Source of the DNA: a virus | Virus record (IMG/VR): IMGVR_UViG_3300032753_000117 | Location: 1 to 31,906 of that record | Strand: one strand, 5' to 3' | Length of the DNA: 31,906 nt | Part shown: in pieces, positions 1 to 31,906 of the stretch | Numbering within the stretch: the first letter of the stretch is position 1 | Layout of the letters: every line of letters begins with the position of its first letter | The notes under the pieces: generated by a model | Seen by the model: the letters and a program-made list of their open reading frames with translations, nothing else | Database searches by the model: none | Told to the model about the DNA's origin: nothing | Made by a program: the position numbers and the translations under genes

Positions 1-29
1 AAAAAAAGCTCCCGTCTAAGGAGCTTTTC
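1..29. terminator. Bidirectional Rho-independent terminator
   Basis: AAAAGCTCC (4-12) pairs with GGAGCTTTT (20-28) around a 7-nt loop. The A and T tracts on the two sides make it usable in both directions. It lies just past the stop of the minus-strand gene at 49-261. The same 9-bp stem recurs at 2822-2843. The window edge cuts off the context to the left. Confidence 0.75.
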
Positions 30-48
30 TCTATATTTGCCTACGTTA

Positions 49-261
49 TTAAAAGTGTGTCTGCGTAGTTTTAGCACCTTTTACATAGTGCCCCACCAGT
101 GCTGGCTTACCATCAGACCCCAATGCTTGAGTATTCTTAACTACTGCTGTATCTTGTACAGTAGCCGCAAATGCTTCTGCCGCTGTTTGTGTAGCAAAAT
201 CATGTGTAATCTTCTCTAAGCTACCATAAACTGTACGTAGTGTTGTTACTTGGAATGTCAT
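49..261 (-). CDS. Small hypothetical protein (70 aa)
   Basis: I do not recognise this 70-residue protein. It begins MTFQVTTLRTVYGSLEK and has an Ala/Thr-rich middle, with no Cys, no membrane segment and no signal peptide. The start is well supported: a GGAG Shine-Dalgarno (complement of 271-274) lies about 9 nt upstream, and a late-promoter-like box GCTAAATA sits at 296-303. The gene ends shortly before a strong terminator, so it looks like a complete single-gene late transcription unit. It could be a minor virion or accessory protein, but nothing in the sequence decides this. Confidence 0.7.
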   Translation of the reverse strand: MTFQVTTLRTVYGSLEKITHDFATQTAAEAFAATVQDTAVVKNTQALGSDGKPALVGHYVKGAKTTQTHF

Positions 262-295
262 AGTCGTCGCTCCTTAAATGCTTGTTCCTATACAT

Positions 296-303
296 TATTT
301 AGC
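296..303 (-). promoter_or_regulatory. T4-late-type promoter box, GCTAAATA
   Basis: The box matches the T4 late -10 element TATAAATA except at its first two bases. It lies 34 nt upstream of the ATG at 261, leaving room for a leader that carries the GGAG ribosome site. Confidence 0.5.
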
Positions 304-313
304 TACATACTAT

Positions 314-520
314 ATGGAAACACACATGATTCTCCCCCGCATACTGGCCGCTATAATGAGCTTGCTAGACTCTGCTAACCTGCGTAATCGTGTGTATCAG
401 CAACAAGAACGTATTGCCTCATTAGAACTAGCCATAGAAGACATTGAACGTATAAATGCTCGTAGTGCTAGTCCAAATCCATTAATTCAGGGCATAGTAG
501 AAAATACCAGAAAACCCTAA
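314..520 (+). CDS. Small hypothetical protein with hydrophobic N-terminus and coiled coil (about 68 aa)
   Basis: Unrecognised. Possible starts are at 278, 314 and 326. I take 314 (METHMILPR...) because the stretch between 278 and 314 overlaps the opposing promoter region and has no ribosome site; 326 is equally possible. From residue 5 there is a short hydrophobic run (ILPRILAAIMSLL), then a heptad-like charged helix (RVYQQQERIASLELAIEDIERIN), then a polar tail. It could be a small membrane-associated or oligomerising protein. The hydrophobic run is too short and interrupted to call a holin. It lies divergent to 49-261 and convergent with 555-1331. Confidence 0.5.
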   Translation: METHMILPRILAAIMSLLDSANLRNRVYQQQERIASLELAIEDIERINARSASPNPLIQGIVENTRKP

Positions 521-554
521 GTACTTCACCAATTTTTTTCGCGCTGTATTTTTT

Positions 555-1331
555 TTAGTTGCTAGAACCCATTTCGGGCTGATCAAACTTTGCTCTTAAC
601 TTTGCACCCAAACTGTCGGGATCTTCAGCTGGCGCTCGATGCGGTGGCTTATATTCGCCTAAGTCGATAATTTTTTGATTTGGCTTTGGAGTATGTGTAC
701 TAAACATGCCCATAGGATGGAATCCTTTATATTCTGGTCTCGTACGTAAGACCATCTGTTCAGCTTCCCAACCTTTGCCACCAGCAACTTTAAATAGAGG
801 CAAGGTTGTGTCTTCCATACTGCCTACATACCAAATGTCTTTGAACTTTTCATGCTGTGGTTTTTGTGAGGCTTGTCTATGCTCAGGTGCCGGCCCTTTT
901 TCAATAGCAAATGCGTAAGAACCCGTTCTAACATTTTCATACTTAGGGTCAGACATCATTTCTTCGTAAGGAACTACATGCCATCCTAGTTGTTTACTTA
1001 CACGTTTAGCCAGTGCATCGTACATTCTTGCACGACTTTTTTCTTTAGCAGTAAATGTTATAGCATGTACGCCCTTCCATTTTGTCACATATTCTTTTAT
1101 TGCTTGTATAACAGTGGCGAAAACTGCGTTTGCGTCACCGCGGCCAGTTACTTGAAATTCATGGTCAACACTAAACTCAATATATGCGAGTCCCTCTGTT
1201 TCCATGAATAGAACGTGTATTGTCTTTTCGCCTAGCTTTGCTCGAGCGTGGTTATCGTTTTCCCATTCTATAGGTTGGACATGCTTAGGGTCAAATAGTT
1301 CAGATAGGGGTTGTATTTCACTGAAGCGCAT
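555..1331 (-). CDS. Conserved-looking phage protein of unknown function (258 aa)
   Basis: I cannot assign a family. The first 140 residues look like a folded alpha/beta domain: alternating strands (KTIHVLFMETEGLAYIEFSV), a helix (NAVFATVIQAIKEYVTKW), a strand (AITFTAKEK), then a basic helix (RARMYDALAKRVSKQLGW). This order recalls acetyltransferase-like or other small alpha/beta enzymes, but I see no decisive motif. The C-terminal 100 residues are Pro- and charge-rich and probably extended, with YRTRPEYKGFHPMG-like segments suggesting a second small domain. The start is fixed by an ACTAAATA late box only 4 nt upstream, and no Shine-Dalgarno is present. Confidence 0.75.
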   Translation of the reverse strand: MRFSEIQPLSELFDPKHVQPIEWENDNHARAKLGEKTIHVLFMETEGLAYIEFSVDHEFQVTGRGDANAVFATVIQAIKEYVTKWKGVHAITFTAKEKSRARMYDALAKRVSKQLGWHVVPYEEMMSDPKYENVRTGSYAFAIEKGPAPEHRQASQKPQHEKFKDIWYVGSMEDTTLPLFKVAGGKGWEAEQMVLRTRPEYKGFHPMGMFSTHTPKPNQKIIDLGEYKPPHRAPAEDPDSLGAKLRAKFDQPEMGSSN

Positions 1332-1335
1332 TAAG

Positions 1336-1343
1336 TATTTAGT
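1336..1343 (-). promoter_or_regulatory. T4-late-type promoter box, ACTAAATA
   Basis: The TAAATA core ends 4 nt before the ATG at 1331. Transcription from it would start at or beside the start codon, giving a leaderless mRNA. It diverges from the plus-strand box at 1453-1460, with the nested palindrome between them. Confidence 0.5.
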
Positions 1344-1351
1344 AGTTTTAG

Positions 1352-1452
1352 GCTAGCGTAACGCTTGTTCGCGTTTTTACGCTACGCTTCGCGTTACAAA
1401 AATTTTTCCGCTTTGCTTCGCCTTGAAAATTTTAGCGGTCCGCTTCGCTAGC
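1352..1452. repeat. Nested palindromes with three GCTTCGC repeats
   Basis: This 101-nt element fills most of the gap between two divergent genes. The outer arms GCTAGCG (1352-1358) and CGCTAGC (1446-1452) are exact inverted repeats. Inside, GTAACGC (1358-1364) pairs with GCGTTAC (1391-1397), and GCGT (1371-1374) can pair with ACGC within that arm. A second block is bounded by two AAAATTTT-type self-complementary runs (about 1399-1406 and 1426-1433). The heptamer GCTTCGC occurs at 1386, 1415 and 1442, spaced 29 and 27 nt. The element is much richer in GC and CpG than its surroundings. It has no open reading frame of note and no clear T-tract terminator. Confidence 0.75.
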
Positions 1453-1460
1453 TATAAGTA
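1453..1460 (+). promoter_or_regulatory. T4-late-type promoter box, TATAAGTA
   Basis: Seven of eight bases match TATAAATA. It starts immediately after the outer arm of the palindrome and ends 5 nt before the ATG at 1466. There is no Shine-Dalgarno between box and start. Confidence 0.5.
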
Positions 1461-1465
1461 TATGC

Positions 1466-2092
1466 ATGAACTATATCCACAACATATTCCCCATACCCGT
1501 GTACCTTAATCAAGTCAAAGACCCTGTGGCTTTGGACCAGGAAATTACTAATAAATTAACTAACATACGTTGGATTGCGGGCGCTGGGCTAGATGACCCA
1601 CATCGCATTACTACTGCTAGCTACTATGATGACATCATTATGGATGCTAGTTTATCGGTGTTTCAAGCTGAATTAGACATTCATTTACAGGCCTATGCTA
1701 ACAGTTTGTTGTTTCCCTTGACTGAATACAGTCGTGCTAGTTGGCTAGCTGAATATGACTTGAATGAATACAGTACTGTGCATGATCATGGTACTGCGGA
1801 TATCAGTGGGGTTTACTACTACAAGACTTGCAGTAAGGGTGGGGAGTTTTTCTTTGAACGCCCAGGTACAGCGCATACAGCACATGCTTATGCTGACATC
1901 GGGGATCGTTATACTATACGTCCACAACCAGGTTTATTAATTATGTTTCCCGGGTGGATGCGACATGGTGTTACCCGTAACTTGTCGGGTGAGTGCCGCC
2001 GTATATTGTCGTTTAATCTTTGGTTTGACCGTACTAGTGCTATACGTAAAGAAATAGCCGACGCTAAGAGCCGTTACTCAACTCCAAGTTAA
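1466..2092 (+). CDS. 2OG-Fe(II) oxygenase family protein (208 aa)
   Basis: Predicted cupin-fold dioxygenase using 2-oxoglutarate and ferrous iron. Candidate metal ligands are H106 or H108 in STVHDHGTADISGVYYY and distal H167 in GWMRHGV. R178/R179, just before LSFNLWF, fits the 2-oxoglutarate-binding arginine. The order 'HxH...SGVYYY...PG.L..FP..M.H.V...R.s..fN' is that of the phage/bacterial TIGR02466-like family, and the length is typical. The substrate is unknown; members in T4-like phages are common and mostly uncharacterised. The start is supported by the TATAAGTA box 5 nt upstream. The 3' end overlaps the convergent gene at 2078-2338 by 15 nt. Two other members of the superfamily lie at 19604-20802. 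Confidence 0.85.
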   Translation: MNYIHNIFPIPVYLNQVKDPVALDQEITNKLTNIRWIAGAGLDDPHRITTASYYDDIIMDASLSVFQAELDIHLQAYANSLLFPLTEYSRASWLAEYDLNEYSTVHDHGTADISGVYYYKTCSKGGEFFFERPGTAHTAHAYADIGDRYTIRPQPGLLIMFPGWMRHGVTRNLSGECRRILSFNLWFDRTSAIRKEIADAKSRYSTPS

Positions 2093-2338
2093 TAAAAATA
2101 GGGTTTTATTGCGTTCTCTGCGGAATGCCACACAGGCTTGCCAATAGTTCAAGCTAGTGCCGTTATGATAGGCCCATTCAACATGATGACTGCCTACGTA
2201 GCGGTTTAACCACATTTCTAGTGTGTCCACACTTCGCACCCAATCCGTTTGAAGATCGTGTTCAACTACAGGCCAGGGTGCATGTGCTATAAATTCAAAG
2301 TCATGCCACTCTGGAAGATAGAAATCCTTGCGAGCCAT
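2078..2338 (-). CDS. Small hypothetical protein, Trp/His-rich (86 aa)
   Basis: Unrecognised. The 86 residues are rich in Trp and His (for example PEWHDFEFIAHAPWP, GSHHVEWAYHNG, NYWQACVAF) and end in a hydrophobic LFLLTWS. No known metal-binding spacing stands out. The start is supported by the AGTAAATA box 6 nt upstream, with no Shine-Dalgarno. The gene converges on and slightly overlaps the oxygenase gene. It is a single-gene unit in the accessory segment. Confidence 0.65.
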   Translation of the reverse strand: MARKDFYLPEWHDFEFIAHAPWPVVEHDLQTDWVRSVDTLEMWLNRYVGSHHVEWAYHNGTSLNYWQACVAFRRERNKTLFLLTWS

Positions 2339-2344
2339 ATATAA

Positions 2345-2352
2345 TATTTACT
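2345..2352 (-). promoter_or_regulatory. T4-late-type promoter box, AGTAAATA
   Basis: It ends 6 nt before the ATG at 2338. It forms a divergent pair with the box at 2363-2370, only 10 nt apart. Confidence 0.5.
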
Positions 2353-2362
2353 TGTTTGTAAG

Positions 2363-2370
2363 AATAAATA
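2363..2370 (+). promoter_or_regulatory. T4-late-type promoter box, AATAAATA
   Basis: One mismatch to TATAAATA. The first in-frame ATG (2372) is only 1 nt from the box and so would not be transcribed. This supports the second ATG at 2393 as the real start. Confidence 0.5.
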
Positions 2371-2392
2371 CATGATACAGTGGAATTTCAAT

Positions 2393-2818
2393 ATGAAAAG
2401 TTTGGCCCAGCAAATACGTGAATTAAGCAACTTAATAGAAGCAGTAGCTCAAGCTCCTGCGCCAGTGGCACCAGCTCCTACAGCTCCTGCGCCAGTGGCA
2501 CCCGAAGCTAATGCTCCTGAAGAAAAACGTTATGAACTAGATCCTGCTAGAATTGGTGCTAAAATTGATTTCAGTACGCTAACTAGACTAGGGCTTGCAC
2601 AAGGTGAAATTGTTAGAATGGATTGGATACAACCTGGCTTAATAGGCAAAGTTGTACGTATAGAGCCTGCTGGTGTTACTGTTATACTAAAGACAAAAAA
2701 CGGGCCTCCTATCATGCTTGGCCCAGATGCTATCGAGTGGCTAGACAGTATGCAATCTAAAAATGATAAGCCTGCTCCTGCCGCTACACCACAGACTCCG
2801 CCCGCACCGAAGGCCTAA
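2393..2818 (+). CDS. Hypothetical protein with Ala/Pro-rich linker (141 aa)
   Basis: Unrecognised. The order is a short N-terminal helix (MKSLAQQIRELSNLIEAVAQ), a low-complexity Ala/Pro linker (about residues 21-45, from near-repeats of the APAPVAP-coding DNA), a compact beta-rich domain (about 46-118), and a second Pro/Ala tail. The middle domain contains GLIGKVVRIEPAGVTVILKTKNGPP followed by IMLGPDAIEWL, an SH3-like barrel pattern reminiscent of KOW/Hfq-like folds; that fold is an inference. I place the start at 2393 rather than 2372 because the late box ends at 2370. A terminator follows 3 nt after the stop. Confidence 0.7.
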   Translation: MKSLAQQIRELSNLIEAVAQAPAPVAPAPTAPAPVAPEANAPEEKRYELDPARIGAKIDFSTLTRLGLAQGEIVRMDWIQPGLIGKVVRIEPAGVTVILKTKNGPPIMLGPDAIEWLDSMQSKNDKPAPAATPQTPPAPKA

Positions 2819-2820
2819 TA

Positions 2821-2844
2821 AAAAAGCTCCTTTCGGAGCTTTTT
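2821..2844. terminator. Bidirectional Rho-independent terminator
   Basis: AAAAGCTCC (2822-2830) pairs with GGAGCTTTT (2835-2843) around a 4-nt loop (TTTC on plus, GAAA on minus). It serves both convergent genes ending at 2818 and 2851. The stem is the same as that of the terminator at 4-28. Confidence 0.9.
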
Positions 2845-2850
2845 GTTTGA

Positions 2851-5800
2851 TTACGCTTGAGCTTCACCCCAACGTAGAACCAAGTTAGTGTTAATCGGAC
2901 TACCCTGTGTAATATACACGTTAATGAACATAGTATCACAACCGTTAGGATATGTACCACGTCCACCAATTGGAGTGTTGGTAAGTTCTTTCAAGTTACT
3001 TAAATCCAATGCGTCCTTGTTAGCTGGTGAGTTAATGTATGAGAAAACAGTTTCACCAGGTAGTGCGTATGTGCTACGACTACACTGAACAGTAGTACCA
3101 GTACCACCATATAATGTAACCGCGGCCAGTGTTGGTGTGTTAGTTACCAAGCCGTTGTAAATTGAAGTAGTGGCTGTTGTTGAGTTTTGGCTAGTGTTCA
3201 AGTAATAAGTACCTGCACCGCCTGTACCAGTACCGTTAGCAATAATATAAGTGTTAGCTACTACAGTACCACCAGCTAGTAAACTACCAACAGTAATAAC
3301 ACCGCTTGGCGTTCCTGTTACTGTCATAACAACTGCGGTACCTGTAACAGTCACGTTACCAATAGTTTGTGTAACTGAAATACCCCATGTACCAACACCT
3401 GAACCAGTACCAGTAATGTTGTTGGTAATATAAGTACCTGAACCTAAACTAGTACCAGTTAACAACATACCTACGGTAATTGTTCCAGATCCAACTGCTG
3501 TTACAGTCATAATGTTACCAGCAAAGTTAGCAGTAAAACTAGCAGTAGTTGTGTTACTAATAGTACCCGAAATACCAGCACTAGTGCTTACAAGTGCGGA
3601 TACTTTAGTTAAACCATACAATGAACCAGTGCTTGTTGGGAAAAACACGTCATCGCCTACTGCTACACCTGTAGTTGATGGGTTACCAATTAGCGGAATA
3701 GCTGTAACGTTAGCGTTAACGAAAATTGGACATGTTAGATAGTTGTTTGTAGCATTGGTAAAGATAATACTTGAGCCTGCCGCAATTTGACTAAAACTAG
3801 GCTGGCCAGTTGGGTTAACTACTGAGTTCAAACTATTAAAGCTAATGTTGTTTAAGCTAGGGAAGTTGCTTGGATTAATAACAGCTTCAACCACAATGGC
3901 CGCGTTAGTACCACCAGCGCCTGATGATGATTCTAGCTGTTGTAGCAAGAAACTCGCACGGTTGATAAGTTCACGTGCTCCTAAATCGCCTGGCAATGCG
4001 TTACTTACGCTAGGTGCTAAACGAATAGCAAACGCTGTTGTCTTCTTAGTACTAATTGTAATGTTAGTAGCTTGATAGTTGAAAATGTATGAACGGTCAC
4101 TGTCAAATCCACCGTCTTCAATAAACGCCGCACCCCAGTGACTTACGATTGGACTTGCGCTACCGTTAACTAGAATAACACCAGTTGTTGGAATATGAGT
4201 GGCCGCTGATCCAGCTGTAAATACACGATAGCCACCTGATGCCCAAGGACTAACTGTTGCGGCACGACTACAGCCAATTAATGCATTAACAGTCATAGGA
4301 GTAGCTACTGGAACTGTAGCATTAATTTGTGTCATCACAGTTACACCTACGTTGGCTAAACTAGTAGCTAATGTGATTGTTGTACTGTTTACAATAGTAT
4401 TGACATAATAAGTTGTGTTTAATACAATGTTTCCTAAACTCAATACAGCCGCATTCATGAATACAATTGGTTGTCCAACAGCCATGTTAGTTGTTGATGC
4501 TACTGTAACAGTATTGCCTGTTGCACTAGTAGCTGTAGCGATTGTGTTAATTTTACCGGTATAAGTAATTAATTCGTTATCAATATAAACTGTACAAACT
4601 GTTAGAGTTGGTGTTGGGAATAAAGATGCATCATTGATTGGAATAACTGTATCTGTACTAGTTACATTAACAGAGCCTACAATATAACTGCGAGCGCCTT
4701 CATTAGTAACTTCATAACGTACAGGCATGTTACCTGCTCGCATCCAAGCTTCGTTGTTTAAGTTGTTATTACGTAAACGATGTACTGTTACATATTTGCC
4801 TTCTGGACCGCGCATCATCCAGTCAATAAATCCAGCACCATACCATGTCCATTGCATGGCCACCATCTGCATTTTTGTAGGAATGATTTGATAACCGCTT
4901 GGGTTGTATGGTCCGTTTGATCCGTCCATACGATCCATATTCCACTTGCTTTGTGGAATCACATAATCGATAGTTTTAGTAAACTTAACACCGCTTGCGT
5001 TTGCATATCCGCGCCATTGTGGGTTAACATAGCATAACGTATCACTAACTACTTGAGTAATCATATGTGTCATTCCACGAATAACAACGCGATCTCCTAC
5101 AAATATCTGTGTAGTAAAACGAGTGTTAGCACCAATAACTTGTCCAGAACCGACAACTAAACTAATTGTACCTGCTAGCTGGAATGTACTAGAACGACGA
5201 GTTACAGCTACAGTCTGTCCATCATACTGGAAGAATACACCGTTTTGTTCGTCAAATGTTCCTGAACGAACAGTAGCACCATACCAATTGTTGATACTTA
5301 ATAGAGTTGGATCTTGAACAGTAGCTCCTGTAATACCACTTGATGTTCCTAGTGTTTGTACTGCAAAAACTTGTAGTGTGCGTTCGTCAACAATGTTTAC
5401 AACGGTAAATGTTCCGTTATATCCAGAAGTAGCAATACCGCTTAATGTTACTGTAGCACCAGGTTGTACACCATGGTCGACGTCGTCAGTTACAATAGTA
5501 ATTACTGGTTGTAGTACTGCACTGGCTGTTAATGCACCGCTAGCACTAATTGTAGTAATTGCAACACCTGCAATAGCATTTGCGTACGAGTTAGCTAAGG
5601 TAATGCTTGTGCCAGTGCCACCGATTGCAACATAATATGTACCAGCTGTTAGACCTACTGCACCGTTTAGAGTAACGTTAGAAATTACAACAGCTTGACC
5701 TTGAACGTATGTTCCACTAGTAATTGTAACCGATCCGCTAGTAGTTGCGGCTGTAATAGATAACCCAGACGCATATACTGTTCCTGTAGCTGTTACACTA

Positions 5801-8253
5801 CGAACAAAGTAATTAGGAGCCATTAACAAACCAGTGTTAAAGTTAATACCTTTACCTGATTGATAACGAATATATTTCTTGCTCATACGAATTGCCTGAG
5901 CACTATAAGCTGGGCCACCAGTTCCTAACTGAACACCGCCGTCAAATGGTCTATGAGAATAGTTACTGTCGGGACGAGCATAGATGCTTGCAGATATAGT
6001 TCCACTAATTACACCAGCCGCACGAGATGTATATGTAAATGTTGTAGAGCTTGTAACTGATTCAACAAAGAATGGTCCGTTAGCAAGTGTGTTATTGTTA
6101 GAACCATTTTCAGATGTTACAATCACGTTAATAGTTTCACCTGGAGTAAATCCGTGTGGGCTATATGTGTTTATAGTAATAATTGGGTTCGCGTTTACTG
6201 CGGTAAATGAACTAGATGTTCCAATGTTACCAGTGCTAGTACTTACAGTATATGTTCCTAGTCCATAAGCGGCATAGAATGCATAGTTACCCGACCCTTG
6301 AGAACTAAATGGGTTTGTTAGTGTAACGACACTACCTGCAATGCTTTTTACAAATGTTGATACAGGAACACCAGTTCCAGTAACAATTTGACCAACAGCG
6401 ATGTTTAATGGACTATTAACAGTTAATGTGTAAGTACCTGCCGCACCCCCAGCTGACAATGTTGGGCTAACTACAGGTGTTGCTCCTGTTGGAGTTAACT
6501 GAATAAGAATGTTAGTTGAACTTGGTACAGTAGCAGTACCAGAAGCAATACCTTGTCCAGGAGCAAGTATTCCAGAAGTTAATGTACTAACAGTTAGTGT
6601 ACTGCCTGACAATGTGCCAGCAAAGTTTGCAACTGTTGATGGAGTAGTGTAAGTAAATGTTGGAGGGCAAACTGCAATGCCTGCAATATAACCATTTGCG
6701 TTTGTTAGAACTAGGTTTGAACCAACGATAACTGTCATAGGACTTGAAACATACGCGGCTGTTGTTTGTGTCATCAAACTCATACCGTTTAGACTGCTTG
6801 GACTTGTTGTACTTAACTGTGCATACCCGCCGTCTAATACACTATAGATATAATAAGTACCCGCCGCTAAGTTACCAATAGTAACACCGCTAATAACGAT
6901 CGGCTCTCCTACTAACATGTTAGTAGTTCCACCAACTGTTACACCATTTAATGTATAACTTGAAAATCTAACACCGTTAGTTAAAGCGTTTGTACTAACA
7001 ATAGTTGTTGAATACTGTTGATATTGACTAATTGTAATATTAGTTCCACTGATACCAGTAATATAATACTGTTGTCCAGACACAATGTTACCGAAACTTG
7101 CTCCGCCTACAACATACATATTTCCGCCAATTGTGGTCGATGTTGGAGTAAAGTTTGCACCACCACTTACAAGACTTAAAGTAACTGTTCTTGTATCAAC
7201 AATGCTAGTTACGTAATATGTTGTACCAGTTGTTAGTCCACCAAAACCTGTTCCAGAGAAATATAATGGCATACCAACAATCATACCAACTGTTGTACCT
7301 AGTGTAATATAACCAGTCGATGCGTTAGTGGCGATTGCATTAGTTGTTACTGTGGTAAATGTAATTGGACTGCCTTGAACCATGCCAGTTGTAGAATTCA
7401 ACGTGATTTGATAACTGACGCCGTTTGTAGCAGTTGCAGTTGCGTTAATAACTGCGTTAATGTTAGAACCTAAATAGAACCCGCCTTGACGAAGTTGAAT
7501 AACACTAGTCCAAATATTATCGTTGTTATTATATCCTACTTTACCTTTGGCAATGTAAGTAAATGTTGTTGTGCTTGGAACACTATAAACAACAAACGAC
7601 CCTTCTGCTCGGTCAAACCCTGTAAATGCACTATTAAAACCTTTGATAGTAATCGGCTGACCTACGTTATAACCGTGAGCTACAGAAGTTGTGATTGTAA
7701 TTTGACTTTCAGATGTTGTTAATCCACCCGAACCACTCGATGCATCTGTTGTTGCGGCTGTTACTTGCAAATCTGTTCCTGGAATTTCATAAATGCCGGG
7801 GTAGCCACGTTCCATGTCAACAGTTAACCATTTTGTTGGTTGCATACCATATTCAAAGTCAGCGTCTAGTAAACTTTGTGGGTTCGCAACACGCTGACGT
7901 TCAAACGCATCTGTACCTACTTCTGGACTACGAACATATTGGAATGGTTGTTCAAAGAAGATTTGTAAAACATCTGTACCAGACATGGTACTAGTGTTTG
8001 CGGCTAGTGTAATAATAGTAGTTCCATCAGTGTTGTCTAATGCACTGATAAATGCATTATCGTTAACACCGCGGTTAAATGTGACAGTTGTACCTGCAAA
8101 AGTTGGGTCGGCAAAGTTATAAATGATTACATTTTTTGTTGTATTTGTAATTACTAAAAACTGTTGTAAATCATATTTGCCTGGTATTTCGATTGTACCT
8201 GCACCCGCATTGCCTGGTGTAAAAACATACTGTCTAATCTGACTCTTTGCCAT
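2851..8253 (-). CDS. Giant virion protein, adhesin-like with repeat region (1800 aa)
   Basis: Probable tail-fibre or virion-surface protein. The N-terminus (about 1-150; MAKSQIRQYVFTPGNAG, later NPQSLLDADFEYGMQPTKW) and C-terminus (about 1730-1800; ALPGETVFSYI, LKELTNTPIGGRGTYPNG, ending LVLRWGEAQA) match the ends of large structural proteins of aquatic T4-like phages. So does a central block near 1100-1190 (WNMDRMDGSNGPYNP, then WTWYGAGFIDWMMRGPEG). Between these lie long Thr/Ser/Gly/Val-rich repeats of about 50-100 residues, with 'HGxxxGxxxxVxGxxxxxxNGTFxVxxVxxxxTFxY' units resembling E1_FCCH-type repeats. There is no Cys-rich domain or enzyme motif. The start is well supported by GGAG and a late box 17 nt upstream. 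The family assignment is from memory of these landmarks. Confidence 0.85.
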   Translation of the reverse strand: MAKSQIRQYVFTPGNAGAGTIEIPGKYDLQQFLVITNTTKNVIIYNFADPTFAGTTVTFNRGVNDNAFISALDNTDGTTIITLAANTSTMSGTDVLQIFFEQPFQYVRSPEVGTDAFERQRVANPQSLLDADFEYGMQPTKWLTVDMERGYPGIYEIPGTDLQVTAATTDASSGSGGLTTSESQITITTSVAHGYNVGQPITIKGFNSAFTGFDRAEGSFVVYSVPSTTTFTYIAKGKVGYNNNDNIWTSVIQLRQGGFYLGSNINAVINATATATNGVSYQITLNSTTGMVQGSPITFTTVTTNAIATNASTGYITLGTTVGMIVGMPLYFSGTGFGGLTTGTTYYVTSIVDTRTVTLSLVSGGANFTPTSTTIGGNMYVVGGASFGNIVSGQQYYITGISGTNITISQYQQYSTTIVSTNALTNGVRFSSYTLNGVTVGGTTNMLVGEPIVISGVTIGNLAAGTYYIYSVLDGGYAQLSTTSPSSLNGMSLMTQTTAAYVSSPMTVIVGSNLVLTNANGYIAGIAVCPPTFTYTTPSTVANFAGTLSGSTLTVSTLTSGILAPGQGIASGTATVPSSTNILIQLTPTGATPVVSPTLSAGGAAGTYTLTVNSPLNIAVGQIVTGTGVPVSTFVKSIAGSVVTLTNPFSSQGSGNYAFYAAYGLGTYTVSTSTGNIGTSSSFTAVNANPIITINTYSPHGFTPGETINVIVTSENGSNNNTLANGPFFVESVTSSTTFTYTSRAAGVISGTISASIYARPDSNYSHRPFDGGVQLGTGGPAYSAQAIRMSKKYIRYQSGKGINFNTGLLMAPNYFVRSVTATGTVYASGLSITAATTSGSVTITSGTYVQGQAVVISNVTLNGAVGLTAGTYYVAIGGTGTSITLANSYANAIAGVAITTISASGALTASAVLQPVITIVTDDVDHGVQPGATVTLSGIATSGYNGTFTVVNIVDERTLQVFAVQTLGTSSGITGATVQDPTLLSINNWYGATVRSGTFDEQNGVFFQYDGQTVAVTRRSSTFQLAGTISLVVGSGQVIGANTRFTTQIFVGDRVVIRGMTHMITQVVSDTLCYVNPQWRGYANASGVKFTKTIDYVIPQSKWNMDRMDGSNGPYNPSGYQIIPTKMQMVAMQWTWYGAGFIDWMMRGPEGKYVTVHRLRNNNLNNEAWMRAGNMPVRYEVTNEGARSYIVGSVNVTSTDTVIPINDASLFPTPTLTVCTVYIDNELITYTGKINTIATATSATGNTVTVASTTNMAVGQPIVFMNAAVLSLGNIVLNTTYYVNTIVNSTTITLATSLANVGVTVMTQINATVPVATPMTVNALIGCSRAATVSPWASGGYRVFTAGSAATHIPTTGVILVNGSASPIVSHWGAAFIEDGGFDSDRSYIFNYQATNITISTKKTTAFAIRLAPSVSNALPGDLGARELINRASFLLQQLESSSGAGGTNAAIVVEAVINPSNFPSLNNISFNSLNSVVNPTGQPSFSQIAAGSSIIFTNATNNYLTCPIFVNANVTAIPLIGNPSTTGVAVGDDVFFPTSTGSLYGLTKVSALVSTSAGISGTISNTTTASFTANFAGNIMTVTAVGSGTITVGMLLTGTSLGSGTYITNNITGTGSGVGTWGISVTQTIGNVTVTGTAVVMTVTGTPSGVITVGSLLAGGTVVANTYIIANGTGTGGAGTYYLNTSQNSTTATTSIYNGLVTNTPTLAAVTLYGGTGTTVQCSRSTYALPGETVFSYINSPANKDALDLSNLKELTNTPIGGRGTYPNGCDTMFINVYITQGSPINTNLVLRWGEAQA

Positions 8254-8270
8254 TTAATTCTCCGTTCCTA

Positions 8271-8278
8271 TATTTATT
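8271..8278 (-). promoter_or_regulatory. T4-late-type promoter box, AATAAATA
   Basis: One mismatch to TATAAATA, 17 nt upstream of the ATG at 8253, with the GGAG ribosome site between. It lies in the gap after the 850-aa fibre gene, so the 1800-aa protein can be made from its own transcript. Confidence 0.6.
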
Positions 8279-8282
8279 GATG

Positions 8283-10835
8283 TTATGACCAGTTACCAAC
8301 TAAGTTGGTAGTGCTTAACGGTGATACTTTAAAGTATGATCCTACACCAACCACTGCGGCGTTTGCAACACCTAAACTGACCTGCGGAATTACTGTTCCT
8401 GCTACTGTTACGTTAATGTAACCTCTAATAAATGCAAAACCTGTTGTGTTAGTATTTGCAGTGGTCAATGCAACGTTAGCAGTTGTGTTATATGTTGTAA
8501 ATGGTGCGGCCGCAGTTGCATTACTTGTTGTTGGTTTTTGTGCTTCTGCATACCAAGATTGAGTAAATGTTGCTCCACCACCAAACGCAAATCCAAATGT
8601 ACCGCTAGTTGCTGATAAGCTAGACAATGAGAAGAAACATTCAAATTGATAATTTCCAACTGGTAATGTAACTGCACCCGTTGTGCTTGTATTGAATAAT
8701 TTTTGAGCGGCAGTTTGACTTGTTAATGTATATGTGCTTGTCAATACTGTATATTGTTCTGCGGCAATAATACTTCGAGTGCTTGCGGCAGGACTTGCAT
8801 AGAAAACTGTTCCGTCATATTCAACTGCACCTGCTTGTGCTGAAGTTAAGTTTGTACCACTTGTAAACTTTAATGGAGCATAAGTTGTTGTACCAGCCGA
8901 AGGATTAATTGTACCAGTAGTGATTGACAAGTTGCCAGTAATTGTAGTTGTGCCACCGCTTGCACCTATTGTTAATGTAGTAGCGGCGCCAGCAAAGTTA
9001 ATTGTAGTTGCAGTTGTATTCAATAATGCAAAACTACCGCTTGCCGTTGTAATACTATTAATAATTGTAGGACTTGTAGAAAATACAATGTTACCAGTAC
9101 CAGTAGCTCCTGTACTTGTTACACCTTCTAAACTTACATGACCAGCAATAGTAGTTGTACCGCCAGAAACACCCATGTTCAAACTAGTTGCGGCTTGTGC
9201 AAAGTTAACTGTTGTCGCTGTTGTAGTTAATAAGTTGAAAGATGTGCTTGGAGTTGTAATACTTGTAGTAAACGCCGGACTAGTTGTTGAGAAAATACCA
9301 GCACTTGAAATTGTTGCGGCATCGCTAGTTGCCGATGTTCCGCCTACTACAAAATGTATTGCATTTGAAGTCCATGTACCTACAGTTAAATCACTACCGT
9401 TAGCTTCAACATATAATGATCCTGCTTGGTTAAAGTTATTATTTTGTAAACTTGCGGCAGTATAACTAAATGTAGAACTATTTACACCAAAATTTAAATA
9501 TGATCCATAAGTGTTGTTAGCAACAGTTTGAACGGTATATGCTGTATTTGAATTGCTTGTATTTTGTGTAAATGTATAAGCGTATGTAGTAGAACTACCG
9601 ACAAACGATGCAAGCACTCCGGTATCTGAATAGTTTGACCCGCTACTTTGCATTGCTCCGCCAACTGCTAAAGATCCAGTTGTTGAACTTGTTCCGCTGT
9701 ATGTAACTGCTAAACTTCCCAAAGTTCCAATACTTGTTAAACTTGATAATGTTGTTACAGCACTATTAACTAATGTACCACTTGTTGGCAATGTAACACT
9801 TGTACTTCCAGTAGTTGTTAGTGTTAATGGATACGCTCCAGCAGTTGTAAATGCTCCAGCAGTAACTACGTTTCCAGCTAAGGTAATTGTGTAGCTTCCG
9901 TTGTTTACACCAGTACCACCGTACGTTGATCCAATTGTAGTACCGTGCCAAACGCCAGTAGCAATCGTACCAACAGTTGTTAAACTTGAATTTATTACGT
10001 TGCTTGCCAATGTATTTCCAACAATGTTTGCACCAGATATTGTTCCAGTTATTGCATTGGTTACAGTTAAGTTAGTTGCTGATAAGTTAGTTATTGTTCC
10101 AATAGATGTTAAACCGTTAGCAGTTGTTATACCTACTGGCAATGTGGTTCCAGTAATACCTGTTGCGGCCACATTAGTTGCAGTAGCCGCACTACCAGTA
10201 ACACTACCGTTAATTGGATTTGTAACAGTTAAGTTAGTTAATGTTCCAACACTTGTTAAACTTGAATTTACTACGTTACTTGCTAATGTTGATCCAGATA
10301 ATCCGCCTGCCGCACCGACTGTTGACCATACAAATGCACTTCCACTCCAACTTAAGAATGTGTTTGAGCTAGATGGTGCTGTAACATAACTGATATTACC
10401 TGTTCCTGTTTGATATACTAATTGATTTGCGGCACCACCGGCTAGTGTTGTTGCAATACTAGCGTTGGTAGCATTAGTAGCGTTGACCGCATTAGTAGCG
10501 TTGACCGCTTGAGTAGCGTTACTTGCGGTTCCAGTAATGCCGCCGTTAACAATTAAGTTTCCACTAACAGTTAGGCTTGATAATGTTCCCACGCTTGTTA
10601 AACTTGAATAAATTACACTAGGGGGTAATGTTGTACCAGTTAATGCACTCGCAGGAGTTGGTGTGGAAAGTAGGGTCGGATATGATAATAATTTCCAAGG
10701 AGTAACACCGTCACCAAATTTCCATTTTAGTGTATCTGTTTCGATTCCTGGTTCTCCGCTACCCAATATAGGGTTAACGGCTGTCCAATTGGCCGCTGTA
10801 TCTCTTCTTAGTAAAATTTGTGTTAATGTTGTCAT
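8283..10835 (-). CDS. Tail-fibre protein with Mtd-like N-terminus (850 aa)
   Basis: Probable receptor-binding fibre. Residues 1-52 (LLRRDTAANWTAVNPILGSG, then EPGIETDTLKWKFGDGVTPW) match the N-terminal domain of Bordetella phage Mtd and many fibre proteins, which attaches to the virion. Residues about 55-690 are Thr/Ser/Gly/Ala/Asn repeats of two kinds: 'GTTLxxxVxxSSLTSVGTLxxLTV' units, and 'FxLLxTTATTxNFAxAATxLxxGxSGGTTTI' units that occur twice. The last 150 residues (AEQYTVLTSTYTL... to SPLSTTNLVGNWS) look like a compact beta-jellyroll tip. No S74 chaperone motif is seen. An AAGGA ribosome site precedes the ATG. There is no separate promoter, so it is probably co-transcribed with the 234-aa gene 9 nt upstream. 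Confidence 0.85.
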   Translation of the reverse strand: MTTLTQILLRRDTAANWTAVNPILGSGEPGIETDTLKWKFGDGVTPWKLLSYPTLLSTPTPASALTGTTLPPSVIYSSLTSVGTLSSLTVSGNLIVNGGITGTASNATQAVNATNAVNATNATNASIATTLAGGAANQLVYQTGTGNISYVTAPSSSNTFLSWSGSAFVWSTVGAAGGLSGSTLASNVVNSSLTSVGTLTNLTVTNPINGSVTGSAATATNVAATGITGTTLPVGITTANGLTSIGTITNLSATNLTVTNAITGTISGANIVGNTLASNVINSSLTTVGTIATGVWHGTTIGSTYGGTGVNNGSYTITLAGNVVTAGAFTTAGAYPLTLTTTGSTSVTLPTSGTLVNSAVTTLSSLTSIGTLGSLAVTYSGTSSTTGSLAVGGAMQSSGSNYSDTGVLASFVGSSTTYAYTFTQNTSNSNTAYTVQTVANNTYGSYLNFGVNSSTFSYTAASLQNNNFNQAGSLYVEANGSDLTVGTWTSNAIHFVVGGTSATSDAATISSAGIFSTTSPAFTTSITTPSTSFNLLTTTATTVNFAQAATSLNMGVSGGTTTIAGHVSLEGVTSTGATGTGNIVFSTSPTIINSITTASGSFALLNTTATTINFAGAATTLTIGASGGTTTITGNLSITTGTINPSAGTTTYAPLKFTSGTNLTSAQAGAVEYDGTVFYASPAASTRSIIAAEQYTVLTSTYTLTSQTAAQKLFNTSTTGAVTLPVGNYQFECFFSLSSLSATSGTFGFAFGGGATFTQSWYAEAQKPTTSNATAAAPFTTYNTTANVALTTANTNTTGFAFIRGYINVTVAGTVIPQVSLGVANAAVVGVGSYFKVSPLSTTNLVGNWS
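10462..10520 (-). repeat. 18-bp tandem repeat in the fibre gene
   Basis: Two exact copies of an 18-bp unit (10473-10490 and 10491-10508) are flanked by degenerate copies on both sides. They encode an AVNATN-type hexapeptide repeat in the fibre shaft. The length is a multiple of three, so copy-number change would keep the frame. Confidence 0.85.
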
Positions 10836-10844
10836 CCCGAATCC

Positions 10845-11549
10845 TTATGACATTGCCGCGGCTAGTGCCAACGCCAATGATCGAATACTTGTGCCGCCAA
10901 TGTTAAGATTGGCAAATGTAGGTGTCGCTGTAGTTCTTAAATCTTGCGGGCTACTAATCGTTACAGTGGTTCCGCTAACACCGATAGTGATACCATTGTT
11001 ACTTGCAAATGTAAGAGTACCGCTGTTTGCACTTATAGAACTAGTTCCAGTGGTTCCAGTAACTGCAATCGTTGTATTTGCACTAGTTTGGTATGTGCTA
11101 AGAGCAGTAGTTAATGCAGTATTAGTTACATAATTTGTAGATAAATTAGTGTTAACTGCACTGATCGCAGATGTTTGACTAGCAATAGTCGCATAGCTAG
11201 TCAAAGTAGATGTTAAGTTAGCAGTTGTTACATAACTTGTAAGTGTACTAGATAAATTAGAATTAGTAGTGTAAGAACTTAACGTAGATGTTAAGTTACT
11301 AGTTGTTACATAATTTGCAAGTGTAGAATTTAATGTAGTTGTAGGAGTATATGCTGTAAGAGCCGTCGAAACAGCACTAGTTACAAACCCTTGTGTTGCC
11401 ATCGGAGTGCCACCTACGTTGGTGCCATCCATTAATCGTATAGTTTGATTGGTTACATCATAAACTACATCGCCGCGATCATATGCTAGCTTGTTTAAGC
11501 TAACTGCATCATACGGGTACAGTTTAACTGAATGTTGGGTTTTGCTCAT
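10845..11549 (-). CDS. Short fibre-like structural protein (234 aa)
   Basis: Probable fibre or fibre-adaptor protein. The N-terminus (about 1-50; LNKLAYDRGDVVYDVTNQTI then RLMDGTNVGGTPMA) has the look of a fibre attachment domain related to that of the next gene. Residues about 60-160 are a regular Ser/Thr/Leu/Tyr repeat (SNLTSTLSSYTTNSNLSSTL-type, period about 14) suggesting a trimeric fibrous shaft. The last 70 residues include a beta-rich segment and end in LALALAAAMS. The start is supported by AAGGA and a late box 22 nt upstream. It is followed 9 nt later by the 850-aa fibre gene, so the two are likely co-expressed and may assemble together. Confidence 0.8.
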   Translation of the reverse strand: MSKTQHSVKLYPYDAVSLNKLAYDRGDVVYDVTNQTIRLMDGTNVGGTPMATQGFVTSAVSTALTAYTPTTTLNSTLANYVTTSNLTSTLSSYTTNSNLSSTLTSYVTTANLTSTLTSYATIASQTSAISAVNTNLSTNYVTNTALTTALSTYQTSANTTIAVTGTTGTSSISANSGTLTFASNNGITIGVSGTTVTISSPQDLRTTATPTFANLNIGGTSIRSLALALAAAMS

Positions 11550-11571
11550 AAATACCAGTCCTTGTGACTAG

Positions 11572-11579
11572 TATTTACC
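11572..11579 (-). promoter_or_regulatory. T4-late-type promoter box, GGTAAATA
   Basis: The box lies 22 nt upstream of the ATG at 11549, with the AAGGA ribosome site between. It would drive the 234-aa and 850-aa fibre genes together. Confidence 0.55.
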
Positions 11580-11584
11580 GTTTT

Positions 11585-12028
11585 TTACTCTTTGTGATAA
11601 TACTGGTAATTAACGCTAGTTGCGTTTTCTTTATGCACAGTTGCACCGTTTTTCAAGTGAAAACGTCGAGCCATAGGAGTTTGCGGGCTCAATGTAACAA
11701 TGTTTTTAACATCTTTATGTTCGCCTAAAATCCATTCAGCCGCTTTTTTAATAAGTTCTGCACCTGCACCTGGAGCATAACTCCATATGGTATAAAAGAC
11801 TGCGGTGTCTTTTGTTTTGTCCATATTAACTAAATCTTGTTCGTCAGCAGGAATATCCTTAAGCCATTGTAAACAAGTAGCCGCTAAAATCTCTTCCCCA
11901 GCCCTAAGGATTAAAATCTCAGCGGCATCATTGATGCGTTGCTCTAATGGAATGTGAGGGCGTACTGGGTCATCCTTGACTACTTTAGTCAAAGGGTCGT
12001 CGATTGAGCGTAGATGATATAGTTCCAT
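11585..12028 (-). CDS. GNAT-like N-acetyltransferase (147 aa)
   Basis: Likely member of the GNAT fold. The order fits: strand ILILRAGEEILAATCLQWL, strand TAVFYTIWSYAPGAGAELIKKAAEWIL (beta4 followed by the acetyl-CoA-binding helix), then IVTLSPQTPMARRFHLKNGATVH, where 'ARRFHLKNGA' resembles the conserved '(A)xxFYxKxGF' near the C-terminus. The usual Q/RxxGxG/A pyrophosphate loop is degenerate (APGAGAELI), so activity is uncertain. The substrate is unknown. The gene sits between helicase and fibre genes and has its own GATAAGTA box 8 nt before the start, with no Shine-Dalgarno. Confidence 0.65.
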   Translation of the reverse strand: MELYHLRSIDDPLTKVVKDDPVRPHIPLEQRINDAAEILILRAGEEILAATCLQWLKDIPADEQDLVNMDKTKDTAVFYTIWSYAPGAGAELIKKAAEWILGEHKDVKNIVTLSPQTPMARRFHLKNGATVHKENATSVNYQYYHKE

Positions 12029-12036
12029 TATATACG

Positions 12037-12044
12037 TACTTATC
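12037..12044 (-). promoter_or_regulatory. T4-late-type promoter box, GATAAGTA
   Basis: Two mismatches to TATAAATA; the A-to-G change at position 6 is shared with the box at 1453-1460. It lies 8 nt upstream of the ATG at 12028. It is the weakest member of the set. Confidence 0.35.
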
Positions 12045-12062
12045 TCTTCTGTCTAAAAACCG

Positions 12063-13481
12063 TCAAATATCCTCACCTGGAAGATTATTAAGTAGTTCTC
12101 TCAATTTACTACTTTCAACCTGAGCTTTAACTTTAGGAACTGCTAGTCCTTCTGTTGGATTTTCTGGTGCTACTGTTTGACGATTTTTAATATTGTTCAA
12201 CAATGCACTACCCGCACTTTGACTGTTATGATTTCCATAACTATCTTCTTCAGCTAGGTCACTAATTCTCAAACTGTCAATGTTAAACTCTAAATCAATT
12301 TTTTGACCAACGCCGCTACTCGAACGTGTCTTCATCAACTGAATTTGATAGCGTCCACGCTCACGCATAGCACGACTCGTAAAAATACCAAACACGTTAT
12401 CCGCTGTCTGAATCTTACTAAGTCCGCCTGAAATATGACTGTGGTCAAACTCAACTTCTTCAACAGCACCACGGTTCAACTGTGCCGCAGTTACGAATAC
12501 ACAGTTCTTTTCCATAGCTAAATTACGCAATTCTTCTGACACGTATTTGTCTTTGACAAACAAGTTTTCTGCACTAATTTTCTTACCCATGGGCATTAAC
12601 AAGTCCAAGTAGTCAACTAAAAGTACATCGACTTTACGTCCTAGTTTGATTTCATATTCTTTCAAGTATGCACGAATATCGTTTGTAGTTTTACCACTTG
12701 GCATATACTTAATCTGGTATGTACCAGATTTCTTACCAATCATCTTAACCTTCATTTCTACATCGTCTAAGTTCTTAAACACATCCTTTGTAGCCATGCC
12801 TGTTACCATAGCATCCATACGCATAGCAACAAGTTCTTCTGAAAGTTCTAGAGTTAAGTAAACTACATTCATGCCCTTTTCTGCAAAATTGATACCTAAA
12901 TTTGCTAAAAATAACGACTTACCTGCGCCTGATCCTCCTGCAAAGATATTCAACTCTCCGCGATTAAAACCACCGAACAGTTTATCATCAACAGCTTTCC
13001 ATCCTGTCGATACTTGACCATTTTTATCTTTAATTTTCAATAAACGTGCTCTAGGATCTAACCAGTAATCTGTACCTAAATCTCGCTGTAAACCTATTTG
13101 AACAGCCAGTTTGATCTTTTCTTCAACGCTACCGTACTCGCCCTTTTCTAGCAAGTCAGCACTTTCTAAGATTGCTTTTTCTAAACCTTTATGACGGATG
13201 AATGTTTCAAAATCATTAAGCAACCAATCAAAGTGTTCGTCACGTAAATCATGCGGTACTTTAAAACTAACCCCGGTTGCGGCATTAATAATTTCTTCTG
13301 TGGGCACTACAGAATGTTCTTCAATATATTGATGCATAAATTCAGCCGCTGGTTGTAATTTGCGGTCGAACAATGTGTGATCAAAAATGCCCTGACATCT
13401 ACTGAATGTGGCGGCATCTGCCAACATCATTTCTAGATATACTTTTTGTATATCATAACCATAATCTGTATTTTGTTTCAT
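12063..13481 (-). CDS. gp41: Replicative DNA helicase, DnaB/T4 gp41 family (472 aa)
   Basis: Hexameric 5'-3' helicase that unwinds the fork and partners the gp61-type primase. The N-terminal helical domain (about 1-140) matches the DnaB-N region. The RecA-like core has Walker A GGSGAGKS (182-189), a catalytic-Glu motif after YLTLELSEE (about 208-216), Walker B VDVLLVDYLDLL (D290), and a sensor/H4 segment FVTAAQLNRG. An arginine-rich segment follows (TSRAMRERGRYQIQLMKTR). The length equals that of T4 gp41 (475 aa). The C-terminal 60 residues are less conserved and acidic, the likely partner-contact tail. A perfect TATAAT lies 5 nt before the ATG and no Shine-Dalgarno is visible. The carbamoyltransferase gene ends 16 nt upstream. 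Confidence 0.95.
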   Translation of the reverse strand: MKQNTDYGYDIQKVYLEMMLADAATFSRCQGIFDHTLFDRKLQPAAEFMHQYIEEHSVVPTEEIINAATGVSFKVPHDLRDEHFDWLLNDFETFIRHKGLEKAILESADLLEKGEYGSVEEKIKLAVQIGLQRDLGTDYWLDPRARLLKIKDKNGQVSTGWKAVDDKLFGGFNRGELNIFAGGSGAGKSLFLANLGINFAEKGMNVVYLTLELSEELVAMRMDAMVTGMATKDVFKNLDDVEMKVKMIGKKSGTYQIKYMPSGKTTNDIRAYLKEYEIKLGRKVDVLLVDYLDLLMPMGKKISAENLFVKDKYVSEELRNLAMEKNCVFVTAAQLNRGAVEEVEFDHSHISGGLSKIQTADNVFGIFTSRAMRERGRYQIQLMKTRSSSGVGQKIDLEFNIDSLRISDLAEEDSYGNHNSQSAGSALLNNIKNRQTVAPENPTEGLAVPKVKAQVESSKLRELLNNLPGEDI

Positions 13482-13486
13482 ATCTT

Positions 13487-13492
13487 ATTATA
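13487..13492 (-). promoter_or_regulatory. Sigma70-like -10 box TATAAT
   Basis: A perfect TATAAT lies in the gap before the helicase gene, 5 nt from its ATG. No good -35 is seen at 16-18 nt. If used, the transcript would start at about the start codon. It is in an AT-rich spot, so chance occurrence is possible. Confidence 0.4.
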
Positions 13493-13496
13493 CACT

Positions 13497-14966
13497 TTAA
13501 TTAAACACTTTAACACCGTAATGGCGTTCAAAGTTTTTTGCATCTGTCGAGTCATTTACCATAGGTTGTCCTTTAATATTTAAACTGGTGTTAAGCAACA
13601 TCGGACATCCAGTTCTTGCATACCATAGCTCTAAGAGTTTTCTGAAAGGGCTTCCATCTTTTGGAACAGTTTGTACACGTGAACTTCCATCGCGATGCAC
13701 GACAGCAGGATAAAGCTCAGGATTCCGTAAATGAGCGACGACTTGCATATACCTACTATTATGCCAGCCGCGAGGCATAGTAAAGTACTCATCAACACAC
13801 TCCTCGAGTATTGCTGGAGCAAAGGGTCTAAATTCTTGTCGTTGTTTGATTGCATTTACCTTATCCTTTATATCTATATCGCGGGGATCCGCTAATAAAC
13901 TTCTATTACCTAACGCTCTTGGACCAAATTCTGCACGTCCTCGAGCAACACCGCATATTTTATTAATTTCTAAATAATCGACAATTTGTTCATTAGTTGC
14001 ACGATAACCCATGTTATAACCTAAGAACGGATCAAACTCGTCAGGTGACATTCGCCATTCTGGATGTTTGGCTAGTACAGCGCCTACCGCACTTCCAGCA
14101 TCACCTGGATTTGGCATTATCCAGGTATTATCAAAATAGTTTCCTGTTAGTCTATTAGCAAGGCAATTTAACGCACAACCACCCATTAAGACTAAATTTT
14201 TACTATTGACTAGCCTTGTTGCTTTTATCAATAAATGCTCGAAGTATTCTTCGTATATGTCTTGAGTGGTGGCCGCAATCTCAAAACTATCTTTAACGGT
14301 TAAGTCAGGACGCCAATCCATTACACCTCTATGACAACTACGTAAAAATTTTAAGTTGCCATAATTGTCTATAAAATCGTGACTCATGTCAAAATTTAAC
14401 TTGCTAGGATCACCATATGCGGCCATGCCCATTAAGATATATTCATCTTCCTTAGGCTTTAATCCTACACGTTGAGTCATGGCACTATAGAATAATCCGA
14501 TACTATGTGGGTAACGTAAACTCCATCTCTTTTTAAGTTTGTTACCTTTTGCTTCCCATATTGTAGCAGTATCCCACTCGCCGATAGCGTCTATAACTAC
14601 TACACATGCTTCATCGAATCCGCTGGTAAAATATCCACCAGCCGCATGACTAAGATGATGGTCGACATAAGTTATAGGTGCATTGATCTCGTAACGAGCC
14701 ATGTAAATTTCAATATCATTGTCTCGACCTTTCCAACCTTGACCAGCATAAAATTGTCTTAAAGTCTTAAGAAATGGGCGTTCATACCAATAAACTTGGT
14801 CAGGAGCTCCGTATTGTTTTGCGGCCATAACCAAATCACGACATAAATCTTTATCGTTTTTTATACCGCTAAATCGTTCGCTGTGACTAGCAAACACTAA
14901 TTTTTCATCACAGAATACCGCTATTGCGGCATCGTGACTATTTGCAGAAATTCCCCAACTAATCAT
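13497..14966 (-). CDS. NodU/TobZ-family carbamoyltransferase (489 aa)
   Basis: Predicted O-carbamoyltransferase that forms carbamoyl-adenylate from carbamoyl phosphate and ATP and moves the carbamoyl group to a hydroxyl. The Kae1-like domain is intact: GISANSHDAAIAV (H11, D12), DHHLSHAAGGYF (H103, H104, H107, metal/adenylate site), VVIDAIGEWD (D126), GGCALNCLANR (262-272) and PNPGDAGSAVGA (285-296). The YrdC-like C-terminal domain is also present: GRAEFGPRALGNRSLLADPR (343-362) then FRPFAPAILEE. All hallmark motifs are kept, so it is likely active. The acceptor is unknown. The first 8 nt overlap the primase gene's end. Its position between primase and helicase suggests expression with replication genes and fits, but does not prove, a nucleotide or DNA modification role. 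Confidence 0.9.
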   Translation of the reverse strand: MISWGISANSHDAAIAVFCDEKLVFASHSERFSGIKNDKDLCRDLVMAAKQYGAPDQVYWYERPFLKTLRQFYAGQGWKGRDNDIEIYMARYEINAPITYVDHHLSHAAGGYFTSGFDEACVVVIDAIGEWDTATIWEAKGNKLKKRWSLRYPHSIGLFYSAMTQRVGLKPKEDEYILMGMAAYGDPSKLNFDMSHDFIDNYGNLKFLRSCHRGVMDWRPDLTVKDSFEIAATTQDIYEEYFEHLLIKATRLVNSKNLVLMGGCALNCLANRLTGNYFDNTWIMPNPGDAGSAVGAVLAKHPEWRMSPDEFDPFLGYNMGYRATNEQIVDYLEINKICGVARGRAEFGPRALGNRSLLADPRDIDIKDKVNAIKQRQEFRPFAPAILEECVDEYFTMPRGWHNSRYMQVVAHLRNPELYPAVVHRDGSSRVQTVPKDGSPFRKLLELWYARTGCPMLLNTSLNIKGQPMVNDSTDAKNFERHYGVKVFN

Positions 14967-15930
14967 GTTTAAACCACTTTTTTGCTCTTAATTGAATCTT
15001 TAAACTGTTAGACTCTTTTGCCGATACAATTAACCATAAAGTGGCAAGCCTTCCAAGTTTAATAACTGCGTCATTGATATCCTTAACACCATCGGGCCAG
15101 TCGGGCATGCTGACGCTCCATCCTAACTCAATTGCACGTTCTACTGTTTTTGGACCTTCGTGATCTTTGTCTGGTACTAGAACAAGCTCTTTGCCTAATT
15201 GCTTCAACAACCAGTTTTGTCCGTCTTTAATTTCCGCACCCATGACCGCACAACCACTAATACTTATTGCGTCGATAGGACCTTCGCAAACAATTACGAA
15301 TTCTCTGTCGTCGTGTTGATTATCTAAATTAAACACATAACCAGGTTGTTGCTCACTGAGATAGCGAGGATTTGCCTCACTGTTAATAGCTCTTGCAGTA
15401 TATCCTACAATCATTCCATCTTTGTAAAAAGGTATGATAAGTCTGTTACTAAACCCAATTTTAGGAGTCCAATAGAAAGGAAAATCTTCGGGAAAGAGGT
15501 TTCTACTGACCATGTATTCTAATACAGGCACAAGTTTATCTGGAGGGTTATCTAGTAAATTGACAATGAGTTCACTATCCATCGGTAGTGCTCTCACATC
15601 AAATTTTGGAATGATACTACGTATTTCTGTAGTATTGTTTTCGTCTAATTTTAAAGCTTCTAATCTAATTTGATTAATAATATCGTCAGGCATGTTTAAG
15701 TCACGCATGAACTTATTCATTTTTTGACTAATATGTCTGCCCGGTTGCCAACTGCATTTAAAGCCGCAATTGAAACAATGATAGCTTACGGCATCACCGC
15801 CGTTGATAATAAATCCACCACGTCCACGGGTGTCATTACAGCAAACCGCATTGAATCCAATCCAACCACTTGGAGTATGTTTACGCTTTGTAGGTAGGTA
15901 AGAAAGTAACGTATCTGCAATTAGACTCAT
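14959..15930 (-). CDS. gp61: DNA primase, T4 gp61/DnaG-like (323 aa)
   Basis: Makes RNA primers for lagging-strand synthesis with the gp41-type helicase. The N-terminal zinc ribbon is visible: Cys30/Cys31 and HCFNC (H51, C52, C55) with C59 nearby. The Toprim catalytic domain has VICEGPIDAISISG (E216, D220) and LVPDKDHEGP (D254, D256), the metal-binding acidic residues of the fold. The length is close to T4 gp61 (342 aa). The start is chosen by the extended -10 box 5 nt upstream and the complete zinc ribbon right after it. The 3' end overlaps the carbamoyltransferase by 8 nt, implying coupled translation. Confidence 0.92.
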   Translation of the reverse strand: MSLIADTLLSYLPTKRKHTPSGWIGFNAVCCNDTRGRGGFIINGGDAVSYHCFNCGFKCSWQPGRHISQKMNKFMRDLNMPDDIINQIRLEALKLDENNTTEIRSIIPKFDVRALPMDSELIVNLLDNPPDKLVPVLEYMVSRNLFPEDFPFYWTPKIGFSNRLIIPFYKDGMIVGYTARAINSEANPRYLSEQQPGYVFNLDNQHDDREFVIVCEGPIDAISISGCAVMGAEIKDGQNWLLKQLGKELVLVPDKDHEGPKTVERAIELGWSVSMPDWPDGVKDINDAVIKLGRLATLWLIVSAKESNSLKIQLRAKKWFKHD

Positions 15931-15935
15931 GTCTA

Positions 15936-15944
15936 ATTATAACA
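15936..15944 (-). promoter_or_regulatory. Extended -10 promoter TGTTATAAT
   Basis: A perfect TATAAT (15936-15941) is preceded by the TGn extension. It lies 5 nt from the primase ATG in the 20-nt gap after the upstream virion gene. No clear -35 is present, as is usual for extended -10 promoters. No Shine-Dalgarno fits, so a leaderless transcript is implied. Confidence 0.5.
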
Positions 15945-15950
15945 GATTTA

Positions 15951-17051
15951 TTATGAAAATGCTACGACTTTGGTAATCGAACCGTAAGTCAAAGTTGGAT
16001 TTTGTTGACTACCAAATTGCCAAACATCTGGATACTGCCAACTAATACGCATGTAGTTGTATTGTCCACCGGTGCTTGCTACCGGAACATTATTAAAGGT
16101 CACAGTAGTAGTTGTAGCGGTATTGAATGTATAACTTTGAAGTTGTGGCGCATTTAAAAATGAACTAACGGCAATTGTCATGTCTTCTGTAGCTTCGACG
16201 TAAACTGTTCCGATAAAGTTTACTAGAGTTACTTCAAAGTTCATATATTCGATTGGAACAGCTTCGTAAAATTTACAAGGAATTGCAGGAGTATGATTGA
16301 TAACATTACCCATGAAGTTAATTTCACCTACAAAACTGTCGTAAACCATTTCATCTCTGAAAGTCGGTGTAGCATTACCAATCAATTGTATTTTACCAGG
16401 TGCACCAAATTGGCTATCGTTATATAACATAATTTCATTGCCAGCTGGATCAATACCTGTAACGCTATAAGTCAAATACTGATCTGCTAAGTCTGAAAGA
16501 TCTTCTTGAGGAATTACAATATTTCCTAAACCTTTAACAATATTGCTAATTGACAAGCCAGTAGCATTGGCAACTGTTTGATTTTGAAATGTTACAGTTA
16601 ATGTTGTAGTTGCACTATCGATATCGCTAGCAACTCCGCTGACAAATACTGGGCCAATAATGTTTGTTCCAGTTACCTGGTAGTTTATTGAAAATGTTCC
16701 AGTGATATTTGCTGTTGGAATTGTAATAGTTGTACTAGAACTTTTTCCGTTAGTAGCAACAACTGTGGCATTAGTTGCACTAGCTACACTTTGCAAATTC
16801 ATGTTATAAGGGCTATTAGGCAATGCTTTGCCGCCTTGATCCATAATATTAACTACAATATTATGCAGAGCTGTTGTTAAGTCGAGACGCTTTTGATCGA
16901 CATTTTGAATGTCAAATTCAAGGACGTTGTCGACCCCATTGTAAATTTTTATTGTTCTTGCGTACACGACACGGTTCTCCACAGTGAATCCTGCCAAATC
17001 GGCTAATAGTATTGTTCTATTAGGATATAAATAACTTTGGATTTTTTGCAT
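15951..17051 (-). CDS. Probable virion structural protein (366 aa)
   Basis: I cannot name the family with certainty. The N-terminus (MQKIQSYLYPNRTILLADLA then ENRVVYARTIKIYNGVDNVL) and the C-terminus (YMRISWQYPDVWQFGSQQNP then LTYGSITKVVAFS) look like folded beta domains seen in tail/baseplate proteins of aquatic T4-like phages. Residues about 110-170 are a Thr/Ala/Val-rich segment similar in style to the fibre repeats (TTITIPTANITGTFSINYQV). No catalytic motif is seen. An AAAGG ribosome site and a CATAAATA late box support the start and late expression, so a structural role is the best inference. Confidence 0.65.
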   Translation of the reverse strand: MQKIQSYLYPNRTILLADLAGFTVENRVVYARTIKIYNGVDNVLEFDIQNVDQKRLDLTTALHNIVVNIMDQGGKALPNSPYNMNLQSVASATNATVVATNGKSSSTTITIPTANITGTFSINYQVTGTNIIGPVFVSGVASDIDSATTTLTVTFQNQTVANATGLSISNIVKGLGNIVIPQEDLSDLADQYLTYSVTGIDPAGNEIMLYNDSQFGAPGKIQLIGNATPTFRDEMVYDSFVGEINFMGNVINHTPAIPCKFYEAVPIEYMNFEVTLVNFIGTVYVEATEDMTIAVSSFLNAPQLQSYTFNTATTTTVTFNNVPVASTGGQYNYMRISWQYPDVWQFGSQQNPTLTYGSITKVVAFS

Positions 17052-17069
17052 TTGGCAGAACCTTTAATG

Positions 17070-17077
17070 TATTTATG
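17070..17077 (-). promoter_or_regulatory. T4-late-type promoter box, CATAAATA
   Basis: One mismatch to TATAAATA, 18 nt upstream of the ATG at 17051 with an AAAGG site between. It overlaps the start codon of the plus-strand gene at 17075, so transcription in the two directions may interfere. Confidence 0.55.
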
Positions 17078-17449
17078 GCAAAATTAAGAGACAACATAGA
17101 ACAAAATTTACCCTTCATTAGCGTACTAAACTACGGCGAAAATGAATACGTGGGCATCATTATCAATCAGGACCAGTTTGTAACTAGCTTCTACGATCTT
17201 AATGCTATTAAAACTCCTGAGGAAAAGACGAATTTCTTAGAAATAGGAGAAACATGGTGGTGGGAATCGAATCGACAATTCCCTATTAATATTTTCTGTA
17301 GAGATCAAATACAGCCTTTTAACTATTGTATAAAAACTTTCAATAGTAAAGATGTGCGAGTATTACTTGGTCCTGTAGTAAATTTAATGAATCTTACTAT
17401 GAAACGTGTGAAACGCAAGAGTGTACAGTTAGTCCGCAAGACTCGTTAA
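17075..17449 (+). CDS. Conserved-looking hypothetical protein (124 aa)
   Basis: Unrecognised function; the composition and length look like a real small alpha/beta protein rather than a shadow. It has beta segments (FISVLNYGENEYVGIIINQD, then FVTSFYDLNAI), a Trp-rich turn (GETWWWESNRQFPINIFC), a later 'VRVLLGPVVNLMNL' segment, and a strongly basic tail (MKRVKRKSVQLVRKTR), which could bind nucleic acid. It is the only plus-strand gene between 2818 and the right edge. It is divergent from the virion gene and overlaps the convergent mini-DnaE gene by 21 nt. No forward late box or clear promoter is seen; an AACCTTTA sequence precedes the ATG. Confidence 0.7.
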   Translation: MAKLRDNIEQNLPFISVLNYGENEYVGIIINQDQFVTSFYDLNAIKTPEEKTNFLEIGETWWWESNRQFPINIFCRDQIQPFNYCIKTFNSKDVRVLLGPVVNLMNLTMKRVKRKSVQLVRKTR

Positions 17450-17998
17450 ATTTTCACAAATTAAATTCATCTGCACAACGATAACATGTGCATAGGCAAT
17501 GGCGTGTGCCTTCTTAAAATAATACTCGTCAGTCGTTGGTTTCGTCCAGACTTCTTTGAACACCTCGTCCCAATCCTTCCCTAATAAATGTTTCTTTGCT
17601 GGTCTTATGATTGCGAGACATGCCGCGAGCTGTTCGATACTTGTTGGCTTCATCTTCCTCAATACGTGCCCGTGCCCATTCACGTGAAAAAGATTGTTCG
17701 TAAATTCGTCTTCTAGAAGTAGATTCCATATAGGTTCCATATTCAGCAATTTTTTTAGATGCTGTATACTATTAACGCCTTCGTACACCGAAACGTTTAA
17801 AAAATCGAGCTTAAAATATCCTCTTTCTTCTGCCGTTTTATAATCTAACGTAGAAATTCTATCAATAGGATTGTACGGAACACCAGTGCAATAAACACCG
17901 GTGTTATGCTTTTTAGTACTGTCAATACGTGCGTCAATATGCTTTAATAAATCTAAAGCCTTTGTTCTATCTGCAAAATCTATATCAATATCTGGCAT
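17429..17998 (-). CDS. Miniature C-family DNA polymerase palm-like protein (DnaE-like, 189 aa)
   Basis: The whole protein reads as a condensed bacterial DNA polymerase III alpha palm. MPDIDIDFADRTKALDLL (1-18) matches the PDFDVDF motif with catalytic D401/D403 of E. coli DnaE. KKHNTGVYC (29-37) matches the GKHAGGV loop. YFKLDFLNVSV (61-71) matches KFDFLGL with D555. LFHVNGHGHVLRKMKPTSIE (103-122) matches VFQLESRGMKDLIKRLQP. IIRPAKK (130-136) matches FRPGP, and YYFKKAHAIAYAHVIVVQ (159-176) matches GFNKSHSAAYALVSYQ. PHP, most of the fingers, the tau/clamp-binding and OB parts are missing (full DnaE is about 1160 aa). All three acidic positions remain. It is the last gene of the replication operon. 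Whether it polymerises, transfers nucleotides or is regulatory is unknown. Confidence 0.75.
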   Translation of the reverse strand: MPDIDIDFADRTKALDLLKHIDARIDSTKKHNTGVYCTGVPYNPIDRISTLDYKTAEERGYFKLDFLNVSVYEGVNSIQHLKKLLNMEPIWNLLLEDEFTNNLFHVNGHGHVLRKMKPTSIEQLAACLAIIRPAKKHLLGKDWDEVFKEVWTKPTTDEYYFKKAHAIAYAHVIVVQMNLICENLTSLAD

Positions 17999-18163
17999 TT
18001 AATAATCCGTATGTATCCATTCTTTAGGTTCATCTTTAGTAGGATTGTATGGTTCCTTAGTAACAGGGTTAACTAGTCGCCAGATGTCTGCACAACGATT
18101 TTGTTCGGGTATTTCTTCGACAATCGTTCCATCTTGCAATAACCATGTTACTGGAGAATTCAT
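17999..18163 (-). CDS. Small hypothetical protein (54 aa)
   Basis: A 54-codon frame exactly fills the gap between its neighbours: its ATG overlaps the upstream TGA as ATGA (18160-18163), and its TAA abuts the ATG of the mini-DnaE gene. The product starts MNSPVTWLLQDGTIVEEIPE, contains QNRCADIWRLVNPVTKEPY, and ends in an acidic KEWIHTDY. It has no hydrophobic segment and one Cys. The perfect packing is the main evidence that it is a real gene. Its function is unknown. Confidence 0.7.
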   Translation of the reverse strand: MNSPVTWLLQDGTIVEEIPEQNRCADIWRLVNPVTKEPYNPTKDEPKEWIHTDY

Positions 18164-18852
18164 ATTCCTGACTCCTTTACTACTTGTTTAACTAGTTCAA
18201 CATCTGCTGGTAATTTTTTAAATTTACTTACCCAGAATGGCGGATCAATGATATTTTGTATATGTGCCAACTGTTCATCGCTAAACTTTTGTAGCATAGT
18301 TTTTCCGCTTGTACTATTTAAAACTAACCACGGACTAATTTTTCCATCTTTAATATCATAACATGCACGACTTAGACTAACATAATTGAAATAATGGTTC
18401 CAAGCCGCATTATTTGCTTCTCCCCACTCTTGCATGTGTATGATGCTACGCTCGAGAGCTGTCTCGACAGATTCTCGTTTAATCAAATCGAATACATACT
18501 GTTCATATAATTCTTCTCTACACCAATGGTCTAACTTCACTCCACTAGTGACAACATAATCGATGAATCTCTCTGGGTATAAGGGGTTAACATTACTGAC
18601 AAAACTACCAAATTTAACAAAAGCATTATAGTAAGGACTTTTTGCAAACTCATCATAAGTCTTACTACCTTTATTGTTTTGAGTTGTTTGATAAAACCTA
18701 TTAAAGGTATCGTAGCCTAATACTACATGTCTTTCTGTACGTGCAAGTGCTCTGCGTTTTTGTTCGCAAACATGCACAAACAGGGTTTTTTCCTGCATAA
18801 ACCCTTTGTTACAATATTGACATACGAATGGTTGGTTAGCTAAAGCCATCAT
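18160..18852 (-). CDS. Zinc-finger-containing phage protein (230 aa)
   Basis: The N-terminus carries a single C2HC zinc finger: C-x2-C in FVCQYCNKGF, then H and C in TLFVHVCEQKRR (CxxC-x12-H-x-C), followed by a basic stretch. This suggests nucleic-acid binding. The remaining 190 residues are helical, with aromatic-rich stretches (YYNAFVKFGSFVSNVNPLYP, later WNHYFNYVSLSRACYD). They look like the conserved zinc-finger proteins of unknown function in aquatic T4-like phages. The start at 18852 (MMAL) uses an ATGATGG junction overlapping the TGA of the upstream gene; M2 is an alternative. Its place between the gp62-like and mini-DnaE genes suggests a replication-linked role. Confidence 0.75.
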   Translation of the reverse strand: MMALANQPFVCQYCNKGFMQEKTLFVHVCEQKRRALARTERHVVLGYDTFNRFYQTTQNNKGSKTYDEFAKSPYYNAFVKFGSFVSNVNPLYPERFIDYVVTSGVKLDHWCREELYEQYVFDLIKRESVETALERSIIHMQEWGEANNAAWNHYFNYVSLSRACYDIKDGKISPWLVLNSTSGKTMLQKFSDEQLAHIQNIIDPPFWVSKFKKLPADVELVKQVVKESGI

Positions 18853-19325
18853 TTTAATTTTTTAGCAATCGTTGCTTCATCCATGCCGTGTTGACGTGCA
18901 AGGTCTTTAATTTCTTTATCTGTTGACATAACTGCCAACATTTCTATTTCATCACGTTTAGCATTAGGCATTAATTCTTCTAGGAATTTTGCCTTTTTAC
19001 TGCCACCCGCTTTCTTTTTAAAACCAATCCATTCATGATAGAATTGTGTAGTACCATCATAACTACACATACACAATAACTGCCAAAGTAGCTTAGGATG
19101 TTTTTGTAAAACATTCCAGTTCTTGTTAAAATACTCATTAACGGTTAATATAAAGTGTTCTTGGATTTCACGTTTATTACTTTTTACACTACTGATATAA
19201 CGGTTAAGAATGTATAACTCGCTCTTAAGACTTTTTTGTTGTTCAGGAGTCATTTCATCCCAAACAGACTTTGCATTTAGGTCAACAAATGCTATTTTTT
19301 CTTTAAGTTCGATTTTATCACTCAT
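18849..19325 (-). CDS. gp62: Probable clamp-loader small subunit, gp62-like (158 aa)
   Basis: Tentative assignment. The sequence is all-helical. It has the pattern LNRYISSVKSNKREIQEHFI (helix opened by 'xNRxxS'), then LWQLLCMCSYDGTTQFYHEW, then IGFKKKAGGSKKAKFLEELM. It ends with a short helix-turn-helix-like segment (IKDLARQHGMDEATIAKKL). This matches my memory of the divergent gp62 clamp-loader subunit in T4-like phages, which lacks ATPase motifs and partners gp44. Neither gp44 nor gp45 is in this window, so the operon context supports a replication role without proving it. It overlaps both neighbours (8 nt upstream, 4 nt downstream). Confidence 0.5.
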   Translation of the reverse strand: MSDKIELKEKIAFVDLNAKSVWDEMTPEQQKSLKSELYILNRYISSVKSNKREIQEHFILTVNEYFNKNWNVLQKHPKLLWQLLCMCSYDGTTQFYHEWIGFKKKAGGSKKAKFLEELMPNAKRDEIEMLAVMSTDKEIKDLARQHGMDEATIAKKLK

Positions 19326-19602
19326 ATTTTTCTTGGCTTAGTTTGTATAACATTTTAACACGATCTATGGCTTTTTGCAAGGCGGGATTGTCCTTTCCTG
19401 CTAATCGTATTCTAATCCATTCATTGTGGTCATCTAATTCTTTTTGACCGCCAGTCCGCACATCAAATCGTTTCGATTCTTCAGGATCATAATCCCAACC
19501 AACAGCTTTCCGAGTACTTGGGTCTGCTCCAAATTCTCTAGCATAGGTAGTGTTGCCGTCACGTTCGTAAATATAAGTTGCACCTGGTTTAAGACTGCCC
19601 AT
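19318..19602 (-). CDS. Conserved phage protein of unknown function (94 aa)
   Basis: The small protein MGSLKPGATYIYERDGNTTY followed by AREFGADPSTRKAVGWDYDP resembles a short family I recall from T4-like cyanophages with no assigned function. The first 50 residues look like a compact beta unit. The rest is a charged helix (EWIRIRLAGKDNPALQKAID then RVKMLYKLSQEKYE). It lies 2 nt after the upstream stop and overlaps the gp62-like gene by 8 nt, consistent with co-translation. Confidence 0.75.
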   Translation of the reverse strand: MGSLKPGATYIYERDGNTTYAREFGADPSTRKAVGWDYDPEESKRFDVRTGGQKELDDHNEWIRIRLAGKDNPALQKAIDRVKMLYKLSQEKYE

Positions 19603-19603
19603 T

Positions 19604-20170
19604 TCATGTATCCTTATGCAAATTTCCGCTAACTGACACCCGCTTACTTTCGCGATCCCTGAATGGATAGACGTAATGCATTATCTCAGCAGGAAAAATT
19701 AAAATCATTTTTTCTTCTGGTTGCACAAGTGCATGTGCTGGAAATAAACTATTTGTATGCCCGTATGTAAATTGTATGGAACCTTCCGTATAGTCAATTT
19801 GTTGACGTCTTTTGTTCAAATAGTTAGCTCGATACTTAGGAGTTTTTAAATAGATTACATAAGATAAAGTTCCAAAATGATTATGTAAAGGCAAAAATCC
19901 ATCATGTGCTTGTACATTAATCCATTGTTTTTTCAACTTTAAAATGTTATTTCCAATGTATTCTGTTACATGTACCTGGATGTTTTTTTCAATATAATCC
20001 TTGTGTTCTTCCTTTAAAAATGAAAAATCTGCACCATCCCAGAAGTTTTCATTCTGATGTAATTGTTCGTAAGACTCTAAATTATTTTCATATTCATTCA
20101 GCAAGAAATCGTAAAATTCTTGAGAAATCTTGCTTTGATAAATTTGAATACCGAGCGGAATTAATTTCAT
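19604..20170 (-). CDS. 2OG-Fe(II) oxygenase family protein, copy A (188 aa)
   Basis: Predicted 2-oxoglutarate/Fe(II) dioxygenase. Metal-ligand candidates are H96 and H98 in FLPLHNHFGTLSYVIYL, and distal H165 in LIFPAEIMHYVYPF. R177 in KRVSVSGNL fits the co-substrate arginine. The N-terminal 85 residues are helical. It is only distantly similar to its neighbour (20167-20802), so the pair is either an old duplication or two recruits of one family. The two overlap as ATGA, so they are translated together and may act together or form a heteromer. The substrate is unknown. Confidence 0.8.
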   Translation of the reverse strand: MKLIPLGIQIYQSKISQEFYDFLLNEYENNLESYEQLHQNENFWDGADFSFLKEEHKDYIEKNIQVHVTEYIGNNILKLKKQWINVQAHDGFLPLHNHFGTLSYVIYLKTPKYRANYLNKRRQQIDYTEGSIQFTYGHTNSLFPAHALVQPEEKMILIFPAEIMHYVYPFRDRESKRVSVSGNLHKDT

Positions 20171-20802
20171 ACTTGTTCGTCTTTAGGGAATAATTTTGCA
20201 TCAAATGCCATAACTAACCGTGATCCAACACCCTTCCAAGGATAAACTGTATGTGGAATATAACTTGGAAATAAAATTACAGTTCCAGGAGTAGGAGTAT
20301 ATTTCCATGTATCCTGCATGATAAATTTTGTTAAATCTCTGTTCTGAGGCAGTTGGAAAACAACTTGACTGTCCGTTGGATTTTTAGTTTCGTCGTCTAA
20401 TTCCGGAGCACTGATATAGATATTCCCGCTTAGATGAGCATTTGGATGTGTATGAATTTCTTGATAATCGCCTGACTCTTGTCTAATGGTCCAGATACTT
20501 CCGATAACTGGTTTACACATCTTTAACTCTTGATGGCCTGATTGTTGTGTCACTAGTTCCATGTAACCTTGACAGATACTTTCTAACCAATTTTTAAGCC
20601 ATGTAACATCTAAATTTAAATCATTAGGGTATACATGTATCTGCTGACCGCCTCGAATACTAAGCATAGGATTACCACTATCATTCAATTCCGGATGGCG
20701 ATGTAGCTCTTCAGCAAGGGCATAGATTTTGCTAAATTCTACTGGCGGTACTGTATCCATTGCCATAATTACGGGTTGAAAATATGCTACTTGTAATGTC
20801 AT
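20167..20802 (-). CDS. 2OG-Fe(II) oxygenase family protein, copy B (211 aa)
   Basis: Predicted 2-oxoglutarate/Fe(II) dioxygenase of the TIGR02466-like type. It has YQEIHTHPNAHLSGNIYI (H117 and H119), TPGTVILFPSYIPHTVYPW (H184), and SRLVMAFD with R195 as the likely 2-oxoglutarate ligand. The 'SGNIYI' and 'FPSYIPHxVxP' blocks are close to the family consensus, so it is probably catalytically competent. ATGA overlaps exist with both neighbours. The family includes many phage members without known substrates; protein, nucleotide and small-molecule targets are all possible. Confidence 0.85.
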   Translation of the reverse strand: MTLQVAYFQPVIMAMDTVPPVEFSKIYALAEELHRHPELNDSGNPMLSIRGGQQIHVYPNDLNLDVTWLKNWLESICQGYMELVTQQSGHQELKMCKPVIGSIWTIRQESGDYQEIHTHPNAHLSGNIYISAPELDDETKNPTDSQVVFQLPQNRDLTKFIMQDTWKYTPTPGTVILFPSYIPHTVYPWKGVGSRLVMAFDAKLFPKDEQV

Positions 20803-21305
20803 AATATTTTATCCAATTGAATAATTTCATTTTGTCTACTGATTTCTTTGACAAAATATACACAGTCTGGTTTATTTCCTTGTTGTAATGGAGTCGCTAA
20901 TAATTGACTATTTTTCATTTTAGGAAAATACCATTTAACATCATTGTAAAAATTTACAATTTCAATCTTTTTAAACTCTACCCTAAACGAGCTTAGTGGA
21001 TTGAAACACAATGCTTCAAAACCTCTGTCATTTAAACTAGTTAACGGTAAAATTTCAATGTCACATCCGCTTTGACTATCACCCACAGCAATTGACCAAT
21101 CTATTGGCATTGCAATTTCATCATTGCCGATTCTTAAGACCATAGCTGGAGCGTTAAAACTTTCCAGGAATATTAAAGGCATGAATAAGAAATCCGGATC
21201 GTCTGGCGAACTGTTATCTAATACTGCGAATCTTGTATTTTCGTCTACTTCCTCTGGTAAGTTGTTCAATGAGAACATCTCGTTGTCTAATGTTAATATC
21301 TGCAT
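20799..21305 (-). CDS. Conserved phage protein next to uvsW, unknown function (168 aa)
   Basis: No family assigned. The protein is beta-rich and acidic at the N-terminus (MQILTLDNEMFSLNNLPEEV), with FLFMPLIFLESFNAPAMVLR, then AMPIDWSIAVGDSQSGCDIE, LCFNPLSSFRVEFKKIEIVN and a Trp/Phe-rich VKWYFPKMKNSQLLATPL. I recall similar proteins beside uvsW in T4-like phages of aquatic bacteria, without function. It begins 6 nt after uvsW ends and overlaps oxygenase B as ATGA, so it is part of the same operon. Confidence 0.7.
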   Translation of the reverse strand: MQILTLDNEMFSLNNLPEEVDENTRFAVLDNSSPDDPDFLFMPLIFLESFNAPAMVLRIGNDEIAMPIDWSIAVGDSQSGCDIEILPLTSLNDRGFEALCFNPLSSFRVEFKKIEIVNFYNDVKWYFPKMKNSQLLATPLQQGNKPDCVYFVKEISRQNEIIQLDKIL

Positions 21306-21311
21306 AATTCC

Positions 21312-22781
21312 TTATTTTTGCCAATCTATCTTTTCAATCGTGAACGGATATTTGGCATCCTTGTAAAATTTCTTCCTCGTCGTGAGGTGACGCTTGGCAA
21401 ATTTACAGGTCGACGTAACGTCCCAGATTTGTACAAAGTCTTTGTCTTCCGCTTTTCTAATGCCTCGCCCAATGCTTTGTATAACCCTAACAAAGCTCTT
21501 TCCGGGCTCAAGAAGAACCAGATTAAAAATACGGGGGATATTAATACCCACAGCGGCCACACCAAAAGTCGCCACAGTAATCTTGTTATCATTTGTTGCA
21601 TGTTCTTTGTATTCCTCTTTGCGTTTCGTGCCTTTTACTTCGCCTGAAATAAAAACAGCGCCTTCTATCATTTCTGTTAATAATTTGCCTGTATCGATCC
21701 TATTGACTAGAATTAGTGTATTGCCTGTTTCTGCTAAGCCTTGAACTAGTTTACTAAAATATGTCATCCTGTCTTTGTTAGTGACAAGATACTTTAATTC
21801 TTCTTGATATGTTTTAAATTCTGGTAAATCTATTAGTTGTAAGATGTTTACATGTAAGTTACTAAGCACACCCATCTCTTGTAATTCATGTGCCTTAATT
21901 CCACCGACTACAGGACCTATTGATGCAAAAATAGGTTCAGCTTCAAACGCATCTTTAGGGACTGTACCAGTTAATCCCCAACGAATAGGTGCGTTACACA
22001 AGTTTTGTGTGAGTAAATTCTTAAGAACTTCTGCCTTAGCCATGTGTACTTCATCAACAATAACAGTCTTAACTCCGTCAAGGAATTCTGCCAGGGTGTA
22101 AGCTAATTCTGCATCCCAGTTCTTGGATTTTTTATCTAATATGTTAAGCGATTGCCAAGTACATATAGTATGTGTCTTACCTAAATCTTTACGATCACCA
22201 TAATAAACGCCAACATCTAATTCAACGTTAATAAAATCTTCTTCTGTCTGGGTAACTAAGTCTTTGTTAGGAACAATAGTAATTGTGCGACCATATTTTT
22301 CAGCACAATGCGCTAGTGTCGCTGTCATAATAGTCTTACCAGCCCCGGTTGCAACTTCCTGCAATGCTTGAGTGTTAGTGAAAAATCTATTGACTACTTC
22401 CGTTTGATCATCACGTAACACAATAGGTTGTCCAGCAAATCTATGTCCTTCAGGCCATACTTTTCCTTGGTCTGCCCAGTAATTTGCAGTCACAGGAGTG
22501 AATTCAATTTTGCTAGTTGTACGCAAATCTTCTAATTCATCAATGTCAATATCCATGTCTGCAAGTATGCCAAGACACTTTTCTAGCTGACTCAAATAAC
22601 CATTGCCGCCAAGCCCAAACATTGACACTTTACCGTCCCAACGACCTAATTTATAAGCTGGACGATAACGTGCAGTTGGATCTTCATACTTAAAAGTATT
22701 AGCCAATTTTTTGCGAGCTTCTAATTGCAAGCCTTCGAATTTAATGTTAACTTCGTCTCGAATTACTAATTTTACTGCCAT
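21312..22781 (-). CDS. uvsW: UvsW-type superfamily 2 DNA helicase (489 aa)
   Basis: ATP-dependent helicase that unwinds R-loops and branched DNA, and in T4 helps switch origin-dependent to recombination-dependent replication. The N-terminal domain (1-110) is followed by an SF2 core: Q-like motif before VLRDDQTEVV, motif I EVATGAGKT (142-150), motif Ia region TITIVPNKDLVTQ, motif II VDEVH (242-246), motif III WGLTGT, then the second RecA domain with TLILVNRI and motif VI IQSIGRGIRKAE. The length matches T4 UvsW (503 aa). The first 10 nt overlap the upstream 399-aa gene. A weak AAGGAT site lies about 11 nt before the ATG. Confidence 0.95.
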   Translation of the reverse strand: MAVKLVIRDEVNIKFEGLQLEARKKLANTFKYEDPTARYRPAYKLGRWDGKVSMFGLGGNGYLSQLEKCLGILADMDIDIDELEDLRTTSKIEFTPVTANYWADQGKVWPEGHRFAGQPIVLRDDQTEVVNRFFTNTQALQEVATGAGKTIMTATLAHCAEKYGRTITIVPNKDLVTQTEEDFINVELDVGVYYGDRKDLGKTHTICTWQSLNILDKKSKNWDAELAYTLAEFLDGVKTVIVDEVHMAKAEVLKNLLTQNLCNAPIRWGLTGTVPKDAFEAEPIFASIGPVVGGIKAHELQEMGVLSNLHVNILQLIDLPEFKTYQEELKYLVTNKDRMTYFSKLVQGLAETGNTLILVNRIDTGKLLTEMIEGAVFISGEVKGTKRKEEYKEHATNDNKITVATFGVAAVGINIPRIFNLVLLEPGKSFVRVIQSIGRGIRKAEDKDFVQIWDVTSTCKFAKRHLTTRKKFYKDAKYPFTIEKIDWQK

Positions 22782-23971
22782 GTGTTAACTATCCTTTTTT
22801 CAAACATAGTTGGCTGGTCTGCCCACTCAACTATGCAATCACAGCAGTTGGCATACACGGAAGTTTTACCGTGACGTAACCCCATTTTTGTGTCTAGCGC
22901 AATAACACTCATAGGACGCCATGGATTTTTCAGGAAAAATTTCGGTAATTTTCCACTCTGTACTGCGGCCACTTGTAGCGACTGATCTAACACACTATTA
23001 TAATGTTTTTCTGAAATAATTTTGTTAAATTTCTTTCCAACTTCGTCATTTGTCAGTCTAAAGTAAACTCCAATTTTGTCAAAAATTCCATTTTCTTCAA
23101 GGGCATCTGACAAAATTTCAAGATTTTCTAAATATTTTTCATTGGCAAGAGAATCGAATACAACCAGTATAGGAGTGCGTTTTAAACTGATTAAACTTGC
23201 AATAATTTCTGAAATTTTGTGGTCTTTTTTGTCGATCCAAACTCGAGTTTTTTCTCGGTTAGCAATCACTTCGGTCAAATTTTCACCGATTTTTTTGGAA
23301 ATTTCTGGTCGATACTGGTAGCGCATACTGCGGTCAATGATAATGTTTTGATCAATGGCAGTTTCTATTCCTAAGTCGGCTGTAATGTGTTTTTGGAAGT
23401 TTGTACTGGTCATGTTGCCGATTAAAAATTGGTCACATACTTCTTGTAATGACCAAGATTTTATGGTTTCATAGTGATTTTTCAGTGTTTCGTCAATTTC
23501 AAACTTAAAAGGTTTCAGTGCATCGACTAGTGTGATAATATTTCGTTCCGTAAGGTCTGCAACGTATTTTTTACCATTAGATGTCATATCTAAGTTTTCG
23601 CATAGTCGAGATGTGTCTTGCAAAACTTTGCGAATTTGTGAAGAAAATGTGAATTCTATGGTTATAGTTGCACAGTCATCGGGGTTAGGTGTTATATACA
23701 TTTTTCTCACCTGTTCCACTTGCCGGAACGTTCTTGACCATATAGGATTGGAAATTACATGAGAAATTTCTTCAGAAAATTTCGATAATTTTTTAGAATT
23801 TTCTTCAAGAATTCGTAAAATTAGACGACCTTGGTTTTCAGTTATATAAGTAGGACTGGAAATTGAAGAATATAAACTCAACAATGTTCCGTAATCCTTT
23901 TTAGGTAAAACTGTTTTAGAATATGACTCAGGTTCGTCAATAATTTTTGTTAATAGTGTATCTACGTGCAT
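22772..23971 (-). CDS. Operon-leading protein of unknown function (399 aa)
   Basis: No family recognised. I start it at the ATG at 23971 (MHVDTLLTKIIDEPESYS) because the longer frame to 24031 runs through the terminator and promoter. The N-terminal half is helical. It has KMYITPNPDDCATITIEFTF at about 128-147, and a Lys/Arg-rich helical middle. A 'TPILVVFDSLANEKYLENLE' block looks like a Rossmann/RecA-like beta strand plus helix. The C-terminus (PWRPMSVIALDTKMGLRHGK, then YANCCDCIVEWADQP) has a Cys cluster. No Walker A motif is present. As the first gene before uvsW it probably acts in replication or recombination; that is inference from position only. Confidence 0.75.
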   Translation of the reverse strand: MHVDTLLTKIIDEPESYSKTVLPKKDYGTLLSLYSSISSPTYITENQGRLILRILEENSKKLSKFSEEISHVISNPIWSRTFRQVEQVRKMYITPNPDDCATITIEFTFSSQIRKVLQDTSRLCENLDMTSNGKKYVADLTERNIITLVDALKPFKFEIDETLKNHYETIKSWSLQEVCDQFLIGNMTSTNFQKHITADLGIETAIDQNIIIDRSMRYQYRPEISKKIGENLTEVIANREKTRVWIDKKDHKISEIIASLISLKRTPILVVFDSLANEKYLENLEILSDALEENGIFDKIGVYFRLTNDEVGKKFNKIISEKHYNSVLDQSLQVAAVQSGKLPKFFLKNPWRPMSVIALDTKMGLRHGKTSVYANCCDCIVEWADQPTMFEKRIVNTWQ

Positions 23972-23978
23972 ATTAGTT

Positions 23979-24007
23979 AGTATACGCTTACTTTTTTCAA
24001 AGGTCAA
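23979..24007 (-). promoter_or_regulatory. Sigma70-like promoter TTGACC-17-TATACT
   Basis: -35 TTGACC (24002-24007) and -10 TATACT (23979-23984) are separated by exactly 17 nt, each one base from consensus. It lies directly after the terminator at 24015-24048 and 7 nt before the ATG at 23971, so transcription should start at about the start codon. It would drive the whole operon down to 17429. Confidence 0.7.
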
Positions 24008-24014
24008 CCTCTTA

Positions 24015-24048
24015 GAAAAAATAGGCCTCAATATTATTTAAGGCCTAT
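24015..24048 (-). terminator. Rho-independent terminator after uvsY-like gene
   Basis: ATAGGCCT and AGGCCTAT (24041-24048 and 24021-24028) form an 8-bp stem with a 12-nt AT-rich loop, followed on the minus strand by a T run (24015-24021). It ends the gp32-uvsX-uvsY-like unit just before the next promoter. Confidence 0.85.
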
Positions 24049-24071
24049 GGTCATAATTTTGGACAAATTAG

Positions 24072-24527
24072 TTATATACTTGCATCTTCCATTCCAGCGA
24101 CACGTAATTTTACAATATTTGTAATTTGCCACTGTTTTTGGTCAAGTGCTTTAGTAATACCTAACCACTTGTTGCGTAGTAAGGCAAATTCGTTGATAAT
24201 TTTTTCAAAGTCAACTACATCTGCCTCACCTTCGACAAATTTTTCACAATCTCGACTGCTTAGAGCACGTTGATAGTTTTCTAAGTACTTACGAAAGTGA
24301 CTACTCTTCAAACGACGAAGTTCGATGTTAAGGTATTCTAAGATAGCTTCAATTTCCTGCAACTGAGCGAATCTTTGTTCAACAACACCTGGCATTGCCG
24401 CCGCGGCACGTTCAACATTTCCACTAATATTACATTCTTTTTTAGCTTCTAACAGTTCGGCTTCAAAATATTCAGCCGCATCTGGTATATTACTAATATC
24501 TTTCGAAACTTTAGAATACCACCCCAT
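24072..24527 (-). CDS. uvsY: UvsY-like recombination mediator (151 aa)
   Basis: Probable mediator that loads UvsX onto gp32-covered ssDNA. The assignment rests on position in the gp32-uvsX block and on similarity to proteins called UvsY in aquatic T4-like phages: MGWYSKVSKDISNIPDAAEY, then QLQEIEAILEYLNIELRRLK, SSHFRKYLENYQRALSSRDC and VKLRVAGMEDASI at the end. It is almost wholly helical, with a long predicted coiled coil in the middle, as suits the oligomeric T4 UvsY (137 aa). Residue-level similarity to T4 UvsY itself is not obvious to the eye. The start overlaps the previous stop by 1 nt and a terminator follows. Confidence 0.6.
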   Translation of the reverse strand: MGWYSKVSKDISNIPDAAEYFEAELLEAKKECNISGNVERAAAAMPGVVEQRFAQLQEIEAILEYLNIELRRLKSSHFRKYLENYQRALSSRDCEKFVEGEADVVDFEKIINEFALLRNKWLGITKALDQKQWQITNIVKLRVAGMEDASI

Positions 24528-24766
24528 TAAAACTCCAATTCGTCGTAGTCTTCGCCATCTTCGTCTTCGTCAACTTCATCAAGATAGTACTCGATAGCAT
24601 TATCTAAGATTGTATCGACACCTGTGACTGATTGCATAACTCTATCAGGAACACCGAAATCTGCTAGTAGGTCTACATAGCGTTCAGCCGCTGTTTCTAA
24701 TTGCTTCTTGTCAATATATTCTGTAAAGAATACCCAGATATCACTAATTTGTGTTTCAGTCAACAT
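24527..24766 (-). CDS. Small acidic protein between uvsX and uvsY (79 aa)
   Basis: A helical domain (MLTETQISDIWVFFTEYIDK, then KQLETAAERYVDLLADFGVP) is followed by DTILDNAIEYYLDEVDEDED and a strongly acidic tail to the end. It resembles a short conserved protein I recall at this place in aquatic T4-like phages, with no known function. The acidic tail could mimic DNA or contact gp32/UvsX; that is inference. It overlaps uvsX by 11 nt and the UvsY-like gene by 1 nt. Confidence 0.75.
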   Translation of the reverse strand: MLTETQISDIWVFFTEYIDKKQLETAAERYVDLLADFGVPDRVMQSVTGVDTILDNAIEYYLDEVDEDEDGEDYDELEF

Positions 24767-25814
24767 TCTCGTCTGTCTCCTCAGGAATGGTAGTTGTTGT
24801 TTCAGTTTTGATATGGTATTTTGCCATAATCATATCTAATTTATCATCTTTCCATTCTTTTCGGTAGAATTTGAATTCCTCACCTGTCTCTGGATCAACC
24901 CACTTGAGCCTGTTGCCTTCTTGTTTTAACAAGCCTTGCTTCTCAAGCATATCAACCATACCGCTATAAGGATTCATACCTGTTTCATATGGAATCTTAA
25001 TTTGTACAGTTTCGAAAGGTTTAGCATAACGAGTTTTCATAATTTTGCAAGCGGCACGGATACCGTTTACTTCTGAAACCTTGTTACCATCTTCGTCTTC
25101 TTTCAACTTCAATTTCTTCATAGCAACTACGATAGAACTTGCGTAGACAAAGCCTTGTCCACCTGAAATCTTGTCGTCTGGATCGAACATATCCTGGCTT
25201 GCGTATGTGTGATTTGTACAAACCATACCTACGTTATAGTTACCAAACATGTTTACACAGTTACGAACAAGTGCTGTCAATGCCTTAGGTTTACGACCCA
25301 TATCACCTTTCAAATCACCCGCTTCAAACTGATTAATATCAGTAGGTGTTAAAAGCATACCAAGGCTGTCTATGACAAAGAGGACCTTCGGACGGTCAGT
25401 CATTTCCTTGTATTCTTTCATGAACTCGTGAATGGTTTTTGCCACATCGTCGATCATTGCCATGTTAAGTTTAAGCAATTTATCTTCGGCTGTATCAACA
25501 CCTAAATCGTGTAACCACTTTTCATCAAGTGCGTTTTCGCTATCAATTAAGATAACATAAATGCCTTGTTGTTGTGCGTTACGAATTAAATTTCCTGAGC
25601 AGATAAAACTCTTACCAGCACCAGATTCTCCGGCAAATACAGTTACTTTGCCTAACGGAACACCTTTGTTAAAGTCTCCGCTGATTAGGTAGTTAAGCGT
25701 ATAATTGCCTGTACTAACCCAATCTGTAGGATCATTAAATCCTACTCCAAGACCATCGATACTTTTGGTCAAGGTCTTTCTAAATTTTGATAAATCGAAG
25801 GCTTTTGTAGCCAT
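24756..25814 (-). CDS. uvsX: UvsX recombinase, RecA family (352 aa)
   Basis: Forms filaments on ssDNA and catalyses strand exchange for repair and recombination-dependent replication. Motifs: Walker A GESGAGKS (62-69), the catalytic acidic region YVILIDSENALDEKW (86-100), Walker B PKVLFVIDSLGMLL (D149), then the L2-loop region DKISGGQGFVYASSIVVAM preceded by CTNHTYASQDM. The C-terminus is acidic (PEETDENVD), as in RecA proteins where it tunes activity. The length is near T4 UvsX (391 aa), slightly short. A strong AGGAG ribosome site fixes the start, and a C(UUCG)G hairpin lies just upstream. Confidence 0.96.
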   Translation of the reverse strand: MATKAFDLSKFRKTLTKSIDGLGVGFNDPTDWVSTGNYTLNYLISGDFNKGVPLGKVTVFAGESGAGKSFICSGNLIRNAQQQGIYVILIDSENALDEKWLHDLGVDTAEDKLLKLNMAMIDDVAKTIHEFMKEYKEMTDRPKVLFVIDSLGMLLTPTDINQFEAGDLKGDMGRKPKALTALVRNCVNMFGNYNVGMVCTNHTYASQDMFDPDDKISGGQGFVYASSIVVAMKKLKLKEDEDGNKVSEVNGIRAACKIMKTRYAKPFETVQIKIPYETGMNPYSGMVDMLEKQGLLKQEGNRLKWVDPETGEEFKFYRKEWKDDKLDMIMAKYHIKTETTTTIPEETDENVD

Positions 25815-25835
25815 ATGTGTTTCTCCTAAATGATT

Positions 25836-25857
25836 GTAAGGGACCGAAGTCCCTTAC
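25836..25857 (-). other. C(UUCG)G tetraloop hairpin between gp32 and uvsX
   Basis: GTAAGGGAC (minus strand) pairs perfectly over 9 bp with GTCCCTTAC around TTCG, giving the very stable C(UUCG)G loop. No T run follows, so it is not a standard terminator. It lies about 10 nt upstream of the AGGAG of uvsX. Similar CUUCGG hairpins are known between T4 genes; likely roles are mRNA end protection, processing or partial attenuation. Confidence 0.85.
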
Positions 25858-25865
25858 CCGTATGC

Positions 25866-26846
25866 TTACTTCTGACGATTGCGAATCATTGCCAAGATGT
25901 CTTGAGCACGTGAATCACCGCCTGCACTTGCTTCAGCTTTTGGTGCTGGAGCAGGAGTAGACTTAGCTACTGGTGCTGGTTCGTCATCATAGTCATCGCT
26001 TGCCGCTGGAGCACTTGCTTTAGGAGTTGACTTAACAGGATCGCCAGTGTTTTGGCTCATACCTGCTGGCTTGAAGTATTGACCCCAACGTTCCATGTCA
26101 TATGGTTCGCCGTCAACTGACGCTTCAAACATTTCCTTCATAACTTTCAATTCAACTTCACCTGGCTTCTTAGGCAAGAAGTCTGTTAAGTTAAACAAGC
26201 TATGTTGAGCGATTGCCGCTTGTTCAACATCGCTTAGTGGACGCTCGCGACGTGCCCAACTTGATGTTGAGTAGTCAGCATAACCACCTTTTGATGTTTT
26301 CTTCATACGGTAATCTAAACCGTGTACATAATCAGTTGGCAAATCTTCCAACTCTGGGTCAACAAGTGCCGCACGAATTGATTGGAAAATCTGTGGACCG
26401 ATAATGAAACGGCGGATTGGATTTTCTGGTTGTTCTTCTGCTTTTTCACCAAGTCCGTCTTCAACAACGAAACCTTGGAAAATGTAACTACGCTTTTTCC
26501 AGTATTTACGACCCATGTCTTCTAATGAAGGGTCTTTGAACCATCCACGTACTTCTGCCAAGATTGGGCAAGTGTCGCCATACATTTCAACGCATGGTAC
26601 TTGTACTGTGATGTTTTTGCTTTCTGATTCACCTTTGATGCCTGAGAAAGGCAATTTGATCATTGCTCTCTCAACCCAGAAAAAGGTGTTGTCGGAGTTA
26701 CCATCTGGTAAAAATCTAAGTGTAGATTCTCCGCCTTCTTTTAAGTTCCAGAACGGATAAATTGATTTATCTCCGCCTGTACGTTCTCCTGAACCTTTTT
26801 GTTCAGACGATTTTAATTTTGCTCTAATTTCTGCCAAAGTTGCCAT
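25866..26846 (-). CDS. gp32: Single-stranded DNA-binding protein gp32 (326 aa)
   Basis: Coats ssDNA at forks and recombination intermediates. The N-terminal basic helix MATLAEIRAKLKSSEQKGSG fits the cooperativity domain. The core has YPFWNLKEGGESTLRFLPDG (30-49), TFFWVERAMIKLPF, and VQVPCVEMYGDTCPI with C85 and C93. These two are the only obvious cysteines, so the T4-type zinc site (H-C-C-C) appears incomplete or altered. RKYWKKRSYIFQGFVV (113-128) is a typical OB-fold segment. The C-terminal third is Ala/Pro/Asp-rich and flexible and ends in SRAQDILAMIRNRQK. The length is near T4 gp32 (301 aa). The start is fixed by AGGAG 8 nt upstream. Confidence 0.93.
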   Translation of the reverse strand: MATLAEIRAKLKSSEQKGSGERTGGDKSIYPFWNLKEGGESTLRFLPDGNSDNTFFWVERAMIKLPFSGIKGESESKNITVQVPCVEMYGDTCPILAEVRGWFKDPSLEDMGRKYWKKRSYIFQGFVVEDGLGEKAEEQPENPIRRFIIGPQIFQSIRAALVDPELEDLPTDYVHGLDYRMKKTSKGGYADYSTSSWARRERPLSDVEQAAIAQHSLFNLTDFLPKKPGEVELKVMKEMFEASVDGEPYDMERWGQYFKPAGMSQNTGDPVKSTPKASAPAASDDYDDEPAPVAKSTPAPAPKAEASAGGDSRAQDILAMIRNRQK

Positions 26847-26895
26847 AATATTCTCCTATTGTTAGCCTTTGTGTGCTTTTTATTTGCCTATAGTT

Positions 26896-26915
26896 GTTTT
26901 ATCACCCGATAAAAC
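26896..26915 (-). other. Perfect hairpin in the gp32 leader region
   Basis: GTTTTATC (8 bp) pairs with GATAAAAC around the loop GGGT on the minus strand, immediately downstream of the terminator hairpin at 26912-26948. No T run follows. It may be a processing or autoregulatory structure in the gp32 mRNA: T4 gp32 represses its own translation through a leader structure, but equivalence here is inference. No convincing -10/-35 was found for gp32. Confidence 0.55.
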
Positions 26916-26948
26916 AAAAAGTGCATACATGTTATTGTACGCACTTTT
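26912..26948 (-). terminator. Rho-independent terminator after the virion block
   Basis: AAAAGTGCGTAC pairs with GTATGCACTTTT (12 bp with one G-U pair) around an 8-nt loop, followed on the minus strand by TTTTTGTTTT. It lies between the PG-binding protein gene (stop at 26999) and gp32. It separates the late virion transcript from the recombination block. Confidence 0.8.
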
Positions 26949-26998
26949 ATTTAGTTCTGCAAGAGAAATCTTGCTTGAAATGTGAGTATTTTACTCGA

Positions 26999-27787
26999 TT
27001 ATCTGTAGTGTACCAAACTTACAATTCGATTTATCTCGTCGTATCCAACTGACTCTCTTTGAGCTCCTGTTTTTACTTGGCTACCATCAGAGCTGGTAAC
27101 AGGACGTCCATCGGAAGTAGTCAAACCAGTTTTGGTATAATCTGGTTTTTCAACAGGTTGCTGGGCTGGTGCTGGAGTTGGTTTAACATTATCTGTGCCT
27201 GCGGTGCCAGATGTATCACCGGTAGGAACTTCAACATTAACTACTGGTTGAGATTTATTGTTGTCCTGAGACGGTTCTACAGGTGTAAGATCTGGAAAAT
27301 CTGTTAGAGCTTGCATAGAGCGTGGACCCCATGCTCCGTCTGCTTTAATCTTTGCGCCTCTTTGAATCAATTCATTTTGTTTTGCAATAACTGCTTTTTG
27401 TGTTGCTGGACCAAATCGACCATCTGCTGGTTCGATGTGAAGCATTTGTTGTAGTTGTTGTACTTTAAGATCTGGTTTGCCTTGCATACCCATACCTAAA
27501 CCAAGTGTGTTTGCATTCCAAGATTTTTTAGCAGGAGGTTCGTTGTTATTCGTTTGTGGAGCAAGACTAGGGTTAGCTTTAATTAGTGCCTCGCGTTTTT
27601 GTTGCAAGTCATTAATAGATACTTGTACAGCTGGATTATCTTTAAGCATGGATTTCATAGCACTAATTGCATCATCGTACTGCTTTAATAATTGTTCTGG
27701 CGGAACCGTTTCATCTTCGGTTACCGCAGTATACTCACGCAATCTTCTTGCAAGACTCTTTAATTCTGATTCTGTAATTTTTTTCAT
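26999..27787 (-). CDS. Peptidoglycan-binding-domain protein (262 aa)
   Basis: Likely virion-associated cell-wall-binding protein. The N-terminus (MKKITESELKSLARRLREYT) and residues to about 80 form helices (YDDAISAMKSMLKD, INDLQQKREALIKA). Residues about 100-165 fit a PG_binding_1 domain: DLKVQQLQQMLHIEPADGRF then GPATQKAVIAKQNEL and GAWGPRSMQALTDF, with the 'DGxFGPxT' and 'DGxWGPxS' turns. The rest is a Pro/Thr/Asp-rich linker and a short C-terminal helix DEINRIVSLVHYR. No lytic catalytic domain is present. The start is at 27787, 1 nt past the stop of the upstream gene, with CAGG nearby. A terminator follows. Confidence 0.8.
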   Translation of the reverse strand: MKKITESELKSLARRLREYTAVTEDETVPPEQLLKQYDDAISAMKSMLKDNPAVQVSINDLQQKREALIKANPSLAPQTNNNEPPAKKSWNANTLGLGMGMQGKPDLKVQQLQQMLHIEPADGRFGPATQKAVIAKQNELIQRGAKIKADGAWGPRSMQALTDFPDLTPVEPSQDNNKSQPVVNVEVPTGDTSGTAGTDNVKPTPAPAQQPVEKPDYTKTGLTTSDGRPVTSSDGSQVKTGAQRESVGYDEINRIVSLVHYR

Positions 27788-27788
27788 A

Positions 27789-29960
27789 TTAAACACCTGA
27801 CAATTTTCTAATTCTTGATAGCTCCTCTGCTACAGAACTTGGCATGTCTGCTGGATGAGCATTTGGTTTATGTGTTACACCTTTGACACTACTTTGTGGA
27901 TCCATTTGCTTGACTTTAGAAATAACTTTCTTTACATCATGTGGAGTAGCGTGTTGGTATTCACCGTTTTTATAACTTTTTAAAATCTTTGAAATTACAC
28001 GAGTAGCACCAATTGTAAAATTGCCTTCAGTCATGTGTGCATCTGGATTCCAAAATCCGCTAATACTACTTTCAATTTCTTGTTCACCGTGTGATTTACT
28101 TGGCTTGTGTGCCATTCCGATGTTGTGTGTAAATTCAGATTCTTCAAATCCACATTCCATTGGAGTCATCCCACATTCTTTGATTGCATCGTGAAGTGTC
28201 ATAGCTCTGTGACCAAAATCCATTTTTGTACTTAGATCAGCACCGCATTCACGAGCTTTAATAATTTTTGCTTTTATTTTTGCAAGATTTCTACCAGCAC
28301 TTTCTGCAACAGGAGCAGGAGGAGCTTCAGGAGCAGGAGGAGCACCTGCACCTAATTCAGGAGGTACTTCGCCCCCTGGCGCTGGAGGAGCTTCTGGACT
28401 TGGTGGAGGTGTTTCTGCGCTAGGTTCCTGTGCAGGAGGAGCTTCTGGTGGAGCTTCTGAACCTATATCAGGTGTTACTTCTGCGCTCATGTTATCTAAT
28501 TCGCCACTTGCTAATAATTCTTTAGCCGCATCTTGTGCTCCAGGATTTTTTCCTGATGTAGCGGCTTTAGGATCATTGTTTGCAACATCTTTAATAAATT
28601 GTTTCAATACAGTAACAATGTTATCGTTATCCGACATACCTTTTAGATAATTTTCAGTAAACTTGTCACTGTCAATAATACCTTTTAAAGTTAGCGCGGC
28701 ATTAACTCCATCAGTTCCTGGTTTTAAACCTTGACTAATTTTGTCTTTTAAATTTTTAACTGCTTGTGCTCTTACTTCTGGAATACTACTAAACAAAGTG
28801 TTTACACCTTGTTGATCTGTTTCGTCTTCGGCAACAAGTTGATTCATAAATGATTCAAATTGATCTTCTGGAGATTCTTTGATTCGTTTACCTTCTTTAT
28901 TGTATTTGCCTGATTCTTTTTTAGAAATTGCAATTGCCGCTTGTGCAGGATTTCCTGCTTCGTCTAATAAATCATCTGCTGTTAGCTCGCGAACTGGAAT
29001 ATCGCTTTCATCAATCAAACGAAAGATAAAAGGAAATGCTGTTTTTAATTCTTCATTAAATGTACGAATAGTCAAGCGATCAATAAAATCACTCATGATT
29101 TCTTCTGGAATCATTTGCTCTTCACGTGTTTCAAATGATTCTGCAAATGCTTGATAGTATGATGGACGTTGTAGGTTGTGAATTTCTTTTTTAATAGAAT
29201 CAATACGATTAAACACTACATCGGTAATGCCGCCCATTGCTTCTGATAAAGTTTCATTACGGCTAACATAGCTTTTAAATTTACGTAACTGTGCTAGTTC
29301 TTCACTTAGACTTGTGATATGTTTACCAATATTATCGTAAGGATTACCACCGGCCTTAATGTGTTCTGCTAAAGCACGAGCACCGTTAAGATGTTTGTAT
29401 GGATATTTAAAACGTTCACCTTGTGCATTTTCTACATAGATGCCTTCAATGTGCATTGTACGTCCTGCGGCTAGATCTAAGTTAACAGGCTGACTGTGTT
29501 TAATAACAAGTCTAGCTTCTCCTAGATCCTGGTAACTGATCTTAGCAGTACCATACATTTTACTTTCCATCATGGTGAATTCTTCCTTAGGCTTCGATTG
29601 AAACTCGTAGTCTCTTTTATCTAATTGATCTTTGTTAATGTTTTGAATATCAAAATTTAATAGTCTGTCCTTAGCAAATGATCTTAATCCACGAATAAAT
29701 TTGAAAACGCCTGGGTGTTTTTTTTCTGCTAAACTTCCGCTAATTTGTACTACTACTCCATCATCAGAATCCAACGTAATTGCAACATTACCAAGTTTAA
29801 CACCATCGTGTTCATACTCGAACTCGAAGAATCGTGCTCGTGGAATGTCTGCTTTTCTACTTAAAACTTCGGCATTTTCATCGCCAATTTTGATGTCAGG
29901 AAAGCGAGTTTCTATCTTTCCATACAGGTCCTTGGCTATTTTATTCAAATTTGTGTCCAT
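27789..29960 (-). CDS. Large virion-type protein with Pro-rich linker (723 aa)
   Basis: Probable structural or internal virion protein; no enzyme motif is recognised. The start is at 29960 (MDTNLNKIAKDLYGKIETRF): the longer frame upstream lies inside the terminase gene, and a GATAAATA late box sits 4 nt before this ATG. An N-terminal alpha/beta domain (about 1-210) includes ARFFEFEYEHDGVKLGNVAI. A long helical middle follows, with many Glu/Lys. A Pro/Glu/Ala linker (about 500-560; repeats of EAPPAP type) leads to a C-terminal domain with KMDFGHRAMTLHDAIKECGM and ends in SSVAEELSRIRKLSGV. The resemblance is to large uncharacterised structural proteins next to terminase in aquatic T4-like phages. 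Confidence 0.75.
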   Translation of the reverse strand: MDTNLNKIAKDLYGKIETRFPDIKIGDENAEVLSRKADIPRARFFEFEYEHDGVKLGNVAITLDSDDGVVVQISGSLAEKKHPGVFKFIRGLRSFAKDRLLNFDIQNINKDQLDKRDYEFQSKPKEEFTMMESKMYGTAKISYQDLGEARLVIKHSQPVNLDLAAGRTMHIEGIYVENAQGERFKYPYKHLNGARALAEHIKAGGNPYDNIGKHITSLSEELAQLRKFKSYVSRNETLSEAMGGITDVVFNRIDSIKKEIHNLQRPSYYQAFAESFETREEQMIPEEIMSDFIDRLTIRTFNEELKTAFPFIFRLIDESDIPVRELTADDLLDEAGNPAQAAIAISKKESGKYNKEGKRIKESPEDQFESFMNQLVAEDETDQQGVNTLFSSIPEVRAQAVKNLKDKISQGLKPGTDGVNAALTLKGIIDSDKFTENYLKGMSDNDNIVTVLKQFIKDVANNDPKAATSGKNPGAQDAAKELLASGELDNMSAEVTPDIGSEAPPEAPPAQEPSAETPPPSPEAPPAPGGEVPPELGAGAPPAPEAPPAPVAESAGRNLAKIKAKIIKARECGADLSTKMDFGHRAMTLHDAIKECGMTPMECGFEESEFTHNIGMAHKPSKSHGEQEIESSISGFWNPDAHMTEGNFTIGATRVISKILKSYKNGEYQHATPHDVKKVISKVKQMDPQSSVKGVTHKPNAHPADMPSSVAEELSRIRKLSGV

Positions 29961-29964
29961 ACGA

Positions 29965-29972
29965 TATTTATC
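29965..29972 (-). promoter_or_regulatory. T4-late-type promoter box, GATAAATA
   Basis: One mismatch to TATAAATA. It overlaps the TGA stop of the terminase gene and ends 4 nt before the ATG at 29960. No Shine-Dalgarno is present, so a leaderless transcript is implied. Confidence 0.55.
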
Positions 29973-31572
29973 ACATTCCAGTAGATATAAAAATAGGCAG
30001 AGGTAGTTCAAAGTTTTCGTCTTCAGCCCAGTCACTATGTACTTTTAGCCTATCGAATACTGTTGGATCCCATTCTGCTAGTAGCAAGCTCATGCGTACA
30101 ACTAGTAGCAAAGCCGCTACTAAATCGTCATGTTGCCCTTCTTTTGCCGCAAAAGTTGTACCTTTTGCAATAAATGTCTTGAGTTCGCTGATTAAACTCT
30201 TGCTATTTAATACACATTTATCTTCTTCAATAAGATACTTAACTTTAGCACAAGTACTAATTTTGTTGCCGAATGTAGTATTAAATCCTTTGCGGAATTT
30301 CTTAACGTGCCCTTTACGCATGGGTTCACTTAAGAATAATCCTGGGAAGGTTTCTTCTCCTAAATTGTCTATAACAACTAGGGCACTTTCACCCACGGTA
30401 TTGTTTTCCACGCTCCAATAGATACTATTATAATTTTCTTCGCCTATCTCTTCTGACACATATTTTAATATATCTCTTAATATTTTAACCTGTTGTTGAA
30501 TAGGAGTAATGTTATGTTGCCACTCTGCAATTTGTATCATTTCAGGCATTTCAAATACTTCAATTGCGCCGTAATCTCCGCCTGTTCCTAAACTTGGATC
30601 TAGTGCTACTAGATAAACTTTTCCAACTTCTGGTTTTTTATACCAACGAACTTGCCCCATCTTAAATTGTGGTTCTCTACCTAACATGTCGATAAGTTTC
30701 AACGAACTAATCAACGTTTCATCAAATACCAAGAACTCGCAACCATATTCACGACGGAAACGTTCTTCGCCAATACGTCCCATTTCAGTTTGTTTCCACT
30801 GCTCATCACGATCTGGGTGTTCGTACCATTCGGCACGGAATCCATGGAACCCATTACGTCCTAAACCGTCATCTTTAGTATTGCCGTGCTCATCAAATTT
30901 ATCTTGTGACTCTTTCCAAATCGTAGCAAACTCATCTTCGTCACTGTTCGGTGTTGATGTAATAATTGCACGACCACCAGTTGCTAGTGTTGGTGAAATT
31001 GAGGTCCAGAATTCTGTAGCAATGTTAGGTTGCACGAATGCAAACTCGTCACAGTATAGTAATGATATAGACATACCACGACCCGTTGTGCCTGTAGTTG
31101 TTTGACTTACAATACGTGATCCGTTATCAAATTCTATACTACCCTTGTTATAACTAACAACACCGCATCGAATATAATCTTCGCAAAGTTCGTATCCATA
31201 ACGAATACGTTGCATAATTTCTTGTGCGCCTGTAAACTTGTGCGCGGCAACTAGAATTGTTTGATCTGGGTGAAACATTGCATACCACAGCAAGTAGGAA
31301 CTTGCACAAGTAGTCTTACCACTTTGACGCGGTAACATATTAATGTTAAATCGATAATCGTGATACGCACTTAATAGTCTTTCCTGATATTCATAAGGTT
31401 CAAATTTAACTTTACCTTTAACAGGATGCTGAATGTGGAAAAAGTTTTTAGCAAAATGCAAATACCCTTTGTCAGGGTCAGCACATGCCATGAGGCTAGC
31501 TACTTGCTCCTCAGTGAACTTTTCTGTTTTATGCGCTTTTTTGGTTAAGACGCCGTCTAGTGATTTTGCCAT
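29971..31572 (-). CDS. gp17: Terminase large subunit gp17 (533 aa)
   Basis: ATP-driven motor and nuclease that packages DNA into the prohead. ATPase domain: adenine-binding YEYQERLL (60-67), Walker A LPRQSGKTT (80-88), Walker B SLLYCDEFAF (170-179, catalytic E176), and coupling motif IITSTPN (203-209). RNase H-like nuclease: VALDPSLGTGGDYGA (D325, D333), YWSVENNTVGE (E389), and QHDDLVAALLLVVRM with the third acidic position near the C-terminus. The length is somewhat below T4 gp17 (610 aa). The ATG at 31572 is preceded by a late box 5 nt away and by no Shine-Dalgarno. The product ends ELPLPIFISTGM. Confidence 0.96.
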   Translation of the reverse strand: MAKSLDGVLTKKAHKTEKFTEEQVASLMACADPDKGYLHFAKNFFHIQHPVKGKVKFEPYEYQERLLSAYHDYRFNINMLPRQSGKTTCASSYLLWYAMFHPDQTILVAAHKFTGAQEIMQRIRYGYELCEDYIRCGVVSYNKGSIEFDNGSRIVSQTTTGTTGRGMSISLLYCDEFAFVQPNIATEFWTSISPTLATGGRAIITSTPNSDEDEFATIWKESQDKFDEHGNTKDDGLGRNGFHGFRAEWYEHPDRDEQWKQTEMGRIGEERFRREYGCEFLVFDETLISSLKLIDMLGREPQFKMGQVRWYKKPEVGKVYLVALDPSLGTGGDYGAIEVFEMPEMIQIAEWQHNITPIQQQVKILRDILKYVSEEIGEENYNSIYWSVENNTVGESALVVIDNLGEETFPGLFLSEPMRKGHVKKFRKGFNTTFGNKISTCAKVKYLIEEDKCVLNSKSLISELKTFIAKGTTFAAKEGQHDDLVAALLLVVRMSLLLAEWDPTVFDRLKVHSDWAEDENFELPLPIFISTGM

Positions 31573-31577
31573 ATTTT

Positions 31578-31585
31578 TATTTACC
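31578..31585 (-). promoter_or_regulatory. T4-late-type promoter box, GGTAAATA
   Basis: The box lies directly after the terminator T run and 5 nt before the terminase ATG. The same eight bases are found at 11572-11579. Confidence 0.55.
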
Positions 31586-31614
31586 GAAAAAAATAGACCC
31601 CGAAGGGTCTATTT
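31586..31614 (-). terminator. UUCG-loop Rho-independent terminator
   Basis: On the minus strand AAATAGACCC (31605-31614) pairs with GGGTCTATTT (31591-31600) around TTCG, a C(UUCG)G loop, followed by a T run to 31586. It ends the gene at 31649-31906 just before the terminase promoter. Confidence 0.88.
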
Positions 31615-31648
31615 GGCACCTTGGACAGGGTGCTAACTGCGACGAAAC

Positions 31649-31906
31649 TTAACCTTTTAACATTTTTGTTAATGCAATAATATCGTTTAATTCTTTGCTT
31701 TCATTCATCTGTTCTGGTAAGGTTGGAGTATGGTGTTGTCCTAAACTTCCTCGAATATCATTTTTCATACGCTTTCTTCTATCAGCCGTAAGTTTTCCTT
31801 TTGAGTCGCCTTTACTAGAGATACTACCATACCCCCAGTTCTCAGGATCATTGTGATGCTTAGGTAAATTACTTCTAGTATCTAATGGATCTGTCCATAC
31901 AGTATC
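31649..31906 (-). CDS. C-terminal part of an unidentified phage protein (85 aa seen, partial)
   Basis: An open frame runs from the window edge to a TAA at 31649-31651; the start is outside. The visible part has a polar, Gly/Asn/Asp-rich segment (DPLDTRSNLPKHHNDPENWG), a basic stretch (GKLTADRRKRMKNDIRGSLG) and a C-terminal helix MNESKELNDIIALTKMLKG. A terminator follows. In T4 the small terminase gp16 precedes gp17, but nothing here shows gp16 features, and the C-terminal helix resembles the tails of the two virion-type proteins downstream of terminase. Its function is not assigned. Confidence 0.65.
   Translation of the reverse strand, partial: DTVWTDPLDTRSNLPKHHNDPENWGYGSISSKGDSKGKLTADRRKRMKNDIRGSLGQHHTPTLPEQMNESKELNDIIALTKMLKG

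Follow-up and report, generated by a model that had tools for sequence, protein, structure and literature searches.

The element at positions 1352–1452 of the window (the whole stretch of DNA analysed here, a 31.9-kb IMG/VR virus record with T4-superfamily genes) is tentatively proposed to be a cis-acting DNA site with a fixed position in this phage group, addressed by its structure and serving replication or recombination, a reading to which we give somewhat less than an even chance. Its core is an array of short mini-hairpins, and the family to which it belongs was recovered from some 20 related contigs of uncultivated T4-superfamily phages. The place and direction of the site are kept while the surrounding genes exchange, a pattern suggestive of a landmark on the DNA that the phages use when they replicate or recombine. 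Conservation, place, strand polarity and stem covariation were all observed in these relatives, and the site would presumably act at the level of DNA. A more specific formulation is somewhat unlikely: that of a replication or recombination start site addressed by DNA shape, in which an array of GNA-triloop mini-hairpins between A/T blocks, at one genomic place in a large T4-superfamily group, would follow the hairpin rule of the phage N4 promoters, be read by a candidate hairpin-binding protein, and represent a previously undescribed class.

The element sits between two divergent genes, 555–1331 (minus strand) and 1466–2092 (plus strand), with late-promoter-like motifs on both sides, as the original prediction had stated; the consensus used for calling these motifs is that of T4. 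The outer and inner inverted repeats, the two AAAATTTT blocks, and the three GCTTCGC heptamers of that prediction are likewise all in place. In the following list, plus denotes the sense of the ATPase strand in relatives. The whole element was delimited from the sequence together with its homologues in relatives, the A/T blocks from the sequence, and mini-hairpin 1 from the sequence and family-wide covariation.

555–1331, minus: left neighbour gene, 258 aa, weak DUF6934 similarity; variable and outside the site proper
1336–1342, minus: CTAAATA, late-promoter-like motif for the left gene
1352–1452, plus: whole element
1352–1358 and 1446–1452: outer arms, GCTAGCG and CGCTAGC
1358–1364 and 1391–1397: inner arms, GTAACGC and GCGTTAC
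1360–1375, plus: left module, AACGC-N6-GCGTT, conserved in sequence without covariation in about half of the copies
1384–1394, plus: mini-hairpin 1, ACGC-TTC-GCGT, 4-bp stem, with a GAA triloop on the minus strand
1398–1407, no strand: A/T block 1, AAAAATTTTT, containing AAAATTTT at 1399–1406
1415–1421, plus: mini-hairpin 2, heptamer GCTTCGC, with only 2 stem pairs here and 3 in several relatives
1426–1433, no strand: A/T block 2, AAAATTTT
1442–1448, plus: mini-hairpin 3, heptamer GCTTCGC, with 2 stem pairs only in the window copy
1454–1460, plus: ATAAGTA, late-promoter-like motif for the right gene
1466–2092, plus: right neighbour gene, a 208-aa 2OG-Fe(II) oxygenase; variable
12063–13481, minus: DnaB-like replicative helicase (phrog_19, E 3e-66), the right-hand anchor of the interval
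13497–14966: carbamoyltransferase
29971–31572: T4-type terminase, from the gene search of the window

The GCTTCGC copies at 1386, 1415, and 1442 are the only three in the window with both strands counted, and the full 4-bp stem is present in one of the three hairpins of this copy. Three GCTTCGC heptamers on one strand within 60 nt occurred in none of 1000 first-order Markov windows and two in 2 of 1000; the absence of any Markov window with three indicates that the clustering is not due to chance. The claim that both GC and CpG content stand out held for CpG, with 13 in the element's 101 nt, the window's highest, and at most 11 in any other 101-nt stretch away from the element's neighbourhood. 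It did not hold for GC, the value of 47.5% being unexceptional and reached by 4.9% of the window's 101-nt stretches. Folding of the DNA and RNA, which had been put forward as a check, gave no signal for the whole element, the energies being unremarkable against shuffles (z of −1.0 for RNA plus, −0.9 for DNA plus, and −1.4 for RNA minus). Neither a sigma-70-like promoter nor a terminator-like site was called within 1332–1465, and a scan for intrinsic terminators (a GC-rich stem of at least 5 pairs followed by a T run) made no call in the element and three calls elsewhere in positions 1–4000, in agreement with the earlier view that this is not a normal terminator. Rfam at gathering threshold returned no matches in the window. 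Between the convergent genes 2372–2818 and 2851–8253 lies an ordinary, bidirectional-looking terminator hairpin of 10 pairs (2821–2844), which contrasts with the palindromic element of the same window.

Other uncultivated phage contigs are the closest relatives of the window; from at least 600 candidates, 80 loci were retained, with terminase identity reaching 100%. Among cultured phages, the most similar helicases are those of Pseudomonas phages in the PA5oct group (about 51% identity). A 14-base pattern scan yielded 49 stretches, among them two clear homologues of the whole element (L029 and L032, 82% identical) and a third (L039) recognised later by profile. Whole-record search of 50 terminase relatives of the 80 loci recovered the element in 7, and the remaining terminase loci were mostly covered by the later profile search, with one of them (L217) searched as its fetched stretch only. 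The sequence-only profile was built from 7 copies; contigs behind some of them recur in the ATPase-anchored set described below (L315, L316), so that these loci are not independent of the profile. At E 0.1 or better it matched 10 of 33, 12 of 43, and 9 of 20 further records, the weakest matches being doubtful. One contig with a 100% identical terminase (G007) gave no element match; the 40 kb read of its 61.6 kb hold neither anchor gene, which makes it uninformative on the site. A core pattern with 20 specified bases had no matches in the prokaryote genome collection, and blastn with three copies gave one chance-level match in all in the phage collection; the plasmid collection gave none. Against viral contigs, a tighter two-block DNA pattern gave no matches and is too strict, missing the window copy too, while a looser pattern returned mostly unrelated sites among the matches listed.

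The conserved core consists of two to four mini-hairpins that read NNGC-TTC-GCNN along the ATPase strand and NNGC-GAA-GCNN along the helicase-sense strand. Successive loops are mostly about 24–33 nt apart and are interleaved with AAAATTTT blocks, of which 56 distinct ones lie inside anchored regions and 18 outside. The outer palindrome was considered as the conserved unit and rejected, as its arms are not kept in relatives; the same-site comparison proposed earlier thus singled out the short TTC-loop hairpins as the conserved part instead of the palindrome. Base-by-base conservation had been offered as the mark of a fixed rather than mobile element, and the outcome was divided: the site is fixed in place, and what is conserved is its architecture and not its individual bases.

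Covariation was assessed in 93 anchored regions (455,754 nt, with 549,933 nt outside), a set that excluded loci lacking an anchor or carrying the helicase on the same strand (L376, L377, L382). The polarity is pronounced: on the ATPase strand, GCTTCGC occurs at 81 distinct sites inside the anchored regions versus 6 for GCGAAGC, and at 15 versus 35 outside. Stem pair 3 is complementary in 62 of the 81 GCTTCGC sites (shuffle mean 33.9, maximum 48 of 5000 shuffles) and pair 4 in 44 (mean 22.9, maximum 36 of 5000), with pair 5 at chance (20 of 81, shuffle mean 20.9) and position 3 complementary in 2 of 15 sites outside the anchored regions. After clustering to 44 groups, pairs 3 and 4 were still complementary in 28 and 28 (means 15.2 and 13.7, maxima 26 and 26); under the strictest clustering, to 25 groups, the signal was weaker, at 11 for pair 3 (mean 6.8, reached by 210 of 5000 shuffles) and 12 for pair 4 (mean 6.4, reached by 55 of 5000). 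Among heptamers with GNN triloops, covariation was detected in GCTTCGC only; GCTCCGC is commoner inside than outside (26 vs 6) without significant covariation, and GCTGCGC and GCTACGC showed none. In 33 distinct ATPase–helicase intervals, 31 TTC-loop hairpins were counted inside (160,668 nt) and 2 outside (277,898 nt); the runner-up triloop reached 8 inside.

The stems themselves vary, including CGC-TTC-GCG, CTAC-TTC-GTAG, TCGC-TTC-GCGA, GTGC-TTC-GCAC, CCGC-TTC-GCGG, and others. The heptamer is therefore not invariant, the first hairpin of G048 being CTAC-TTC-GTAG, and several copies combine C-TTC-G with other inner pairs. The left module, AACGC-N6-8-GCGTT, is found in 10 of 25 listed copies, with 13 distinct occurrences inside anchored regions and 3 outside, and could be an ordinary protein-binding site.

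The interval that holds the element is bounded by an AAA-ATPase gene (phrog_1250, a homologue of T4 NrdC.10) on one side and the replicative helicase gene on the other, both pointing into it, so that the element lies downstream of the ATPase gene and faces the DnaB-like helicase gene; in the window contig, the ATPase anchor is beyond the left end. An ATPase-anchored search, meant as an unbiased test of placement, returned 80 loci, all of which were scored. A convergent helicase was also present in 28 of them, and in 12 of these 28 the element was identified by profile (E below 1e-3), in the same orientation in 12 of 12; it lay downstream of the ATPase in 3 of the remaining 52 loci. At least one TTC mini-hairpin on the ATPase strand (stem of at least 3, GC-closed) was present in 27 of the 28 loci, versus a GAA hairpin in 3. 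Of 14 covered intervals without a profile match, 12 had TTC hairpins whose 4-bp stem includes two or more G/C, the other two (L317, L349) having one weaker hairpin each and no 4-bp TTC hairpin in the interval. In five contigs (G060, G117, G116, G100, G111), the helicase fell outside the fetched stretch; searching their whole records showed that it converges on the ATPase and that the array separates the two. The interval match in a further contig, G110, was weak (E 0.006).

The usual profile result was one match per contig, in the same interval. Two large contigs, of 185 kb (G048) and 154 kb (G009), were scanned end to end in pieces and carry one non-coding array each; heptamer clusters also occur near 128.8 kb and 55.9 kb, respectively, and appear from the sequence to lie inside a coding region. 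The second copy in G060 (L300) and weaker matches outside the interval in L336, L344, and L350 speak against a strict one-copy rule. Second, inverted, weaker copies beyond the ATPase gene, outside the interval, were located in four contigs: L300 1007–1073 (G060), L417 (G117:39740-39770), L413 (G110:5785-5839), and L415 (G112:14542-14605). In a cultured relative, Pseudomonas phage PAC2 (helicase 51% and ATPase 46% identical), the helicase and ATPase genes are far apart, and no TTC or GAA mini-hairpin was found in the two 25-kb stretches read. Short minus-strand ORF calls with similar residues (GANRWAV) were also noted downstream of the ATPase in L292 and L299 (about 0.2–0.6 kb in L291–L299), possibly marking a conserved non-coding stretch.

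Two published systems bear on how such an array might work. The oligonucleotide d(GCGAAGC) is reported to form an ultra-stable DNA mini-hairpin melting near 78 °C (PMC4686876), and the helicase-sense strand of the array carries this exact heptamer; the published hairpins, which have GNA loops, are test-tube oligonucleotides (PMC4686876, PMC10527192), in contrast to the conserved genomic array described here. For phage N4, C(GNA)G hairpins, in which a C:G pair closes a G..A loop, are reported to form by extrusion under physiological supercoiling and to be recognised by a polymerase, the outer stem bases being free as long as they are paired (PMC4496689). The array shows the same combination—GNA triloop, C:G closing pair, and paired outer stem, with pairs 3 and 4 covarying—and, judged from these sequences, the N4 hairpin rule of loop, closing pair, and free but paired outer stem holds in it too. 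In the proposed mechanism, negative supercoiling or strand parting would allow the helicase-sense strand to extrude GNA-triloop mini-hairpins beside the easily melted A/T blocks, and a putative phage or host protein that reads hairpin DNA would bind at the extruded hairpins. The most likely purpose would be to start or direct replication or recombination by opening the DNA for loading of the primosome or of recombination proteins. The earlier suggestions of a protein-binding array or of a recombination or replication structure fit this evidence, the function being predicted from sequence features.

The hairpins could in principle also form in transcripts, as an RNA-level device—a bidirectional terminator, an insulator, or an mRNA-end stabiliser between late units—and we regard this as unlikely. 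Hairpin covariation alone cannot separate RNA from DNA, and the 19 unpaired position-3 cases were too few for G-U wobble to distinguish between the two and gave no direction. Moreover, tandem and convergent arrays stand right after a stop codon (e.g., L060, L298), and in some distant relatives (L360, L374) the TTC hairpin is followed by a T-rich stretch. However, ORF calls give at least 8 copies with a divergent gene context, at least 9 with a tandem one, and 3 with a convergent one, and the occurrence of the site in all three contexts argues for DNA rather than RNA. Both neighbouring genes begin at the site and are directed away from it in at least 8 copies, leaving their late transcripts without the array; with the divergent copies outside the late transcripts that start beside them, a role solely in those transcripts is unlikely. 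Stems of 3–4 bp are also too short for an intrinsic terminator, and the scan that makes no call in the element does call the hairpin at 2821–2844. A two-way transcription insulator, one of the original suggestions, is accordingly disfavoured, the three gene contexts being alike in carrying the site and the window's ordinary terminator lying at 2821–2844.

Late-type promoter motifs adjoin the array only where a gene points away from it: they were present in 21 of 25 rows (which include the overlapping double calls L297 and L313, the near-duplicate L303, and the second copy L300), and the four rows without them correspond to the three convergent sites. The TAAATA/TAAGTA motifs end about 4–8 nt before the start codon, both in the window (1336–1342, 1454–1460) and in L299, L302, L311, and L313; at this spacing, the transcripts would be leaderless or nearly so. 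In L305 (5200–5275) and L307 (1527–1607), the array extends over the 3′ end of a gene for an acetyltransferase-like protein, whose last residues are thus encoded by hairpin DNA.

Comparison of the 1.2-kb flanks of 24 copies (276 pairs) showed that neither flank is shared in 263 pairs, exactly one in 11, and both in 2, the latter being the near-duplicates G057/G059 and G008/G117. In L314/L325 and L305/L325, the shared right flank starts 0–1 nt from the array edge. As far as can be told from these sequences, the genes on both sides are swapped up to the element's edges while the site stays, in a comparison that covers the array's own borders only, and the array may not stand out as a breakpoint. 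A recombination role would explain why heterologous genes abut both edges of the element.

The same flank data, both the predominance of pairs without a shared flank and the sharing that begins at the array edge, would also be expected of a recombination cassette like the promoter early stem-loops (PeSLs) of T4-type phages, whose sole role would be to provide a shared border sequence for gene swapping by homologous recombination. As an account of the whole element, this is quite unlikely. Homology requires neither strong strand polarity nor stem covariation, the copies are often too dissimilar in sequence for efficient homologous pairing, and G048 and G009 have one copy per genome and not one per gene module. 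PeSLs resemble the site as short, conserved non-coding motifs at the borders of shuffled genes (PMC4503421). In contrast to PeSLs, which combine an early host-type promoter with a terminator stem-loop and occur in many copies at such borders, the site is single per genome (in the two large contigs, one non-coding array each), has a fixed interval and orientation, and contains neither an early promoter nor an ordinary terminator; its flanking motifs are of the late type.

The resemblance to N4 extends to function if the hairpins are themselves promoters of the kind that the N4 virion RNA polymerase recognises, an explanation that is very unlikely. N4 promoters share with the array a small DNA hairpin with a GNA triloop, a C:G closing pair, a GC-rich heptamer, an outer stem that is free if paired, and strand specificity (PMC4496689). 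Unlike them, the array consists of two to four hairpins with A/T blocks, in the T4 superfamily, and the transcription implied would often be antisense: with the N4 geometry (hairpin on the template strand), it would run in the ATPase sense and thus against the right-hand gene in tandem-minus and convergent copies. A search with PF00940 matched none of 15 contigs, the control genomes being without a match as well. Of the known systems, PeSL cassettes and N4 promoters come closest, and the array resembles each in part, the full set of features being shown for neither.

REP/BIME-type and other dispersed palindromes consist of short GC-rich palindromic units, and CpG-rich palindromes that the element resembles occur in cyanobacterial and organelle genomes. 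The array is likewise made of short GC-rich palindromic units and differs in being undispersed, its matches falling as a rule once per contig rather than all over a genome. It is scarcely credible that the element is a mobile palindromic repeat or was acquired from a cyanobacterium or organelle, both ideas of the original prediction: the second inverted copy in four contigs would suit this reading, but relatives keep one interval and one orientation, the two large contigs have a single array each, and the prokaryote, Rfam, phage, and plasmid searches above lend transfer no support.

Returning to the fixed DNA site, its confirmation would mean that widespread uncultivated freshwater (lake) T4-superfamily phages mark one genomic site by folded DNA and not by linear sequence, would help to trace where replication starts or genes are exchanged in these phages, and by what means, and would give the ultra-stable GCGAAGC mini-hairpin an in vivo role outside N4. 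The covariation supplies a simple rule for locating the site in further phages, namely to look for NNGC-TTC-GCNN arrays on one strand. A search of the literature on PeSLs, late promoters, GCGAAGC, N4, palindromes, cruciforms, and GCTTCGC, with subscription papers mostly outside its coverage, found no description of the site. GC skew was considered as a marker of an origin or terminus and rejected: in 30 loci the cumulative-skew maximum follows gene blocks, up to 5 kb from the element, with no turn at the element itself. In other phage contigs, similar-looking AAAATTTT plus CGCTTCGCT repeats with a different hairpin rule were observed (L169 3784–3842, L173 6445–6494), and are probably unrelated to the element family.
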